A stretch of DNA of 64,000 nt. Origin: Haloarcula japonica DSM 6131. GTDB lineage: Archaea; Halobacteriota; Halobacteria; Halobacteriales; Haloarculaceae. The notes beneath the pieces are model-generated. The model saw only the letters and a list, made by a program, of their open reading frames with translations, searched no databases and was not told where the DNA came from. The translations under genes were made by a program, and so were the position numbers. How positions within the stretch are numbered: the first letter of the stretch is position 1; each line of letters begins with the position of its first letter. This document shows, in pieces, positions 1 through 64,000 of the stretch. Location of the stretch: positions 1-64,000 of the forward strand of contig NZ_AOLY01000006.1 of NCBI RefSeq assembly GCF_000336635.1, read 5' to 3'.

Positions 1-106
1 GGACGCCCGCAGCGATTGCCGCCACCAGCACCATCGCGATGAACACGATCAGGGTGCCGATACCGACCTGCCCGCGGTCGTCGTCGTTCGTTAGTTCCGT
101 TAGCAT
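1..106 (-). CDS. Archaellin (flagellin), 5' part only
   Basis: This is the first 35 codons of an archaellin, cut by the window edge. The start is ATG at 106. The N-terminus is a class III (prepilin-type) signal peptide: charged residues, then RGQVGIGTL, then a long hydrophobic stretch. By family knowledge the prearchaellin peptidase cleaves between G12 and Q13, and the hydrophobic segment then packs in the filament core. The genes to its right are chemotaxis genes, as in other haloarchaeal taxis/archaellum clusters. Which archaellin paralogue it is cannot be told from the fragment. Confidence 0.9.
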
Positions 107-484
107 TGTTGATCCGGGTCTGTCTGACCCTATGCAACCGTTCTTTTCGCCAGTAATAATACCTCCCCCCAAATTATATCACTTGATAATAGGAGGTTGA
201 ATGGATGAGGAAGCGTTTTGCCAGAAGAACGCCTATAGTTTGGCCTGAAGAAAACAACCGAGCTACGTCACATCTAAGAATCAGAATTAATTGCGTCTGT
301 AGGTCGCTATCAGCGATAGAAATAACCGATCTGGTGTGTGGCCGAGGGTATCGTGTTGCGTGCGAGCTGGTAGGTGGTGCGGTCTAAACGAAAATAGACA
401 TTGAAATCAGAATTGGCAGATAGATGATAGGGGAGAGAAGTCTACTCCAGACAGGAGGTCAGCTGATTCAGTCGAGAAACACAC
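107..484. other. Intergenic region with SD-led short reading frame
   Basis: No recognisable gene lies here. The left end carries the archaellin promoter region. A perfect Shine-Dalgarno sequence AGGAGGT (191-197) precedes ATG at 201 (15 codons) and ATG at 205 (60 codons, ending at 387). The 60-residue product is basic and rich in Arg and Cys, unlike haloarchaeal proteins, so I do not call it a gene. The motif TTCAGTCGA at 467-475 matches half of the operator-like repeat upstream of the winged-helix gene that starts at 1179. Confidence 0.35.
116..130 (-). promoter_or_regulatory. Inverted repeat in archaellin leader
   Basis: GGGTC-TGTCT-GACCC is a perfect 5-bp inverted repeat 9 nt upstream of the archaellin ATG. 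A TATA-like stretch (TATTATTA on the minus strand, near 151-163) would place the transcription start near 131, so the repeat would form a hairpin at the very 5' end of the mRNA, or an operator at the start site. The promoter placement is inferred by eye. Confidence 0.4.
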
Positions 485-760
485 TCACTCGTACGTAACG
501 AGGCTGTACATCACGAACAGGTAACCGAAAGTCGTCAACCCACTGTTGACTAGCAACAACGACCGTACGCCCTCGAAGTCGTTGATGAACGCACTAATCA
601 TCGTCGCGGCCGCGCCCGCGATTGCGAGCGAGAATCCCACCGAGAGGTGAAGCATCGCCTGTCGGGATGTCTGGATGTATGCCCGCATGGCCATCCCCAC
701 CATTGTCAGTCCAGCGACGACGAACACCAGCGTCGATATGGCATAGAGAAGTTCTATCAT
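485..760 (-). CDS. DUF7521-type small membrane protein
   Basis: A 91-residue protein with three or so hydrophobic helices and almost no soluble part; I recognise it as the haloarchaeal DUF7521 family, whose function is unknown. It follows a winged-helix regulator gene on the same strand (stop at 844), probably as its operon partner. A paralogous pair in the same order lies at 54950-55628, and both copies share the VGF-x4-G pattern in the middle helix. I chose ATG at 760. A GTG at 766 is also in frame, but it lies inside a perfect 16-bp palindrome at the predicted transcription start. Confidence 0.8.
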   Translation of the reverse strand: MIELLYAISTLVFVVAGLTMVGMAMRAYIQTSRQAMLHLSVGFSLAIAGAAATMISAFINDFEGVRSLLLVNSGLTTFGYLFVMYSLVTYE

Positions 761-761
761 C

Positions 762-777
762 AGCACTGTACAGTGCT
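762..777. promoter_or_regulatory. 16-bp perfect palindrome AGCACTGTACAGTGCT
   Basis: The palindrome ends 1 nt before the DUF7521 ATG at 760. An ATTTAATAA TATA-like element near 789-797 on the minus strand puts the likely transcription start inside it. This is the geometry of a repressor operator. The core CTGTACAG recurs in a 14-bp palindrome upstream of the second cheF gene (11158-11171). Confidence 0.55.
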
Positions 778-843
778 ACAGCGAACCCGTTATTAAATCC
801 ACGCTCGAAAATATCTTTCGTGATAACGCCGAGAAGAGGCGTT

Positions 844-1179
844 CTATCGTTCGGATAGGGTCCGCCACGCCTCGTCGAGTTTGTTAGTCACTTCCGACCG
901 TTCCTCAATGTGAACCGTCAGTTCGTCGTCGAAGTCGACCCTGACTTCGTCCACGTTCCGCCGGTACACCTTGATACGTCGGCGGTCGTCAGAGAGGATA
1001 TTGTCGTGTAGTTCCAAGAGGTCGTGTTCAGTCAGCTCATCGATCCGTCGGTAACACGTCGCGATGGGGATTCCGAGTTCGTCGCTGAGTTCCTGAGCGG
1101 AGACCGGTTCGTCCGTCGCGTCGAGGATTTCGGCACTGTATTTATTGCCAAGCGTCTGAAGAATCTCCCCTGAATCCAT
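844..1179 (-). CDS. Winged-helix transcriptional regulator (ArsR-like)
   Basis: A 111-residue protein. Residues 1 to about 60 form a winged-helix DNA-binding domain of the haloarchaeal ArsR-like type: EILQTLGNKYSAEIL, then a helix-turn-helix ending in CYRRIDEL. The rest is a charged C-terminal helix. The closest relative in the window is the regulator at 55278-55628 (TVYRRIELL), which also precedes a DUF7521 gene. It probably controls its own two-gene unit, since an 11-bp inverted repeat overlaps its promoter. I use ATG at 1179; a TTG at 1188 is in frame. The effector is unknown. Confidence 0.85.
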   Translation of the reverse strand: MDSGEILQTLGNKYSAEILDATDEPVSAQELSDELGIPIATCYRRIDELTEHDLLELHDNILSDDRRRIKVYRRNVDEVRVDFDDELTVHIEERSEVTNKLDEAWRTLSER

Positions 1180-1196
1180 CGTTATCAAATCATAAA

Positions 1197-1237
1197 TTCA
1201 GTCGATAATAAAGCTATCGCCTGTGATATCGACTGAA
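1197..1237. promoter_or_regulatory. 11-bp inverted repeat over winged-helix gene promoter
   Basis: TTCAGTCGATA (1197-1207) and TATCGACTGAA (1227-1237) are perfect inverted copies with a 19-nt spacer. The likely TATA box of the 1179 gene (TTTATTA on the minus strand, about 1205-1213) overlaps the left arm, so a bound dimer would occlude the promoter. A third copy of the first nine bases lies at 467-475. Autoregulation is inferred. Confidence 0.6.
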
Positions 1238-1334
1238 AGGAGACAAACACGTACTACAGGACAGTCGTACGAAAACAGCGGCCTGTGCCGCTGTATCCGC
1301 TGTTCTACCGAGTAATAATGGCCCTATTGTCTCG

Positions 1335-2060
1335 TTAAATTGGTGATTCTTCTTCGCTCATCATCGAGAAGGCACTGGCGTTCTGGTGGACATCGATACC
1401 GCCGTGGTCGATCTCTATCGGATAGATATCCGTCTCGATATTCTGCTTTCGCATCTTGGCGACCCAGACATATCTGTTCACACCGGTATCAGTCGGTGTC
1501 TGGATAAGGTAGATGTTGCCGTCGGTCAGATAGTTCTCCAGTCCGATCTCGGTGTCCGGGAAGACGGCCCCCTGTTCGTTAGTCATCAGCGTCGTGAGGC
1601 CGCTGTCGCTGAGGATGTCGGTGAACTTCAGGAGATACGTCCGTTTCTCCTTCTCGTTTTCGAAGAACAGTTCGAACATGGCAAGCGAGTCAAGCACCAG
1701 TCGGTCGTAGTCGCCGTCTTCGAGTTCTTCAAGCAGAATATCCAGCGAGGACGTGAAGTCGTTCTCGCGCAGGAGGACCTGCTTGTCGTACACCTTGATA
1801 TCGCCGTTGTCGACGTGGTCCTGCCAGTTTTCGAAACCGATGGATTCGGCGGCCTCCCGGAGGTCCGACTCGTCTTCCTCGAAGGAGAGATAGATGCCCT
1901 TCTCGTCGTACTTTTCGACGCCGTTGTAGATGTACTGGAGACAGAGGATCGATTTCCCGGCACCGGGGTTGCCGCTCACCAGTGTCGTCGAGTTCTTCAC
2001 AATGCCGCCGTTCAGAATGTCGTCGAGGCCCTCGATCCCCGTTTTGGTTTGCTCAATCAT
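1335..2060 (-). CDS. KaiC/RAD55-family ATPase
   Basis: A 241-residue single-domain RecA-fold ATPase. Walker A is GNPGAGKS at residues 30-37, the adjacent acidic pair of KaiC proteins is in SFEEDE (about 59-64), and Walker B is LVLD at 121-124. It is not ArlH, whose N-terminus differs. I chose ATG at 2060 because upstream codons overlap cheW in another frame and do not read as protein. It lies 88 nt downstream of cheW on the same strand, which suggests a signalling role linked to taxis; that role is inferred from context only. Confidence 0.85.
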   Translation of the reverse strand: MIEQTKTGIEGLDDILNGGIVKNSTTLVSGNPGAGKSILCLQYIYNGVEKYDEKGIYLSFEEDESDLREAAESIGFENWQDHVDNGDIKVYDKQVLLRENDFTSSLDILLEELEDGDYDRLVLDSLAMFELFFENEKEKRTYLLKFTDILSDSGLTTLMTNEQGAVFPDTEIGLENYLTDGNIYLIQTPTDTGVNRYVWVAKMRKQNIETDIYPIEIDHGGIDVHQNASAFSMMSEEESPI

Positions 2061-2148
2061 AGTTTCGGAAGGAACTGGAAGTTGATTAGATACTTCTCTG
2101 TCGGGAATGTTAAAAAGTCTTGCTGGTGTGTCGCTAAATAAACCGGAA

Positions 2149-2583
2149 TCAGTCACCAGCGTGGACGATCGCGGGGTCCACCCAGATAACAAAACTGTCA
2201 TCTCGCTTGATGACGCCCCGAATCGAGCCGGCGTCGTTCGCGGGGGACTGGTCGACCTGCTCCGGCGTGACCTGCACGACCTGATACACCTCGTCGACGA
2301 GCCAGCCGGCCGCGCCCTGTTCCTCGACGATCTCCGGGTCGAAAACGATAATTCGCTTCTCCGCACCCTCGTCTTCGATACCGAAGACGACCTTTGGGTC
2401 GACGATAGACGTCGTACGCCCGCGAAGGTCCATGACGCCGCGGACGTGCGGCGGGGCGTTCGGGACGGACGTGAGTTCACCGATGTCGACGATCTCAGTC
2501 ACGTAGTCGATACTCACGCAGTACGTTTCCGAGCCGAGCTGGAACTCGAGTACCTGGCCGGTGGTGGCTGACTGTGCTGCCAT
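2149..2583 (-). CDS. cheW: Chemotaxis coupling protein CheW
   Basis: A 144-residue single CheW domain. It begins with the typical LEFQLGSETYCVSIDYVTEI strand and carries the conserved PPHVRGVMDLRGR segment near residue 50. CheW tethers the kinase CheA to the receptor (Htr) signalling domains at the cytoplasmic face of the membrane. It is divergent from cheB-cheA-cheR with 170 nt between them. A TATA-like element near 2615-2625 on the minus strand would give a short leader. No receptor gene is present in the window. Confidence 0.96.
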   Translation of the reverse strand: MAAQSATTGQVLEFQLGSETYCVSIDYVTEIVDIGELTSVPNAPPHVRGVMDLRGRTTSIVDPKVVFGIEDEGAEKRIIVFDPEIVEEQGAAGWLVDEVYQVVQVTPEQVDQSPANDAGSIRGVIKRDDSFVIWVDPAIVHAGD

Positions 2584-2753
2584 TGCGGTTCTTATCCAAA
2601 CTGTCGCGGATAGTGGCGCATAAAGGTGCCTGCTGGGCTATCAACTTTGATTACGTGGGCGGAGTATTTATTTCGGGGCCGGACGGGATTTGGAAGTAGG
2701 TATGAGGATGTCTCGTTCGCCGATGTCTCCTGTCCGACGGGAGCGTTGGTGAT

Positions 2754-3863
2754 ATGGCAGATGGTGTCCGCGCCGTGGTCGCAGACGACTCTCACTTCAT
2801 GCGGAGTGTCATCTCTGATATCCTCAGTGATGGCGGTATCACTGTCGTCGCGCAGGCGCGTGACGGCGAGGAGGCAGTGTCAGCCGTTATCGAACACCAA
2901 CCCGATGTTGTGACAATGGACGTCGAGATGCCGGTAATGAACGGCATCGAGGCAACGGAGCGCATCATGGTCGAGTCTCCGACGCCGGTGTTGATGCTGT
3001 CGGCCCACACCGACGAGAACGCCGATGTGACGTTCGAAGCGCTCGATAAGGGTGCGGTCGACTTCTTCACCAAGCCCGGTGGTGAGGTGTCAATGGAGAT
3101 GTCACGCCTGAAAGACCAGCTGGTCGAGATGGTCAGCTCCGTCGCGGCGGTCGACGTCGGGGCGACGCGCAGCCGCGGCGGGACAAGTAGCGACAGTGGA
3201 GCAGTAGCAACGACGGCCGGCGGCTCAGCTACTGGCGGGAGGGAAACGGGGGGCTCGTCAAGTCAGGTGAGCTACGTTGCGAACCCGACGCTCGTCATCG
3301 GCTCTTCGACCGGCGGCCCGAAGATGGTAGAACAGGTAATGGAGAATCTCCCAATCGAGGCCGACCTCCGAGTGCTCATCATCCAGCATATGCCGGAGGG
3401 GTTCACCGGCCGGTTCGCTGAGCGGATCAATACACGAAGCGATTACGAGGTCCGGGAGGCCACAGACGGGGCACGCATCGGCGGCGGCGAGGGCCTCGTC
3501 GCTGCCGGTGACCAACACATGGAGGTCAAGAACTACCGGAACGGGCGACTGCGGACGAAGCTGACACAGGACGAACCGGTCAACAGTGTCCGGCCGGCGG
3601 TCGACGTGACGATGCGGACAGCCGCGGAGACGATCGACGACCCGCTCATCGGGCTCATCCTCACCGGGATGGGCGAGGACGGCGCGGACGGGATTCGGCG
3701 GATCAAGCAGGCCGGTGGCAAGACCATCGCACAGGACGAGGCCACGTCCGCGGTGTATGGCATGCCAAAGCGCGCCGTCGAGACGGGCTGTGTGGACGCT
3801 GTCTTGCCTATCGACGACATTGCGGACGGCATTATCGACACGATTACCACTGAGGTGACCTGA
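2754..3863 (+). CDS. cheB: Chemotaxis methylesterase CheB
   Basis: A 369-residue two-domain protein. Residues 1-125 are a receiver with the acidic pair D11/D12 and phospho-acceptor D56. A Ser/Gly-rich linker follows (about 135-170), then the methylesterase domain with S185 in GSSTGGP, H212 in QHMPEGF and D309 in GMGEDG forming the expected triad. It demethylates or deamidates receptor glutamates for adaptation, with activity raised by CheA phosphorylation. It heads the cheB-cheA-cheR unit and ends 2 nt before the cheA ATG. A TATA-like stretch near 2662-2675 suggests a leader of about 60 nt. Confidence 0.97.
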   Translation: MADGVRAVVADDSHFMRSVISDILSDGGITVVAQARDGEEAVSAVIEHQPDVVTMDVEMPVMNGIEATERIMVESPTPVLMLSAHTDENADVTFEALDKGAVDFFTKPGGEVSMEMSRLKDQLVEMVSSVAAVDVGATRSRGGTSSDSGAVATTAGGSATGGRETGGSSSQVSYVANPTLVIGSSTGGPKMVEQVMENLPIEADLRVLIIQHMPEGFTGRFAERINTRSDYEVREATDGARIGGGEGLVAAGDQHMEVKNYRNGRLRTKLTQDEPVNSVRPAVDVTMRTAAETIDDPLIGLILTGMGEDGADGIRRIKQAGGKTIAQDEATSAVYGMPKRAVETGCVDAVLPIDDIADGIIDTITTEVT

Positions 3864-3865
3864 CA

Positions 3866-5857
3866 ATGGACGACCAGTATCTAGACGCATTCATCCGTGA
3901 AAGCGAAGAAGCGATTACCGAACTCAACAACTCACTGCTCGAACTCGAATCCGACCCCTCCAACACGGAGGCGATGGATTCGATCTTCCGGACAGCCCAC
4001 ACGCTGAAGGGCAACTTCGGCGCGATGGGCTTTGACAACGCAGCAAACCTCGCGCACGCGATGGAGGATCTGCTCGATGAGATGCGCCAGGGCGAGATGG
4101 AGGTCACACCGGACCTGATGGACCTCGTCTTCGCCGGCGTCGACCAGATAGAGGTCATCGTCGGGGAGATCGAAGAACACGGCGAATCGGAGACGGAGAC
4201 CGACGAGGTGGTCGAAGAGCTCCGCGCCGTCCTCGAAGAAGGAGCCGCCGCCGCGGGCGGCAGCGAAACGGTAGACGACGGCGACTCGTCGGACAGCGAC
4301 GAATCGTTCACCACGGATGCCAGCGTTAGTGATGCCGATATCGACGGTGACACTGTCGACGAGCGGGTCCTGCAGGCCGAAATCAGCGTCGGGGAGTCGG
4401 ATATGCTCGGGGTCGACTCGATGCTGGCCGTCGAGTCCATCGAGGGGCGGTTCGACATTCTCGATTCGAGTCCGAGCCGTGCCGATATCGAGGACGGCGA
4501 GTTCGAGGACACGTTCGTCCTGTATCTCGACGGTCCCGATGCAGCGACCGTCGACGCCGAGCTCGGAACGACAGGAAAGGTCGACAGCTTCGACGTGACC
4601 GACGTGACCGATGAACTGGTAAGCGACACAGACTTAGGCTCCGATGCTGCCGAGGATACTGACACGGGTTCGGACACAGGTTCGGAACCCGACCCAGGTG
4701 CTGAAGAAGAACACAGCGTCGACGAGATCAAGTCCGTCCGCGTCGATGTGGACCAGCTCGACGACCTCCACGGGCTCGTCGAGCAACTGGTCACGAGCCG
4801 AATCAAGCTCCGGCGTGGCGTCGAGAAAGACGACCTCGACTCCACCGGCGAGACGCTGAACGAACTGGACAAGATCACGGCGAACCTCCAGAACACGGTG
4901 ATGGATATGCGGCTCATCCCGCTGAAGAAGGTCGTCGGGAAGTTCCCGCGGCTCGTCCGGGACCTCGCACGCGAACTCGACAAGGACATCGAGTTCGAGA
5001 TCGAGGGCGAAGACATCGAACTCGACCGAACCATCCTCACCGAGATTTCGGACCCGCTGATGCACATCCTGCGGAACTCAGTCGACCACGGTATCGAACC
5101 GCCCGAGGAGCGCGAACAGGCGGGCAAGCCACGTACCGGCCACATCACGCTCCGGGCCTCCCGCGAGCGCGATCACGTCATCATCGAGGTCGAGGACGAC
5201 GGGGCCGGGCTCGACGTGGAGGGGATCAGAGAGAAGGCAATCGAGAAGGGCGTCCGCTCACCCGAGGAACTGGACGCGATGGACGACTCCGCGGTGTATG
5301 ACCTCGTGTTCCATCCCGGCTTCTCGACGGCCGACGAAGTGACCGATACTAGCGGGCGCGGCGTCGGGATGGACGTCGTCCACGACACGGTCTCCCAGCT
5401 CGACGGGTCGGTCAGCGTTGACTCCGAACCGGGTGAAGGAACGACTGTTTCACTGCGCCTGCCGGTGACGATGGCTATCGTCAAGGTGCTGTTCGTCAAG
5501 GTCGGCGGCGAGGAGTACGGCGTCCCCATCAAGAACGTCGACGAGATTACCGGGACGGAGGAGGCAAAGCAGGTCAACGGCCAAGAGGTCATCAAGCACA
5601 ACGACGAAATCTACCCGGTCATCCACCTCGACGACACCTTCGACATCGAGGGTGAGACGGCCAACGGCGATGGGATGCTCGTCCGCATCCGCGAGTCCGA
5701 GCGCCAGGTCGCGCTCCACTGTGACTCGGTCAACAGCCAGGAAGAGGTCGTCGTCAAGCCCCTGGAAGGTATCCTCTCGGGAACACCTGGTCTCTCGGGT
5801 ACGGCCGTATTGGGCGACGGGAACATCGTCCACATCCTCGACGTGGTGACCCTATGA
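3866..5857 (+). CDS. cheA: Chemotaxis histidine kinase CheA
   Basis: A 663-residue kinase with the full domain order. An HPt domain carries H45 in RTAHTLKG. An acidic linker and P2-like region (about 125-290) come next, then the dimerisation domain. The ATPase domain has the N box LRNSVDHGIE and G boxes VEDDGAG and GRGVGMD, and a CheW-like P5 domain follows from about residue 530. It autophosphorylates and passes phosphate to CheY and CheB. It overlaps cheR by 4 nt (ATGA), so the two are translationally coupled. No cheY gene is present in the window. Confidence 0.97.
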   Translation: MDDQYLDAFIRESEEAITELNNSLLELESDPSNTEAMDSIFRTAHTLKGNFGAMGFDNAANLAHAMEDLLDEMRQGEMEVTPDLMDLVFAGVDQIEVIVGEIEEHGESETETDEVVEELRAVLEEGAAAAGGSETVDDGDSSDSDESFTTDASVSDADIDGDTVDERVLQAEISVGESDMLGVDSMLAVESIEGRFDILDSSPSRADIEDGEFEDTFVLYLDGPDAATVDAELGTTGKVDSFDVTDVTDELVSDTDLGSDAAEDTDTGSDTGSEPDPGAEEEHSVDEIKSVRVDVDQLDDLHGLVEQLVTSRIKLRRGVEKDDLDSTGETLNELDKITANLQNTVMDMRLIPLKKVVGKFPRLVRDLARELDKDIEFEIEGEDIELDRTILTEISDPLMHILRNSVDHGIEPPEEREQAGKPRTGHITLRASRERDHVIIEVEDDGAGLDVEGIREKAIEKGVRSPEELDAMDDSAVYDLVFHPGFSTADEVTDTSGRGVGMDVVHDTVSQLDGSVSVDSEPGEGTTVSLRLPVTMAIVKVLFVKVGGEEYGVPIKNVDEITGTEEAKQVNGQEVIKHNDEIYPVIHLDDTFDIEGETANGDGMLVRIRESERQVALHCDSVNSQEEVVVKPLEGILSGTPGLSGTAVLGDGNIVHILDVVTL

Positions 5858-6663
5858 ACAAAGGCAGCGAGCGCACCTTCGAGGACCTCGTAGAGTTCAT
5901 CGGCGACGAGATGGACTTCGAATCGGGCTTTTACAACGACTCGTATCTCGACCGTCGCATCACCGCTCGGATGCGTCGGACCGACACTGAGGACTACCAG
6001 ACCTACCAGCGACTGCTGGAACGCGACGACGGCGAGCGCGAGGAACTGCTCGATTCGCTGTCGATCAACGTCACCGGCTTCTTCCGGAACCCGGACGCGT
6101 GGGAGCGACTGCGGCCGGTCCTCCGTGACCTCACGGAGAACAACCGTCGCGTCAGGCTCTGGTCGGCCCCGAGTGCCGACGGCCGCGAGCCGTACTCGGC
6201 GGCGATGCTTGCGCTCGACGACCCCGATATCGACGCCCGCCGGGTCGAAATCACGGCGACAGACATCAACGCCGACATCCTCGAAGAGGCTCGCAAGGGG
6301 ACCTACGCGACCTCCCAGACGACCGACATCGCTGATGAACTGGAGCCGCTGGACGATTACACGAAGTACATCGAGCAGGACGGCAACACGTTTCAGGTGC
6401 GAGAGCAGGTCAAAGAGATGGTCACGTTCGAGCAACACGACCTCATCCGGGGCGACCCCAAGCGTGATTTCGATCTGGTGTTCTGCCGGAACCTCCTCAT
6501 CTACATCGATTCGGAGTTCAAGGTCCCCATCTTCGAGACGATCCGCGGGTCCCTCCGCGAGGGCGGCTACCTGATGATCGGCATGACCGAGACGCTGCCT
6601 GCGGAGTGTCGGGATTCCTTCGAAGCGGTCGACAAACGACACCGCATCTACCGGCGTGTGTAG
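5854..6663 (+). CDS. cheR: Chemotaxis receptor methyltransferase CheR
   Basis: A 269-residue SAM-dependent methyltransferase. A helical N-terminal domain contains NVTGFFRNPD, and the SAM-binding loop begins RLWSAPSADG at residue 101. ATDIN and FCRNLLIYID follow, as in all CheR proteins. It methylates receptor glutamates, opposing CheB. The SAM loop normally reads WSAACSTGEEPYS; here the Cys is replaced (SAPSADGREPYS), a change I have seen noted in haloarchaeal CheR. The start overlaps the cheA stop. Confidence 0.96.
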   Translation: MNKGSERTFEDLVEFIGDEMDFESGFYNDSYLDRRITARMRRTDTEDYQTYQRLLERDDGEREELLDSLSINVTGFFRNPDAWERLRPVLRDLTENNRRVRLWSAPSADGREPYSAAMLALDDPDIDARRVEITATDINADILEEARKGTYATSQTTDIADELEPLDDYTKYIEQDGNTFQVREQVKEMVTFEQHDLIRGDPKRDFDLVFCRNLLIYIDSEFKVPIFETIRGSLREGGYLMIGMTETLPAECRDSFEAVDKRHRIYRRV

Positions 6664-6669
6664 CGACCA

Positions 6670-7902
6670 ATGAGCCTCTACGAACTGGAACGGGACGGCA
6701 AGGCACAGGAACTCATCCGCCTCCTCAGAGAGAGCGACAACGAGCGGGTCAAGACCCGTGCCGCGGAGCTCCTGGGGAACTTCGACGACCACGACGACCG
6801 GCGCGATGTGGTCAACGCGCTCGTGGACGCGGCACAGAGCGACAGCGACGCGATCACCGGCGCGGCTATCGACTCGCTGGACGAACTCGGCGACGACGCC
6901 ATCACACAGCTCATCGGGAGTATGGCCGGCGTCGACCTCGAAGACGACGCCGCCGACTGGGTGAAGGCGAAGGCGTACATGCAGGTGCTCGATTCGGACG
7001 TGACGGAGCTCCGGATGGCGGCCGCGAACGGCCTCGGCAACTTGGACCAGGCCGACGCGGTCCCGAAGCTTGCAGAGCGCTTCCAGGACCCCGACCCACG
7101 GGTGCGGGCACGGGCGGCCCGGTCGGCCGGAAAGATCGGTGACTCGCGAGCGACGAACCCGCTCGAAAACGTCCTGACGGACCCCAAAGCCGCCGTCAGG
7201 CGCGAGGCCGCGGACGCGCTGGGAAACATCGGGAACCGGCAGGCGCTCCAGGCGCTGCTCCCGCTGTACGAGGACGACGACGAGCGGGTCCGTCGCATCG
7301 CCGTCGGCGCGTTCGGAAACTTCGGCAACGACCGGCCGGTGGACTATCTCATCGAGGCGCTTTCCGATGATTCGGCCGCCGTCCGCCGGACGGCCGTCTA
7401 CTCGCTCATCGAACTCCTGTCGAACGTCCCGACCGACCAGAGCCACCAGATACGCGATACCGTCGTCGAGAAGCTCTCGAACACGGACGACCGGAGCGTC
7501 GTCGTACCGCTGGTCGAGATTCTCGAAGAGAGCACGCAGGCCGCCCAGCGGCGCAACACCGCCTGGATGCTCGGCCGAGTCACCAGCGAGGAGGAGCGTG
7601 ACCGGGTCATCGAATCGCTCGTCGACGCGCTCGGCGAGGACGACCGGATGCTCCGGCAGTTCGCCGCCACCAGTCTCGCCGAACTCGGCGACGACGACAA
7701 CATGGTGGAGCGGCGGCTACTCAAAATCGTGCAGGACGACAATGTCGACCCCGAGGTCCGTGGACAGGCAATCTTCACCCTCGGGAAGGTCGGCGGCGAG
7801 CGGTCCCGGAAGACGCTGGACAAGCTCATCGACGAAACCGAACACGATGTGGTCAGGAAGAAGGCCTTCTCGGCCATCTCGAAGCTCGGAGGCCGCGGAT
7901 GA
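6670..7902 (+). CDS. HEAT-repeat protein of the taxis cluster
   Basis: A 410-residue protein made of about a dozen HEAT/PBS-lyase-type repeats of roughly 30 residues, with repeated patterns such as VRARAARSAGKIGD and VRREAADALGNIGN. It starts 6 nt after cheR. In Halobacterium a HEAT-repeat protein encoded beside CheF was reported among archaea-specific taxis proteins that contact Che and archaellum components (from memory). That supports a scaffold role here. No catalytic motif is visible. Confidence 0.9.
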   Translation: MSLYELERDGKAQELIRLLRESDNERVKTRAAELLGNFDDHDDRRDVVNALVDAAQSDSDAITGAAIDSLDELGDDAITQLIGSMAGVDLEDDAADWVKAKAYMQVLDSDVTELRMAAANGLGNLDQADAVPKLAERFQDPDPRVRARAARSAGKIGDSRATNPLENVLTDPKAAVRREAADALGNIGNRQALQALLPLYEDDDERVRRIAVGAFGNFGNDRPVDYLIEALSDDSAAVRRTAVYSLIELLSNVPTDQSHQIRDTVVEKLSNTDDRSVVVPLVEILEESTQAAQRRNTAWMLGRVTSEEERDRVIESLVDALGEDDRMLRQFAATSLAELGDDDNMVERRLLKIVQDDNVDPEVRGQAIFTLGKVGGERSRKTLDKLIDETEHDVVRKKAFSAISKLGGRG

Positions 7903-7961
7903 ATCGTCCGAGTGGATTAAGACCGGGCGGAGCGTACACGGGAACGATAGCTGGCTAACCG

Positions 7962-8825
7962 ATGAGCGACGGAGAACACCCACTGGTCGATACGAAAGGG
8001 AAGTTCGTCCAGGTCGTCTCGGACGGGCGCAAGCGAAACGACATCGAGTGGCTACCCGGCCGGATTCTCCTCTCGAACAAGCGTCTCGTCCTCGCGACCA
8101 ACGACGGCAAGCGGACCATCCCGCTGTCGAAGGTCAGCAGCGTCACGGCCAGCCAGATGAACCAGCCCCTCGCGCAGGTCGACAACTACATGAAGATACA
8201 GGCGGGCCGGGACGTGACACTCATCTCGGCGAAGCAGGCCGAGGAGTTCCAGGAGAAGCTCTACGGCACGCTGCTCGACCAGACCGTCGTCCTCGTCAAC
8301 CATCCCGCTGTCAAGGGCGGCGTCGTCCAAGACGGCGGCTGGGAGAAGGCACGGCTCAAACTCGACGGGGACTGCATCAATCTGGCCATCACCAGCGGCA
8401 CGTTCGTCGAACTGGACATCGACGACGTGGGGACGGTCGAATCCAAGGAGAAGACCATCCGCGGGGACGAGCGGCCCCTGTTAGAGGTCGAGCACACCAT
8501 CGAGGGGACCAGCGTCGAGACCCACATCTCGGGGGCGCCCCGACACGTCTCGCTGATCGAGGGGCTCGTCCGGCAGGGCGAGCAGCGCAACATCGCCGAC
8601 GACGTGGACCTCTCGGATAAAGAGACGCAGGTGCTGATGGCGCTGTACTCCGGTATCTCGCCGTTCAAGATCCCGGAGTTCGTCGACATGGACATCGAAG
8701 AGGTCGAGGACGTGTACGACCGGCTGATGGCGGCCGACATCCTCGAACCGGTCCGGACCCGCCGCGAGGTCCAACTGGAGGCCCGCGGACGATCTATCGC
8801 GAGTGACGCGATGGCAGACCAGTAA
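7962..8825 (+). CDS. cheF: Taxis adaptor protein CheF, copy 1 (DUF439)
   Basis: A 287-residue protein of the archaea-specific CheF (DUF439) family, which links phosphorylated CheY to the archaellum switch complex. The N-terminal half is beta-rich, with GRILLSNKRLVLAT near residue 25 followed by TIPLSKV. The C-terminal third reads as a winged helix (KETQVLMALYSGIS, then VEDVYDRLMAADIL). It lies 59 nt after the HEAT-repeat gene. A second copy lies at 11183-12061 with the same layout. Confidence 0.92.
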   Translation: MSDGEHPLVDTKGKFVQVVSDGRKRNDIEWLPGRILLSNKRLVLATNDGKRTIPLSKVSSVTASQMNQPLAQVDNYMKIQAGRDVTLISAKQAEEFQEKLYGTLLDQTVVLVNHPAVKGGVVQDGGWEKARLKLDGDCINLAITSGTFVELDIDDVGTVESKEKTIRGDERPLLEVEHTIEGTSVETHISGAPRHVSLIEGLVRQGEQRNIADDVDLSDKETQVLMALYSGISPFKIPEFVDMDIEEVEDVYDRLMAADILEPVRTRREVQLEARGRSIASDAMADQ

Positions 8826-8909
8826 CGAGCCGCTCGGCCCCTGAACTATCGTGGTCTGATAAATAGTTCACCGCAAGAGAGACATACCCCCATCTTGTTA
8901 GGGGATGGC

Positions 8910-10154
8910 ATGGAAGGGCCCGATAGCTCCCGGATCTCGGTGCTGCACGTCGACGACGAACCGGGGCTCGCGGAGACGGCAGCCGGGTTTCTCCGGCACG
9001 AGAACGAGGGTTTCAGCGTCGCGACGGTGACGAGCGCCAGCGAGGGGCTGGAGCGACTCGCCGAAGCGGCGTTCGATTGTGTCGTTTCCGACTACAACAT
9101 GCCGGAAATGAACGGCATCGATTTTCTCAGAGCCGTCCGTGCTACGTATCCGGAGCTCCCGTTCGTGCTGTTCACCGGGAAGGGGAGTGAGGACATCGCA
9201 AGCGACGCGATTTCGGCGGGCGTGAGCGACTACCTCCAGAAGCGAGGCGGGGCGGAGCGGTACACGCTGCTTGCGAACCGCATCGAGAACCTCGTCGCAC
9301 AGCACCGCGCCGAGGAGGGGCTCCGAACTCGGGTGCGACAGCAAGCGGCCGTGGCAGACCTGGGCCAGTACGCGCTGAGAGGGTGTGGCCTCGACGCGTT
9401 GTTCGAGCGGGCGGTCGAGTCGGTTTCGGAGGGCCTCGACACGGAGTACAGCAAGGTGCTGGAGTACCGGCCGACGAGCGACGACCTGCTGTTGCGGACC
9501 GGTGTCGGCTGGCAGCCGGGACTGGTCGGCGAGGCGGCGGTCGGGGCCGGCGACGAGTCACAGGCCGGCTACACGCTCAAGACCGCGGAGCCGGTCGTCG
9601 TCGAGGACCTGCGGACGGAAACGCGGTTCAGCGGGCCGCCGTTGCTGGTGGACCACGACGTCGTCAGCGGCATCAGCGTCATCATCGGGACACCCGAGGA
9701 CCCCTGGGGCGTTCTGGGGACACACACGACGGCACAGCGGCGCTTCACCGAGGACGACATCACGTTCGTCAGAAGCGTCGCGAACGTCCTCACGGACGCC
9801 ATCGAGCGGGAGCAGCTCGAACAGGACCTGCAACAGGCGGAGCAGCGGTACCGGACGCTACTTGAGAACTTCCCGGCGGGCAGCGTGTTCATGTACGACG
9901 ACGAACTGCGATATCTCATCGCCCGCGGCGAGCAGTTGAGCGTCCTGGGACTGACGCCTGCCGACATCGAGGGGAAGACCATGGACGAGGTGTTCCCGCC
10001 GGACGTGGTCACGGAACAGACGCCCAGGTACCGCGCCGCATTGGAGGGCGAGGAACAGGTCTGGATACAGCAGTACGAGGGCACGTACTACCGGCTGCAC
10101 GCGCTCCCCGTCGAAACAGATAACGAGAAACATGTCGGCATGGTCGTGTCCTAG
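8910..10154 (+). CDS. Receiver-GAF-PAS sensor protein, no kinase domain
   Basis: A 414-residue protein. Residues 4-125 form a receiver with phospho-acceptor D61 in SDYNMPEMNG, a GAF-like domain spans about 130-290, a short coiled coil follows, and a PAS domain spans about 305-414. The haloarchaeal relatives I know usually end in a histidine kinase; this one stops at TAG right where the PAS domain would run into QDI. Beyond the stop the frame reads DISDLYPAE and ends at 10184, so no kinase is hidden downstream. I prefer ATG at 8910 over TTG at 8895. A TATA-like element lies near 8857-8866. Confidence 0.88.
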   Translation: MEGPDSSRISVLHVDDEPGLAETAAGFLRHENEGFSVATVTSASEGLERLAEAAFDCVVSDYNMPEMNGIDFLRAVRATYPELPFVLFTGKGSEDIASDAISAGVSDYLQKRGGAERYTLLANRIENLVAQHRAEEGLRTRVRQQAAVADLGQYALRGCGLDALFERAVESVSEGLDTEYSKVLEYRPTSDDLLLRTGVGWQPGLVGEAAVGAGDESQAGYTLKTAEPVVVEDLRTETRFSGPPLLVDHDVVSGISVIIGTPEDPWGVLGTHTTAQRRFTEDDITFVRSVANVLTDAIEREQLEQDLQQAEQRYRTLLENFPAGSVFMYDDELRYLIARGEQLSVLGLTPADIEGKTMDEVFPPDVVTEQTPRYRAALEGEEQVWIQQYEGTYYRLHALPVETDNEKHVGMVVS

Positions 10155-10226
10155 GACATCAGTGACCTGTATCCGGCCGAGTGAGTCGAGTGGCGACGGG
10201 ACGCACACGGGACGACCGGTTCGACG

Positions 10227-10236
10227 CGTTTTTGAA
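10227..10236 (+). promoter_or_regulatory. TATA-like element of rps6e
   Basis: A GTTTTTGAAG stretch centred 28 nt upstream of the rps6e ATG, giving a leaderless or near-leaderless mRNA, which is common for haloarchaeal ribosomal protein genes. Confidence 0.45.
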
Positions 10237-10258
10237 GCGCGGTTGATTGAGAACATGT

Positions 10259-10648
10259 ATGGCAGAATTCACGGTTGCCGTCTCCGATCCGGAGGACGGC
10301 CACACCTACCAGATTGACGTGGACGGACAGGACGCAAACCGCTTTATCGGCCGCGAACTCGGCGACGAGGTCGACGGCAGCGCTGTCGGCCTCGACGGCT
10401 ACACGCTCGAACTGACGGGCGGTTCGGACACCTCCGGCCGACCGATGCGACCCGACGTTCGCGGCGTCACGACGAAAGAGATCATGTCCGACGGCGGCGT
10501 CGGCTTCAAGCCGACCACCGACGGCGAGCGCAAGCGCATCACCGTCCGCGGCCGTGAGGTCAGCGACGACACACGTCAGATCAACGCGAAGATCACGGCC
10601 CGCGGCAGCGACGACGTGGCCGACCTCCTCGGCGACGACGACGAGTAA
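10259..10648 (+). CDS. rps6e: 30S ribosomal protein S6e
   Basis: A 129-residue archaeal S6e. It has the conserved [12 protein letters not shown] segment near residue 30, [13 protein letters not shown] near 65 and [15 protein letters not shown] near 90, and lacks the long C-terminal phosphorylation tail of eukaryotic S6, as expected. It binds 16S rRNA in the small subunit. It sits between two taxis genes, on the same strand but with its own promoter. ATG at 10259 is preferred over an upstream in-frame ATG at 10247, because S6e proteins start at the beta strand AEFTVAVSD. Confidence 0.95.
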
Positions 10649-10653
10649 GTCAC

Positions 10654-11082
10654 GTGCCGGACCGCGTTCCCAGTGACCACGAAACCGTCGAGACGCATCG
10701 CGTTCCCGTCGAGTCGGTCGGCCGAACAGACCGACCGCGGGTCGTGCTCCCGGATGAACTCGATTTCGACGATGGCGACACCGTCCGCCTCGCGCTGGAC
10801 GGCGACTGGTACCACGCCGTCGTCGAGACGAATCTCGACGGCGAGCCGGTGATCTCACACGTCGCCGACAACCGCCGACTGGCCCGCGAACGGGACGGAA
10901 CGAACCGCCTCGCGGAGTGGGTCGCCGACAGCGATGTTTCGCTCGGCGGGTCAGCACATCTCGACGTGGTCACCGACGGAACCGAGTACGGCCTCCGAAC
11001 GCCGGGCAAGCGTGTCGTTTACACGGCGACCGGCGGACCGGACTCCTCGCTGTCTGATATCGCGAGAAATCTCGATAGCTGA
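10654..11082 (+). CDS. DUF7112-type haloarchaeal protein
   Basis: A 142-residue acidic protein starting at GTG, 5 nt after the rps6e stop and so probably co-transcribed with it. It contains VVLPDELDFDDGDTVRLALDG, which looks like a SpoVT/AbrB-type or swapped-hairpin beta strand pattern. I recognise it as a family found next to rps6e in haloarchaea (DUF7112, from memory). The function is unknown. Confidence 0.75.
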   Translation: MPDRVPSDHETVETHRVPVESVGRTDRPRVVLPDELDFDDGDTVRLALDGDWYHAVVETNLDGEPVISHVADNRRLARERDGTNRLAEWVADSDVSLGGSAHLDVVTDGTEYGLRTPGKRVVYTATGGPDSSLSDIARNLDS

Positions 11083-11157
11083 CGCCGATAGCCCTTGTTT
11101 TCCCGAATAAAGCCGATTTTTGCTGCTGATACTCGCGCGAAACGCTCAATATCAGGG

Positions 11158-11171
11158 CTGCTGTACAGCAG
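11158..11171. promoter_or_regulatory. 14-bp perfect palindrome CTGCTGTACAGCAG
   Basis: The palindrome ends 11 nt before the ATG of the second cheF. A weak TATA-like TCAATATCA lies near 11146-11153. The 8-bp core CTGTACAG is the same as in the 16-bp palindrome at 762-777, also between TATA and ATG. A shared repressor is a plausible inference. Confidence 0.5.
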
Positions 11172-11182
11172 GTAACGGACGA

Positions 11183-12061
11183 ATGTCGGAATCAGTGATC
11201 GCGGATTTCGTCGGCAAATTCAACTCCGAAGTGGCTGGTCGGGGCGACCCTATCAGAGGTCGGATTGTCCTCTCGGAAAAGCGGCTGGTACTGGCCGCGA
11301 GCGAGGACGACAAGCTGACGATTCCGCTGGATTCGATTTTCGACATCGCCATCGGGCAGGTCCCGCCCGACCTGGGCGATTTTTTCGACTCGACAGTCAC
11401 CATTGCCTTCGAACGCAAGGGGAAGCGGCTCGTCGCGGCCATCGAGGCCGGCGACGAAAAGATCGAGAAGTTCGGCACGGTACTGTTCAAAGCGGTTATC
11501 AACGGCACCGAAACGACGGTCAAGGAACGCGCCCGCGTCGGTGGTCGCGTCACCGACGAGTCGTTCAAGACTGCAAAGCTGTTTCTCACGCCCGGTAACG
11601 TCGAGTTCCGGCGCAGCGACGGATCGTTCAACATCGACCTCAAGACGGTGTCGGACTTCGACCGGAACACGCGGGAAATTAACGGTAAGGGCCGGCCGGT
11701 GCTGGCGGTCCGGCACATGAAAGACGGGACGGCCATGACGACACTGGCCGCGATGGCATCGAACCGAAAGATGTCCATCCTCGGGCGCTATCTCCGCCGC
11801 GAGTACGCCGAACTCATGGAGGAGCTCAAAGACGTCGAGCTTACGAAGGACAAGAAGGAGGTGCTGGTCGCTATGTACTCGACCGGCGACATGGACGGGA
11901 TGCCGCTCGCGAGCATTCTCGGCAAGGACTCCTCGCAGGTGTCGATGATTCTTCAGGACCTCTCGGCCGACGGCCTCGTACAAGACGGCTCCGACGGGCC
12001 GACGCTCACGCCGACTGGCAAGATCGTCGCCAGCCGCCACCTCGAAGACGTGAACGCCTGA
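11183..12061 (+). CDS. Taxis adaptor protein CheF, copy 2 (DUF439)
   Basis: A 292-residue CheF paralogue. It shares with copy 1 the N-terminal beta module (GRIVLSEKRLVLAA, then LTIPLDSI) and the C-terminal winged-helix part (KKEVLVAMYSTGDM). In Halobacterium two DUF439 proteins occur in the taxis region and one is essential for signalling to the motor (from memory). Here the two copies are 2.4 kb apart, with S6e and DUF7112 between them, and copy 2 has its own promoter with a palindromic operator candidate. ATG at 11183 is chosen because upstream codons read as promoter sequence. Confidence 0.92.
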   Translation: MSESVIADFVGKFNSEVAGRGDPIRGRIVLSEKRLVLAASEDDKLTIPLDSIFDIAIGQVPPDLGDFFDSTVTIAFERKGKRLVAAIEAGDEKIEKFGTVLFKAVINGTETTVKERARVGGRVTDESFKTAKLFLTPGNVEFRRSDGSFNIDLKTVSDFDRNTREINGKGRPVLAVRHMKDGTAMTTLAAMASNRKMSILGRYLRREYAELMEELKDVELTKDKKEVLVAMYSTGDMDGMPLASILGKDSSQVSMILQDLSADGLVQDGSDGPTLTPTGKIVASRHLEDVNA

Positions 12062-12080
12062 CAGGGCGCTGGCGCTCGTC

Positions 12081-12503
12081 TTACCCCTCGGCCCCGACAA
12101 TCGTACTAACTCTGGCGTTCTCCTTGAGCTTCAGCCCTGCACCGCCGACCGATAGTGGCACGCGCGGGAGCGCGTCGACATGTAGCGTCGGGTGGGTAGC
12201 ACCGCGTTCGAGCAGTTCCGTTCGTGGCTGGAGCGTCACCGTCGCCTCGCCGGTCAGCGACTCGTTGTACTCGATGAGGTACTGGCCGTCCCGCAGCGTC
12301 CACCACTCGTAGTCGTCGTCCGGGTTCCGCTTTTCGCTTGTATGGGGCACCACTTCGGCCGCGTCGAGTTCGCCGCCGCCGAAATCGATGCGCCCCGGCT
12401 CGACGACTTCGTACACCGCAGCGACGGTGAGGTCGAACCCCAGGCTGTCGGTCTGAGTCGGTTCGTGGACGATGTCCGTGACGTACTCGGCGAAGTCGGT
12501 CAT
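12081..12503 (-). CDS. dUTPase/dCTP-deaminase-like protein
   Basis: A 140-residue protein that resembles the trimeric dUTPase/dCTP deaminase fold: PGRIDFGGGELD, then YEWWTLRDGQYLIEYNESL, then PRTELLERGATHPTLHVD (equivalent to the RSSLLRxG region). The canonical catalytic motifs are only partly conserved, so the substrate is uncertain. It is convergent with the second cheF, 19 nt apart. Confidence 0.7.
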   Translation of the reverse strand: MTDFAEYVTDIVHEPTQTDSLGFDLTVAAVYEVVEPGRIDFGGGELDAAEVVPHTSEKRNPDDDYEWWTLRDGQYLIEYNESLTGEATVTLQPRTELLERGATHPTLHVDALPRVPLSVGGAGLKLKENARVSTIVGAEG

Positions 12504-12607
12504 GTGCGACCGTATGCTGCGAGTGTGCCTAAAAGTGAGGCTAGAACGGGACAGTGACCTCCGGGAGGAACGCGGCACTTTTGCCCGCCGAGTGACTCCC
12601 TCCCTGC

Positions 12608-13039
12608 ATGACCAAACACACGGAGTTTCTGGCGGGCGAGCGGCCTGAAGACGTGCTGTTCTTCCTCCATGAGGACGCCGTCTCGAACCCCGGTGCGCTG
12701 GCCGAGTACGCCGATGAAGTCGAGGACGGACACATTCTCGTCCTGCCGGGCGACGACGGCCGGAGTGCGTTCCAGTCGGCGACAGGCATCGACCCGATGG
12801 GACTGGCCCAGCAGGCGATGGGGACCGAGGGCGACATCCACGATGACCTGACCGACGCGGTCTGTCCGGTCGCCGAGGAGGAACCGGAGAGCGACCACAC
12901 TACCCGCTTCGTCTTCGCCTTCGCCGAGGAACAGAACGAGGACGTGGGCGGCCTCTACGCCGAGGGTGACGTGGTCCACGCCTACGCGGTGTGTGCCTGT
13001 GGCGAGCGCTACAGCGACAAGTGGGTCGTCGGAGAATAG
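12608..13039 (+). CDS. Haloarchaeal DUF5807-type protein
   Basis: A 143-residue very acidic protein (opening TKHTEFLAGERPEDVLFFLH) with a C-terminal CACGERYSDKW that could hold a metal. I associate it with DUF5807 from memory. It is monocistronic, flanked by a divergent dUTPase-like gene and a convergent DHH gene. The function is unknown. Confidence 0.7.
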   Translation: MTKHTEFLAGERPEDVLFFLHEDAVSNPGALAEYADEVEDGHILVLPGDDGRSAFQSATGIDPMGLAQQAMGTEGDIHDDLTDAVCPVAEEEPESDHTTRFVFAFAEEQNEDVGGLYAEGDVVHAYAVCACGERYSDKWVVGE

Positions 13040-13089
13040 CGTCGAGCCGTCACAGAAACCGCTCCTCGCTGACTCGCAGAGCGTCCGTC

Positions 13090-14181
13090 TTACCGCTCGG
13101 TATCGACGCCTTCCTCTTCTTCCTCGGGTAGCCGTCGGAAGGCATCGACGATGGCTTGTTTCGCAACGGCACCCTGTGTCGTCCAGTGATGGGCGTAGTC
13201 CATCATGTCGTCGTAGATGTCGGGCTTGCAGCCCGCGGCTTTCGGGTGGCCGCCGCCGTTGACCTGCTGGGCGACTTCGTGGGCGCGCTCGAAGCTGTCC
13301 GTCCCGCGGATCGAGGCGGAGCCGGCGGGTTTGACGATGACAGCGGCGTCCGCGCCCTGTTCGCGGAGAGCTTCGGCGACTTCGTTCTGCGAACAGCGGC
13401 CGTACGTGACGCCGACCGTCCACTCGCCCACATCCCGGAGTTCGGCCCGGTCGACGGCCTTCTCGATAAGTGCCTTCTTCTCGACGCGCTTCTCGTCGAG
13501 GAACTCATGGAACTCCGGGGAGAGGTCGGGGCCGTGTTCGCGGACCGCCTCGATGTACTCCTCGGGTTCGCTCCAGTAGGACAGGTCAGCGAGGTCGTCG
13601 CTTCGGGGGTCGTCGCGGATCCAGAGGTCGTGGTCGCGGGTGACGGCGGCGAGGTCGGCCCACTGCTCGTCGAAGTCGTAGTCGAGTTCCGACAGCGCCA
13701 CGTCGGCGGTACACACTTCCTCGGAGTTGCCGACGGTGCGCTCGACGCCGGCCGCGTCCACATCGGCGGCGAGGTCGTCGGGCCACTGGTGATGGTCGAA
13801 CCAGACGACCCGTTCGACGCGCTCGACCAGCGCGTCGAGGGGAGCGATGTCCGACTCGCGGTCGGGACAGAGATCACAGATGAAGACGGACGCGTCGGAG
13901 TCGGCGTACTCGGCGGTCCATTCGAGCGCCTCCGTGAGTTCGTGTGGGCCGGCAGGCAGCAGTGCGCCCTCACCGTGGGCTTCACGGATCAGCGCGGTAC
14001 AGGCCAGCCCGTCTGCGTCCGGGTCGGCGATAACAATGACGCCGGCGTCGTCAAGCGTCTCGGCGGCTTCGGCTTCGGCTTGCTCTTCCTCATAGGAATC
14101 CGGAATAAAGAACCCCTCTCCGGGGAGTACGGATTTGCGGCCGATAGAGAGGCGGTCGTCGTCGATGAGCCAATCGTCCAT
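13090..14181 (-). CDS. DHH/DHHA1-family phosphoesterase
   Basis: A 363-residue protein of the RecJ-like DHH superfamily. Metal-binding motifs are DPDADG at 53-58 and DHH at 129-131, and the DHHA1 substrate motif GGGHPKAAG lies at 309-317. The size and short form match single-stranded-DNA/RNA exonucleases or oligonucleotide phosphodiesterases of archaea rather than bacterial RecJ. The precise substrate is unknown. It is transcribed in line with the UspA gene at 14225-14689. Confidence 0.9.
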   Translation of the reverse strand: MDDWLIDDDRLSIGRKSVLPGEGFFIPDSYEEEQAEAEAAETLDDAGVIVIADPDADGLACTALIREAHGEGALLPAGPHELTEALEWTAEYADSDASVFICDLCPDRESDIAPLDALVERVERVVWFDHHQWPDDLAADVDAAGVERTVGNSEEVCTADVALSELDYDFDEQWADLAAVTRDHDLWIRDDPRSDDLADLSYWSEPEEYIEAVREHGPDLSPEFHEFLDEKRVEKKALIEKAVDRAELRDVGEWTVGVTYGRCSQNEVAEALREQGADAAVIVKPAGSASIRGTDSFERAHEVAQQVNGGGHPKAAGCKPDIYDDMMDYAHHWTTQGAVAKQAIVDAFRRLPEEEEEGVDTER

Positions 14182-14224
14182 GCTCCAGCAAGCGGGCGGG
14201 GCGTCAAGAAGCCGTCGGGTTCCG

Positions 14225-14689
14225 TTACACGTCCTCGCGCTCGGGGTTGGGTTCGCCTTCGAGCTGGCGGACCGTCAGCACCGGCATCGGGGCCTCCCGG
14301 ATGAGTTCCTCGGCGACGCTTCCCAGCAGGAATCCATGCTCGCCGTGGCGGCCCCGGGTCCCGCTGACGATGACATCGGCGTCGTGTTCTGTTGCGTACT
14401 TGGAGATTTCGTCGGCCGGGTCGCCCTCCCGAACGGCAGTGACGAGCTCTTCGTCTGCCTCGGCGTCGGCGGCCTCCAGAATGAACGAGAGGGCGCGGCC
14501 GCCAGTGGTCGCCAGTGCGCGCTCCAGCGCCTCGCGAACCTCTTCGGGAGTCGTCTCAACCTCGCCGGTGTCGACGACGTACAGCCCGTGGACAGTTGCG
14601 TCGAAGCGCGCTGCCAGGTCCAGCGCCGCTTCGACGGCCCGCTCTGCACTGCCGGAGCCGTCCGTGGCGATGACCACCGTATCGAACAT
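14225..14689 (-). CDS. Universal stress protein UspA family
   Basis: A 154-residue UspA domain. VVIATDGSGSAERAV opens the first strand, and the nucleotide-binding loop is GTRGRHGEHGFLLGSVAEEL near residue 113, matching the ATP-binding G-x2-G-x9-G(S/T) pattern. Likely a cytosolic ATP-binding stress protein. It is divergent from another UspA gene at 14814 and has a TATTTAG element at 14703-14712, consistent with a leaderless mRNA. Confidence 0.9.
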   Translation of the reverse strand: MFDTVVIATDGSGSAERAVEAALDLAARFDATVHGLYVVDTGEVETTPEEVREALERALATTGGRALSFILEAADAEADEELVTAVREGDPADEISKYATEHDADVIVSGTRGRHGEHGFLLGSVAEELIREAPMPVLTVRQLEGEPNPEREDV

Positions 14690-14813
14690 ACACCACGCAT
14701 CGAAGCCGCGACTAAATACACTGTTGGTCACGGCGAGGGTATCTCCATATGACACCGCATCACCGGCTCGAACCTCGGTGGATTTTTGCCGGCCGGGGCC
14801 ACACTGGCGAGTG

Positions 14814-15248
14814 ATGGATATCGACCTCGTACTCGCGCCGGTCGACGGCAGCGACCAGTCGGAACGAGCGGCCGAGTACGCAATCGCCGTCGCGGAGCGG
14901 TACGACGCCGACCTACACCTGCTGTTCGTCATCGACGAACGGCTCCACCAAGATATTGACAGCGGCGACGTGAGCGCGACCGCGGTTGCCGAGCAGCACC
15001 GGGCGTTCACCGAGAGCATCCGAGAACGGTTCCGTGACGTCCACGACGGCACGTTCGAAACGTCGTCCGCGACCGCGTTCTCAGAGACGCGACTGATGCA
15101 GACACCGGGCAGCGTCGTCCTCGACGTGGCGGAGGACGTCGACGCGGATTTCATCGTCGTCCCGCGCGAGGAAGGGGGCGAAGAGGCCGTCGGGCGCGCG
15201 GCGATCTATGTCATCGAGTACGCAAGCCAACCGGTACTCACCGTTTAG
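14814..15248 (+). CDS. Universal stress protein UspA family, non-ATP-binding type
   Basis: A 144-residue UspA domain (DLVLAPVDGSDQSERAAEYA). The C-terminal glycine loop is altered to VPREEGGEEAVGRAAIYV, so the ATP-binding G-x2-G-x9-G pattern is not kept. It overlaps the convergent GNAT gene by 4 nt. It is one of three Usp genes within 2 kb. Confidence 0.88.
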   Translation: MDIDLVLAPVDGSDQSERAAEYAIAVAERYDADLHLLFVIDERLHQDIDSGDVSATAVAEQHRAFTESIRERFRDVHDGTFETSSATAFSETRLMQTPGSVVLDVAEDVDADFIVVPREEGGEEAVGRAAIYVIEYASQPVLTV

Positions 15249-15766
15249 AGACGGATCGCCATCTCTATCTCGAAGCTCTCGGCGCTGCTGATCTCGAACC
15301 CGACCTTCTCGTACAGCGATATCGCCGGATCGTTCCACCGCTCGACGGTAAGCCAGACGTGGTCGATGCCCTCGGCCTGGCCGTGACCCAGCAGCGTCTC
15401 GACCAGCGCCGTCCCGATACCAGCGCCCTGGTAGGCCTGTAACACGAAGATAGCGAGTTCGTGCTCATCCTCGTTGTCCGGGACCAGCGTCGCGTGGCCG
15501 GCGACGGTGTCGTCGTGTTTGGCGACGACGTTGACACAGTCGCCGTCGAGGATCGTTTCGAGCCACTCGCGGATAGCTTCCTCTTTGACCGGCGGGATGC
15601 CCTGCGCACGGTCGGCAGGGTCGAAGTCGAGATACATCTCGACGAGGCTCTCCGTGTCGGCGTCGTCGGCGGAGATGACGTCGATGGGACGGTCCTTGCG
15701 GTCGGTGATCGTCCGCGGCGGCTGTGGGAACGCTTCGGCGGGTTCGTCTGGGTACGTGCGAGTCAT
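15245..15766 (-). CDS. GNAT-family N-acetyltransferase
   Basis: A 173-residue GNAT fold. The acetyl-CoA-binding motif A is VLQAYQGAGIGTALVETLL (Q/R-x-x-G-x-G/A), and motif B is WLTVERWNDPAISLYEKVGFE. The acceptor substrate is unknown. It starts inside the 3' end of the upstream UspA gene (ATGA overlap at 15763-15766), so the two are translationally coupled. Confidence 0.9.
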   Translation of the reverse strand: MTRTYPDEPAEAFPQPPRTITDRKDRPIDVISADDADTESLVEMYLDFDPADRAQGIPPVKEEAIREWLETILDGDCVNVVAKHDDTVAGHATLVPDNEDEHELAIFVLQAYQGAGIGTALVETLLGHGQAEGIDHVWLTVERWNDPAISLYEKVGFEISSAESFEIEMAIRL

Positions 15767-16134
15767 CGGATGAGAGTTACTGGCGTCTGTGCGTTCAGCA
15801 GGACGAACTCGACGATGGGGCCGAGCTGTATCTTCCCGAGCGGCGAGCGGCCGCCACCGCCGAGGATGATCCTATCGAACCCCTCGCTTTCGGCGATGTT
15901 CACCAGCTCGCTGCCCGGCGAAGTGCCTTCGATGTGTCGGATCGGCGGCTCAAGCCCGCTTTCGTCGATATGCTCCTGTATCCGCTGTTGGATCGTCTCG
16001 AGGTCGGCGTCGATGTCGCTGTTTTCGAAGACAGCGACGGTCAACTCGTCGCCTGTTTCCGATACGCGTTCGAGTGTCTCGGTCAGTGCCTGGTAGGACA
16101 GTTCGCTGCCCCCGACACCGAGCAGTAGTTTCAT
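15763..16134 (-). CDS. Universal stress protein UspA family
   Basis: A 123-residue UspA domain beginning KLLLGVGGSELSYQAL, with loop ILGGGGRSPLGKIQLGPIVEFVL that keeps a glycine-rich nucleotide-binding pattern. It is the first gene of a two-gene unit with the GNAT enzyme. ATG at 16134 is preferred to an in-frame ATG at 16149. Confidence 0.9.
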   Translation of the reverse strand: MKLLLGVGGSELSYQALTETLERVSETGDELTVAVFENSDIDADLETIQQRIQEHIDESGLEPPIRHIEGTSPGSELVNIAESEGFDRIILGGGGRSPLGKIQLGPIVEFVLLNAQTPVTLIR

Positions 16135-16249
16135 AGTCGGGCCATGCATGGGAGCGGTAAAAAAGCCACCCGGCTGAACTGTTGGGAGAAGACAATGATA
16201 GCGGGGCGGCGGCGATACCCTTTTTCACCGCGGGCACGCATTCCCGGCT

Positions 16250-16981
16250 ATGACTGAGGGCGCACCGCCGGACGAGACGGATGTCGAGGCGGCAGACGAC
16301 GGATCAGCCGGACACCAGCCGGACGAGCCGGCGGCCGCGGATGACGGGGCCGGCGACGGCGATACCCCGGAAAGTGGCCCCGCTGACTCGGCCACTGAGC
16401 AGACAACACCAGCCGAGCCAGCCAGCGAGACAGCGATGTCCGAAGCCAGTGACATCCCGTCCGACGTACAGAAGTACGACCGCTTCAAGAAGATCGAGGG
16501 CGGGACCTACGACCGCGCGAACGACTTCCTCCGGGACCGGACGTACATCACCGCCCGCGAGTGGGCTATCGCCCGCCTCTGTGCCGACTTCCGGACCGAA
16601 ACAGGCGTCGAGATGACGAAGATCGGGGAGAACCTTCCCGAACTCGTCCCGTTCATGACGGACACGTACACGCCACAGGCGGTCAATCAGGCCCGCGCGG
16701 CCTTCGAGGACAAGGTCCGGAAGGCCGGGGCGACGTTCCTCTACGGCGCGATGTGTGACTTCTTCACCGCCGAGGACCTCGACGACGTGATGTACGAGGC
16801 CACCGAGGTCGCGAAGTTCCTCCTCGAAGTCGAGGGCGTCGACCTCGCCGTCGAGGACGAGATGGAGGCCGAAGACCGGATCTCCTCGGTGATGCGTGAG
16901 GTCCGCGAGCAGTCGGCGGCGCTGCGACACGACGAGGTGTGCTGCCCGGAGTGTGGCAATGAATTCGAGGTTGACGAGTAG
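16250..16981 (+). CDS. DUF5806-type protein with zinc-binding tail
   Basis: A 243-residue protein. Residues 1-65 are a low-complexity acidic Ala/Pro/Glu tail. Residues 70-220 are a helical domain (YDRFKKIEGGTYDRANDFL, then VNQARAAFEDKVRKAGATF). The C-terminus has CCPECGNEFEVDE, half of a zinc ribbon. I associate it with haloarchaeal DUF5806 from memory. The function is unknown. It lies 11 nt before the next gene. Confidence 0.8.
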   Translation: MTEGAPPDETDVEAADDGSAGHQPDEPAAADDGAGDGDTPESGPADSATEQTTPAEPASETAMSEASDIPSDVQKYDRFKKIEGGTYDRANDFLRDRTYITAREWAIARLCADFRTETGVEMTKIGENLPELVPFMTDTYTPQAVNQARAAFEDKVRKAGATFLYGAMCDFFTAEDLDDVMYEATEVAKFLLEVEGVDLAVEDEMEAEDRISSVMREVREQSAALRHDEVCCPECGNEFEVDE

Positions 16982-16992
16982 CCGCGACTGAG

Positions 16993-17418
16993 ATGGACGA
17001 CATCGACCACGACACACAGCCGTCGATGTCAGTCCACGAAGCGACGCAGGAAGTGCTACGGACCGACCTGGCCATCGGCATCGGCGGGACGGTGCTTGGC
17101 TACGCGGAGGCGGGGACAGCACTGGTGGACGTCCTGGCGGTGGTTGTCGGGTTCGGACTCCTGACGGGTATCACGGTGGCTGTCGTCGAACACGACGCGG
17201 TCCCGGGCGTCTACCCGGAGGTCGCCGCACTGGCGGCGTTCATCGTGCTTGCCGGGGTTGTCGCCGGTCTCATGATGCTCTCCGAGGCGTCGGTGACGCT
17301 CATACTCGCGGCCGTTCTCTCGGGCTTCGGTGTCGGTGTTATCGGCAACCGACTGCTCTACGGGATCGTTTTCGACGTGCCGGCATACCGACTGAGACGA
17401 GTCCGAGAGACTTCGTAG
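16993..17418 (+). CDS. Small membrane protein, unknown
   Basis: A 141-residue protein with four predicted membrane segments (about 28-45, 48-66, 75-96, 100-122) and charged ends. I do not recognise a family. It is probably co-transcribed with the preceding zinc-tail protein. Confidence 0.75.
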   Translation: MDDIDHDTQPSMSVHEATQEVLRTDLAIGIGGTVLGYAEAGTALVDVLAVVVGFGLLTGITVAVVEHDAVPGVYPEVAALAAFIVLAGVVAGLMMLSEASVTLILAAVLSGFGVGVIGNRLLYGIVFDVPAYRLRRVRETS

Positions 17419-17451
17419 CGAAGCGGTCTGTGACCGATCCGGAATCAGGTT

Positions 17452-17970
17452 TTACTCCGGGAAGAACGGTTCGGGGTCCTCGTGGGTGACGGTGACCACC
17501 TCGTCGTCACTGAGCGGTCGGATGTGTGAGTACAGCCCGTGGTCGGCGGCGACCTGTGAGAGGTCCGCGCGGTCGGTCTGGTCGTAGTACAGCGGGACGA
17601 GCACGGCGAGGTCGTCGCCACATTCCAGTGCGACGAGCAGGAACACCATCCCGTCGTCGGTCGCCCGGAACACCTCAGAGCGGTCGACGGTGCGGTCTTC
17701 GAGCGCGTCGGCGACCCGCCGGAACTCATCACCCGGAACCACGACATCGAAGCCGAGCCGCCGTGTTTCGGGCTCGTACTCGCCGGTCTGTTCGGCCATC
17801 GTCCGCGGTTCGCCGGTCAGCACCGCCACGTCGCCGGGGTGGAGTTCGATAGCCTCGCGCCCGTCGTCGCGGTACTGTGTTGCTGTCGCAGCCATGTCCT
17901 CGATGACCTGCTCCCAATGACCGACGACACGGTCGAAGGGGTTAGACTCGGGGTCGACAGGGTCGTTCAT
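17452..17970 (-). CDS. DUF7529-type haloarchaeal protein
   Basis: A 172-residue acidic soluble protein (opening [20 protein letters not shown]), which I associate with DUF7529 from memory. No catalytic motif is visible. It is convergent with the membrane protein gene at 16993-17418 and divergent from the ABC importer, 86 nt upstream of it. Confidence 0.7.
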
Positions 17971-18056
17971 ACGTCGAGTGTGGCGGCGGCCGGGATAAAT
18001 TGTTGGTGGGCCAGTGGCACAACAGTTTTACTGGTATTTTGAGAAGAAGGCGACAG

Positions 18057-20729
18057 ATGCGCGATCTCTTAACATTATCTGACCTCCGAACCCAGTTCGA
18101 GACGGACCGTGGCACCGTCAAAGCTGTCGACGGCCTCGACCTCACTGTCAGGGAGGGCGAAACCGTCGGTCTGGTCGGCGAGTCGGGATCAGGGAAATCC
18201 GTCACAGCGTTATCGGCAATGGATATCGTCGACGAGCCCGGACACATCGCCGGTGGGGAGATCCAGTTCGGCGCACTTGAGACAGTCACACGGCTGTCTC
18301 GGCAGTATCCGAAGGACGTACGGACAGCCGACAGTGACAGCGGCTTCATCACCATTGAGGCGGCGACGGTCGACCGAAGCCGGCTCCCCGAATCGGTTTC
18401 GACGACGGCTGACGACAGGACGCTCGCCGAGCAGTTCATTCAGGAGGCCCCGAAGAAGGCCCTCCCGGAGAGCGGCGACGCGCCCGTCACGATTACCGAC
18501 GGCTACGTCGATCTGACGGCAGCCCCGGAGCGGGTGATGCGGGACATCCGCGGCGGCGATATGGGCATGATCTTCCAGGACCCGATGACGTCGCTGAACC
18601 CCGCAATAACGGTCGGCGAGCAGGTCGCGGAGAGCCTGCGCCTCCACCGATATGGGGCGAAGCGGAGCGACTCGTGGTTCAACGCCGTCCGGGAGATCAC
18701 GCCCTCGATCAGCCGGGGCGGCGAGATGGACGAGGAGATCCGGTCAGACGTTATCTCGCTGCTGGAAGAGGTCGGTATCCCGGAGCCGGCCGACCGCGTC
18801 GACGAGTACCCCCACGAGTTCTCCGGCGGGATGCGCCAGCGCGTGCTCATCGCCATCGCGCTTGCGTGCCGCCCGAAGCTTCTCGTTGCTGACGAACCGA
18901 CGACGGCGCTCGACGTGACCATCCAGGCACAGATTCTCGACCTCATCGACGACCTGCAGGCGGACCTCGGGATGTCGGTGCTGTTCATCACGCATGACCT
19001 CGGCGTCGTCGCAGAGACCTGCGACCGCGTCGCCGTGATGTACGCCGGGGAAATCGTCGAGGAGGGGCCGGTGGAGGAGATATTCCAGAACCCGTCACAT
19101 CCCTACACGTACACGCTACTCGAATCGATACCGGGCGAGGGAACGGAGCGGCTGACGCCAATCGAAGGGAACGTTCCCAGCCTCATCGACATGCCCGAAG
19201 GGTGCCACTTCGCCGACCGGTGTCCGTGGGCCCAGCCGGAGTGTCGTGAGGGCGAGATTCCATATCTCCAGCACGGGCCGGACGACGTCACCCATCGCTC
19301 GAAATGTATCCTCGAATCGTTCGACACAAGCGAGTACGGCACCGGCGACGCCGGCGTCACCGCGACGGAGACGACGCGAACGGACAGACAGCTCATGGAG
19401 GTCGACGGGCTGAAAAAACACTTCTCGCGAGCCGATGACCTGCTTGACAAGTACATCGGCCGCGAACCGGAGTCGGTCAAGGCCGTCGACGGCGTCTCGA
19501 TGGATATCTACGAGGGCGAGACGCTGGGGCTCGTCGGCGAGTCCGGCTGTGGGAAATCGACGACCGGCCGGACCATCCTCCGGCTACTCGAACCGACAGA
19601 CGGGACCGTGGTCTTCGCCGGCCAAGACCTTTCGGAGCTCGATAAAGGTGGCCTGCGGGAAGTCCGTCGGGACCTGCAGATGATCTTCCAGGACCCGATG
19701 TCCAGCCTCGACCCGCGGATGACCGTCGGCCAGACGATCATGGAACCGCTGAAGATCCACGACCTCCCAGAGGACACCGGTGACGGCTCACGCCGCGAAC
19801 AGCGGGTCGACCGCGTGGCCGACCTCATGGAGGCGGTGGGGCTCGACCCGGACCAGTACGACCGCTACCCGCACGAACTGTCAGGCGGACAGCGCCAGCG
19901 GGTCGGCATCGCTCGCGCGCTCGCCGTCGATCCCGATTTCATCGTCTGTGACGAACCTGTTTCGGCGCTGGACGTGAGCGTGCAGGCCCAGATAATCAAC
20001 CTTCTGGAGGACCTCCAGCATGAGTTCGGCTTGACGTATCTGTTCATCGCCCACGACCTCTCTGTGGTGCGCCACATCTGTGACCGGGTCGCAGTAATGT
20101 ATCTCGGCGAGGTGGTCGAAGTCGCCGACACGCCGGACCTGTTCGCGGACCCGAAACACCCCTACACGCGAGCACTCATGTCGGCGATCCCGGAACCGGA
20201 CCCAACCGTGGAAGCAGACCGGATACTGCTGAAAGGCGATGTCCCATCACCGATTGACCCGCCGTCGGGCTGTCACTTCCGGACTCGCTGTCCCGAGGTC
20301 ATCCCGCCGGATATCGATATCGAGCAGGAGACGTATCGCGAGGTAATGGACTATCGGCAACGGGTCGAAGACGAGGCCATCGCCATCGATGCAGTTCGGA
20401 AGCAGGCCGAAAACGCCGACAGTGCCACAGCGGCGACGGACGGCGGTGCGGACCTCACCGAACCGCCGAGCGGCAGGGGAGAGGTCCCGATGGCAGCGTT
20501 CAAACAGACGATGTTCGACCGGTTCTTCGAAACGAGCCTGACTGGGGAGAACCACCGTGTCGTCGAAACGTCGATTGAGCATCTCGCGGACGAGGACTGG
20601 GACGCCGCCGCGTCGGTGCTACGTGATCGATTCGAGAGCGTCTGTGAGACACAGCACCCCGAACTCCAGCCGGGCTCCCACCCAGCAGCCTGTCATCTTT
20701 ACGAGCAGGAAGACGGAAACAGCAACTGA
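18057..20729 (+). CDS. Fused dipeptide/oligopeptide ABC transporter ATPase (DppD-DppF)
   Basis: An 890-residue protein with two complete ATPase units. Unit 1 has Walker A GESGSGKS (K47), signature FSGGMRQR and Walker [11 protein letters not shown]. Unit 2 has Walker A GESGCGKS (K500), signature LSGGQRQR and Walker [10 protein letters not shown]. Each ends in the peptide-importer C-terminal motif ([16 protein letters not shown]). Two insertions are unusual: about 100 residues between Walker A and the Q-loop of unit 1, and over 100 acidic residues inside the C-terminal motif of unit 2. It powers uptake with the three genes that follow. ATG at 18057 has a TTTTA element 28 nt upstream. Confidence 0.95.
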
Positions 20730-20796
20730 ATAATATTACTTAGCTGCACATAACTCTCAGGAGATATATGGCAGAATCATTGTTCTATCCGGTACA

Positions 20797-20807
20797 ATTA
20801 TAATATA
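20797..20807 (+). promoter_or_regulatory. TATA box of the substrate-binding protein gene
   Basis: AATTATAATAT is centred 25 nt before the ATG at 20827. It suggests that the binding protein has its own strong leaderless promoter inside the importer cluster, so it can be made in excess over the ATPase. Confidence 0.6.
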
Positions 20808-20826
20808 TCTGTTTGAAGAAAGTCCC

Positions 20827-22563
20827 ATGTCATCCGGTGATTCTCTGGACAGACGGAGCTTCCTTACCGCGGCCGGCAGTGCCGCGGCAGCCGTAACGCT
20901 CGCAGGTTGTTCCGGCGACGGTGGCGACGGTGGCGGCACCGAAGGTGGAGACGGTGGCGACAGCACTGGTGGCGACGGTGGCGACGGCGGGGACGGCGGA
21001 AGCGACCAAACGCTCGTGTACGCCCGTGGTGACCACCCAGAAAACTACGACCCACAGCAGTCAACCAGCGGCGAGGTGGCGAAGGTCACCAATCAGGTGT
21101 TTGATACCCTCATCCAGTTCGCAGCCGGGAGCGGCGGTCAGCTGGAGGACGCGCTCGCGACCGACTACACTCTTGAGGGCACCACCGCGACGCTGACGCT
21201 CCGAGAGGGTGTGATGTTCCACAACGGCGAGGAGTTCACCGCGTCGGACTTCAAGGCGACCTGGCAGCGGTTCACCCAGAGCGACTACGAGTACTACCTC
21301 GGCGACGATACCCGGTCGGGGTACGGTCCGTTCACGCTTGGCGACTGGATCGAAAGCGTCGACGCGAGTCAGGACTACGAGCTGACAATCGAGCTTACAC
21401 AGCAGTTCGCGCCGTTCCTGCGGAACCTCGCGATGTTCGCCTCGGCAGTCCTCTCGAAAGCCCAGATCGAATCGCTGGGTGACAGCCAGGCCGACCTCGG
21501 AAGCGAACCCGCGGGTACTGGGGCCTTCCAGTTCGACACGCTCGACAACCCGAACGAGCGTATCCGGTTGACGGCCAACAACGACTACTGGGGTGACGGT
21601 CCGAACGTCGGAACGGTCATCTTCAAGACGATCACCGAAAACAGCACGCGAGTGCAGGACGTCATCAACGGGGCCTCACACATCACGGATAATCTCGACT
21701 CTTCGGGATTCCAGCGCGCCGAGGAAAGCGGAACGGCGACGCTGTTGCGGAAGGACGGCATCAACCACGGCTACATGGCGATGAACATGGCCCGGTTCGA
21801 ACCGTTCCGGGACCGGCAGGTCCGTCAGGCCATCGCACACGCCGTCAATACCGAGGCCATCGTCAATCAGATCTATCAGGGCTTTGCAACGCAGGCCTCC
21901 CAGCCGCTCCCGCCGGACGTGCTCGGGCACAACGACGACCTCGATCCGTATCCGACGGACAAGGAGAAGGCCCAGACGATGCTCGAAGAGGCGGGTTACG
22001 GCGACGGCTTCGAGTTCGAACTCGCGACGTTCTCGAACCCCCGCGGATACAACCCCAGTCCGGTCAACACGGCGAACCAGGTGAAATCAGACCTGGAGGA
22101 AATCGGTCTGACGGTCAACATCAACCAGTTCTCCAACTTCGGGCCGTATCTGGACTACACGTCGGCCGGGAAACACGACGCCTGTTTCCTCGGCTGGTAC
22201 ACCGACAACGCCGACCCGGACAACTTCCTGTACGTCCTGCTGGACCCGCAGGTCGAGATGGACGCCGTGCCCGACGGGCAGGATTGGGTCAGTTTCGACG
22301 CCGACGGGTACAACACACTCAACGTGTCCGGATGGGCCAACGCCGACTACATGGAACTGGTCCGAGAAGCCCAGAAGACCTACACGGAGGGCGATCGCGA
22401 GTCAATGTATGAAGAGGCCAGCCAGATAGCCTACGACGAATCTCCGTGGGTGTTCATCGACTACGCCGAGACGCTTCGGGCGGTCAACGAGGCTGTCGTC
22501 GAAGACACCTACACGATCAGCTCTGTCGGTGGCCCGTATCTTAACACGGTCGAGCTGCAGTAG
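20827..22563 (+). CDS. Peptide ABC transporter substrate-binding lipoprotein
   Basis: A 578-residue family 5 solute-binding protein. It has a Tat signal (RRSFL at 9-13) and lipobox TLAGC with C28, so it is exported folded and lipid-anchored. A Gly/Asp-rich linker (about 29-60) is typical of haloarchaea. The mature part has the family features TLREGVMFHNGEEF and the C-terminal YDESPWVFIDYAE. It delivers peptides or similar solutes to the permeases encoded next; the real ligand is not known. Confidence 0.95.
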   Translation: MSSGDSLDRRSFLTAAGSAAAAVTLAGCSGDGGDGGGTEGGDGGDSTGGDGGDGGDGGSDQTLVYARGDHPENYDPQQSTSGEVAKVTNQVFDTLIQFAAGSGGQLEDALATDYTLEGTTATLTLREGVMFHNGEEFTASDFKATWQRFTQSDYEYYLGDDTRSGYGPFTLGDWIESVDASQDYELTIELTQQFAPFLRNLAMFASAVLSKAQIESLGDSQADLGSEPAGTGAFQFDTLDNPNERIRLTANNDYWGDGPNVGTVIFKTITENSTRVQDVINGASHITDNLDSSGFQRAEESGTATLLRKDGINHGYMAMNMARFEPFRDRQVRQAIAHAVNTEAIVNQIYQGFATQASQPLPPDVLGHNDDLDPYPTDKEKAQTMLEEAGYGDGFEFELATFSNPRGYNPSPVNTANQVKSDLEEIGLTVNINQFSNFGPYLDYTSAGKHDACFLGWYTDNADPDNFLYVLLDPQVEMDAVPDGQDWVSFDADGYNTLNVSGWANADYMELVREAQKTYTEGDRESMYEEASQIAYDESPWVFIDYAETLRAVNEAVVEDTYTISSVGGPYLNTVELQ

Positions 22564-22583
22564 CGCTTCAAGTGAATTTTCGA

Positions 22584-23666
22584 ATGAACTGGACACAGTT
22601 TCTTTTCAGGCTAGTCGAGCCGGTGGTACCGCCACGGTTCGTGATCAAGCGACTGCTGTTGCTCATCCCGGTGCTGTTCGGCGTGGCGTCGGTCGTCTTC
22701 GCGATTCTCCACCTGGCCCCGGGCGACCCGGCTATCATTATCGCTGGCCAGCGAGCGTCAGCCGAACAGCTAGAACAAATACGTGTTGAACTGGGACTTC
22801 GGCGGCCGCTCTGGGAGCAGTACCTGAGCTTCCTGTGGGACGCGGCGCGGTTCGATTTCGGCCAGTCCTACAGCATTAGCCGCGGGAACAGCGTCCGCTC
22901 GGTCATCTCGGACCGACTCCCGATCACGCTCGAACTCGCGATTTACGGCCAGGCAGCGGGCATCCTGCTCGGCCTGCCACTGGGCATCATCTCCGCAGTC
23001 AAGCAGGATTCACTGACCGACCACGTCACTCGGATCGGGGCGCTGACTGGTATCTCGGTCCCGATATTCTGGTCCGGACCGCTACTCATCTTGCTGTTTT
23101 CGACGTATCTCGACGTGTTCCCGACCAGTGGCCGAATCAAATCGACGCTGTTCCTGCCCGACACTTGGATGCTGTTCGGCCGTGAGCTGCCCCTGACCGG
23201 GATGATAACGCTCGATACGATCCTGCTTGGAAACACTGAGGCGTTCCTCTCGGCAGCCCATCACCTGTTCCTGCCGGCAGTGGTCATCGGCGTCTACTCG
23301 ACGGCGCTCATCTCGCGGATGATGCGCTCCTCGATGCTCGAAGTCATCCGTCAGGACTACATCCGGACCGCGCGGGCGAAAGGGCAGGGCGCGAAGATCA
23401 CGCTGATGAAACACGGCTTCCGGAACGCGCTGATTCCGGTCGTCACCGTCATCGGGATCCAGTTCGGCACGTTGCTGGGCGGGGCAGTCCTGACCGAAAC
23501 CGTGTTCGGTATCAACGGGATGGGGCTGACCATCGTCAACGCTATCGGCGTCTCTGACTACCCGGTGGTTCAGGGAACGGTGCTCACCTTCGCCCTGCTG
23601 TTCACGCTTGTGAACCTCCTCGTCGACGTCACCTACAGCTATCTCGACCCACGGATCCAACAATGA
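22584..23666 (+). CDS. Peptide ABC transporter permease (DppB type)
   Basis: A 360-residue permease with about six membrane helices. The EAA loop includes DYIRTARAKGQG followed by KHGFRNALIPVVT, which contacts the ATPase. The N-terminal part has the DppB pattern LAPGDPAIIIAGQRAS. I chose ATG at 22584; a GTG at 22572 in frame is a possible start. It overlaps the next permease gene by 4 nt. Confidence 0.94.
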   Translation: MNWTQFLFRLVEPVVPPRFVIKRLLLLIPVLFGVASVVFAILHLAPGDPAIIIAGQRASAEQLEQIRVELGLRRPLWEQYLSFLWDAARFDFGQSYSISRGNSVRSVISDRLPITLELAIYGQAAGILLGLPLGIISAVKQDSLTDHVTRIGALTGISVPIFWSGPLLILLFSTYLDVFPTSGRIKSTLFLPDTWMLFGRELPLTGMITLDTILLGNTEAFLSAAHHLFLPAVVIGVYSTALISRMMRSSMLEVIRQDYIRTARAKGQGAKITLMKHGFRNALIPVVTVIGIQFGTLLGGAVLTETVFGINGMGLTIVNAIGVSDYPVVQGTVLTFALLFTLVNLLVDVTYSYLDPRIQQ

Positions 23667-24592
23667 GTACGGACACCGAGACACGGGGCACGCTGGGACG
23701 CCTGCGGGCGTCCCCGTTCCTCGCCGACCTGCTGACGAACCGCCTCGCCGTCGTCGGGCTGACGATCATCCTCAGCATGGCTGCTGTCGCCATCTACGCC
23801 CGCGTGACATACGATCTCGGCGCACTTGCCAGCTCACAGCTCGGGACCGAAATCGCGGACCGTGCGCCACCCGGCTGGATCGGTCCCGCGCCCGCGAACC
23901 AGCAGTTGTTCGGCACGGACGCGGCGGCTCGTGATATCTACAAGCGGACTCTGTACGGTGCGTGGCTGGCCCTGAAGTTCGGGACGATTACGGTCGGAAC
24001 CTCGACGACCGTGGGCGTCGGGCTGGGGATTATTGCGGCGTACTACGGCGACGTGACCGACAACGTCATCATGCGGACGATGGACGTGCTGTTGGCGTTC
24101 CCGCCGCTGTTGCTGGCGCTCGCGCTGGTCGCCATTTTCCCGCGAGATCTTGGACTCTGGCGGGCCGTGGTAGCACTTGTGCTGGTGTATACGCCACGGT
24201 TCGCCCGGGTCGTCCGCGGAGCCGCGCTCAAAGTGCTCGAAGACGAGTACGTCGATGCCACGGTTGCGCTTGGCGCGACTGACCCGCGAGTTCTCGTCCG
24301 GCACATACTGCCGAACACGCTCGCGCCGATTACCGTCCAGTCCACACTGAACTTCGGGCTCGCCATCATCGACCTCGCGGCGCTGTCGTTCCTCGGGTTC
24401 GGCGCACAGGCCGGGTCACCATCGTGGGGTCTGATGCTGTCCCGTGGCGTCGAGAACGGCCTGCTGACTGGCGAGTGGTGGCTCTCCTTCTTCCCGGGGC
24501 TGTTCCTCGCTATCACCGTGCTGGGGTTCAATCTGCTCGGTGACGGGATGCGCGACGCGCTCGATCCCCGGATGCGCGACGCGATTGACTGA
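23663..24592 (+). CDS. Peptide ABC transporter permease (DppC type)
   Basis: A 309-residue permease with an N-terminal helix, an extracellular insertion with GTDAAARDIYKRTLYGAW (typical of DppC), five further helices and the EAA loop VDATVALGATDPRVLVRHILPN. It pairs with DppB to form the channel. Starts at the ATGA overlap with dppB; its TGA shares one base with the next ATG. Confidence 0.94.
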   Translation: MSTDTETRGTLGRLRASPFLADLLTNRLAVVGLTIILSMAAVAIYARVTYDLGALASSQLGTEIADRAPPGWIGPAPANQQLFGTDAAARDIYKRTLYGAWLALKFGTITVGTSTTVGVGLGIIAAYYGDVTDNVIMRTMDVLLAFPPLLLALALVAIFPRDLGLWRAVVALVLVYTPRFARVVRGAALKVLEDEYVDATVALGATDPRVLVRHILPNTLAPITVQSTLNFGLAIIDLAALSFLGFGAQAGSPSWGLMLSRGVENGLLTGEWWLSFFPGLFLAITVLGFNLLGDGMRDALDPRMRDAID

Positions 24593-24957
24593 TGGCCCAG
24601 CGCGGTGACCCACCCCGACTCCGGCAGTACGTCGCGGTCCGGGCGCGACTGGTGGGGAGCGGGCTGGTCGTCGGCCTCCTGCTTGGCGGCCTCGGAATGG
24701 CAGGCTGGACGTTCTACACCGGTGATGCGCAGTCGAGTGAAGCGACGGTGTTCGCCCTCGGCGCACTGGTGTTCGGCTTCGGTCTGCTGGGCTGGTCGGG
24801 GTCGATACTCGCCGGCCGCGGCATCGAAGCCATGCAGGAACACATGGGCACGCGAAGCAACTGGACTGAACGCGATTCCCGGCGGGCGATGGCCCGGCTC
24901 TGTGGCGGTGGCGGCGGAATAATGGTCGGGACGTCAATCGTTGCGGTGCTACTCTAG
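24592..24957 (+). CDS. Small membrane protein (DUF7268-like)
   Basis: A 121-residue protein with two N-terminal membrane helices (about 20-42 and 50-72) and a C-terminal glycine-rich hydrophobic segment. I associate it with haloarchaeal DUF7268 from memory. It overlaps dppC by one base, so it is co-transcribed with the importer, but the gene is also known outside such operons. Its 3' end overlaps the convergent dihydroorotase gene. Confidence 0.75.
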   Translation: MAQRGDPPRLRQYVAVRARLVGSGLVVGLLLGGLGMAGWTFYTGDAQSSEATVFALGALVFGFGLLGWSGSILAGRGIEAMQEHMGTRSNWTERDSRRAMARLCGGGGGIMVGTSIVAVLL

Positions 24958-26280
24958 CCGTTCGCTGTCCGCGCCGCGGACGTTCTCGCCCCGATGGTCG
25001 TAGAACACGTCCTCCTGCGGCGTTGCGTCGTCGGCTTCCAGCGCATCTCCGCGCTCGTAGACGACCGTGCCCCGGACCATTGTCCACTCGGGGAACACCG
25101 CATCGTGGCCCTCGAACGGCGTCCAGTCGCATTTTGAGTGGAGCGCCTCACCACTGATCTCGCTCGTCTCGGTCGTGTCGACGAGCATGAGGTCGGCATC
25201 GTTGCCGGCTTCGATAGCGCCCTTCTGTGGAATATCGAACACGTCGGCAGGGTTGCGCGCGGTGAGGTCCCGGACGCGCTCGTAGGTGAGCCCACTATCC
25301 GGGTCACGAGCTTCAGCCAGTAGGAGCGGGAGGACCGTCTCGACACCGGGGACGCCAGACGGCGCGTCCCAGATGCTGGCGTCTTTCTCCTCGCGGGTGT
25401 GTGGCGCGTGGTCCGTCGCGATCATGTCGACGGTGCCGTCGACGACGCGCTCGTAGAGCTTCTGGCGGCGCTTCTCGCGGCGCAGAGGCGGGTTCATCCG
25501 CCCGAACGTTCCCAGTTCCGAGAGGTCACGCCGGGAGAGCAGCAGGTGATGTGGCGTCACCTCCGTCGTCATCCCGGCCTCACTGGCGATGTCGACGCCC
25601 TCGGGCGTAGACGTGTGCGCGATGTGTATCGTCGCGTCGTGTTCTTTCGCGACTTCGCAGGCCCGCTCGACGGCCTTCGCTTCGGCCTTGGCAGTCCGAA
25701 ACGCGCTCCAAGCGTCGGCGTCATCACGGGCGCGAGCGTCATCGTTGAAATAGTCGGCGTCCTCGGCATGAACCGTGACAGGTACGTCGTTGTCGGTGGC
25801 AGCCTCCAGCGCATCCGCGAACAGGTCGGCCTCGATACCCATGTCGCCGGTCGAGTCCGCAAGAAACACCTCGCCGAGCGCGAACAGGCGACGGCGCAGG
25901 AGGACGTTCGGAATCCAGTCGGCCGTCACACCGCCGTTGATACCCCAGTCGACAACGGAGTCGGCAGCGAACTCGGCTTTCTGGTCGAACGACTCGCCGT
26001 CGATGGTCGGTGGGTCGGTGTTTGGCTGATCGACGACGGTTGTGACGCCGCCGGCTGCCGCGGACCGGGACCCGCTCTCCCACGTCTCCTTGTGGGGGTA
26101 GCCGGGCTGGCGGAAGTGAACGTGCGCGTCGATCATCCCCGGAAAGAGTCGTTTGCCGGTCGCTTCGATGACGTGCTGGTCGGTCGCGTCGAGGTCGCGG
26201 CCGACCTCGGCGATGGACTCGCCACGCACCCGGACATCTCGTTGGCGGCCGTCCGGCAGCGTCGCGTTACGGATGAGCAT
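24949..26280 (-). CDS. pyrC: Dihydroorotase
   Basis: A 443-residue amidohydrolase-fold enzyme of de novo pyrimidine synthesis, interconverting carbamoyl-aspartate and dihydroorotate. Metal ligands are visible: H53-V-H55 in DAHVHFRQPG, the histidine of VHAEDAD, the histidine of IHIAHTSTPEG, and the aspartate of ATDHAPHTREEK. The length and motifs fit class I archaeal dihydroorotases. The other pyrimidine genes are not nearby. Confidence 0.93.
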   Translation of the reverse strand: MLIRNATLPDGRQRDVRVRGESIAEVGRDLDATDQHVIEATGKRLFPGMIDAHVHFRQPGYPHKETWESGSRSAAAGGVTTVVDQPNTDPPTIDGESFDQKAEFAADSVVDWGINGGVTADWIPNVLLRRRLFALGEVFLADSTGDMGIEADLFADALEAATDNDVPVTVHAEDADYFNDDARARDDADAWSAFRTAKAEAKAVERACEVAKEHDATIHIAHTSTPEGVDIASEAGMTTEVTPHHLLLSRRDLSELGTFGRMNPPLRREKRRQKLYERVVDGTVDMIATDHAPHTREEKDASIWDAPSGVPGVETVLPLLLAEARDPDSGLTYERVRDLTARNPADVFDIPQKGAIEAGNDADLMLVDTTETSEISGEALHSKCDWTPFEGHDAVFPEWTMVRGTVVYERGDALEADDATPQEDVFYDHRGENVRGADSERLE

Positions 26281-26304
26281 ACGCCCAGTCGACCGGGCGC
26301 ACCC

Positions 26305-26988
26305 CTAAGTCTCTCGGATAGTGCTCACCGACACGTCTCGACCGTCGGCAAGCGACCGCTCCAGCGCCGTGATGACCTGTTCGGGGTCGTCGGTCCCATC
26401 GGCGTTGGCGACGCTCCCGACGCTCTGTGGGTCGAAGGGAACGTCGAGCGCCTCGTAAATCGGAGCCAGCACCTCGGCGATAGCCTCGTGGTCCCGAACG
26501 ACGACGATGCCGCCGACAACAGCGACGGACTGGCGGACGCGCTGGGCGAGTCCGGCGATTTTGCCGTCGACCTGAAGCGAGTGGCTCCCCGGACAGAACG
26601 CAGCGTCCGGTTCCCCGGTCCGGGCGGTGATACCACAGTCGTCAAGCGCGCGCTGCACAGCGGCTTTGGCCCACTCGTAGCGGTCGTCGATAGCCCCCCG
26701 CGGATCCTCGGTCGGGACAGCGAGGGAAAACGAGACAGTCGACCCGGTGTAGGCGACGGCGCGACCCCCCACGGCGCGCTCGATGATGATGTACCCTCGG
26801 TCGCGAGCGGCCCGGCACGCCTGGTCGTAGCCGTCGTTGTTCGCGTCACGGCGGCCGAAGGCGACCTGTCTGTGCGGTCGCCAGACCCGCAGGGCTGGCT
26901 CGCGGTCTTCGGCGACCGTCTCGGCCATCTCGCGAGTCCGCTGGAAGTCGGTTTCGGGATCGGCGGCACAGCCCCGTAGCAGACGCAT
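26305..26988 (-). CDS. Lipoate/biotin protein ligase family protein
   Basis: A 227-residue protein of the LplA/LipB/BirA fold. The RAVGGRAVAYTGSTVSFS segment corresponds to RRxTGGxAVxH, and the conserved lysine is in VDGKIAGLAQR (near residue 155). It probably attaches or transfers lipoyl or octanoyl groups to 2-oxoacid dehydrogenase or glycine cleavage proteins, but the exact activity cannot be told. It lies 24 nt upstream of dihydroorotase on the same strand. Confidence 0.85.
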   Translation of the reverse strand: MRLLRGCAADPETDFQRTREMAETVAEDREPALRVWRPHRQVAFGRRDANNDGYDQACRAARDRGYIIIERAVGGRAVAYTGSTVSFSLAVPTEDPRGAIDDRYEWAKAAVQRALDDCGITARTGEPDAAFCPGSHSLQVDGKIAGLAQRVRQSVAVVGGIVVVRDHEAIAEVLAPIYEALDVPFDPQSVGSVANADGTDDPEQVITALERSLADGRDVSVSTIRET

Positions 26989-27084
26989 AGTCAGACCGTA
27001 CGGACTCTCTGGTTAAAACGGTCCGCCAGTTCAGCGGACAGATCCCTCTCAGTGGTGGATAGCGAACAGGCGACACACGGCCGT

Positions 27085-27123
27085 CGCGGCGGGACGTGTC
27101 GCGCACCCGCTGCCCCCGCCGCG
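27085..27123. other. GC-rich stem-loop in divergent intergenic region
   Basis: CGCGGCGGG (27085-27093) and CCCGCCGCG (27115-27123) are perfect 9-bp inverted arms with a 21-nt loop. A smaller perfect hairpin GGGTT-TTG-AACCC lies at 27171-27183. Both sit between divergent genes, and no reading frame or RNA family explains them. Confidence 0.35.
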
Positions 27124-27215
27124 GTCGTCGTCAGCGCACACAAAGCCGTGGCCTCAGCATGGGTTTTGAACCCTTGGACGACAGAGCCATACCGGTACAC
27201 CCCTAATCGCCGCCG

Positions 27216-28070
27216 ATGGCTGTCACGATACCGCGGGACGTGCTCTTCCAGTACTACCGGTTCTCTCTGTACAACTCGCCGTTTGACGCCCACGACGAGG
27301 GGTGTGCCATCGACCTCTATCCCGACGGCGAGCGTGCGCCGTCACCGGTCGCCGGCGAGGTGTTGGACACGAAGACGGTTCAGGCTCCACCAAAGGCCTA
27401 CGCCGCCGAGCACGACCACCTCATCCTGATCGATACCGGCGATACTGTGGCGCGGCTACTACACGTCGACCCCGCTGTCGAGGCCGGCGAAACGGTCGCC
27501 GTTGGCGACGACCTCGGAGCGCTGGTCCGGGCAGGATTTTTCGCACCGTGGGTTCCGAACCACATCCACCTCGGCTTCCGGGACCCCGACGCGAACCCCT
27601 ATCGGGCATCGGGGTCGCTGCCGGTCGACGTGGCCGTCGACGTGACGCCGCTGCCCTGGGACGGGACTGGTACTGTCGTCGCCGGCGGCGAAACGTGGGT
27701 CCGACTCGACGAACCTGCGCATCCGGCACCCGGTGAATCCTTCGTCGGCATCGCCAACGCTGTCGACAGCGACGACTCGGGCGTTCTCGACGGCGGTCTC
27801 CCTCACTACTCGGGCGGTGGATTGCTGTCCGGTGACCGGACAGCGGCTGCCGCTATCACCGGAACGCGTGTCGGGACAGCCGACGGCCGCACGGTCGCAT
27901 GGGATGACCTGACCGTACTGGTGAACGGTGAACCGATAACGGGTATCGCACTGTTCTGTGGCCGCGAGCGCTTCGGCGCGAAGCTCGTTGGCGAGGGCAT
28001 CGACCTCGCCGTCGGCGACGAGGTACAGGTAACCATCGAGCGGGCCGCGGCCGTCGACGACGCCACGTAG
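27216..28070 (+). CDS. M23/LytM-fold-like protein, function unknown
   Basis: A 284-residue protein. Residues 25-135 resemble the M23 peptidase (duplicated hybrid motif) fold: EGCAIDLYPDGERAPSPVAG, then VARLLHVDPAVEAGETVAVG, then PNHIHLGFRDPDANPY, which matches the HxH and NPxxY end of M23 domains. The first metal ligand (His in HxGxD) is not in the normal place. There is no signal peptide, so it is probably cytosolic, and a peptidase role is doubtful. The C-terminal half is beta-rich and unassigned. Confidence 0.75.
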   Translation: MAVTIPRDVLFQYYRFSLYNSPFDAHDEGCAIDLYPDGERAPSPVAGEVLDTKTVQAPPKAYAAEHDHLILIDTGDTVARLLHVDPAVEAGETVAVGDDLGALVRAGFFAPWVPNHIHLGFRDPDANPYRASGSLPVDVAVDVTPLPWDGTGTVVAGGETWVRLDEPAHPAPGESFVGIANAVDSDDSGVLDGGLPHYSGGGLLSGDRTAAAAITGTRVGTADGRTVAWDDLTVLVNGEPITGIALFCGRERFGAKLVGEGIDLAVGDEVQVTIERAAAVDDAT

Positions 28071-28139
28071 CTGTGACTCCCCGTAGCGGTCGGCGTGGGC
28101 CTGTTTCGCCTGTTCGTCGGCCGGATCCTCGCCCATCCG

Positions 28140-28712
28140 TCAGGCGAACGTGAGGTCGTCGCGGTCAGTCAGTTCGCCGAACAGCCAGTCGGCGTGGTCC
28201 AGTGCATATTCTCGGTGCTCGTCTTCGATGTAGCCGACGGCGTCCTCGACGAGGACCGGGCGGAAGTCCCGAAGGCCGGCGCTAGAGGCAGTGTGGAGGA
28301 CACAGACGTTCGCGAGCGTACCACAGATAGCCAGGTCCTTGATGCCGTGGGCGTCGAGCCACCCCTCCAGTTCCGTCTGGTAGAAGGCGTCGTAGGTGTG
28401 CTTGACGACGACGAGGTCCTCGTCCTGCGGATCGAGTTCCTCGACGAGTTCGGCTTCCCACGAATCCTCGACGACGTGTTCGCCCCACCGATCGAACTCG
28501 TCGTAGTAGTGGGTGTCCTCGAACTGGTCGGGCGGATGCACGTCGCGGGTAAACACGACCTTCGCACCGGCCTCACGGGCGCGGTCGACCAGTTCAGCGC
28601 AGGGCTTGATGGCTGCTTCGCTGTCCGGTGCGTAGAGGCTTCCGTCGGGGTGACAGAAGCCGTTCTGCATATCGACGACGACCAGAGCGGTCTGTGCTGG
28701 GTCGAGTTCCAT
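28140..28712 (-). CDS. Nicotinamidase-like isochorismatase-fold hydrolase
   Basis: A 190-residue cysteine hydrolase. The triad is visible: D14 in VVVDMQNGF, the lysine of VVVKHTYDAF and the cysteine of GTLANVCVLHT. DVHPPDQFEDTH and WGEHVVEDSWEAEL are in the places of the metal-binding and substrate loops of PncA. It probably turns nicotinamide into nicotinate for NAD salvage; this is supported by nicotinate phosphoribosyltransferase 4 kb away. ATG at 28712 is preferred to upstream codons that read into the shared promoter region. Confidence 0.88.
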   Translation of the reverse strand: MELDPAQTALVVVDMQNGFCHPDGSLYAPDSEAAIKPCAELVDRAREAGAKVVFTRDVHPPDQFEDTHYYDEFDRWGEHVVEDSWEAELVEELDPQDEDLVVVKHTYDAFYQTELEGWLDAHGIKDLAICGTLANVCVLHTASSAGLRDFRPVLVEDAVGYIEDEHREYALDHADWLFGELTDRDDLTFA

Positions 28713-28807
28713 ACGGGAACCTTGGCAGGGCGCGACTACGAAAGTTACTCCGAAGGTGGGGACCGGGCGGCACAAGCAGACGTGAAAAATTCTTCTGGCC
28801 GACGAAT

Positions 28808-28860
28808 ACGCTCACGATGAGCGTGTGACTTTTCACTGTGGTAACCTACCGTGAAGGTAG
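28808..28860 (+). promoter_or_regulatory. Three inverted repeats upstream of Hvo_1808-type gene
   Basis: Within 53 nt there are three perfect inverted repeats: ACGCTCA-CGA-TGAGCGT (28808-28824), GTGA-CTTT-TCAC (28825-28836) and CTACC-GTGAA-GGTAG (28846-28860). The last one ends directly before the ATG at 28861. A TATA-like CTTTTC lies about 30 nt upstream of the ATG, inside the second repeat. Confidence 0.45.
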
Positions 28861-30321
28861 ATGCGCCGCCCTTTCGCCCTCGTTGTTCTCTGTGCCGGTG
28901 TGCTGTTACTTGCGGGCTGTCAGGCACCCAGCGCGTCGCCCGACCAGACGGAGTCACGCAACGCCGATATGACGCCGAGCGAACCCGCGACCGACTACGG
29001 GAGCAACGACTCCGCCCCGGGAGCGCCCGCGACGGACCGGCTGGGCTACGAGAACGGCTACTGGTACAACGAATCGCTGTCAGTAACGACCGAGGACGGA
29101 CTGAACGAGACGGAGCGGGATGCCGTCGTCGCTCGGACGATGGCCCGCGTCGAGCGGATTCGCGGGCTGGAATTCGAGGAGACAGTACCGGTCTCAGTCG
29201 TCTCGCGAGCCGAGTACCGCAACAACACGGGCGGCGGCGAGACCGGCGATTCGCTGCGTCGGTTTGACAACGCGAAGTTCGAGGCGCTGTTTTTCATCGG
29301 CGAGGACCGCGACTCCATCGCCGTCCAGAACAGCAACCGCGGGGAGAGCGTGCTGGGCTACTACAGCAGCCAGCGCGGTGAGATCGTCATCGTCAGCGAG
29401 TCGGAGACGCCGACGATTAGCCGGGGAACGCTGGCCCACGAACTCGTCCACGCACTGCAGGACCAGCACTTCGGCCTCGAAAGTGACGCGCGGACGCGGG
29501 ATCAGGTACAAGGTCGGAACGGCATGGTCGAAGGCGATGCCGTTGCTGTCACCCAGACCTACACCGACCGCTGTGGCGAGGAATGGCGCTGTATCGACAG
29601 GCCTTCCCGGAGCGGCGGTGGCGGCGGTGACCGCCACTTCGGTATCAACTTCATGCAGTATTTCCCCTACAGCGACGGGCCCGGCCTGATCGGGGATCTC
29701 CGAGAACGTGGCGGCTGGAGCGCCGTCAATGACGCCTACGACGACTATCCTGACGGGGCCGCCGAAGTGACCTACCCCGAGCGCTACCCCGAGTGGGAAC
29801 CGGAGCCAGTCTCGCTTGCGGACCGGTCCAGCGACGACTGGGAGCGGGTCAGACCTTCGACTGACCGCGACCGCCCCGACTACGCCGTCGTCGGCCCGTC
29901 AGCCATTGCTGGATCGATGGCGTACACCATCGCCGACGACTACAACGAGTCGAGCGTCGTCCAGACGCGGGATGTCATCAACTACGAGGACGGGTCGCTG
30001 GACAGCGACGACCCGTACAACTACGACCTGCCCGCCACCGACGGCTGGGCGGGCGGCCGGATGCACGTCTACGACAACGGCGAGGAGACGGCGTACGTCT
30101 GGAAAACGACCTGGGACAGCGAGGCCGACGCCCGCGAGTTCGCCGACGCCTGGGCGGCAGTCATCGCTCACTGGGGCGGCACTCGAACCGCAGAGGGCCA
30201 CTGGGTTATTGCGGAAGACAGTCCCTACACCGACGCGGTTTCGGTCAAGGTTGACGGGCAGACCGTCACTGTCGTGAACGCACCGACGGCCGACGAACTG
30301 AGCGAGGTTCACGATGCGTAA
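28861..30321 (+). CDS. Hvo_1808-family surface lipoprotein, copy A
   Basis: A 486-residue exported protein. The Sec-type signal peptide ends in lipobox LLAGC (Cys20), and a Ser/Asp/Pro-rich linker follows. The mature domain has GYENGYWYNESLSVTTEDGL and a metallopeptidase-like helix LAHELVHALQDQHFG (HExxH variant HELVH) followed by a downstream glutamate (MVEGDAV). I recognise it as the Hvo_1808 surface protein family. Proteolytic activity is inferred from the zincin-like motif only. It overlaps the next paralogue by 8 nt. Confidence 0.9.
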   Translation: MRRPFALVVLCAGVLLLAGCQAPSASPDQTESRNADMTPSEPATDYGSNDSAPGAPATDRLGYENGYWYNESLSVTTEDGLNETERDAVVARTMARVERIRGLEFEETVPVSVVSRAEYRNNTGGGETGDSLRRFDNAKFEALFFIGEDRDSIAVQNSNRGESVLGYYSSQRGEIVIVSESETPTISRGTLAHELVHALQDQHFGLESDARTRDQVQGRNGMVEGDAVAVTQTYTDRCGEEWRCIDRPSRSGGGGGDRHFGINFMQYFPYSDGPGLIGDLRERGGWSAVNDAYDDYPDGAAEVTYPERYPEWEPEPVSLADRSSDDWERVRPSTDRDRPDYAVVGPSAIAGSMAYTIADDYNESSVVQTRDVINYEDGSLDSDDPYNYDLPATDGWAGGRMHVYDNGEETAYVWKTTWDSEADAREFADAWAAVIAHWGGTRTAEGHWVIAEDSPYTDAVSVKVDGQTVTVVNAPTADELSEVHDA

Positions 30322-31675
30322 GGAACTGCTCATTGCGCTGGCGGTCGTCTTGGCGGGCTGTACGGTCCCCTCCTTCGGCGGCAATGATCACCCCGAGACG
30401 CCGACCGGCGAAGACGCCATCGGCTACGAGAACGGCTACTGGTACGACGACTCGGTGTCGGTGACGACCGACGATGGATTGAACGAGACGGAGCGAGCAG
30501 CCGTCGTCGCCCGGACGATGGCTCGCGTCGAGCAGGTCCGCGATTTGGAGTTCAAAGAGTCTGTCCCGGTTTCGGTCATCTCTCGAGCCGAGTACCAGAA
30601 CCGCTCAGGTAGCAACAACGGCGGCGGTAGCGGCCGGCCACAGGACCCCTGGAACGATCAGGTGTGGGAATCACTCCTGCTCATCGGCGAGGATTCCGGC
30701 AGCAGCGACGAAATCGACGATACGCTCTCGACGACAGTCCAGGGCTACTACTCGCCGAGTCAGGACGAGATCGTCATCGTCAGCCCGACGGAAACGCCAC
30801 AGATCGACCGGCGCACGCTGTCACACGAACTGGTCCACGCCCTGCAGGACCAGCACTTCGGACTGAACGGTTCCGCGAAGACCCAGGACACGCAACTGTC
30901 CCGGCAGGGTGTCACCGAGGGCGAGGCCAACTACGTCCGCGTCCTCTACGAGCGACGCTGTGGTGACGGCTGGGGCTGTATCGCGCTCCCAGACCGGACC
31001 AGTGACGACGGGGGAAGCAGCGGTGACGGAGACGGCGACAGCCAGGAACCGAGCTACAACGAGGGCTTATTCACCGTTCTCTACCAGCCCTACGTCACCG
31101 GGCCGCGGTTCGTCGACCAGATGCGCTCGGACGGTGGCTGGGACGCTGTTGACGCGCTACACGACGATTTCCCCGACAGCACCGAGCAGGTGCTTCACTC
31201 GGAGAAATATCCCAACGAAAAGCCCGTAAACGTCAGCGTCACCGACCGCTCGACCGACGAGTGGAGCCGCTTCGACCACGACCCGGTCGGCGATACGGTC
31301 GGGGAGACCTCGATTTACGCGATGATGTACCACAACGGACAGACGGAGGGCGACCGCTACAGCTACGAGAGCGAAATCTCGGCCGGCTGGGGCGGTGACC
31401 TCGTCGTGCCCTACCGCAACGGCTCGGGCGGGTACGGCTACGTCTGGGAGACTCGCTGGGACACCGAAAAAGACGCGAGGGAGTTCGAACAGGCCTACCG
31501 GGCGGCGCTGACCGAAGAACACGACGCCAGCCAGCCCCGCAGTAACGTCTACGTCGTCCCAGCAGACGACCAGTTCAACGACGCGTTCCGCGTGGTCCGG
31601 GCGGGGAAGACCGTCCGCATCGTCAACGGACCGACAGTGAGCGACCTGAACAAGGTTCACCGGGCCGAAACGTGA
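30314..31675 (+). CDS. Hvo_1808-family surface lipoprotein, copy B
   Basis: A 453-residue paralogue of the preceding gene with the same plan: lipobox VLAGC near residue 16, GYENGYWYDDSVSVTTDDGL, LSHELVHALQDQHFG and GVTEGEANYV. Both are probably zincin-like, lipid-anchored, outward-facing proteins expressed from one mRNA. The tandem arrangement suggests duplication, and the linkers differ most. Confidence 0.9.
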   Translation: MRKELLIALAVVLAGCTVPSFGGNDHPETPTGEDAIGYENGYWYDDSVSVTTDDGLNETERAAVVARTMARVEQVRDLEFKESVPVSVISRAEYQNRSGSNNGGGSGRPQDPWNDQVWESLLLIGEDSGSSDEIDDTLSTTVQGYYSPSQDEIVIVSPTETPQIDRRTLSHELVHALQDQHFGLNGSAKTQDTQLSRQGVTEGEANYVRVLYERRCGDGWGCIALPDRTSDDGGSSGDGDGDSQEPSYNEGLFTVLYQPYVTGPRFVDQMRSDGGWDAVDALHDDFPDSTEQVLHSEKYPNEKPVNVSVTDRSTDEWSRFDHDPVGDTVGETSIYAMMYHNGQTEGDRYSYESEISAGWGGDLVVPYRNGSGGYGYVWETRWDTEKDAREFEQAYRAALTEEHDASQPRSNVYVVPADDQFNDAFRVVRAGKTVRIVNGPTVSDLNKVHRAET

Positions 31676-31682
31676 GCGGGCG

Positions 31683-32480
31683 TCAGACGAAGCGGCGGTA
31701 CCCAAACCGTCCGAACCCAATGACGGTGACGGCAACCGTCGCGTAGGCGATTGGGTCGTGCGGCGGTTTCGAGACGACGAGGTAGACGCCGACGGTTCCG
31801 AGCGCGGCGAGGCTACAGAGCATCCAGAGGACGATTGCCCAGCGGCCACCGACTGGCGCATCTGGGTCCGAGTCGCTACCCTCTGATTCGCCGACTGTGG
31901 CGTCGCCGCGGTCGAGAATCTGCGTCGGGTCATCGGGAACCCCGTTGTCGGTGTCGGGTGTGGAGAACGGGGCCCGTTCGGTCTGGTTTAGCGGAATCTT
32001 CGACAGGACGAGCCGGAGCCACCGCGTTCGTGGCGTCAGCGCGTCGCCGAGCAGCAACAGCCCGAGCGCGATCAGGACTCCGGCGGGGAAGAAGTCGAAG
32101 CGCTGGACGAGATAGGCGTCGCCGGGGGCGTCCGGGTCGTAGCGGACGGTGACCGACGAGCCATCGTCGTAGTTCGACAGCACACGCGCGGCGCGGTCCC
32201 GCTGGTTCGTGTCTGTGTCGGTGCCGAACGCGATGTCATGGCCGGTGTAGGTCCGCCCCTCAATGCGGTATGTGTAGGTGACGTTCGGCCGGAAGTACCG
32301 ATTGCCGCCCAGCGTGGGTCGACTGATCTCGGTGTAACTGTCCATCTGTACGCTCTCGACCGTGCCCGCCGTCGCGGCGTAGCCGGTAGCCGTCGAGTAC
32401 TGCGAAACACCGAGGACGGTCCCGGAGGCGAGCAACGCGAGCGCGAGCAGGAGGGCGACGGAGCGGCGGGGACTGAGCAC
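31683..32480 (-). CDS. DUF3592 membrane protein
   Basis: A 265-residue protein starting at GTG. It has an N-terminal membrane helix, then the DUF3592 beta domain (VESVQMDSYTEISRP, then VTYTYRIEGRTYTGHDIAF, then VTVRYDPDAPGDAYL), a membrane helix near 133-147, an acidic linker and two C-terminal helices. The function of the family is unknown. It is convergent with the Hvo_1808 pair, 7 nt apart. Confidence 0.85.
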   Translation of the reverse strand: MLSPRRSVALLLALALLASGTVLGVSQYSTATGYAATAGTVESVQMDSYTEISRPTLGGNRYFRPNVTYTYRIEGRTYTGHDIAFGTDTDTNQRDRAARVLSNYDDGSSVTVRYDPDAPGDAYLVQRFDFFPAGVLIALGLLLLGDALTPRTRWLRLVLSKIPLNQTERAPFSTPDTDNGVPDDPTQILDRGDATVGESEGSDSDPDAPVGGRWAIVLWMLCSLAALGTVGVYLVVSKPPHDPIAYATVAVTVIGFGRFGYRRFV

Positions 32481-32614
32481 GTTCGACGGGTACCGATTAC
32501 GGCGTGGAAAGCGTTACGAGGTCCCCACCGCTTCAGCGGCGACGGGCGCTGGCAGTGATCGCTTGTGACCGCCGACCGGACCGCTTTTTCCCTCGCCCGG
32601 CCGAACACAGGACA

Positions 32615-33778
32615 ATGACCGAGGAGTTCGACATCGTCTCACCAGAGGCGATTCGCGAGGGGCGGGCGACCGACGCCTACTTCGACCGGACGATGGAAGC
32701 GCTGGAACACGCGGGCAAGAACCCGGACGTGGTCGCCGAAGTGACGGCGAACCAGTTCGCGACGGGCCAGTGGAAGCTGCTGGCAGGGCTGAAAGACGCC
32801 GCCGAGTTGCTCGAAGGACGTGGCGTCGACGTCGATGCGCTCCCCGAAGGCCAACTGTTCGACGGCGGCCCGGTGATGCGAATCGAGGGGCCATACCGGG
32901 AGTTCTGTCGTCTGGAGACCGCGCTGCTCGGCTTTCTCTCGCACCCGACAGGCGTCGCGACGCGGGCGCTAGAGGCCCGGTACGCCGCGCTGGAGTCGAC
33001 GGTGCTGTCCTTCGGTTCGCGGCACGTCCACCCCTCGATAGGCGCGATGGTCGAGCGGTCGGCGCTGCTGGGCGGGCTCGACGGTATCTCGAACGTCGCC
33101 GCAGGCGAGGTCATTGGCCGCGAGGCCGGCGGGACGATGCCCCACGCGCTCATGATCTGCTTCGGCCGCGGGAATCAGGAGGCGGCGTGGCGGGCGTTCG
33201 ACGCCGCTGTCCCCGAGAAAACGCCGCGAATTGCACTGACGGATACCTACAGCGACGAGGCCGACGAGGCGCTCCGCGCGGCGGAGGCCATCGATGACCT
33301 TGCCGGCGTCCGTCTGGACACGACCGGGTCCCGCCGCGGGGACTTCCGCCACATCGTTCGGGAGGTGCGCTGGACGCTGGACGCCCACGGCCACGAGGAC
33401 GTGGACCTGTTCCTCTCTGGCGGTCTCACCCCGACAACCCTGCGAGAACTTCGGGACGTGGCCGACGGCTTCGGAGTCGGGAGCTACGTCGCCAACGCCG
33501 ATCCGTTGGACTTCGCGCTGGACATCGTCGAAGTAGACGGCGAACCGGCGGCCAAGCGGGGGAAGCTCACCGGCAAGAAATCAGTGTACCGCACCGCAGA
33601 TGGCGGCCATCACATCGGCCTGGCCGACCGTGATGGGCCGGAAGACGCCGAACCCCTGTTAGAGCCGCTGATTCGGGACGGGGAAATCGTCAGGGAGTTC
33701 GACCTCGATGCGGCTATCGACCGCGCGGCGACCGATGCCGAGCGAGTCGACTACGAGGGCGTCACCGACGAGGAGTAA
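32615..33778 (+). CDS. pncB: Nicotinate phosphoribosyltransferase
   Basis: A 387-residue type II phosphoribosyltransferase of the NAPRTase/QPRTase fold: LPEGQLFDGGPVMRIEGPY, then a helical segment with RHVHPSIGAMVERSALLGG, then GGTMPHALMICFGRG and the phosphate-site LFLSGGLTPTTLRELRDVAD. It joins nicotinate with PRPP to give NaMN in NAD salvage and probably works with the nicotinamidase-like enzyme at 28140-28712. Starts at ATG 32615; upstream in-frame codons overlap the promoter of the divergent gene. Confidence 0.92.
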   Translation: MTEEFDIVSPEAIREGRATDAYFDRTMEALEHAGKNPDVVAEVTANQFATGQWKLLAGLKDAAELLEGRGVDVDALPEGQLFDGGPVMRIEGPYREFCRLETALLGFLSHPTGVATRALEARYAALESTVLSFGSRHVHPSIGAMVERSALLGGLDGISNVAAGEVIGREAGGTMPHALMICFGRGNQEAAWRAFDAAVPEKTPRIALTDTYSDEADEALRAAEAIDDLAGVRLDTTGSRRGDFRHIVREVRWTLDAHGHEDVDLFLSGGLTPTTLRELRDVADGFGVGSYVANADPLDFALDIVEVDGEPAAKRGKLTGKKSVYRTADGGHHIGLADRDGPEDAEPLLEPLIRDGEIVREFDLDAAIDRAATDAERVDYEGVTDEE

Positions 33779-33812
33779 CCGGCGTTAAGTCGCCGGCCCG
33801 CGAAAACGGAGT

Positions 33813-34097
33813 ATGGTCGACCGCATTATGAAGGTCAACGCGTACACGACCTTCGACCTGCTCGACGGTGAGGTAGAGGGCCATGGCTTCGAGGAGGAGG
33901 CCCTGGCCGTGCTGAACGTGACCGCGCCGCGAAAGAACCCGGACCACGTCGAACTCCAGCTAGAGATGGACAACACCGACCTCGACGCGGTGAAGCCACA
34001 CGCCGACTCGGTGACGCTCTCGGCAGCCCAGGCCCGCGAACTGGCCGCTGAACTGGAGGAGTACGCGGGGAAGGTCGAGGACGCGCAGTCTGAGTGA
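33813..34097 (+). CDS. DUF6360-type small protein
   Basis: A 94-residue acidic protein (VDRIMKVNAYTTFDLLDGEV) which I associate with haloarchaeal DUF6360 from memory. It looks like a single alpha/beta domain with a C-terminal helix. It follows pncB by 34 nt. The function is unknown. Confidence 0.75.
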   Translation: MVDRIMKVNAYTTFDLLDGEVEGHGFEEEALAVLNVTAPRKNPDHVELQLEMDNTDLDAVKPHADSVTLSAAQARELAAELEEYAGKVEDAQSE

Positions 34098-34172
34098 CAG
34101 TTAACTTTCAGTGACATTTATTCGCCGCTGCCATTCGATAATTCTATGGTGTGAAGACACATACCACGAAAT

Positions 34173-34472
34173 ATGTCAACCGAGACGCCCGGTAATCCAG
34201 CCGCACGGGAGTTGGGCTACTGCCCGTGCTGTGGCTACCAGACACTCCCGGAGGGCCGACCCGGGTCATACGAGATGTGTCCGGTGTGCCACTGGCTCGA
34301 TGACCCTATCCAGTTCGGTGACGCGGAGTTCGTCAGCGATACGAACCACGTGTCGCTGACAGAAGCGCGCGAGAACTTTCGCGAACACGGGGCGTGTTCC
34401 CCCGACGAGGCCGGGGACTGCGAAGAGCCGACGGACCTCGACCGCGACCCGAACTGGCCCTACGAGGAGTAA
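34173..34472 (+). CDS. CPCC-family cysteine-rich protein
   Basis: A 99-residue protein with YCPCCGYQTLP and MCPVCHWLDDPIQF near its N-terminus, two CxxC knuckles of the cysteine-rich CPCC family, likely binding zinc. The remainder (SLTEARENFREHGACSPDE) is also typical of that family. The role is unknown. The start ATG 34173 follows an AT-rich promoter region. Confidence 0.87.
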   Translation: MSTETPGNPAARELGYCPCCGYQTLPEGRPGSYEMCPVCHWLDDPIQFGDAEFVSDTNHVSLTEARENFREHGACSPDEAGDCEEPTDLDRDPNWPYEE

Positions 34473-34488
34473 AACTGCTGAGCCGAAC

Positions 34489-35343
34489 TCAGGCCGCAAG
34501 CGCGATATCCAGATACAGCATGATGATGACGCCGGCCATCAGACCGAGCGTCGCGACGCGCTCGTAGCCGCGCTGGTGCGTCTCGGGGATTATCTCGTCG
34601 GAAACCACGAACAGCATCGCCCCGGCCGCAAAGCCCATCGCATAGGGCAGGAGCGGTTCGACAGTCACGACGGCGACAGCGCCAAACACCGCAAGCGGTA
34701 TCTCCACGACACCGGAGCGAATCCCGGAGAAGACGGCATACAGTCGCCGGTCCAGCCCCGCGTTGATGGCTGCGACGGAGACGGCCAGCCCCTCTGGGAT
34801 GTTCTGGATGCCGATAGCGAGCATCAACGAGAGCGCGCCACCGATCTGGAGCGGGTCGCCCGCGGCCGCGCCGAAGCCGACGCCGACGGCCAGCCCTTCA
34901 GGGATGTTGTGCAGTGTGATCGCGAGGATGAACAGGATAACGCCAGTCAGTTTCGACTCGTCCACCGAGAGGTCCTGGCTGGGGTTGGCCGCGTCCGACC
35001 GGCGGCTCCCGGTCAGCAGGTAGTGTGCGTGTGGAACGAGTCCGTCCGCCCGGTCGAGAAACAACGCCCCCAGTGCGACACCGACGAGCGTCGGAATCGG
35101 ATTCCCACCCGAGTACTCCTCGATGCCGGGGATGATGAGGCTCGTGAACGCGGCGGCTAGCATCACGCCAGCGGCGAAGCCCAGTGCCGTATCCAGCGCC
35201 CGCTCCGAGGGGTCACGCCAGACCAGCACGAGCGATGCGCCAAAGAGATTCATCATCGCGATGATGACCCCGCCGACGAGGCCGTTTATCAGCGGGTCGG
35301 TGCCGACGAGGTCGACGAACAGTTCAACGAACCCGGTTTGCAT
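34489..35343 (-). CDS. ZIP-family metal transporter (GufA type)
   Basis: A 284-residue integral membrane protein with eight helices. The metal-site motifs are TLHNIPEGLAVG in helix 4 and IQNIPEGLAVS in helix 5, with an acidic/histidine loop and VVSDEIIPETH near the C-terminus. It imports divalent cations such as zinc, manganese or iron; which one is not visible. Its start lies 159 nt from the start of the S2P gene's 3' end. Confidence 0.92.
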   Translation of the reverse strand: MQTGFVELFVDLVGTDPLINGLVGGVIIAMMNLFGASLVLVWRDPSERALDTALGFAAGVMLAAAFTSLIIPGIEEYSGGNPIPTLVGVALGALFLDRADGLVPHAHYLLTGSRRSDAANPSQDLSVDESKLTGVILFILAITLHNIPEGLAVGVGFGAAAGDPLQIGGALSLMLAIGIQNIPEGLAVSVAAINAGLDRRLYAVFSGIRSGVVEIPLAVFGAVAVVTVEPLLPYAMGFAAGAMLFVVSDEIIPETHQRGYERVATLGLMAGVIIMLYLDIALAA

Positions 35344-35501
35344 TGTCGAGTAGTGGACGTCGCCCCCTCTTGGGTGTACCGACAGTCAGGAGCGGTCGTC
35401 TCTGCACAGAAACGGAAAACCCGGTTCGCTCAGGTTGTCCAGCCGGCTTCAGGTAGGGCCTTCTAGTTGGTAGCGGCCATATTCGAGCGATTAAACGCTG
35501 T

Positions 35502-36638
35502 TTAAAACGGTGTCGGCGAGCCGACGAGCCGCTGCATCTCCATCGCGCTGGAGAAGTCTTCTCGGGAGACCATGCGAGTCCCCTCGGCCCCGTCGACGAA
35601 GGCGGCGGAAGCCCGGGCAGTGTCGAGTTCCACGAGCGCATCGAAAGCAGCCATCCCCGCAGGGAATCGCGGCAGATCCGCTTCCATCAGGTCGGCGACG
35701 GTGTCGGCTTCGCGTTCGGCCTTCGAGAGTTCCCTGAAATCGCCGACGGTGACGACGCCGACCACGTCGCCGCCGCGCGTGACCGCGAACTCTGTCCGCC
35801 GATCAGCGAACATCCGGTCGACCAGGTCCTCGACGCTCGCATCGGCCTCGATAGTCGCGTCGAGCGGGCTGGCCACGTCATCGACGGTCAGCCCCTCAAG
35901 CAGCGCTGCCAGCGCGACGGTCCGGGATTCGCTCGACGCAGCACCGTAGACGAACAGCGCAAGTAGCAGCAACATCGGGCTAAACGACATGACGCCGACG
36001 ACGGCGAACAGCACGGCGAACCCGGTCCCGATGCGGGCGGCGATACGGGTCGCCGTCGCGTAGGGCCGCGTTCGCGCGAGCAGCGCCCGGAGCACGCGGC
36101 CGCCATCCATCGGGAACGCCGGCAGCATGTTGAACACGGCGAGAAAGAGGTTCGTGACGGCCAGCCAGCCGACGACGAACAGCGTCACCTGCGCGCTCGC
36201 GGGCAGGGCAAACAGCGCGGCGTAGCAGGCGAGCCCAGTCAGGATGCTCACAGCCGGGCCAGCCAGCGCGATGACGAGCTCCCGGTCCCACTCCTTCGGC
36301 ATGGATTCGAGGCTGGCGAGGCCGCCGAGAATCCAGAGCGTGATCGATTCGACGCGGAGCCCGTAGCGCATCGCCGCACCGGCGTGACCCAGTTCGTGGA
36401 GGGCGACGCTGGCGAACAGTCCGACGGCCGCAACCGTCCCGATAAGCCACGGCGTCTGGCCCGCAGTCAGGACCGTGAGATCGAGCGTCACGCCGGAGAG
36501 GACGCTCACGATGCCCGCGTACACCTGAATCTGCGTCCCGCTACCGATAATCCAAGCCAGTACCGGCAGGAAAATCAGCAGTGAGATGTTGACCCGTATC
36601 GGAATCCCCCAGACTGTCGTGATGTGGAAGTTTCGCAC
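35502..36638 (-). CDS. Site-2 protease-like metalloprotease with CBS domains
   Basis: A 378-residue M50-family intramembrane protease. The zinc site is HELGH at 81-85, and the third ligand is D178 in [11 protein letters not shown]. Around six helices are followed by two CBS motifs from about residue 250 ([20 protein letters not shown]). The CBS part probably senses a nucleotide and gates proteolysis, as in archaeal S2P homologues. Substrate unknown. It starts at GTG 36638. Confidence 0.92.
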
Positions 36639-36735
36639 GGGAAGTCCAACGAACAGTGGCCAGGTATACCTTCTGACTGGGGACGACGCCGGCGAGTAGC
36701 GGACTTATTCAGGGTGCAGCGCGTACGGGAACCCA

Positions 36736-37482
36736 ATGACCATTCGACACGACGGGCTGACCGTCGACTGGCTGGGGTACGCTACGCTCCGCTTCGCCGG
36801 CGACGAAACGGTGGTGTACGTCGACCCGGGCCGGTACGGCGTGCTCACCGGCGAGTGGGAACCTCACACCGACGGCATCGGCCATCCACCGAGCAGCGAC
36901 TATCGTGCGGAAGACGGCGATATTGTCTGTGTGACCCACGTTCATCACTACGACCCGGACGGTATCGAGCGTGTCGCGAGTGAGGATGCGACTATCGTCG
37001 CCTACGAGGGTATCGACGAGCGCGTCGGCGACCGGGACCTCCCGCCGCTGTCCTCGCTGCCCTACGATGTGGTCGAGGTTGGCATGAAATCGCAAACGAC
37101 GGTCAAGGACGTCCCGATCTGGTCGACGCCGGCGTACAACGAACCGGACGGGCGGCATACGCTGCCCGACGGCACGCCGTATCATCCGGAGGGGTTCGGC
37201 TGTGGCTTCATGATCGCCGTCGAGGGAACCAGAGCCTTCTATCCGGGAGATTCGGACGTGCTGCCGGGTCACCGGACACTTGAAGTCTCGCTGCTGTGTC
37301 CGCCCATCGGCCCGCGGGCGACGATGGACCGCCACGAGGCCGCCTCCCTGGCCGCGACTATCGATCCAGACCTCGTGATGCCAGTCCACTACAACACCTT
37401 CTCCAACCTCGAAGCGGACTCCCGCGAATTCGCCGCCGACGTGGCCGAAGCCGGCGTTCCAGTCGTGTTAGACGAGCAATAA
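36736..37482 (+). CDS. Metallo-beta-lactamase-fold hydrolase (UlaG-like)
   Basis: A 248-residue protein with the metal motif VTHVHHYDPDGIE near residue 70, a phosphate- or substrate-contacting loop GCGFMIAVEGTRAFYPGDSD near 155, and a closing MPVHYNTF histidine near 216. It belongs to the broad UlaG/YtnP group of MBL-fold hydrolases; the substrate is not known. Confidence 0.88.
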   Translation: MTIRHDGLTVDWLGYATLRFAGDETVVYVDPGRYGVLTGEWEPHTDGIGHPPSSDYRAEDGDIVCVTHVHHYDPDGIERVASEDATIVAYEGIDERVGDRDLPPLSSLPYDVVEVGMKSQTTVKDVPIWSTPAYNEPDGRHTLPDGTPYHPEGFGCGFMIAVEGTRAFYPGDSDVLPGHRTLEVSLLCPPIGPRATMDRHEAASLAATIDPDLVMPVHYNTFSNLEADSREFAADVAEAGVPVVLDEQ

Positions 37483-37506
37483 GCGAGTGCCTGCCAGTCT
37501 CTGATA

Positions 37507-38802
37507 TCACCGGCGCTCGGTCCATTCGCTCCGGTCCCGGTGGGCGTCAGCTATGTCATTGATCTCCTCCGCCCGTAGCACACCGCGTTCGGTGACGACC
37601 GTCACTGCCGACGCCGGCGTCACGTCGAAGGTCGGGTTCGACACGAAGATGTCGTCGTCGCCGGCGTACACCTCTTGAGCGTCGCGTTCCTCCCGGTCCC
37701 ACTCAGCGCGTGGCGCAATCTTGTCCGTCGCACATACTGCGTAGCAGTCCACGTCTGCGGCGGCCGCCGACAGCGCCGCAGAGCAGGTGCCGGCCTTGTT
37801 GACCACGCGACCGTCCGGAAGGACGCGGTCAGCTCCGACGATCAGCGTGTCGGCGTTCCACACAGCCAGTTCGTGGCCGAAGGCCGCATCGGTCGTCAGC
37901 GTCACCGCAGCGCTGTCGGCGAACGTCTCGGCGACGCCGACGCCTTCACCGCCGGGCCGGGATTCGGAGACGAGCAGGGCTTCGGGCGCGGCGGCGTCGA
38001 CCGCCGCCCGGACCGTCCCGGAACGTGACAGCGTTGCGAGGCGGTTCCCGACGTGTTCGGCGGCGACGGCGGCAGCGACCCGATCCGCGGTCACCGCGTG
38101 GTTCAGCGACTCGGTCGCGGCCCGCTCAACGGCCGCCGGGGACTCGCCGGTGACGGCGGCCATCGCTCGGTTGATCCGGTTGGCGACGACAACCATCGAG
38201 GGGCGCGCCTCGCGGAGTTCGGCGGCAACGGCGGCGAGCGCGTCCCAGCTGTCGCTGTCTCGCTCGGCGGCCTCCAGGCCGTCAGACCGTCCAGCGTCGG
38301 CCAGAGCGGCCTCGTCGCGCAACACCTCCAGGGCCCGGAGCGAGAGCCACGCCGAGCCGTGGGTCCGGTCCTCTCGAACCGTTACGATCCGCGGGCGAAC
38401 CCGGTCCCACGGGGTCCACAGCCGCGGGACCGTCTCGCGAGTCAGTATCTCGGGCGGATGGACCCACGCGGTTTCGGTCGTCTCCGCGTTGGTCGTGACT
38501 GTACGCGCGTCACAGTCGAACAGAAACGGGTGGACCCGCCACTGAATTCTCCGGTCGGCGTCCGCGGCCTGAAACGAGTCGCCCCGCCGGACCAGCGTGA
38601 CCGCGTCGGCCAGCCCGGTCTCCTCGTCTATTTCGGCCCGCGCGGCCGTCTCCGGGTCCCGGTCCCGCCCGGCGTCGTCGTCGACGTATCCCGCGACCCC
38701 GCCCCACTGTCCCTGATACGAACCGACCGCATCGCTCCGGCGCAACAGCAACACCTCGCCTTCGCTGCGCAGGAAGCACGTCACGACGGGGCGCGTCTCC
38801 AT
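37507..38802 (-). CDS. NUDIX domain fused to eIF2B-like domain
   Basis: A 431-residue fusion. Residues 1-150 are a NUDIX hydrolase domain with GGVAGYVDDD and the box end ARAEIDEETGL; the arginine of the usual REUXEEXGU is an alanine here. Residues 185-431 are an eIF2B/MtnA/ribose-1,5-bisphosphate-isomerase-like domain with VGADRVLPDG and VVNKAGTCSAAL. The second half could bind or isomerise a phosphosugar, the first hydrolyse a nucleoside diphosphate derivative. The joint substrate is unknown. Start ATG 38802. Confidence 0.88.
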   Translation of the reverse strand: METRPVVTCFLRSEGEVLLLRRSDAVGSYQGQWGGVAGYVDDDAGRDRDPETAARAEIDEETGLADAVTLVRRGDSFQAADADRRIQWRVHPFLFDCDARTVTTNAETTETAWVHPPEILTRETVPRLWTPWDRVRPRIVTVREDRTHGSAWLSLRALEVLRDEAALADAGRSDGLEAAERDSDSWDALAAVAAELREARPSMVVVANRINRAMAAVTGESPAAVERAATESLNHAVTADRVAAAVAAEHVGNRLATLSRSGTVRAAVDAAAPEALLVSESRPGGEGVGVAETFADSAAVTLTTDAAFGHELAVWNADTLIVGADRVLPDGRVVNKAGTCSAALSAAAADVDCYAVCATDKIAPRAEWDREERDAQEVYAGDDDIFVSNPTFDVTPASAVTVVTERGVLRAEEINDIADAHRDRSEWTERR

Positions 38803-38883
38803 ACGAGGCGGAACGACCGGCCGGGGCAAGAAAGTCCGGGCGTGGGGGAGCGGAGCAGTGAGGCCTCGGGAGCGCCGTCGGCG

Positions 38884-39987
38884 CTACAGTGCGTCGAGCA
38901 AGCGGTCGATGTCGTCGGCGGTGTTGAACGCGTGGACCGACGCGCGGACCGCTTCGGGGTGGGGGAGTGACCTGATGACGGTCCCCTCCGCCGCGAGTCG
39001 CTCGACGGTCGCCTCGGGGTCGGCTGCGGTGAACGTCACGAGTCCCGACTCGTAGTCGCGGGGACTCAGCAGTCGGTCGCTGAGACCGTCCTTGAGGCGG
39101 TCAGTCAGCCGTTCGACACGGGTCTGAATCGTGTCCAGCCCGATCTCCTCAACCGTCTCGATAGCCTTCGCAAGCGCCACGTATGGGACCGGTGAGGTGG
39201 TTCCGACTTCGAAGCGGCGCGCGCCTTCGTAGTAGTCATACCCCTCAGCACCGGGGTCTTCGACGCTGCGGTAGCCGATGCGAGTCTGATGCAATCGGTC
39301 GTAGGCGTCCGGGTCGACGTAGAGGAATCCGCCGCCCCAGATGCCCAGCAGCCACTTGTGGCCCGCCGCGGCGACGAAATCTGCATCCCATTCGGTCATA
39401 TCGACGGGGTGTTGGCCGAGGGATTGGACAGCGTCGACGAGTACCTGTGCGCCGGCGTCGTGGGCCACGTCGACGACATCCGCGACCGGGAGTCTGGTCC
39501 CGTGCGTCCAGGTGAGCGAGCTCAGTGACACCAGTCTGGCGTCGGCGACGGCGTCTTTCACGTCGGCCATGTCGAGCCGACCGGCGTCGGTTTCCAGCAC
39601 GCGGACCTCGACGTCGTGGGTGTCGGCCAGCCGGTCCCAAGGAAGCGTTCCGGCGGGGTGTTCGAGGTCGGTCCGGACCACCACGTCGCCGGGCTGCCAG
39701 TCGATAGCCCCGGCGACCATGTTGACCCCGTCGGCGGTGCTACGGGTGAACGCGACGTTGGCGGCGTCGGTCCCGATATGGCCGGCGACGACCTCGCGGG
39801 CGGCCGCAATGGCGTCCCACGCAACCGTATAGGGTCCCTCATCGGCGGGTGCGTCGAAGGCGTGCCGTTCAAGAAACGCCGTCGCAGCGTCGACCACAGG
39901 GCGCGGTGTCGGCCCGCTTGCCCCCGTGTTGAAGTACGTACACCGTTCGAGTGCCGGAATCGACGCCCGGAGTTCGGCTGGGTCCAT
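38884..39987 (-). CDS. PLP-dependent class V aminotransferase
   Basis: A 367-residue fold type I PLP enzyme of the class V (NifS/CsdA-like) group. YFNTGASGPTPRPVVDA is at the N-terminus, the PLP-contacting D185 and Q188 are in VLVDAVQSLG, and the Schiff-base lysine is K211 in AAGHKWLLG. It lacks the cysteine-containing SGHK-extended loop of true desulfurases as far as I can see, so I keep the general call. Substrate unknown. Confidence 0.88.
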   Translation of the reverse strand: MDPAELRASIPALERCTYFNTGASGPTPRPVVDAATAFLERHAFDAPADEGPYTVAWDAIAAAREVVAGHIGTDAANVAFTRSTADGVNMVAGAIDWQPGDVVVRTDLEHPAGTLPWDRLADTHDVEVRVLETDAGRLDMADVKDAVADARLVSLSSLTWTHGTRLPVADVVDVAHDAGAQVLVDAVQSLGQHPVDMTEWDADFVAAAGHKWLLGIWGGGFLYVDPDAYDRLHQTRIGYRSVEDPGAEGYDYYEGARRFEVGTTSPVPYVALAKAIETVEEIGLDTIQTRVERLTDRLKDGLSDRLLSPRDYESGLVTFTAADPEATVERLAAEGTVIRSLPHPEAVRASVHAFNTADDIDRLLDAL

Positions 39988-40088
39988 GTCCGTTCAAATG
40001 GCCCCCGATGTCTTCAGCCCTGTGTGACCCAGCAGGCAGCTGCGCCGGCTGATTCCCAGGACGGCAGTACAGTTCCATTTCTGTGTGC

Positions 40089-40131
40089 GATTGTCGCAAC
40101 CGAAATTCTGATTTTGTTGCGTCACACAATC
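40089..40131 (-). other. Long stem-loop downstream of rdfA
   Basis: GATTGTCGCAAC (40089-40100) pairs with GTTGCG (40116-40121) and ACAATC (40126-40131), with a 4-nt TCAC bulge. Inside, AAAT and ATTT can extend the stem. It lies 76-118 nt after the rdfA stop in the 219-nt gap before the aminotransferase gene. It could end the SMC-rdfA transcript or belong to a small RNA; the sequence does not decide. Confidence 0.45.
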
Positions 40132-40206
40132 GTATTCGGTTGTTTCGATATATTTAACGTATTGTGAGTCCCCCTCGCTACAGTCAGATAGCGCCAGAGC
40201 GGCGAT

Positions 40207-40824
40207 TCAATCCTGCTGGCACTCACAGCCGCCCTGGTCGAAGAACTCCGCGACGGCGTACTGGCTGCCACACGACTGGCAAAGCACCTGCGCGTCCAGA
40301 AATACCTCGAAATCTTCGATGTCGATACGGCCCGTATCCCGCAGTTTCTCGATGCGCTGGTCAGTGACCGACAGCGTTCGGGTCAGGAGCCGCTGAATGC
40401 TTTCGAGATCCTTTTCGATCTTCTCGTCGTCTGATAGCCCCTGATACTCCGCGCCGCGCCATTCCTTCAGATACGACCGGATGGCCTGATAGGTGATGAA
40501 ATCAGTTTCGAGGCCGTCGACGTCGACGCCGTTGCGTTCGAGTCGGTTGACGGTGTCAGTCCGCACACCGGTACTGATGTCGTCGCCGGTGAGGTTCTCG
40601 TAGGTCGACTCCACGTCGCTTTCAAGCGCGCTCAGGCCAGCATCGACCAGCGCGCGTTCGAGGAGGCGTTTGTTGAAAAACTCCGCGAGGTCACGGAGGC
40701 TCATGCGCTCCTCGCCGTCGCCGGTCCAGCGAGCCTCCATCTCCGCACCGAGTCCATCGAGTTCGTACTCGTCGATGAGTCGAGCGACCTTGCTCGACGG
40801 CCGGCCGTCTGTCGTATTCGCCAT
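40207..40824 (-). CDS. rdfA: Rod-determining factor RdfA
   Basis: A 205-residue soluble protein that I recognise as RdfA, a factor needed for rod-shaped cells in Haloferax volcanii (family knowledge). It has an N-terminal helical part with KVARLIDEYELDGLGAEMEA, a middle helical region, and a C-terminal zinc-ribbon-like pair LCQSCGSQ and GGCECQQD. It follows the SMC-like gene by 44 nt, an order also seen in other haloarchaea, so the two probably act together. Confidence 0.87.
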   Translation of the reverse strand: MANTTDGRPSSKVARLIDEYELDGLGAEMEARWTGDGEERMSLRDLAEFFNKRLLERALVDAGLSALESDVESTYENLTGDDISTGVRTDTVNRLERNGVDVDGLETDFITYQAIRSYLKEWRGAEYQGLSDDEKIEKDLESIQRLLTRTLSVTDQRIEKLRDTGRIDIEDFEVFLDAQVLCQSCGSQYAVAEFFDQGGCECQQD

Positions 40825-40868
40825 CTGTTGTTCCCACGTACGGTAACCGGAACTAAAAGACTACGGGG

Positions 40869-42830
40869 TTAGATCGAAGTGATGCGGTTGAAGTCGTCGT
40901 CCAGTGCCTGGGCGTCCTCCGGCAGAAGGGCGACGACGAGATGCTCGGCGTAGTCGGCGAAGTATTCGACGAGTTCGGCGATCCGTGCCGAGTCGATAGC
41001 TTCCAGCGAGTCAAGCAGCATGAACGGAACACTCTCGTGGAGGTCGTGCACCAGATAGCCCGCGAGAGCGAAAATGAGCCCGGTCACTTCGCGCTCACTC
41101 TCGCTGAGGTGCTCGATAGTGTCCTCGTACGCCGCGCCGTTCTCGGTGGTCCGGACGATGTGGAGCTCGAACACCGTTCGGTCGACCTTCTGGCGCCCTT
41201 CGCGGACAGTCTGCTCGACGCGCTCGATCCAGATGCGTTCGAGGTTCTCGTACTCCAGAATACCGAGGATAGCGTCCATGTGATCGTTGAACTGGTCGAC
41301 GGCGTTCGCCTCTATCTGATCGATCTTCGTCCGTTTGTCGGTGAGTTCATCGACCAGCGCGTCACGCTCCTCGCGGAGGTCGTCGGCCCGCTGGACCATC
41401 TCCTCTATCTCCTCTATCTCGGCGGATACGTCGTCGAGGTCGGACTCCAGGCTGTCGATCTCGAACTCGAGCTGGTTCGCTTCCCGGTGTAGCGAGAGGA
41501 TTTCGTCGAAGTCCTCGGATTCGAGGTTGTCGACCTCGTCTTCCAGCGACTCGACGTCCGCGGTCAGTTCCTCGCGCCGGTCTTTCAGTGAAGTGATCTG
41601 CGCTTCGCGGCGTTCGATCTCCGTTTCGGTTTCCTGTATCTTCCGCTCGACGTTCTCGCGGCGACGCTGCTTCTTTTCGGCCTCGCGCTGGTCGGCCTTG
41701 AGATCGTCGAGTTCCGACTTGATGTCGTTGAGGTCCTCGACCTTCTGCCGGCGGAGGTCCTGCAGGCGGTCGACGGTGTCTTCGATCTGCTCGCGGTCGA
41801 CCGTCGAGCCACACGTCCAACAGACGACGGATTCTTCGTCCTCACCTTCGAGGAGTTGCTCCGTCACCGCCCCGTCAGAGCCTTCGGGCGCGTCTTCGAG
41901 TGACTGAATGACGTCGTAATCTTCCTCTTCGAGCCGTTCCTCGTTGTACTGGATGAGGCTCTGGAGGTCGGATATCTCGCTGTTCAGCCGCTGGCGCTGG
42001 TCGCGCAGGCTCGCGATCTCGTCTTCGAGGTGCTGCTGGTCGCCCATCGGCGTCTCCGGCAGGTCGTCCAGTTCGTCTTCGAGGTCGGACCGCTCACGTT
42101 TCAGCGAGGAGATGCTCTCCTCCTGGGCCTCGATGTCACGCCGGACGGATTCGAGATCCGACCGCGTCGAGCGGAGCTCGTCGAGCTTCTCTTCGAGAAC
42201 ATCCTGTTCCTGACGGCTCTCCTCGATATCTCGGCTGCTATTGTCGATCTCCTCCTCACGCTCGGCCAGCTCCTCACGCTTCTCCTCGATCTGCTCGCGG
42301 AGTTCGGTCCGGCGCTGTTCGAGGTCCGGGAGGTCGCGCTGGCGGGACTCGATGGTGGCGAGTTCGTCGTTGATGTCGCCTTTCTCCTCTTCCAGCTGTT
42401 CGACCTCCGAACGGATCGCGTCGATGTCGACCGGACGCATGATGATTTCGCGGAGATCGTCGCCGCGAGCCACTGACCGGCGCGCCTCGTTGGTTTCGAG
42501 GAGGAACGCGAACAGATCGGCGACCGCAGGGTCGTCAAGGTACCCGTCACCGTCAAACTGAACAGCGTCCCCCGCTCGCGTGAGCGTCCGTTCGTACACC
42601 GCATCCCCGTAAGTGAGGGCAACGCTCCCCTCATCGGCGTCGCCTTTCAGCGTGGCCTGCGTACTCCCCATCGCCGCCATAATAGACTGCAGAAACGACG
42701 TCCGGTTTGTGGCGTTCTTCCCCGTTAGCACCGTCACGCCCGGTGGAATCTCGACTGAGGTCTCGTCGATCCCACCGATATTGGTGACACTGAAGTGGGC
42801 GACACTAGATTCTTGCTTTGATTCTGGCAT
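40869..42830 (-). CDS. Archaea-specific SMC-related protein with zinc hook
   Basis: A 653-residue Rad50/SMC-like protein. The N-terminal ATPase half has a variant P-loop GKNATNRTS at 37-45, where arginine (R43) replaces the usual lysine. Two long coiled-coil arms (about 130-320 and 350-530) meet at a central CWTC zinc hook (C337, C340). The C-terminal half has HLSESEREVTG (signature) and FMLLDSLEAID (Walker B region). Known relatives (Sph/ASRP) are tied to chromosome or cell-shape functions. It starts at ATG 42830. Confidence 0.9.
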   Translation of the reverse strand: MPESKQESSVAHFSVTNIGGIDETSVEIPPGVTVLTGKNATNRTSFLQSIMAAMGSTQATLKGDADEGSVALTYGDAVYERTLTRAGDAVQFDGDGYLDDPAVADLFAFLLETNEARRSVARGDDLREIIMRPVDIDAIRSEVEQLEEEKGDINDELATIESRQRDLPDLEQRRTELREQIEEKREELAEREEEIDNSSRDIEESRQEQDVLEEKLDELRSTRSDLESVRRDIEAQEESISSLKRERSDLEDELDDLPETPMGDQQHLEDEIASLRDQRQRLNSEISDLQSLIQYNEERLEEEDYDVIQSLEDAPEGSDGAVTEQLLEGEDEESVVCWTCGSTVDREQIEDTVDRLQDLRRQKVEDLNDIKSELDDLKADQREAEKKQRRRENVERKIQETETEIERREAQITSLKDRREELTADVESLEDEVDNLESEDFDEILSLHREANQLEFEIDSLESDLDDVSAEIEEIEEMVQRADDLREERDALVDELTDKRTKIDQIEANAVDQFNDHMDAILGILEYENLERIWIERVEQTVREGRQKVDRTVFELHIVRTTENGAAYEDTIEHLSESEREVTGLIFALAGYLVHDLHESVPFMLLDSLEAIDSARIAELVEYFADYAEHLVVALLPEDAQALDDDFNRITSI

Positions 42831-42850
42831 TGGTCTGCTGTAGTTGGAGA

Positions 42851-42861
42851 GGATATAAAAA
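42851..42861 (-). promoter_or_regulatory. TATA box of SMC-like gene
   Basis: TTTTTATATCC on the minus strand is centred about 26 nt upstream of the ATG at 42830, predicting a leaderless mRNA for the SMC-rdfA unit. Confidence 0.6.
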
Positions 42862-43102
42862 TAATTTCATTGCCGAAAACTAAATTACAGATTAGCGTCC
42901 ATACTACGGGCCGATACATCAGACGCAGCAGCGTATTACACGACAGACAGCGAACAGACCGACAGTTGATTCTGGAATAACACCTGTACCAATATTATTC
43001 CGATACGGAGCTATTGGCGATAGGGAGCGGGCTATTTCTTTAATAATTCTTTTTTGTTGTGTATATCAATCTCTACCGGTTGCGGCTCTTATCATATGCC
43101 AA

Positions 43103-43110
43103 CTTATAAG
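43103..43110 (+). promoter_or_regulatory. TATA box CTTATAAG of the crcB unit
   Basis: A palindromic CTTATAAG is centred 28 nt upstream of the ATG at 43135, which predicts leaderless transcription of the three-gene unit with the two crcB genes. Confidence 0.6.
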
Positions 43111-43134
43111 TCGGCGTGATTGGAAGCAGGTCGT

Positions 43135-43482
43135 ATGACCCGTTACGAAACGCTGCTCGAGGTCGAACTAGACGAGTGGGACAGTGGGTACGGTGTTTTG
43201 CAGATCGTCGATCCGGATGATAGCGACACTGCCGAGCTACGGTTCTGTTACTTCAACGAAAACGGCAAATTCACGAATCGGCCGCTAACGCTACGCCCCG
43301 ACGAAGAGACACTAGACCGGACGACACGGATGGTGGAGAACCTTGGCTACGTCGCCCGGACCTTCGACCCGGCAGAGATCCGTGAGCTCGTCGATACGCT
43401 CGGCGAAGAACGGGTTATCGAACTCGCACAGCTCGTCGACACGCTCGGTGAAGCGCGGCTGGCGGAGATACTCGGGGAGTAA
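43135..43482 (+). CDS. Unknown protein ahead of crcB pair
   Basis: A 115-residue acidic soluble protein (TRYETLLEVELDEWDSGYGV) with a beta-rich N-terminal half and a helical C-terminus containing the near-repeats LVDTLGEERVIELAQ and LVDTLGEARLAEILG. I do not recognise the family. It ends 2 nt before crcB, so co-expression with the fluoride channel is likely. ATG 43135 fits the TATA box; a TTG at 43120 is also in frame. Confidence 0.75.
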   Translation: MTRYETLLEVELDEWDSGYGVLQIVDPDDSDTAELRFCYFNENGKFTNRPLTLRPDEETLDRTTRMVENLGYVARTFDPAEIRELVDTLGEERVIELAQLVDTLGEARLAEILGE

Positions 43483-43484
43483 GG

Positions 43485-43868
43485 ATGGCAGACACCCACC
43501 CACTGGTAACGGTCGAAACTATCGTCCTCGTGGGTCTGGGGGGCTTCGCCGGTTCGAACCTCAGGTACTTCGTCGGTCTCTTGCTTCCGGGACTGCAGGG
43601 GACGCTGGTGGTCAACGTCCTCGGCAGTTTCGCACTCGGCATACTCGTGTACGAAGGGCTGCAGGTCGGTACGCTGGCCAGCGAGACGAAGCTGGCCGCT
43701 TCGACCGGCTTTATTTCGTCGTTTACCACCTACAGCACGTTCGCGGTGGAGACGGTGTTAACGCCCGAGTGGGCCGTTGCGAATATCGTCGGAAGCTATG
43801 GATTCGGGTTTGCTGGGGTCCTTGTCGGTCGGATGGCTGTTCGTCTGTTCGCCGGAGGTGAGCGCTGA
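43485..43868 (+). CDS. crcB: Fluoride channel subunit CrcB/Fluc, first
   Basis: A 127-residue four-helix membrane protein: GGFAGSNLRYFVG, then VNVLGSFALGILVYE, then the channel segment STGFISSFTTYSTFAVETV with the conserved Phe and Thr residues. It expels fluoride down its gradient. Two crcB genes in a row imply a heterodimer of antiparallel subunits. The conserved arginine/asparagine pattern (NLRY) is intact. Confidence 0.94.
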   Translation: MADTHPLVTVETIVLVGLGGFAGSNLRYFVGLLLPGLQGTLVVNVLGSFALGILVYEGLQVGTLASETKLAASTGFISSFTTYSTFAVETVLTPEWAVANIVGSYGFGFAGVLVGRMAVRLFAGGER

Positions 43869-44227
43869 TGGTCGCTGTCGAGCCGGCGCATCTGGTCGGC
43901 ACCGGCGGCGCTATCGGCGCACTCTGTCGCCACTATCTGGCGGGGGCTGTCCAGCGAGAGACGTTCCCGCTCGGGACGCTCACAGTGAACACCATCGGAA
44001 GCTTCGTTCTCGGACTGCTGACGTTCGCCGGTGTGACCGGCGACGCGGCACTGCTTATCGGTGTCGGCGCGTGTGGCTCATTCACGACGTTTTCCTCGTT
44101 TTCGGTCGAGACAGTGCGGCTATGGGAGGACGGCTATGTGGCGCTGGCCGTGCTCAACGCCGTCGGCAATCTCGCCTGTGCGCTGGCCGGAATCGGGTTG
44201 GCTTGGGGAGTCATGCAGGTCGTTTGA
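43868..44227 (+). CDS. crcB: Fluoride channel subunit CrcB/Fluc, second
   Basis: A 119-residue partner of the preceding protein: GGAIGALCRHYLAG, then LTVNTIGSFVLGLL, then CGSFTTFSSFSVETVRLWEDG. Its start codon shares one base with the stop of the first crcB gene, so translation is coupled in a fixed ratio. Confidence 0.94.
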   Translation: MVAVEPAHLVGTGGAIGALCRHYLAGAVQRETFPLGTLTVNTIGSFVLGLLTFAGVTGDAALLIGVGACGSFTTFSSFSVETVRLWEDGYVALAVLNAVGNLACALAGIGLAWGVMQVV

Positions 44228-44241
44228 CTCATACAGCGTCA

Positions 44242-45306
44242 TTATTTTTCAGAACCCACCGCAGAGCAGTCGGACTCTCTGTTCGCTCCGAGGTCGCTTG
44301 CACGCGGGGTCTCGCCGCCGTGGGGCGTCCGCCGCTCACGGACGGTCACGTGATGGACTGATTCGGTGCCGTCGTCGACAACGAGTGCGTCACCAGACGT
44401 CTCCGGTAGCCGGGCCGCGAAATCACTGTCGAGATACGTCGGCTGGGTGGCCTGTAGTGCCTCAATGTCAGCCGTGCTCGTCAGCCGGTGGGCAACGAGC
44501 AGGTCTGTCTGGGAGACGGTTGTCGCTGGCACGGCGCTGGGCCGCTGTGTTGCCAGCACGCAACTTACGCCGGGTTGGCGGCCCCGAGTGACGAGCCGGC
44601 GGAGCGGACGGCGGGCGACGCCGTCGGTGAACGCGTGGGCCTCGTCGACCAGCAGCCACGGCAGCCGATTCGTCTGTTCGGCCATCCGAGCGTCGTACAG
44701 CGCGGTCGCAACAGCGGCGAGAACCGCACCGGCTGGCCGCGAATCGAGCCCCGACACGTCGAGCACGGTCAGGCAATCGCTGCACAGCGTCTCTGTCTCG
44801 ATACCCGAAGGCTCGAAGACGCCCCAGGATGCGGCGAGCGCGAGATGGTTCGACGCCGCGCGGACAGTGCTCGCCGCCGCATCCGCATCGGCCACCCACG
44901 AGCGCATCCCGTCGAGGGCCGCACGCTCGCTCGCCGCTCGCCACACGAGCGCTCCTGCGCCCCGTTCCGGATCGAGGCCGAGCACCGTACACCACTGACG
45001 TGGATCGAGCGCGCCCGCACAAACGCTGGGGTCGATTACCGTGGCAGACACATCGGCAGTAGCCAGCGGCGTGAACGCCCCCATCGGGTCGACAACGACC
45101 GGCGCGACCCCCTCGGCAGCCAGCAATCCTTCGGCGAGGACACCGAGCGTGTACGTCTTCCCCGATCCACGTTTGCCGACGATGAGGCCAACGTGTGGCC
45201 GGTCGACATCGAGATCGACTGCAGCGCCGCGGCTCCCGTCACGGGCCCGATAGTGACCCAGCCGCGTTGTTGCCCCTGTCGCTGCCTCGCGTCCGATAAC
45301 GACCAT
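44242..45306 (-). CDS. HerA/VirB4-like ATPase (DUF87)
   Basis: A 354-residue P-loop ATPase of the HerA/FtsK superfamily. Walker A is GKRGSGKT at 44-51, Walker B is WLLVDEAHAF, and a sensor region is TRGRQPGVSCVLATQRPS. It lacks the N-terminal HAS-barrel of full HerA, and no NurA gene is adjacent. A role in DNA pumping, or in pilus-like assembly with the divergent gene at 45382, is inferred only. Confidence 0.85.
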   Translation of the reverse strand: MVVIGREAATGATTRLGHYRARDGSRGAAVDLDVDRPHVGLIVGKRGSGKTYTLGVLAEGLLAAEGVAPVVVDPMGAFTPLATADVSATVIDPSVCAGALDPRQWCTVLGLDPERGAGALVWRAASERAALDGMRSWVADADAAASTVRAASNHLALAASWGVFEPSGIETETLCSDCLTVLDVSGLDSRPAGAVLAAVATALYDARMAEQTNRLPWLLVDEAHAFTDGVARRPLRRLVTRGRQPGVSCVLATQRPSAVPATTVSQTDLLVAHRLTSTADIEALQATQPTYLDSDFAARLPETSGDALVVDDGTESVHHVTVRERRTPHGGETPRASDLGANRESDCSAVGSEK

Positions 45307-45381
45307 GCCGGCGGTTGCCTCGTTCCGGTATTTGAACGTTCGTCCGAGGATTCAAATACGAGTTCGGAGCCACGCCTGTCC

Positions 45382-45828
45382 ATGTCAGATTCGCTGTGGC
45401 ACGACGAACGTGCTATCGAGGGACTGCCGATCCGCTTGGTCATCGCGCTGGTGGTCGGCGTTGCCTGCCTTTCCGTGATGATGAGCACTATCTCCGGAAT
45501 CGAGACGCTGCAAGTAACCGAGGTCGATGTTGAGCCACACCCCGAAGTGGCTAACCCGGGGACACAGGACGTAGTTGTCACTGTCGTCGACTCGAAGGGG
45601 TCGCCCGTGTCCGGCGCGACGGTGGTCGCGAAAAGCGGGACGGCAACGCTCTCGTCGGTCACGACTGGCGAGACAGGGAGTGACGGGAACGCGACCCTCT
45701 CACTGTCGCCGTCGCTCGGGCCGAATCAACAGGACGGCACCGTCACGTTCGAGGTGAAACCACCGGCTGGCAGTAACTATGAGGACGCCCGCTCGAACAC
45801 CGACCTGCTCGTCGTCGAGGTGCCCTAG
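45382..45828 (+). CDS. Pilin-like protein with Ig-like domain
   Basis: A 148-residue protein. A charged start (SDSLWHDERAIEGLP) leads into one hydrophobic helix IRLVIALVVGVACLSVMMS, as in prepilin-like haloarchaeal proteins. The rest is a beta-sandwich of the Big_1/carboxypeptidase-regulatory type (VVVTVVDSKGSPVSGATV, then TGSDGNATLSLS-like). I associate it with DUF7382 from memory. Secreted or membrane-anchored. Start is ATG 45382; its stop overlaps the convergent methyltransferase gene by 4 nt. Confidence 0.78.
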   Translation: MSDSLWHDERAIEGLPIRLVIALVVGVACLSVMMSTISGIETLQVTEVDVEPHPEVANPGTQDVVVTVVDSKGSPVSGATVVAKSGTATLSSVTTGETGSDGNATLSLSPSLGPNQQDGTVTFEVKPPAGSNYEDARSNTDLLVVEVP

Positions 45829-46556
45829 TCGTCCCAGTCGATCCACTCCTGCTCCCAGCCGGCGCGGGACTGGGCTGCCCGCCGGGCGCGCTCGCGGTCT
45901 TCACGGTGGGTCCGATTACGCTCGACGGTGTCGGCCTGCTCGCCCTCGACGAGCATCGGCTGGAACGCGACGGTGCCGTGTCGCTGGACCGAGCCATCGG
46001 CCTCAACGACGGCCAGCGACTGCTCGCCGGTTCCGAGCGGCATCACCAGTCGGCCGTCCTCGGTCAGTTGCTGGAGGAGCGCCCGTGGCGGGTCGATTGC
46101 GGCAGCTTCCAGCAGAATCCGGTCATACGGTGCGTACTCGGGGAGTCCGTCAGCTCCGTCACGGCGGTCCACGAGGACGGCGTCATAGCCTGCTTCTGCC
46201 AGGTTCTGGCGCGCTTCGACGACGAGGCGGCGCGTGATATCTATCGCATGCACGTTCGCTGCGCCGACCTGTTCTGCCAGCACGGCGGCCGTGTAGCCGA
46301 CGCCGGCACCGACCACGAGCACACTGTCGTCTGCTTCTGGTGACAGGGTTTCGAGCACTCGGCCGGCGGTACTGGGCGAGAGCACGCGCGTGCCGAGGCG
46401 TTCGAACGGGCGGTCTGAGTAGGCCTGTTGCTCGCCGACAAACGCTTCCCTGGGGACCGCACGCATCGCTGTCGACAGCCACGCGCTCCGGACGACACCC
46501 TTGCTCTCGTGTTGCAGGCTGTCGACCATGTCGTCCCGCAGTACCGCCGGGTCCAT
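45825..46556 (-). CDS. Isoaspartyl methyltransferase-like paralogue
   Basis: A 243-residue class I SAM methyltransferase clearly related to PIMT: a VPREAFVGEQQAYSDRPF start, SAM site LVVGAGVGYTAAVLAE, then APYDRILLEAAAID. The PIMT substrate motif (GSGQTIS in the next gene) is replaced by LGTRVLSPSTAG. It may therefore have lost isoaspartate repair and kept SAM binding. The charged C-terminal tail (RTHREDRERARRAAQSR) is extra. Confidence 0.82.
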   Translation of the reverse strand: MDPAVLRDDMVDSLQHESKGVVRSAWLSTAMRAVPREAFVGEQQAYSDRPFERLGTRVLSPSTAGRVLETLSPEADDSVLVVGAGVGYTAAVLAEQVGAANVHAIDITRRLVVEARQNLAEAGYDAVLVDRRDGADGLPEYAPYDRILLEAAAIDPPRALLQQLTEDGRLVMPLGTGEQSLAVVEADGSVQRHGTVAFQPMLVEGEQADTVERNRTHREDRERARRAAQSRAGWEQEWIDWDD

Positions 46557-46618
46557 ACCACTACATTCGGCCAGAGCTATATCAATGGCGCGACAACGGC
46601 CGTGTCTGTCGAAAACTC

Positions 46619-47242
46619 CTACTGGAGCGGGACGAATCGAACCCCGCCGTGATCCTCGCTATCGAGCGTGCCGTCAGCCTGTTTCTCCGCCCGAATGAGG
46701 CGTTGTTGTCCGTCGCCAATCGGAGCCAGAAGGACGCCACCCTCGCGGGTCTGCTCGACGAGCGGGGCGGGGAAATCCGGCGCAGCACAGGTCAGATATG
46801 TCCGGTCGTAGGGGGCGTGGTCGGGCCATCCGTTCTTGCCGTCGCCGACCCGAACAGAGATGTCGCCGTAGCCGGTCGCCTCCAGCGTCTCTCGTGCCTC
46901 GTCGGCAAGCGAGGCGTGGTACTCCACGCTGTAGACGTTCTCGGTACCGACCAGTTCGGCAGTCACCGCAGCGTGGTAACCACAGCCGGTTCCCACCTCC
47001 AGCACCCGGTCTCCCGGGGATAGGTCGAGTACCTCGGCCATGATTGCGACCATGTGCGGCGCAGAAATCGTCTGGCCCGACCCGATCGGGAGCGGACGGT
47101 CGGCGTAGGCGTCGTGTCGCTTGTCGTCCGGAACGAACTGATGGCGTGGAACCGATGCTATCGCCGCGAGAACGTCTTCGTCGGCGACCCGCTCTCGCAG
47201 ACGGTCAGACAGCCGCGACCGCTGCCGGTCCCAGTCGACCAT
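46619..47242 (-). CDS. pcm: Protein-L-isoaspartate O-methyltransferase
   Basis: A 207-residue PIMT. The substrate loop PIGSGQTISAPHMVAIM, SAM site LEVGTGCGYHAAV and GDGKNGWPDHAPYD are all intact. It methylates isoaspartyl residues to start repair of aged proteins. It starts 1 nt after the stop of the zinc-finger gene, so the two are probably co-transcribed. The degenerate paralogue lies 62 nt downstream. Confidence 0.95.
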   Translation of the reverse strand: MVDWDRQRSRLSDRLRERVADEDVLAAIASVPRHQFVPDDKRHDAYADRPLPIGSGQTISAPHMVAIMAEVLDLSPGDRVLEVGTGCGYHAAVTAELVGTENVYSVEYHASLADEARETLEATGYGDISVRVGDGKNGWPDHAPYDRTYLTCAAPDFPAPLVEQTREGGVLLAPIGDGQQRLIRAEKQADGTLDSEDHGGVRFVPLQ

Positions 47243-47243
47243 C

Positions 47244-47897
47244 CTACCACGCCGACCACGCCGTGGTCGACTCGTCTCTGACGTACAACCGGTTGATGTC
47301 CTTCGCGATACCCATGTCGCCGTCGTGGTCCATGTTCTCGTGGTCGTAGCCGTGGGCGTCGTCGCGGACGTGGATCCCCTCGACGGTGAACTCTTCTTCG
47401 CCGAATTCCTCGGTCTCGCCGACGACGAACTCGTAGTCGCCGGGAACGTGGAGTTTGAAGCTCTCGGTCTCATCGTGGGTCCCGTCTTTCGGGTGCATCG
47501 TGACGTTGACCGAGACGTTGCCGACGGCCCGCGACCAGATTGTCTCGACGTCCTCGGCGGCCGCCTCGTCCTCGCGGCCGTCCGCGGTCTCTAAACTGGT
47601 GATGCGCGCGGTCACGACGGCCTCCTCGGTCTCCAGCAGGAATTCCTCGCCAACGGACAGCTCTTCTTCGGCTGGCACGTCGACCTCGGCGGTGAAGGAG
47701 TCCCCGTCCTGTGAGACGACGACACTACGCTGTAGCGTCTCGTCCTCCGGGAGTTGTTCCTTGTGGACATGGTCGCAGTCCGTACAGCGAACCGTCACGT
47801 GGCCGCCCGGCTTCAGCACCTCGTGAACCGTTTCCAGGTCCGGCGAACAGGCCGGACACGGGAGGGCGATGCGGTCGCCCGGTGTAGCGTCTGTCAT
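47244..47897 (-). CDS. HVO_0476-family zinc finger protein
   Basis: A 217-residue protein with an N-terminal zinc ribbon (LPCPACSPDLETVHEVL, then VRCTDCDHVHKEQLP) followed by a beta-barrel-like acidic domain. I recognise it as the HVO_0476 family, widespread in archaea and often beside pcm. The role is unknown; a translation or nucleic-acid link is only a guess. Confidence 0.88.
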   Translation of the reverse strand: MTDATPGDRIALPCPACSPDLETVHEVLKPGGHVTVRCTDCDHVHKEQLPEDETLQRSVVVSQDGDSFTAEVDVPAEEELSVGEEFLLETEEAVVTARITSLETADGREDEAAAEDVETIWSRAVGNVSVNVTMHPKDGTHDETESFKLHVPGDYEFVVGETEEFGEEEFTVEGIHVRDDAHGYDHENMDHDGDMGIAKDINRLYVRDESTTAWSAW

Positions 47898-48019
47898 ATA
47901 CAGCCGTTGACTGCGCTCCCCTAAATGGTCGTCGCCACGGCGCTGCTCGTGGTTCTCACTCGCACGGCCGCACGTGCTGGAGATGTTCCACGTTCGCGGC
48001 GTTGCCGTTCACTCAACAT

Positions 48020-48038
48020 GAGGAAGTTCCACTTCCTC
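48020..48038. other. Perfect 8-bp hairpin downstream of aminopeptidase
   Basis: GAGGAAGT-TCC-ACTTCCTC forms a perfect hairpin 19 nt after the aminopeptidase stop codon (minus strand). No T-run follows, so it is not a classical terminator. The surrounding 160-nt gap (47898-48057) shows no gene. A remnant of a mobile element end is possible but I cannot show it. Confidence 0.4.
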
Positions 48039-48057
48039 GCCCACCTCGCGGTTCATT

Positions 48058-49017
48058 TCATTCACTGCTCGGCTTCGGGAGGTCTACGACCTCCCCGTCC
48101 GCATACACGGTCGGTTCGGTCAGGATTCCGTCCAGATGAATCGGCGCGTGGACATCGCCGCCCATCGCGTGGTCGTCACCGATAGCGATGTGAACAGTGC
48201 CGCCGGCCTTCTCGTCCAAGAGAACGGAGCCGACGAGTTCGGTGACGGCGACGTTCGTGCCGATACCCAACTCTGCGAGATTGTACGCGTCCCGACCGAC
48301 CTCTTCAGCGGCGTCCTCGACCTGCGCACGGATATCGGGGTCGTCGATGTCCGTGACGTAGCCGTCCTCAACCTCGAAAGTGAGTCGCTTGCCGTCGAGT
48401 TTGCCGTGGGGGCGCATCGTCCCGTCGACGACGAACGTGCCGTCGGCCGTCTCCGGAGCGAGGAACACCTCGCCGGCGGGGAGGTTCGACATCTCGCCGG
48501 CCTCGTGGACGATACCGGTGTCCATGTGCCACTCGCGCGCACCGATGCCGAACGTGATATCGGTCCCCTGGGGCGACGTGACCCGGATTTCCTCGGCGTC
48601 TTCGACCTGTGCCAGCACGTCCTCGCAGTGCTGTTCGATACGGTGGTAGTCGGCGTCTAACCCCATCAGGAACACGCCCTCGCTGATGCCGGGCAGGGTC
48701 GCAACGCGAGCGCCGGCCTCGTTGGCGTCGGTGCGGGCCTCGGTGTGGCTCAGGCTCTTGGTCGTCGGTGCGAGCACGACATCAGCGGTTTCCATCGCAC
48801 CGGCAACCGGTGCGGGCGGCTCCGCGCCGTGTTGCTCGCCCGGTGGGTAGCGCACGAAAACGGAATCATCAGTAATCTCGGCGGCGACACGATACAGCGC
48901 CTCGCCGATTGATTTCCGCTGGTCGTCAGTGATGACGGCACATGACTCGTCGGACTGGAGGTTCAGGCACTGTTTGACGGCGGTCTCGGCGGGCGCACGA
49001 AGCGACGAGTTGTCCAT
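48058..49017 (-). CDS. M29-type aminopeptidase-like protein
   Basis: A 319-residue protein resembling leucyl/thermophilic aminopeptidases (M29 or related): DVVLAPTTKSLSHTEARTDA, then SNLPAGEVFLAPET, and a C-terminal IAIGDDHAMGGDVHAPIHLD with His/Asp/Glu metal ligands. It may remove N-terminal residues from peptides; activity is inferred from family resemblance. ATG 49017 is preferred over codons further upstream, which read into the promoter. Confidence 0.85.
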   Translation of the reverse strand: MDNSSLRAPAETAVKQCLNLQSDESCAVITDDQRKSIGEALYRVAAEITDDSVFVRYPPGEQHGAEPPAPVAGAMETADVVLAPTTKSLSHTEARTDANEAGARVATLPGISEGVFLMGLDADYHRIEQHCEDVLAQVEDAEEIRVTSPQGTDITFGIGAREWHMDTGIVHEAGEMSNLPAGEVFLAPETADGTFVVDGTMRPHGKLDGKRLTFEVEDGYVTDIDDPDIRAQVEDAAEEVGRDAYNLAELGIGTNVAVTELVGSVLLDEKAGGTVHIAIGDDHAMGGDVHAPIHLDGILTEPTVYADGEVVDLPKPSSE

Positions 49018-49151
49018 ACAACTGGTTGCGTACTCCGGCTGAATAACTCTTGATAGACTGCCGGCGCACGCCAGCGAAACACGCCATATCTCGGTGTTTT
49101 CTGGCAATCCGTGCTAAAAGTTCACAATGTCCAGAGGTACAACTATCTGAG

Positions 49152-49188
49152 TTAATTTCTCCGTAAATTAATCACAAAGAATATACTC
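49152..49188 (+). promoter_or_regulatory. Inverted repeat plus TATA box of the gap gene
   Basis: TTAATTT (49152-49158) and AAATTAA (49165-49171) are perfect inverted arms with a 6-nt spacer. They lie directly upstream of the TATA-like AGAATATACT (49178-49187), centred 27 nt before the gap ATG. The position suits an activator or repressor of a central-metabolism gene. Confidence 0.55.
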
Positions 49189-49209
49189 TCCCCGAAGGTA
49201 TAGGCGTAC

Positions 49210-50274
49210 ATGCTCCACGTGGGCATCAACGGCTTCGGCACCATCGGGAAACGCGTCGCTGACGCGGTGCGTGTCCAGCCAGATATGACAGTAGCGGGCG
49301 TCGCAAAGCGCTCGCCGAACTTCGAGGCAACTATCGCAGACGACCGCGGCTACGACCTCTACGCCGCGGACGGCCGCGAACCGTTCGATGAAGCCGATCT
49401 CGCGACGGCCGGTACGGTCCATGACCTCATTGAAACGAGCGACGTGGTCGTCGACACCACGCCGAGTGGCGTTGGCGCGGCCAACGCGTCGCTATACGCC
49501 GAACATGACACGCCGGCCATCTTCCAGGGTGGGGAAGACCCTGACGTGGCAGACGTGAGCTTCAACGCTCGCGCCAACTACGAGAAGGCAGTCGGGGCTG
49601 ATACAGCTCGCGTCGTCTCCTGTAATACAACAGGCCTTTCACGCTTGCTCGCGCCGCTCAGGGAATCATACGGGGTTGAAAAATCGCGTGTAACACTGGT
49701 CCGGCGCGGTGCCGACCCGGGCCAGACTGGTCGTGGCCCGATCAACGACACACTCCCTGACCCCGTCGAAATCCCCTCCCACCACGGTCCCGACGTACAG
49801 ACGATTTTCCCCGACCTCGACATCGACACGATGGGAATGAAGGTCCCGACCACGCAGATGCACACCCACAGCGTCAACGTCACGCTGGAGAGCGAGCCCA
49901 CAACGGAGGAGGTCACGTCCCTGCTCGCCGACGAGTCGCGGCTGTTCCTCATCCCGGAGACGCTCGGTATCGACGGCGCGGGGAAGCTCAAGGAGTACAC
50001 CCGCGACGCCGGTCGCCCGCGCGGTGACGTGTGGGAGAACTGCATCTGGGCCGAATCCATCACGGTCGAGGGGCGGGACCTCTACCTGTTCCAAGCGATC
50101 CACCAGGAAGCCGATGTCGTGCCGGAGAACATCGACGCCGTCCGCGCGCTCTCGGAGCGGACCGCGAGCGCCGAGAAGAGTATCCGCCGGACCGACGAAG
50201 CACTCGGTGTCGGCCGCGGCCTCGTCGAACACGACGGCAGCCCACAGCGCGTCGACAGTCACGCCGACGACTGA
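49210..50274 (+). CDS. gapB: Type II glyceraldehyde-3-phosphate dehydrogenase
   Basis: A 354-residue archaeal GAPDH: Rossmann motif [12 protein letters not shown] at 5-16, catalytic C138 in [10 protein letters not shown], and the archaeal [19 protein letters not shown] segment. It interconverts glyceraldehyde-3-phosphate and 1,3-bisphosphoglycerate with NAD(P). In haloarchaea the type II enzyme is usually assigned to gluconeogenesis and the type I to glycolysis; I infer the same here. The mRNA is predicted leaderless. Confidence 0.95.
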
Positions 50275-50277
50275 TTC

Positions 50278-50769
50278 TCACCCCAGTTCGTGGAATTCGA
50301 CCTCGCCGGTCTCCGTCGAGAGCGTCGCGACCGAGAACGGCTCGGGGGCGGGCGGAATCGAGATGCCGCCGGGGTTGATTCGTTCCGTGCCACCGCGCTC
50401 CTCGTGACCGCGTTCGTGCGTGTGTCCGTGGAACACGTAGTCGTAGTTTCCGCATTCGACCAGTGCGTCGACGATCTTCCCGCTCGTTCCGTGATACACC
50501 GCGATGGCGTTCCCGTCAACCGTCAGCTCGCCCAGCTCGCCGAAGTACGTGCCGAACTCCTCGACGGTAGACTGGACTGCCCACTCGCCGTCGTTGTTGC
50601 CGCGGACGGCGTAAAACGACCAGTCACCATCGAACGGCATCACCGAGAACGGGGCGACGAAGTCGCCGCAGTGGATGACCGTCTCACAGCCCGCGTCCGC
50701 GAACGTCTCGACCGCGGTCTCGACCTGCGCGGCGTTGTCGTGTGTGTCAGAGACGATGCCGACGTGCAT
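50278..50769 (-). CDS. YfcE/MJ0936-type metallophosphoesterase
   Basis: A 163-residue calcineurin-like phosphodiesterase. Metal motifs are GIVSDTHDN at 4-12, IHCGDF near 35, AVRGNND near 57 and VFHGHTHERG near 113. The size matches MJ0936/YfcE phosphodiesterases with broad activity in vitro. It is convergent with gapB (3 nt apart). ATG 50769 follows a GTATATAG TATA-like element. Confidence 0.92.
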   Translation of the reverse strand: MHVGIVSDTHDNAAQVETAVETFADAGCETVIHCGDFVAPFSVMPFDGDWSFYAVRGNNDGEWAVQSTVEEFGTYFGELGELTVDGNAIAVYHGTSGKIVDALVECGNYDYVFHGHTHERGHEERGGTERINPGGISIPPAPEPFSVATLSTETGEVEFHELG

Positions 50770-50880
50770 ACCGACGATCTTCAGCCGGCAGGGACTTGAA
50801 CCTATATACCCGGACGCTAGTGAGGACGCGGTCGCCGCGCAGGCGCGATGCTTTTGTTTAGTCACCGCCTACGACGACCG

Positions 50881-51132
50881 ATGGCACGGGGTCTCATCGG
50901 GACGATCGAGCTGATGGTCGCGGTCGTACTCGCCGCGCGGGTCACCCTCCTCGGCGTCGACAACCTCGCTCGTGGCCAGACAGTGATCGGTGCGGTCTTT
51001 CTCGGGTTAGCTGTCGCCTTACTGGTCATCGAGTGGGTCGCTCCCTCCCCGACGGACATCCCCGGCGCAATCGCCGGCCGGGCACGTAGCGCGCTCCCCG
51101 GTGGGAAGCCACCGGACAGTGACGAGGACTAA
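50881..51132 (+). CDS. Small membrane protein (DUF7533-like)
   Basis: An 83-residue protein with two hydrophobic helices ([20 protein letters not shown] and [19 protein letters not shown]) and a charged tail. I associate it with haloarchaeal DUF7533 from memory. Function unknown. Overlaps the convergent RNA ligase partner gene by 4 nt. Confidence 0.75.
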
Positions 51133-51803
51133 CTCTCGTCGCGCCAGCGGTCCGGATTGCCGGCGGCGAGATACTCCCTGAGCAGCGGCGGGAAGTTCCG
51201 CCCCTTGAGATACCGCAGTCCGAAGTCCTCCGCCCAGTTGATGATGCCCTGGTCCTCCGTGACGACGCCGGCGTCCAGTTCCTGAGCCAGTATCAGGAGG
51301 TCGAAGTCCTCGCGCGAGTCGAGCACGCCCTGTCGGAGCGTGTCCCGGTACTCATCGCGCAGGTCCGAGATGACCTTGTCCACCTCCGTCATGTGGTCGT
51401 GTTCCTCGACCGTTTCGGCCCGCGACTCCTCGGCCTTCCGGACCGCCTTCTCCGAAACGCGAAGGCCGCGGTCGACCCGTTCTGACATCTCGTCGATGAA
51501 CTCGTACACCAGATCTGCTGGAATCCGCACCTCGTGGTGGGCCGGCGACTTCGTGATGACCCACGTATCCAGTTTCGTCAGCACGTCGTCGCTGATGGTC
51601 CGGTCCTCTAACATCGTCGTTAGTTCCGCCTGGATCGACGGCGGCATGTAACAGGAGATGTTGTGGACCAGTTTCGCCTCCGAGATGAGGTCGAGCAGGT
51701 CCAGGCAGGCCGCCTCCAAGTCCTCGTCGTCGCCTCTGATCTCCGGGGTGAGAAACAGCGACGTGTCGAGGACGAACCGTTGCTTGAGCGGGCGGTCGAC
51801 CAT
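51129..51803 (-). CDS. RNA ligase partner protein (PIN-like)
   Basis: A 224-residue protein of the RNA ligase partner family. The PIN-like fold is visible in the acidic residues of [19 protein letters not shown] and in [20 protein letters not shown]. It always accompanies the archaeal RNA ligase; here it is divergent from it with 96 nt between starts. A nuclease role is inferred from the PIN-like acidic residues. Confidence 0.9.
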
Positions 51804-51899
51804 ACTGGTGCTACGATAGCCTGCCACTAATGCTCTCTGACAGGTACGGTGGTGACGCTCGCCAGCAGCATTTTAGTGTCGTGTCAACAATGAACACAC

Positions 51900-53012
51900 A
51901 TGTCGAGTGACTGGGGGTCGTTGTTCGACGTCGACACCGATCCCGAGGATCTACTGGAGCACTTCGATACCGAGTGGTTTCGCGGACAGCGGTACCGACA
52001 CCTCAGCGACGAGCGTCACGGTATCGAACGCGGGACGGCGCTCGTCGGCGACGTGGTCGTTCGCGGCTATCCGTCGATGCCGCGCGCGCTCGTCCTCGAA
52101 CCGGCAATCCGGAAGACCTTCGACGGCCCCGTCGCTATCGAGGAGAAACTCAACGGCTACAACGTCAGAGTCGCGCGGATCGACGGCGACCTCCTGGCGT
52201 TCACCCGGAGCGGATTCATCTGTCCATACACTACGCGAAAGGTCGAAGCGTTACTCGACGCCGAGGCGTTCTTCGACGACCACCCCGAGCAGATGCTGTG
52301 TGGCGAACTCGTCGGGCCGGAGAACCCCTACACTGACCACGACTACAGCGAGATCGAGGAGGTCGGGTTCTACGTGTTCGGAATTCACCACCGCGAGAGC
52401 GGGACGCCGATGGGCGTGGAACGGCGACTCGACCGGTGTGCGACCTACGGCCTCGACAGCGTCGACCACTACGGGACGTTCACCCCGGCAGCGGCCGTCG
52501 ACGCCGCCCGTGAACGGATCGATGACCTGAACGCTCGCGGACGGGAGGGCGTGGTCCTGAAGTCGACGGATGGGGAGACGGCGTTGAAATACACGACGAG
52601 TGCCATTCACCGGGCCGACCTCGAACACGCGTTCGAACTGCCCTTCGACTACGGTCGGGACTTCGTTTTCACGCGTGTCATGCGGGAGGCCTTTCAGGCC
52701 GTCGAGCGCGGCGAATCGCCGGCGGCCGTCCGCGAGCGTGCACAGGCCCTCGGCGAAGCTATCCTCCGGCCCGCAGTCGAAACGATACGGACGGTAGACA
52801 GAGGTGACCCGGTCGGCGAAACACACACCGTTCGCGGCGACCCGAAAATCATCGACGACCTGCTGTCGTACTTCCGCGAGCAGGGGCTGGAACTCCACAT
52901 CGAACGCGACGAGACAGTTGGCGACCAGCGGGTCATCACGTTCACCAAGATCGCGCAGTCGACGCGTGACAAGACGAGGTACTACCTAGAAGGTGGGACC
53001 ATCGACGAGTGA
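51900..53012 (+). CDS. ATP-dependent RNA ligase (Pab1020/Rnl3 family)
   Basis: A 370-residue nucleotidyltransferase-fold ligase. Motif I is EEKLNGYNVRV with nucleophile K83, motif III-like MLCGELVGPENPY follows, motif IV is REGVVLKSTDG and motif V is TALKYTTSA. The family seals or circularises RNA with ATP. A helical C-terminal dimerisation domain is present (about 240-370). It pairs with the divergent partner gene; the cellular substrate is unknown. Confidence 0.94.
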   Translation: MSSDWGSLFDVDTDPEDLLEHFDTEWFRGQRYRHLSDERHGIERGTALVGDVVVRGYPSMPRALVLEPAIRKTFDGPVAIEEKLNGYNVRVARIDGDLLAFTRSGFICPYTTRKVEALLDAEAFFDDHPEQMLCGELVGPENPYTDHDYSEIEEVGFYVFGIHHRESGTPMGVERRLDRCATYGLDSVDHYGTFTPAAAVDAARERIDDLNARGREGVVLKSTDGETALKYTTSAIHRADLEHAFELPFDYGRDFVFTRVMREAFQAVERGESPAAVRERAQALGEAILRPAVETIRTVDRGDPVGETHTVRGDPKIIDDLLSYFREQGLELHIERDETVGDQRVITFTKIAQSTRDKTRYYLEGGTIDE

Positions 53013-53026
53013 GAAAATCGCCCGCG

Positions 53027-54868
53027 TCAGTCGGCCGCGAGGGTCTCGCTGGCGTCGTCGAGCAGTTGCTCGATGGAGCGGTCGCTTGGCTCGTTCTCTA
53101 GCAACACGTCGATTGGGAGCGTCGGCGCGCCGTCGACGAGGTTCTCAAGCAGGACAAGCCGTTCGCGGGCCCGGGACATCCCGACGTAGAACACGCGCCG
53201 TTCGTTGTCGGTCAGCGTCGGGATGGGACTGGTGTGTTTCGTGAACTCATCCATGCCGGGTACCTCGATACCCTGCTGGTCGACAGTCGCGGCCATCTGC
53301 TCGACGACTTTCTCGGTGAGGTCGGTCGCGACGAACACGTGGTCGGCCTCGCGACCTTTGGCGGAGTGGATGGTGCCGACACGGACGCGGTCGGCGTCCA
53401 TCCCGGTGTAGTCGCCGTTGAAGTAGGCATCGACGGTCCGCTCCTGGAAGTTGGTCACCTTCCGGAGCATGTCACCCGCCGAGGCCGCGTCGGGGAGGAA
53501 CGGAACGTGCTCCCGGACCACGTCGGGGTCGATCTCGATGTCGGCGATGTCTTCGTCCTCGTGGGACTCGTCGATCTCTTCGAGCGCGTCGAAGAGTTCG
53601 TCACGCTCGCCCGTACCGAACGCGGAGTCGACGAGCATGTCGGCGAGCCGGCGCGCTTCGAGCACCGTGAGCGGCTCGTCGGCTTCGACGGCTTCGAGCC
53701 CGTTGACGTACTGGGTGAGCCGGTCGGTCCACATCCGCTGGTCGGTGAGACAGGAGAAAGGGATCCCGTTGTCGATGAACTCGTCGATGAACTGGAACAT
53801 CTGGTAGCGGGCCCGGAACAGCACCATCACCGTCTCGTCGGACTGCTCGATGGTCCGCGTGACGTTCCGGGAGAGGTCGAACATCGAGGGGTTCTGGACC
53901 GCCTCAACGCGGCCGCCCTCCTTGCGCGGATTGAGGTCTTTCTCCTGGCGTTTTTCGATGTGGCGGACCTCGCGGTTGACGACGTTCAGGATGCGCGAGG
54001 GGAGCCGGTAGGAGTTCGGCAGGACTTCGTCCTGTGTGACGACTTCCTCGAGCAGGAGGTCGGGGTCAGCGCCCTGCCAGGCGTAGACGACTTGGTCGTC
54101 GTCGCCGGCGATGAGGACTCGCTCCATGTGGGGTTTCCACTCGTCGTACACGTCGTACTGCAGCGTCGTGATATCCTGAAACTCGTCGATGATGAGATAG
54201 TCAACGTTGGGGAGCAGCGAGCGCTGGGCGACCCGTTCGAGCATGTCGGCGAAGCCGGTCAGGTCGTTCTCGCCCTTGTAGGTGCGCCAGCCGCGAATGG
54301 CGCTGGGCACGTCGATGCGGTCATCGTCGGTCGGCCAGGTCGGCGTGTACTTGTTGCCGGTCTGTGCGTTGTCGTCGATTTCCGGCGGCAGTCGGACCTC
54401 CTCGTCGTCCCACTTGAACGGGACGTCGTACCAGTCGGCCACGTCACGGCGGGTCCGCTGGAGCCACTGGCTCGTCGCGATGATCTTGTTCCCGATGGTA
54501 GTCGAACGGGCCGACCGACGCCGGGACCCTTCGTACTCGTCCTCGTAGTCAATGCCGAACTCCTCGCAGAAAGCCTCCTTGTCGTCCTCGCCGACGACGT
54601 CGCCACGGGAGAGGTTCAGCAGTTCGTACGCCTTCGCGTGCATCGTACAGACGTTGCCGCGGAGGGCACGAGGGGACAGGCCGAGTCGGTCCGCGAGTCG
54701 CTCACGGATCTCGGCGGCCGCCGCACGCGTGTACGAGACAACCAGTACGTCACGGAAATCGACGTCGTCGTCTTCCAGCAGTTCGTCGACGCGGTCGAGT
54801 AGCGCCGTCGTCTTCCCGCTACCGGGCCCACCGAACAGGCGGACAACCTCGGTGGTCGAATCAGTCAT
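53027..54868 (-). CDS. UvrD/Rep-type superfamily 1 helicase
   Basis: A 613-residue SF1A DNA helicase. Motif I is GGPGSGKTT (K19), motif Ia VVSYTRAAAAEI, motif II LIIDEFQDI, motif III GDDDQVVYAWQGAD, motif V TIHSAKGREADHVF and motif VI VGMSRARERL. It is convergent with RNA ligase, 14 nt apart. A repair or replication-restart role is expected from the family. Confidence 0.94.
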   Translation of the reverse strand: MTDSTTEVVRLFGGPGSGKTTALLDRVDELLEDDDVDFRDVLVVSYTRAAAAEIRERLADRLGLSPRALRGNVCTMHAKAYELLNLSRGDVVGEDDKEAFCEEFGIDYEDEYEGSRRRSARSTTIGNKIIATSQWLQRTRRDVADWYDVPFKWDDEEVRLPPEIDDNAQTGNKYTPTWPTDDDRIDVPSAIRGWRTYKGENDLTGFADMLERVAQRSLLPNVDYLIIDEFQDITTLQYDVYDEWKPHMERVLIAGDDDQVVYAWQGADPDLLLEEVVTQDEVLPNSYRLPSRILNVVNREVRHIEKRQEKDLNPRKEGGRVEAVQNPSMFDLSRNVTRTIEQSDETVMVLFRARYQMFQFIDEFIDNGIPFSCLTDQRMWTDRLTQYVNGLEAVEADEPLTVLEARRLADMLVDSAFGTGERDELFDALEEIDESHEDEDIADIEIDPDVVREHVPFLPDAASAGDMLRKVTNFQERTVDAYFNGDYTGMDADRVRVGTIHSAKGREADHVFVATDLTEKVVEQMAATVDQQGIEVPGMDEFTKHTSPIPTLTDNERRVFYVGMSRARERLVLLENLVDGAPTLPIDVLLENEPSDRSIEQLLDDASETLAAD

Positions 54869-54949
54869 TGAACATGTAGTGGGACCGCGGCCAAATAAAC
54901 AACGTGCTTTACCGAGGCGACAACTGACGGGCGCACCCGAACGGTTTTC

Positions 54950-55249
54950 TCATCGGTACAGCGATACGTACAGCATCGCGAACCCGATGATGAACGGGAT
55001 CGTCTCCGACATCTGGAAGAAGACGCGAACGAGGGCCCCGGTCTCGCCGGCGCTCAATTGCGTGATGACGCTGGATATAGCGACGCCCATACTGATGAAT
55101 GCAAAGCCGACGAACGCGTACTGGAGTCGTTCTGACGGGCGTTTTCGGTAGGCCTGGAAGCTAATCAAGGTGATACCGAGCGTCAGTCCGAACACCACCA
55201 TCCGCATCAGGATGAGCGCGCTACGTGCGATAGTCACGCCAGTCGTCAT
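54950..55249 (-). CDS. DUF7521-type small membrane protein, second copy
   Basis: A 99-residue protein with three membrane helices (about 10-30, 42-64, 75-97), homologous to the one at 485-760 (shared LTLG, VGFAFISMG and a final MLYVSLY/MYSLVTY). It follows its winged-helix regulator by 28 nt, the same order as in the first module. Confidence 0.83.
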   Translation of the reverse strand: MTTGVTIARSALILMRMVVFGLTLGITLISFQAYRKRPSERLQYAFVGFAFISMGVAISSVITQLSAGETGALVRVFFQMSETIPFIIGFAMLYVSLYR

Positions 55250-55277
55250 GCGGTCACCCGTTCACTGATCGGCACGC

Positions 55278-55628
55278 TCATTCCGGATTCAGCTCGTCCC
55301 AGAGCTGACTGAACCGGTCCGGGAGGTTTTCTTCCCGATAGATGCGTACTTTGTACTCCTCGTCTTCAAGCGAGATGACCGTCGACTCGAAGTTGGACTC
55401 GTACACTTTGTAGTGGTTTCCGTCCTCGGCGACGAGCGTCCGGTCGGTGACGAGGTCGTACTCGTCGAGAAGTTCGATACGGCGATACACCGTCGGCAGC
55501 GAGAGGTCACACTCCTCTGCGAGGTCCTTCGCCGACTGCGGTTCTCGACTGATCGCAGCGAGCACGCGGCGTGCGTGCTTATCGCCGATAGTATCGAGAA
55601 TCTCCTCGATGCTCTGTTCCTCAGCCAC
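55278..55628 (-). CDS. Winged-helix transcriptional regulator, second copy
   Basis: A 116-residue paralogue of the regulator at 844-1179. EILDTIGDKHARRVL, AKDLAEECDLSLPTVYRRIELL and a C-terminal beta/charged region align along the whole length. It starts at GTG 55628 with a TATATAA element 26 nt upstream, so it is probably leaderless. It is divergent from the PadR-like gene and shares its promoter region. Confidence 0.87.
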   Translation of the reverse strand: MAEEQSIEEILDTIGDKHARRVLAAISREPQSAKDLAEECDLSLPTVYRRIELLDEYDLVTDRTLVAEDGNHYKVYESNFESTVISLEDEEYKVRIYREENLPDRFSQLWDELNPE

Positions 55629-55760
55629 TACACCAAGATTCGCGTCATGTTATATAAGCGTTTTCGAGCACTGTGGTGGTTTCACTCTCAGAAAACACTG
55701 CCCCGTTTATATCACGATAGCCACTGTAGCACTCACTGCGGATTGCGTTCAGGTGAGACG
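55629..55760. promoter_or_regulatory. Divergent promoter region with repeated CACTG
   Basis: Two TATA boxes face away from each other: GTTATATAAG (55649-55658, serving the minus gene) and CGTTTATATC (55704-55713, serving the plus gene). CACTG occurs four times (55669, 55696, 55722, 55734). AGCACTGT at 55667-55674 equals one half of the palindrome at 762-777. GTTTTC and GAAAAC arms (55660-55665, 55691-55696) flank the centre. Confidence 0.45.
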
Positions 55761-56258
55761 ATGTCCGGAGACAACCTCCGTCGCGTGACGACGGGCAAGC
55801 TGCAGGGCCAGAACGCCGACGAGCAAGTGACCCCTCTCGGCGATACAGAGCGCCCGGAATCGCATGACCCACCCAGTCGTGACGCCATCACGGAGTCGCT
55901 GTTGGCTCCGGTCATTGACGACGTCGTCGACGGCGAGACCGCAGTCGATGACGGCCTGGTCACACAGAGTCTGGAAGAGATCCTACTGGCGATGATCGCA
56001 GTCGCCGATGGTGGCACCCACGGGACCGGACTGATGGAGGAACTGGAATCCCAGTTCGGTGCCGAACTGAGTCCGGGGACAGTGTACCCCCGGCTGCACG
56101 AGTTAGAAGCGGATGGCACGCTCCAGATGCACGAACTCGTCCAGACGAAACAGTACGGAATCGCGGACAGTGCGGCTGCGAAAGAGCAGATCGCGACGTC
56201 CGCGTACCAACATCTCGCGCTCGGGCTGTTCCTCCATGCGTCGCTCGATGCGCTGTAA
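55761..56258 (+). CDS. PadR-like winged-helix regulator
   Basis: A 165-residue protein. An acidic N-terminal region (about 1-65) precedes a PadR-type winged helix: EEILLAMIAVADGGTHGTGL, then LSPGTVYPRLHELEADGTL with the PadR recognition pattern GTVYPRLHxLE, then the wing MHELVQTKQYGI. The C-terminal helix (YQHLALGLFLHASLD) is probably for dimerisation. The target is unknown. ATG 55761 lies 50 nt after the TATA box. Confidence 0.85.
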   Translation: MSGDNLRRVTTGKLQGQNADEQVTPLGDTERPESHDPPSRDAITESLLAPVIDDVVDGETAVDDGLVTQSLEEILLAMIAVADGGTHGTGLMEELESQFGAELSPGTVYPRLHELEADGTLQMHELVQTKQYGIADSAAAKEQIATSAYQHLALGLFLHASLDAL

Positions 56259-56268
56259 CCACCACAAG

Positions 56269-56358
56269 CCGGTCAGCCCGTCGACACACGACCCCCCAAT
56301 CGTCGGCTACGAACCGGTCGGCCTGCCGACACACCTCCCCCCAACCGTCGGCTGGCCA
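56269..56358. repeat. Two imperfect 45-bp tandem copies
   Basis: Units 56269-56313 and 56314-56358 share CCGGTC, ACACAC-type, CCCCCCAA and CGTCGGCT blocks at the same spacing, with about seven differences over the first 40 bases. They lie 10 nt after the PadR-like gene's stop, in the 276-nt gap before the zinc-ribbon gene (56259-56534). Nothing else recognisable is in this gap. Confidence 0.7.
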
Positions 56359-56534
56359 CGCAAAGACTCCCCATTTCCTTTCTGCGCAACGTGATACAGT
56401 CCCGACTGCCTGAGCCGTTGCTGTCCTGATAGGAGACGTAGCGAGGCACATCCCGGCAGAGAGGAACTGTCGGTTCTGCGGATCAGCACCACCGCTACCG
56501 GATAAAAGATGGAAGACCGAAAAACGGAGTATCC

Positions 56535-56714
56535 TTACCGTACCGGTGTCCAGCCACACACCGAGCACTGTGCCGCTGTCGACTCGTGAAGACCGCCACA
56601 ATCAGGGCACTGCTTCTTGTTATAGCTCTCTTCCCAACCACTCTGGTCCACGTCGTGGCCACGCTGGGAGAGGAACTCGTCGAACATATCGTCACTACTC
56701 GGTGCGGACGCCAT
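56535..56714 (-). CDS. HVO_0416-family zinc ribbon protein
   Basis: A 59-residue protein: ASAPSSDDMFDEFLSQRGHD, an acidic stretch, then a zinc ribbon QCPDCGGLHE and QCSVCGWTPVR with four cysteines in two CxxC pairs. I recognise the HVO_0416 family of haloarchaeal mini zinc fingers. The ATG at 56714 matches a TATA box 27 nt upstream; an upstream in-frame ATG at 56735 would fall in the promoter. Confidence 0.85.
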   Translation of the reverse strand: MASAPSSDDMFDEFLSQRGHDVDQSGWEESYNKKQCPDCGGLHESTAAQCSVCGWTPVR

Positions 56715-56738
56715 ACATGATATGGTATAGCACATCAG

Positions 56739-56744
56739 TATATA
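56739..56744 (-). promoter_or_regulatory. TATA box of the zinc ribbon gene
   Basis: TATATA centred 27 nt upstream of the ATG at 56714, predicting a leaderless mRNA. Confidence 0.6.
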
Positions 56745-56911
56745 GGTTTAATGGTATTGTGAAACATTGCCATAAGTAACGACGCACCACGCATGACGAG
56801 ACGGTCAGTCACAGCGAGCAGTGCCACTCAGGAGCCGTACGACCAGAGGCAGCGTTAAATGAGCAGTCGGTCAGACGGTGCGCTGGACCCGAGCATGTCC
56901 GGTACCACCGG

Positions 56912-57484
56912 TTAGCTTTCGGTTTCAGCCGGGTGGGTGTAGTCAACAGTGATGCGGGTGCTTGCGATGAGCGCGTTCGCGATGGTCTCTGACGCTTCTT
57001 CCTGCTCAGTTTCGCCCTCGATAGATAGTTTCTCACCGAGTGCGTACACCTGAAACCGATGTTCATAGGGCTGTCCGGCCGGTGGACACGGCGGCTCATA
57101 CCCCGGCTCGTTGGGGGGCTGTGTTCCCTGTCGAGCGCCGCCGAGCGTATCGAGGGCCGGCTCGCGCGGGAGTCCGGCCGGAATCCGCTCCGTCTCCGGC
57201 GGGACATTCCACAGCGTCCAGAACACTGGCTGGCTGAACACGCCGCCGTCGTACTCAGCTGTGACGGCAAGCGCTGCCGTCGGCTCCGGGACGCGCTCGA
57301 TGACAAACGGCGGCGAAACGCCGTTGCCGTCGCAGGTGAACCGGGACGGGAGCTCGCCTCCGGAACTGAACGCGGGGCTCGACACATCGAAAGTCGATGT
57401 TGTGTCGTCCGACTGCCCGATACAGCCCGCGTTCCCGACCAGGGCTGACACCCCGAGCGTCTGGACGAAGTGGCGACGGCGCAT
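56912..57484 (-). CDS. YbhB/YbcL-type PEBP lipoprotein
   Basis: A 190-residue phosphatidylethanolamine-binding-protein-fold protein. The N-terminus RRRHFVQTLGVSALVGNAGC is a Tat-like signal with lipobox ending at Cys21. The PEBP core has FTCDGNGVSPPFVIERVPE and a C-terminal EHRFQVYALG, where YbhB proteins have a similar ligand-site sequence. It is probably exported and lipid-anchored. Ligand unknown. It is divergent from the nitric oxide reductase gene (175 nt between starts). Confidence 0.9.
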   Translation of the reverse strand: MRRRHFVQTLGVSALVGNAGCIGQSDDTTSTFDVSSPAFSSGGELPSRFTCDGNGVSPPFVIERVPEPTAALAVTAEYDGGVFSQPVFWTLWNVPPETERIPAGLPREPALDTLGGARQGTQPPNEPGYEPPCPPAGQPYEHRFQVYALGEKLSIEGETEQEEASETIANALIASTRITVDYTHPAETES

Positions 57485-57581
57485 ATCAGAGAGGGAGGGG
57501 CAGGTCGTAATCTACCTTGTGATACCCAGCCACGTCTCACGTCGAATCCAGAGACAGGAGACCACCGGTCCCTATCAGGGC

Positions 57582-57643
57582 GAACATGTTCTCCCCCGTC
57601 GCCAACGACTGGGAATGTCTTACCCCCTTCTTATTTTGGGGTA
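57582..57643 (+). promoter_or_regulatory. Nitric oxide reductase promoter with two palindromic sites
   Basis: GAACATGTTC (57582-57591) is a perfect 10-bp palindrome. Downstream, TACCCC (57621-57626) and GGGGTA (57638-57643) are perfect inverted arms, and the TATA-like CTTATTTTG (57630-57638), centred 26 nt before the ATG at 57660, lies between them. The second site would block or recruit the basal machinery; the first sits where an activator could bind. Confidence 0.6.
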
Positions 57644-57659
57644 CTTGAGTTCTAACTAC

Positions 57660-59942
57660 ATGGAACTCAAACGCAAAACGATCGCGAAGGTGATCGCCGC
57701 CGCGTTCGTCTTCAACCTCATCGTCATGGGGGCTGGCGCGTGGATCGCGTATCAGGAAGCGCCACCCATCCCGGAGCAGGTTGTCGGACCCGACGGCGAG
57801 ACGCTCGTCACGGGTGAGGACATCCGTGAGGGCAAGAAGACGTTCCAGAAGAACGGGCTGATGAACCACGGTTCGATCCTCGGGAACGGCGCGTACTATG
57901 GCGCGGACTACACCGCAGACTCGCTGGAGTTGAAAACCCAGCATATGCGGACGTACTACGCCGAGGAGCGCTACGGGACCGAGTACGAATCGCTGTCGAC
58001 GGCCGAACAGGCCGCCGTCGATGACGACGTGAAACAGGACCTCAGTGGGGAGTTCGAGGGCGGGAATATCGAGTACTCCGCCGCAGAGCTATACGCCCAC
58101 CAGCAGGTCCGTCAGGAGTACGTCGAGCGGTACCACGAGGGAAGTCACGAACGGGGCGTCCCCGAGGGGATGATCGACTCCGAAGCCGACGCCCGGCAGT
58201 TCGCCGACTTCGCGATGTGGACGGCGTGGTTCTCCCACACCGACCGCCCGGGCGGCGAACACTCCTACACGAACGACTGGCCCTACGAGCCCGCCGCCGG
58301 CAACGACGCGACCGGTGCGGCGATGACCTGGAGCGTCATCGCGATGGTCCTCCTCGTCGCAGCCGCCGGTGGCGGCATCTGGCTGTACCAGTCTGTCAGT
58401 CTCCCGGAGCCGTCTGCCAGTGATCTCTCGGTGCCCGAACCGGGCGATGTGAGCATCTTCCCCAGCCAGCGGGCCGCCTTGCGGTTCATCCCGGTCGCCG
58501 CCGGGTTGTTCCTCGCACAGGTGTTACTCGGTGGGTTGCTCGCCCACTTCTACATCGAACGGGCCGGCTTCTTCGGCATCGAGGAAATATTCGGCGTCCA
58601 CATTCTCCAGCTACTGCCCTTTGCCATAGCGAAGACCTGGCACATCGACCTGGGCATTCTCTGGATTGCCGCGACGTGGCTCGGCGCAGGACTGTTCCTC
58701 CCGCCGCTGCTGACCGGCCACGAGCCCAAGCGCCAGTCGACGTACATCAACATCCTCCTTGGAGCCATCGTCGTCGTCACCGTCGGCGGCCTCGGCGGTA
58801 TCTGGCTTGGCTCGCATGGTTACTTGGGTGACCTCTGGTGGATCGTCGGCAACGAAGGACTGGAGTACCTCGAAGTCGGGAAGCTCTGGCAGGTCGGGCT
58901 GTTCGTCGGCTTCGGCCTGTGGGCTGTCCTGTCGATTCGGGGCCTGAAGCCGCTGCTGGACCGCGAGCCGGTGTTCGGTCTCGCACACATGATCCTCTAC
59001 GCCGGCGGCTCCATTGCCCTGCTGTTTACCGCCGGGTTCTTCTTCACCCCGGAGACCAACATCGCCGTCACGGAGTTCTGGCGCTGGTGGGTCGTCCACA
59101 TGTGGGTCGAAGGGGCCTTCGAGTTCTTCATCGTCGCCATCATCGGCCTGACGCTGGTGTCGATGAACCTGCTCAGCCGCCGCAGCGCCGAGAAGGCGGT
59201 CATGCTCCAGGCCTTGCTGGTCATGAGTACGGGCGTCATTGGCGTCTCCCATCACTACTGGTGGGTCGGGATGCCCGACATGTGGGTCCCTATCGGGAGC
59301 GTGTTCTCGACGCTGGAACTGCTTCCGCTGGTGTTCATCCTCTATGAGGCGCTGGGCCAGTACCGGGCGATGTCCGAGACCGGCGGCTTCCCCTACAAGC
59401 TCCCGTTCATGTTCATCATCGCCAGCGGTGTCTGGAACTTCGTCGGGGCCGGCGTGCTCGGGTTCTTCATCAACCTCCCGCTGATCAACTACTACGAGCA
59501 CGGCACCTACCTCACGGTCGGCCACGCCCACGCCGCGATGTTCGGGGCTTTCGGCTTCCTCGCGCTTGGGATGGTCACCTACATGCTCCAGCTCGCCATC
59601 GAGCCCGGCCGCTGGGACGGCTCCTGGCTCCGGGCGGCGTTCTGGTGCTGGAACGTCGGCCTGGCGCTGATGGTGTTCGTCTCTGTGCTGCCCGTCGGCT
59701 TCCTCCAGCTGGAGGCGGCGTTCACCGGCAGCTACGCCGCGGCCCGGAGCGTGGCGTTCTACAACCAGCCGCTCGTCCAGACGCTGTTCTGGGCACGGCT
59801 CCCCGGTGACACGCTCATCATCCTCGGGACGGCTATCTACGCGGCCGACCTGATCCGCAAGCGGTTCGTCCTCCGGAGATCTGAGGACGACCCCACGGTC
59901 GAGGACATGGCCGTCGCTGAGGGCGTCATGAGCGACGACTGA
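57660..59942 (+). CDS. norB: Quinol-dependent nitric oxide reductase (qNOR)
   Basis: A 760-residue haem-copper oxidase-superfamily protein. A qNOR-type N-terminal extension (about 1-215, no CxxCH haem c site) precedes the 12-helix core. All expected ligands are present with the known spacing: H328 and H624 for low-spin haem b, H622 for haem b3, and H480, H531, H532 with E484 for the non-haem iron. It reduces 2 NO to N2O with quinol electrons in the cytoplasmic membrane. No other denitrification gene is adjacent, so NO detoxification is equally likely. Confidence 0.95.
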   Translation: MELKRKTIAKVIAAAFVFNLIVMGAGAWIAYQEAPPIPEQVVGPDGETLVTGEDIREGKKTFQKNGLMNHGSILGNGAYYGADYTADSLELKTQHMRTYYAEERYGTEYESLSTAEQAAVDDDVKQDLSGEFEGGNIEYSAAELYAHQQVRQEYVERYHEGSHERGVPEGMIDSEADARQFADFAMWTAWFSHTDRPGGEHSYTNDWPYEPAAGNDATGAAMTWSVIAMVLLVAAAGGGIWLYQSVSLPEPSASDLSVPEPGDVSIFPSQRAALRFIPVAAGLFLAQVLLGGLLAHFYIERAGFFGIEEIFGVHILQLLPFAIAKTWHIDLGILWIAATWLGAGLFLPPLLTGHEPKRQSTYINILLGAIVVVTVGGLGGIWLGSHGYLGDLWWIVGNEGLEYLEVGKLWQVGLFVGFGLWAVLSIRGLKPLLDREPVFGLAHMILYAGGSIALLFTAGFFFTPETNIAVTEFWRWWVVHMWVEGAFEFFIVAIIGLTLVSMNLLSRRSAEKAVMLQALLVMSTGVIGVSHHYWWVGMPDMWVPIGSVFSTLELLPLVFILYEALGQYRAMSETGGFPYKLPFMFIIASGVWNFVGAGVLGFFINLPLINYYEHGTYLTVGHAHAAMFGAFGFLALGMVTYMLQLAIEPGRWDGSWLRAAFWCWNVGLALMVFVSVLPVGFLQLEAAFTGSYAAARSVAFYNQPLVQTLFWARLPGDTLIILGTAIYAADLIRKRFVLRRSEDDPTVEDMAVAEGVMSDD

Positions 59943-60024
59943 GTCACTGCCGGGTTTCGGCTGGGTCGTCACCGCCGAAACACGACTTGGCCGACAGAAA
60001 CGAGAAGAGAGTGAAACGCCGGAT

Positions 60025-61785
60025 CTACACGGGGAACTGTGTCGCCGTTCCGGCGACGATGACCCACGTCACGAGGACGGCGTTGATCGTCGCGCCGACC
60101 CAGATCCGACCCGTCTTTCTGAAGAAGTAGGTACTAACGAAGGCCACGATACTGAGCAGGGCGACGAACTGCAGCGCCAGAATGGTCAACAGTGGGTGGC
60201 CAAGCGGCAGGGGCTGGCCGGTCAGCAGCGGGATATACTGAATCGCCAGCAGGACGACGAACCCACCGACGACGATGAGCCAGTTCGTCGCCATCGCACG
60301 GCGAAGCGACCGGGATTCGCCCGCAGGGCGGAGCTGGCCGTGCAGGAGCGCGCCGAGAACGACGAAGAAGGCAAACAGCGGCAGGAGATACGAGAAGCTG
60401 ATCCGGAACTGCGCCGGAGACAGGAGTTTGATGGCGAACACCCAGATGCGGAAGTCCGTCTGGAACAGGAACGCCACGGCGGCTTCCAGCAGGTACAACA
60501 CGGCGACGGTAGCGACGCCGGCCAGTACCGAGACACCGACCGTTCGCGCACCGTCGCCCGTATCGAGGCCGTAGTTCGCCAGCGACACCGACGGGTCGTC
60601 CGCGTTGCTCGTGTAATGCCACACCGCGAACAACACCGCCGTGATGACCGTGTTCCCCAGCGCCCAGACGATTACGCCGTTGTTGATCTGCTGTGGGAAC
60701 AGCCAGCTGAGCCCGATGATCGACGGTGCGATGTCCTGTAACGGGAAGTACGTCACAATCGGGATGGCCGCTGCGAGGAGTGACGCCGCGTACCGCTTGC
60801 CACCGGTCATCCCCTTCCCGTCAGGATACTCCCGCCGGAGCCTGTCAGTCGATGCCCGTTCGGTGAGTAACCCACCGACCGGGAACAGCGACAACACACC
60901 GCCGATGAGGGCGATAAAGGTCCCCAGCGATTTCCAGTACCAGACCTGATTGCTGGGATCCATCTCGTCTTCGCCGTCGAGCGTGAGTTGGAGCCATTCG
61001 ATGGACGCGCCGATGGCTGTGGTCGAGAAGTGGTCGCCAGGATGGGTCGTTGCCGGGGTGTACAGCCGGCGTGCGGTTCCGTCCTCGACGCTGCCGTAAG
61101 TACGCCCCTCCTCGACGGCGCTGTCCGTCCCGAACACCGTCTGGAGTTTTTCGCTCTGCTCAACGTCGGAAGCACTCGCAGTCCCCCACATCAGCGGGGA
61201 GAACTCGTCGTATTCGCTGAACACGACGGCGAAGTTCCGCGGGAACGAGTCAGTGCCTTTGGGGGCGCGGTTCGACCCCGTCGAGGAGCCTTCGATGACC
61301 ATCGATTCGTACCCGTCCGGGTGGGCCGCGGCCGCCGTGACGACGGTCCAGCCACCCATCGAGTGCCCTTCGAGACCGATGTTTTCGTTGTCGACGTAGT
61401 CCAGCGACCGGAGGTATTCGAGGCTGTCGGGGCCGCCGTACCCGTTCTTGAACGCCGGCGGGTCCGAGTAGCCGTGGCCGGTCTGGTCGATAGCCAGCAC
61501 GACAAAACCACGCCGTGCGTACTCAATCGCGAACGGCGACTGCGTTTCTTTCGAGTTGATGTACCCGTGGACGGCCAACACCCCCGGTTGCGGGGAAGCG
61601 CTGCTCGCCTCCTCGGGGATGTACAGCGTCCCGCTCATCATCGTTCCGTTGGTCCCGGAGAACGTCACGTCGCGAACCTCTACGGAACCACTGTCTGTCT
61701 GTACCGTCCATGCGAGCCCGCTCCCGCTGAATATCAGGAGCAGCGACACTGCAGCTACGACCCAAAGTCGTCTATCATCGTTCAT
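60025..61785 (-). CDS. Membrane-anchored alpha/beta hydrolase
   Basis: A 586-residue fusion. After an N-terminal membrane helix (about 8-28), residues 40-270 form an alpha/beta hydrolase: VHGYINSKETQSPFAIEYA, GHGYSDPP, nucleophile S142 in GLEGHSMGGW, and a candidate histidine in TTHPGDHFS. Residues 285-586 hold about nine further membrane helices. The hydrolase part probably faces outside. Substrate unknown; the large membrane part could be a transport or anchoring domain. Confidence 0.88.
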   Translation of the reverse strand: MNDDRRLWVVAAVSLLLIFSGSGLAWTVQTDSGSVEVRDVTFSGTNGTMMSGTLYIPEEASSASPQPGVLAVHGYINSKETQSPFAIEYARRGFVVLAIDQTGHGYSDPPAFKNGYGGPDSLEYLRSLDYVDNENIGLEGHSMGGWTVVTAAAAHPDGYESMVIEGSSTGSNRAPKGTDSFPRNFAVVFSEYDEFSPLMWGTASASDVEQSEKLQTVFGTDSAVEEGRTYGSVEDGTARRLYTPATTHPGDHFSTTAIGASIEWLQLTLDGEDEMDPSNQVWYWKSLGTFIALIGGVLSLFPVGGLLTERASTDRLRREYPDGKGMTGGKRYAASLLAAAIPIVTYFPLQDIAPSIIGLSWLFPQQINNGVIVWALGNTVITAVLFAVWHYTSNADDPSVSLANYGLDTGDGARTVGVSVLAGVATVAVLYLLEAAVAFLFQTDFRIWVFAIKLLSPAQFRISFSYLLPLFAFFVVLGALLHGQLRPAGESRSLRRAMATNWLIVVGGFVVLLAIQYIPLLTGQPLPLGHPLLTILALQFVALLSIVAFVSTYFFRKTGRIWVGATINAVLVTWVIVAGTATQFPV

Positions 61786-61999
61786 TATAATTCCACGAGC
61801 ACAGGTGAAACACTCAGGGAATTAAAGTTACTATAAACTCCAAGCCGACGGTAAAGAATTGAGAGAAAATCCTGACAAGGGCATTCTAACCCTCGTTATA
61901 GGGGCAATATTCTGTCTCGCGTATCGTGCTTCGGCCAATCCACCAATTCGTTACCAACTAGTCTGGGGCATCAATAAACCGCGTTCTAGGCGTTTACGG

Positions 62000-62025
62000 G
62001 CAGAGAGAGCAACTCTCGTCTCTGC
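62000..62025 (-). terminator. Stem-loop after the 62046-62417 gene
   Basis: GCAGAGA (62000-62006) and TCTCTGC (62019-62025) pair, with GAG and CTC extending the stem inside across a 3-nt bulge. It starts 20 nt after the stop of the minus-strand gene ending at 62046. No strong T-run follows, so terminator is a tentative label. The rest of the 260-nt gap (61786-62045) shows no gene. Confidence 0.4.
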
Positions 62026-62045
62026 TGCTCGTCTCACCGACGAGG

Positions 62046-62417
62046 TTACGCGCCGCCGAGTTCGTTGGTCCAGAGGTGTTCGATATCGGCTTCGAGATCG
62101 GCCGTATCGAGCGCCTCGACACCGGAGAGGTACTCGCGGGCGTCAGTGAGGTGCTGCTGGACTGCGGCCACGTCATCGACCGACTTTGCGGCACAGAGCG
62201 ATACCCGCGCGCGGTTGATTTCCAGTCGCTCCGCGAGCGCCTCCGTCACCGGGATGTCGTGTTCGTCGCTGAGCTCTGCCATGCGGTCTAGCACGCTCGT
62301 CGGGACTTCCAGCTGAGCCGCAAGCTCCCGCGACGGCAGGTCGACCGTCACGTCGGTCGTCTCACACTCACTCTCCCCCCATGGCGCGATAACGTACTCC
62401 TGTCCCTCTGTGGACAT
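62046..62417 (-). CDS. Unknown acidic soluble protein
   Basis: A 123-residue protein opening STEGQEYVIAPWGESECETT, then a helical region with LPSRELAAQLEVPTSVLD and ITEALAERLEINR-like sequence (here VTEALAERLEINR). It resembles no family I know. It is monocistronic, between the hydrolase and the dioxygenase genes. Confidence 0.7.
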   Translation of the reverse strand: MSTEGQEYVIAPWGESECETTDVTVDLPSRELAAQLEVPTSVLDRMAELSDEHDIPVTEALAERLEINRARVSLCAAKSVDDVAAVQQHLTDAREYLSGVEALDTADLEADIEHLWTNELGGA

Positions 62418-62499
62418 ATGACACAGGACACTCCGGGTACTGATATTTACTCACAGGCTACCAGGAAGAATAAAGCGGATACCGGTCGGTTCGGCGGCG

Positions 62500-63489
62500 T
62501 TAGTCGTCAGCTTCGGCCGTCTCTGGTCGGGGAATCGTCACGTCCGTGAGCCCCGCCTCGATTTCCTCCCGCCGGCCCTCGAACTTGCCGGGCAGCACCA
62601 GCCGGCCACCGAGGTCATCGAGCGGTTCGTCGCTGTCGTAGCCGGGGCCGCTCGTGGCGAGTTCGAACAGCACACCGCCGAACTCCCGGAAGTAGACCGA
62701 GCGGAACCAGTGGCGGTCGATCTGTGACGTGGGGCGCAGCCCCGCACCGCGAACGGCCTCACGCATCGACTGCTGGTCCTCGTCGGTCGGCGTCTGGAAG
62801 GCGACGTGATGGACCGTACCGTGGCCTTGCCGGCCGCCTTCGATAGTCGGCAATACGTCGACGTACTTCCCGACGGACCCCGTCGCGGCGAAGCGGGTCC
62901 GCTCGTCGCCGGGCGTGTCACCCTGTGCCTGCTCGGTCCCGACTTCCTCTAGGCCCATCGTCTGGAGCAGTTCCTCCGTCGGTTCGGGGTCAGCCAGCCA
63001 CAGCGTCACGGAGTGGAAGCCGCGGATCGCGGCGTCTTCGGGGACGAACTCTGTCCATGGCTCAGTCGGGTCGTCGTCAGGAACCTCGACTTCGACCAGT
63101 TCGACCGGCAGTCCGTCCGGGTCACGGAACGGAAGAACCGTCTCACCGAACCGTTCAACGCGGTCGTCGTAGTCGACGCCGTACTCATCGAAGCGGTCTT
63201 CCCAGTAGTCGAGGCTTCCTTCGGGAACGCGGAACGCGGTGCGTGAGACCTGTCCGGAGCCGACCTTCCCCTGTGCGTGGTCCTCCCACGGGAAGAACGT
63301 CATGCTCGTCCCCGGGTTCCCTTCGGCGTCGGCGAAGAAGAAGTGGTACGTACTGGGGTCGTCCTGATTGATCGAGCGCTTGACGAGCCTGAGCCCGAGC
63401 GTCTCGACCCAGAAGTCCATGTTCTGCTGTGGGTCGCTCGCGATACACGTGACGTGGTGGATACCCGGTGTCGGGGTGATTTCGGTCAT
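62500..63489 (-). CDS. Ring-cleaving dioxygenase (VOC family, MhqO-like)
   Basis: A 329-residue protein with two vicinal-oxygen-chelate modules. Metal ligands are visible as GIHHVTCIASD (module 1), GTVHHVAFQT (module 2) and a C-terminal glutamate in GGVLFELATSGPG. Related proteins (MhqA/MhqO) cleave hydroquinone- or catechol-type rings. Substrate here unknown. Divergent from the coaD-like gene. Confidence 0.9.
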   Translation of the reverse strand: MTEITPTPGIHHVTCIASDPQQNMDFWVETLGLRLVKRSINQDDPSTYHFFFADAEGNPGTSMTFFPWEDHAQGKVGSGQVSRTAFRVPEGSLDYWEDRFDEYGVDYDDRVERFGETVLPFRDPDGLPVELVEVEVPDDDPTEPWTEFVPEDAAIRGFHSVTLWLADPEPTEELLQTMGLEEVGTEQAQGDTPGDERTRFAATGSVGKYVDVLPTIEGGRQGHGTVHHVAFQTPTDEDQQSMREAVRGAGLRPTSQIDRHWFRSVYFREFGGVLFELATSGPGYDSDEPLDDLGGRLVLPGKFEGRREEIEAGLTDVTIPRPETAEADD

Positions 63490-63595
63490 TGGTATCGATA
63501 CGTACCGAAACTACTTGAATGACTGCTGACGCGAGTGTTACCGGGTTACTGTCGACAGAAACAGCTGGGACTGATGAGTCGTGTGATGGACAGCA

Positions 63596-63607
63596 GTTAT
63601 ATATAAC
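63596..63607 (+). promoter_or_regulatory. Palindromic TATA box GTTATATATAAC
   Basis: A perfect 12-bp palindrome containing the TATA box, centred 25 nt upstream of the ATG at 63627, so the mRNA is predicted leaderless. The symmetry would also let it serve the divergent dioxygenase gene, though that start is 107 nt away. Confidence 0.6.
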
Positions 63608-63626
63608 GCTGGTGGGACATTCGCGT

Positions 63627-64000
63627 ATGGCAGACGCGGATCGGACGGCGATTCTGGGCGGAACCTTCACACCGATTCACAACGGCCACCGGGCGCTCCT
63701 CCACAAAGCGTTTCAGACCGCAAGCCACGACGGGAGCGGCGACGGTCACGTCATCGTCGGTCTGACCAGTCCCGAACTGGCCACAGAGACGCGGAGCGAC
63801 CCGATGCATGTCGAGCAGTTGGGTGCGTACGATGACCGTCGAAGCGCGCTCGCTTCCGAGTTGGACCAGTTGGGTGAGCCATACACCGCCACGTATGAGA
63901 TTGTTCGGTTAGACGATACACAGGGACCGGCCGCGACACGAGCGGACGTGGATGCCCTCGTCGCGTCCCCGGAAGCAAAGGCGCAGCGCCGCGCTTACGA
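63627..64000 (+). CDS. coaD: Phosphopantetheine adenylyltransferase, 5' part
   Basis: The first 124 codons of the archaeal cytidylyltransferase-like PPAT of coenzyme A synthesis; the window ends inside it. The nucleotide-binding motif GGTFTPIHNGH lies at 11-21 (HxGH as HNGH), followed by VIVGLTSPELAT. It transfers AMP from ATP to 4'-phosphopantetheine. Confidence 0.9.
   Translation, partial: MADADRTAILGGTFTPIHNGHRALLHKAFQTASHDGSGDGHVIVGLTSPELATETRSDPMHVEQLGAYDDRRSALASELDQLGEPYTATYEIVRLDDTQGPAATRADVDALVASPEAKAQRRAY

Follow-up and report, generated by a model that had tools for sequence, protein, structure and literature searches.

The promoter of norB, the nitric oxide reductase gene of this Haloarcula genome, carries two elements in fixed phase: the published haloarchaeal denitrification palindrome (pal-1; positions 57581-57592 of the window, i.e. 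of the whole 64-kb stretch of DNA that was analysed) and, downstream of it, a second, weakly symmetric candidate operator of 17 bp with the form TTCY-N9-RGAA (IR2; 57599-57615, plus strand), which was delimited by the positional register of RGAR and by a maximum of inverted symmetry. IR2 lies between pal-1 and the TATA box, its centre being 20.5 bp, or two helical turns, from that of pal-1. The pair recurs at this rigid spacing in the promoters of norB and nirK, in Haloarcula and in other genera, as well as in front of the halocyanin-nosZ operon of Haloarcula, whereas the narO-type promoters examined carry the palindrome alone. We regard it as probable that pal-1 and IR2 make up a composite activator region, in which an anaerobic activator of the Bat/NarO type would occupy pal-1 and a second factor IR2.

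The gene controlled from this region (57660-59942, plus strand) encodes a quinol-type nitric oxide reductase of 760 aa, with matches to the Pfam families NorB_cytochrome_c-like and COX1 (PF22085, E 5e-54, and PF00115, E 1e-49, respectively), which bears out the first-pass annotation, made from the sequence alone, in its naming of a nitric oxide reductase promoter. Thirteen further genomes of the genus have full-length copies, 96-99% identical. The divergent neighbour, a PEBP-like (phosphatidylethanolamine-binding-protein) lipoprotein gene (56912-57484, minus strand; PF01161, E 5e-18), starts at 57484 and the norB ATG stands at 57660, so that the intergenic promoter region comprises 175 bp and is common to both genes. 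The TATA box, TTATTTT (57631-57637, plus strand), was assigned from its position and sequence; it lies 23-29 nt 5' of the ATG, a placement that would suit a transcript with no leader or a very short one, its predicted start site being close to the initiation codon.

The first-pass annotation had proposed control from two sites, with a repressor bound over the TATA box at the inverted repeat TACCCC-N11-GGGGTA and an activator bound at an upstream palindrome. Both elements exist exactly as it gave them, the repeat at 57621-57643, where it encloses TTATTTT, and GAACATGTTC at 57582-57591; the interval between them is 29 bases (39 start to start) instead of the approximately 43 bp that had been stated. 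For a comparison of norB upstream regions, as the annotation had suggested, 103 norB loci were dereplicated on their last 150 bases to 96 distinct ones, two of which have uncertain norB starts (L114, extrapolated by 87 bp, and L146, which begins at ATC). The outcome was divided: the palindrome is conserved (83/96) and the TATA repeat is not (5/96, every one from Haloarcula, counting perfect copies). Within the window the TATA repeat is unique, 0.06 occurrences being expected with one mismatch for a pattern that was chosen after it had been sighted. It is nevertheless no more than chance would provide, because, among 2000 dinucleotide-shuffled versions of the 175-bp intergenic region, 52% hold at least one equally good repeat (arms of 6, loop of 3-20), with a shuffle mean of 0.99 arm-6 repeats versus 1 observed. 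Among the 14 closest norB promoters, 2 to 6 of the 6 arm pairs are complementary, without compensatory changes, and the left arm (identity of 0.85) is less conserved than either the leader (0.92) or the TATA core (0.94). Across the 96 norB regions the repeat is thus neither conserved nor compensated, which rules it out as a conserved operator; it looks like a lineage-limited chance repeat around a conserved TATA core. Exact though the repeat is, and placed around the TATA box as such an operator might be, the model of a repressor over TATA combined with an activator at the palindrome appears highly improbable. The observation made in the first pass is therefore confirmed and its interpretation partly supported: control from two sites is likely, the second site being IR2 and not the TATA repeat.

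Pal-1, CGAACATGTTCT, agrees at 11 of 12 positions with the published consensus CGAAYATDKTYG, from which it differs in the final base (G to T), and lies 67 nt from the norB ATG. In H. mediterranei, the nar, nirK, nor and nos promoters are reported to carry CGAAYATDKTYG, which takes the form CGAACATGTTCG at nor and nos (Miralles-Robledillo et al. 2023, PMC10062603). According to that paper, mutation of the palindrome lowers the activity of the nor and nos promoters, with nar behaving differently, and at nos the effect of mutation 12, equivalent to the T/G position here, was not significant. The H. mediterranei site and pal-1 are alike in palindrome, two-base spacer and gene, and nearly so in their distance to the nor start codon (66 nt there, 67 nt here), while the last base is G there and T here (PMC10062603). 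Pal-1 is, in short, the already published denitrification switch and constitutes the known part of our finding. Most norB loci with the motif have it placed alike, within the published range of distances to the start codon (about 66-79 nt). Taken by its own sequence, pal-1 is not significant, since a perfect 10-bp palindrome arises in 15% of the 2000 shuffles of the 175-bp region; its significance rests on conservation. In 83 of the 96 distinct norB upstream regions, representing 29 of 35 genera, the best match to CGAAC-N2-GTTCG scores 8 or more out of 10 (shuffles, about 4/96), and the strict form GAACNNGTTC occurs in 51/96 (shuffle mean, 0.11); at a score of at least 8, pal-1 was not found in the norB upstream regions of 6 of the 35 genera. 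This upholds the first-pass view of the palindrome as a regulatory site. The 2-nt spacer, which that annotation took for a departure from the CGAAC-N4-GTTCG form it gave for NarO of Haloferax, is the normal form, found at H. mediterranei nor and nos as well as at the genome's own nar/narO site (CGAACATGTTCG), and the N4 spacer was seen neither at norB nor at this nar/narO site. Three norB upstream regions (L017, L019 and L086) have, in place of the canonical palindrome, a variant GTAA(T/C)ATGTTCGG nearer the start codon, possibly a diverged operator.

The second element became apparent when promoters were aligned on pal-1 without gaps, with offsets counted from the first base of CGAAC. Register counts were confined to loci with a pal-1 score of at least 8 and enough downstream sequence, leaving as anchored loci 82 or 78 of the 96 norB regions, 44 of 57 nirK regions from other genera, 23 of 25 Haloarcula nirK regions and all 20 nosZ regions; some of the 13 unanchored nirK regions of other genera may be paralogues. 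The nirK set from outside Haloarcula combines 40 hand-chosen places (mainly one per genus label) with 17 automatic ones, nirK matches having been obtained in 116 of 243 genomes, 13 of these 116 being Haloarcula. As the anchor was selected by score, identity values for pal-1 are biased upward; IR2 played no part in the selection. At 31 columns past the first CGAAC base, [AG]GAA starts in 47 of the 82 anchored norB loci (18 genera) and, at the same offset, in 22 of the 44 anchored nirK loci from outside Haloarcula (12 genera); the offsets examined had a median count of 0. With the pattern relaxed to RGAR at column 30 or 31, the register holds for 55/78 anchored norB loci (3.0 at random positions, with a maximum of 9 in 500), 29/44 nirK loci of other genera (random, 1.5; 16 of 24 genera), 17/23 Haloarcula nirK loci (random, 0.8) and 15/20 Haloarcula halocyanin-nosZ loci (random, 0.6). 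At least one norB locus in register was seen in 22 of 28 genera (20.6/28 when weighted by genus), and approximately one quarter of the genera that have pal-1 lack the right arm of IR2 at norB.

Between genus representatives, the mean pairwise identity of the IR2 right arm is 0.59 for norB and 0.47 for nirK, compared with 0.26-0.40 in every other block outside pal-1. Since these representatives are only 26-40% identical elsewhere, the conservation of IR2 does not stem from shared ancestry of the whole promoter. A test for inverted symmetry, in which the RGAA pattern was not used, peaked at column 26 in both norB (0.49) and nirK (0.40), other centres giving 0.19-0.36 in the two sets. In nirK, IR2 often approaches a perfect repeat of the TTCTCAG-N3-CTGAGAA type; in the norB promoter of the window the right arm GGAA (57612-57615) is intact and the left arm degenerate, with 4 of 8 pairs complementary.

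The spacing rule is borne out by two variant architectures. Halorubrum norB has the two sites in swapped order in 12 of the 15 promoters whose pal-1 is proximal, the centres being 21 bp (7 loci) or 20 bp (5 loci) apart, and in most Haloarcula nirK promoters, as read from the sequences, a third repeat of similar type follows after about 20 bp, with the TATA box displaced accordingly. The same promoters make it quite unlikely that RGAA is part of the core promoter, as an extended BRE or a TFB-specific element, and not an operator. Such a role would suit the location of RGAA about 15-20 bp before TATA in norB and its roughly constant distance from TATA in norB and nosZ promoters; yet most Haloarcula nirK promoters keep the distance between IR2 and pal-1 with TATA about 20 bp farther away and a repeat in between, Halorubrum norB carries RGAA on the opposite side of pal-1, and narO-type promoters are without it.

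The last point comes from a control set of 16 narO-type upstream regions, 10 of which, from four genus labels (6 of the 10 being Haloarcula), had a pal-1 score of at least 9: in none of these 10 was RGAR present in register on either side of the palindrome. On the nar side in Haloarcula, a TATA-like sequence directly adjoins the palindrome. Four nosZ promoters on named plasmids outside Haloarcula gave mixed support for IR2; those of Haloferax larsenii and Natronococcus have GGAA in register or one base off, that of Natrononativus has a partial element only, and in that of Natronorubrum no pal-1 was seen. A search of the window's own genome with the composite pattern returned 16 matches in all versus 1 for the reversed control, with the halocyanin-nosZ operon as the one exact match and norB recovered with two mismatches; no denitrification genes were recognised, from rule-of-thumb ORF lists, at three of the other 14 matches (L308, L310 and L317). 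The genome's own nirK is split over two contigs (end of G000:C2 and start of C3; L304 and L306), and its promoter combines two good downstream repeats with a degenerate palindrome, CGAACATGTTAT. As far as the available text of PMC10062603 goes, the H. mediterranei motif is described as a palindrome only, and no companion site at a constant distance is mentioned. No description of such an element beside the palindrome was found in the literature searched by title and abstract start, a search that did not extend to Hattori 2016, and a phased second operator seems undescribed in the literature examined.

Several features speak for IR2 as a site in its own right. The half-sites of the two elements are oppositely directed (GAAC-N2-GTTC versus TTCY-N9-RGAA), the best IR2 examples, of the TTCTCAG-N3-CTGAGAA type, are clearly unlike pal-1, and all 10 narO-type promoters do without IR2. 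These features argue against a single NarO/Bat-like regulator that would bind as two dimers, to a strong pal-1 and to IR2 as a weak, divergent copy, with cooperativity at two turns. We consider this somewhat unlikely, even if it would accommodate the GAA/TTC half-sites found in both pal-1 and IR2, the swappable order in Halorubrum, the repetition of IR2-type sites about 20 bp apart in nirK, and a regulator promoter with two pal-1-like boxes 35 bp apart, that of BatC38.

Pal-1 is probably bound by an HTH_10 regulator, and the genome holds 33 HTH_10 matches, among which two genes stand out. One is a NarO-type gene (L158, about 8062-8739; DmsR_N, E 1e-37; HTH_10, E 3e-20) transcribed divergently from the nar operon; the two together span 2247-8739 of L158 (G000:C31:26000-44000), with CGAACATGTTCG between them in the TATA-proximal slot. 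A NarO gene is thus present in the genome. The other, the HTH_10 regulator BatC38 (L303, G000:C38:40000-48000; 4103-4738), has the two boxes just mentioned, CGAACATGTTCG and CGAATATATTCG (4047-4058 and 4082-4093), in its promoter, and its neighbours encode a radical SAM protein and a DmsR_N/HTH_10 protein. When ORFs flanking norB were clustered, antisense ORFs added noise, and the analysis kept to the HTH_10 and HTH_20 groups. Seven named loci from seven genera have a full-length relative of BatC38 (50-68% identity) no more than 2.5 kb from norB; Haloferax massiliensis and a Halorubrum supplied two further matches near norB, both partial. In the sensor part no conserved cysteine was found when six of the seven norB-linked relatives were aligned. 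BatC38 is a candidate denitrification regulator, and it may correspond to H. mediterranei E6P09_00735, which is reported to sit in the nirK-nor cluster (PMC11218638). H. mediterranei is stated to be without NarO (PMC10062603), so that pal-1 may be bound by different factors in different species. Closer to norB, about 2 kb before it, the window contains a winged-helix HTH_20 gene followed by a gene for a DUF7521 protein (54950-55628, minus strand; HTH_20 at 55278-55628), and 14 of 80 named loci (8 genera) have a relative of the former upstream of norB, at a distance of at most 2.5 kb. Winged-helix HTH_20 genes are common in haloarchaea, and this one was for that reason set aside as a norB regulator. 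On the Natrononativus plasmid, a NarO-like DmsR_N/HTH_10 gene (L325, 1954-2604; 33% identical) is divergent from nosZ.

Haloarchaeal activators usually sit next to BRE/TATA. At norB, IR2 would fill this slot, just before BRE/TATA, and a second dimeric factor bound there, on the same helix face as the occupant of pal-1, could help to recruit TBP/TFB. Pal-1 itself would be bound by a regulator that responds to anaerobiosis and most likely belongs, with its HTH_10 domain, to the Bat/NarO/DmsR kind. The pair would then be a control unit common to nirK, norB and the halocyanin-nosZ operon, whereas at the nar/narO promoter pal-1 alone would take the TATA-proximal slot; low oxygen would be signalled through pal-1, and IR2 would bring in the NO or nitrite condition required by nir, nor and nos but not by nar. 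For the gene-specific responses we draw, as for the effect of mutating pal-1 (PMC10062603), on published work in H. mediterranei, where nirK, nor and nos are reported to answer to unknown NO/nitrite sensors and nar to oxygen (PMC7188791). Because IR2 marks nirK, norB and nosZ and not narO/nar, and the same three are those reported under NO/nitrite sensors, a factor linked to NO or nitrite is the most economical occupant of IR2. We put forward more tentatively the possibility that IR2 is the operator of a haloarchaeal NO/nitrite-responsive regulator and that pal-1 and IR2 act as an AND-type module at nirK, norB and nosZ, in which the number and order of operators vary by lineage and the two-turn phase is kept. 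Should IR2 be a real second site, it would supply a 17-bp sequence as DNA bait, together with a spacing rule and a set of mutations, with which to seek an archaeal NO regulator.

Set against known systems, the arrangement has both familiar and distinct features. The NarO protein of Haloferax volcanii was reportedly described by Hattori et al. in 2016; here, a NarO-type gene with DmsR_N and HTH_10 domains stands beside the nar operon with CGAACATGTTCG between, the N4 spacer given in the first-pass annotation is not seen, and NarO is a putative occupant of the norB site. Bat/GvpE upstream activator sequences lie just upstream of BRE/TATA, with HTH_10 regulators in the case of Bat, and the norB sites resemble them in placement and differ from them in sequence. 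In bacteria, paired control of the FNR/NNR type places nar under oxygen and adds NO control on nir, nor and nos. This bacterial scheme is named as a parallel in PMC7188791, and the control logic proposed here for haloarchaeal nar, nir, nor and nos is like it, with elements and regulators that are here archaeal.
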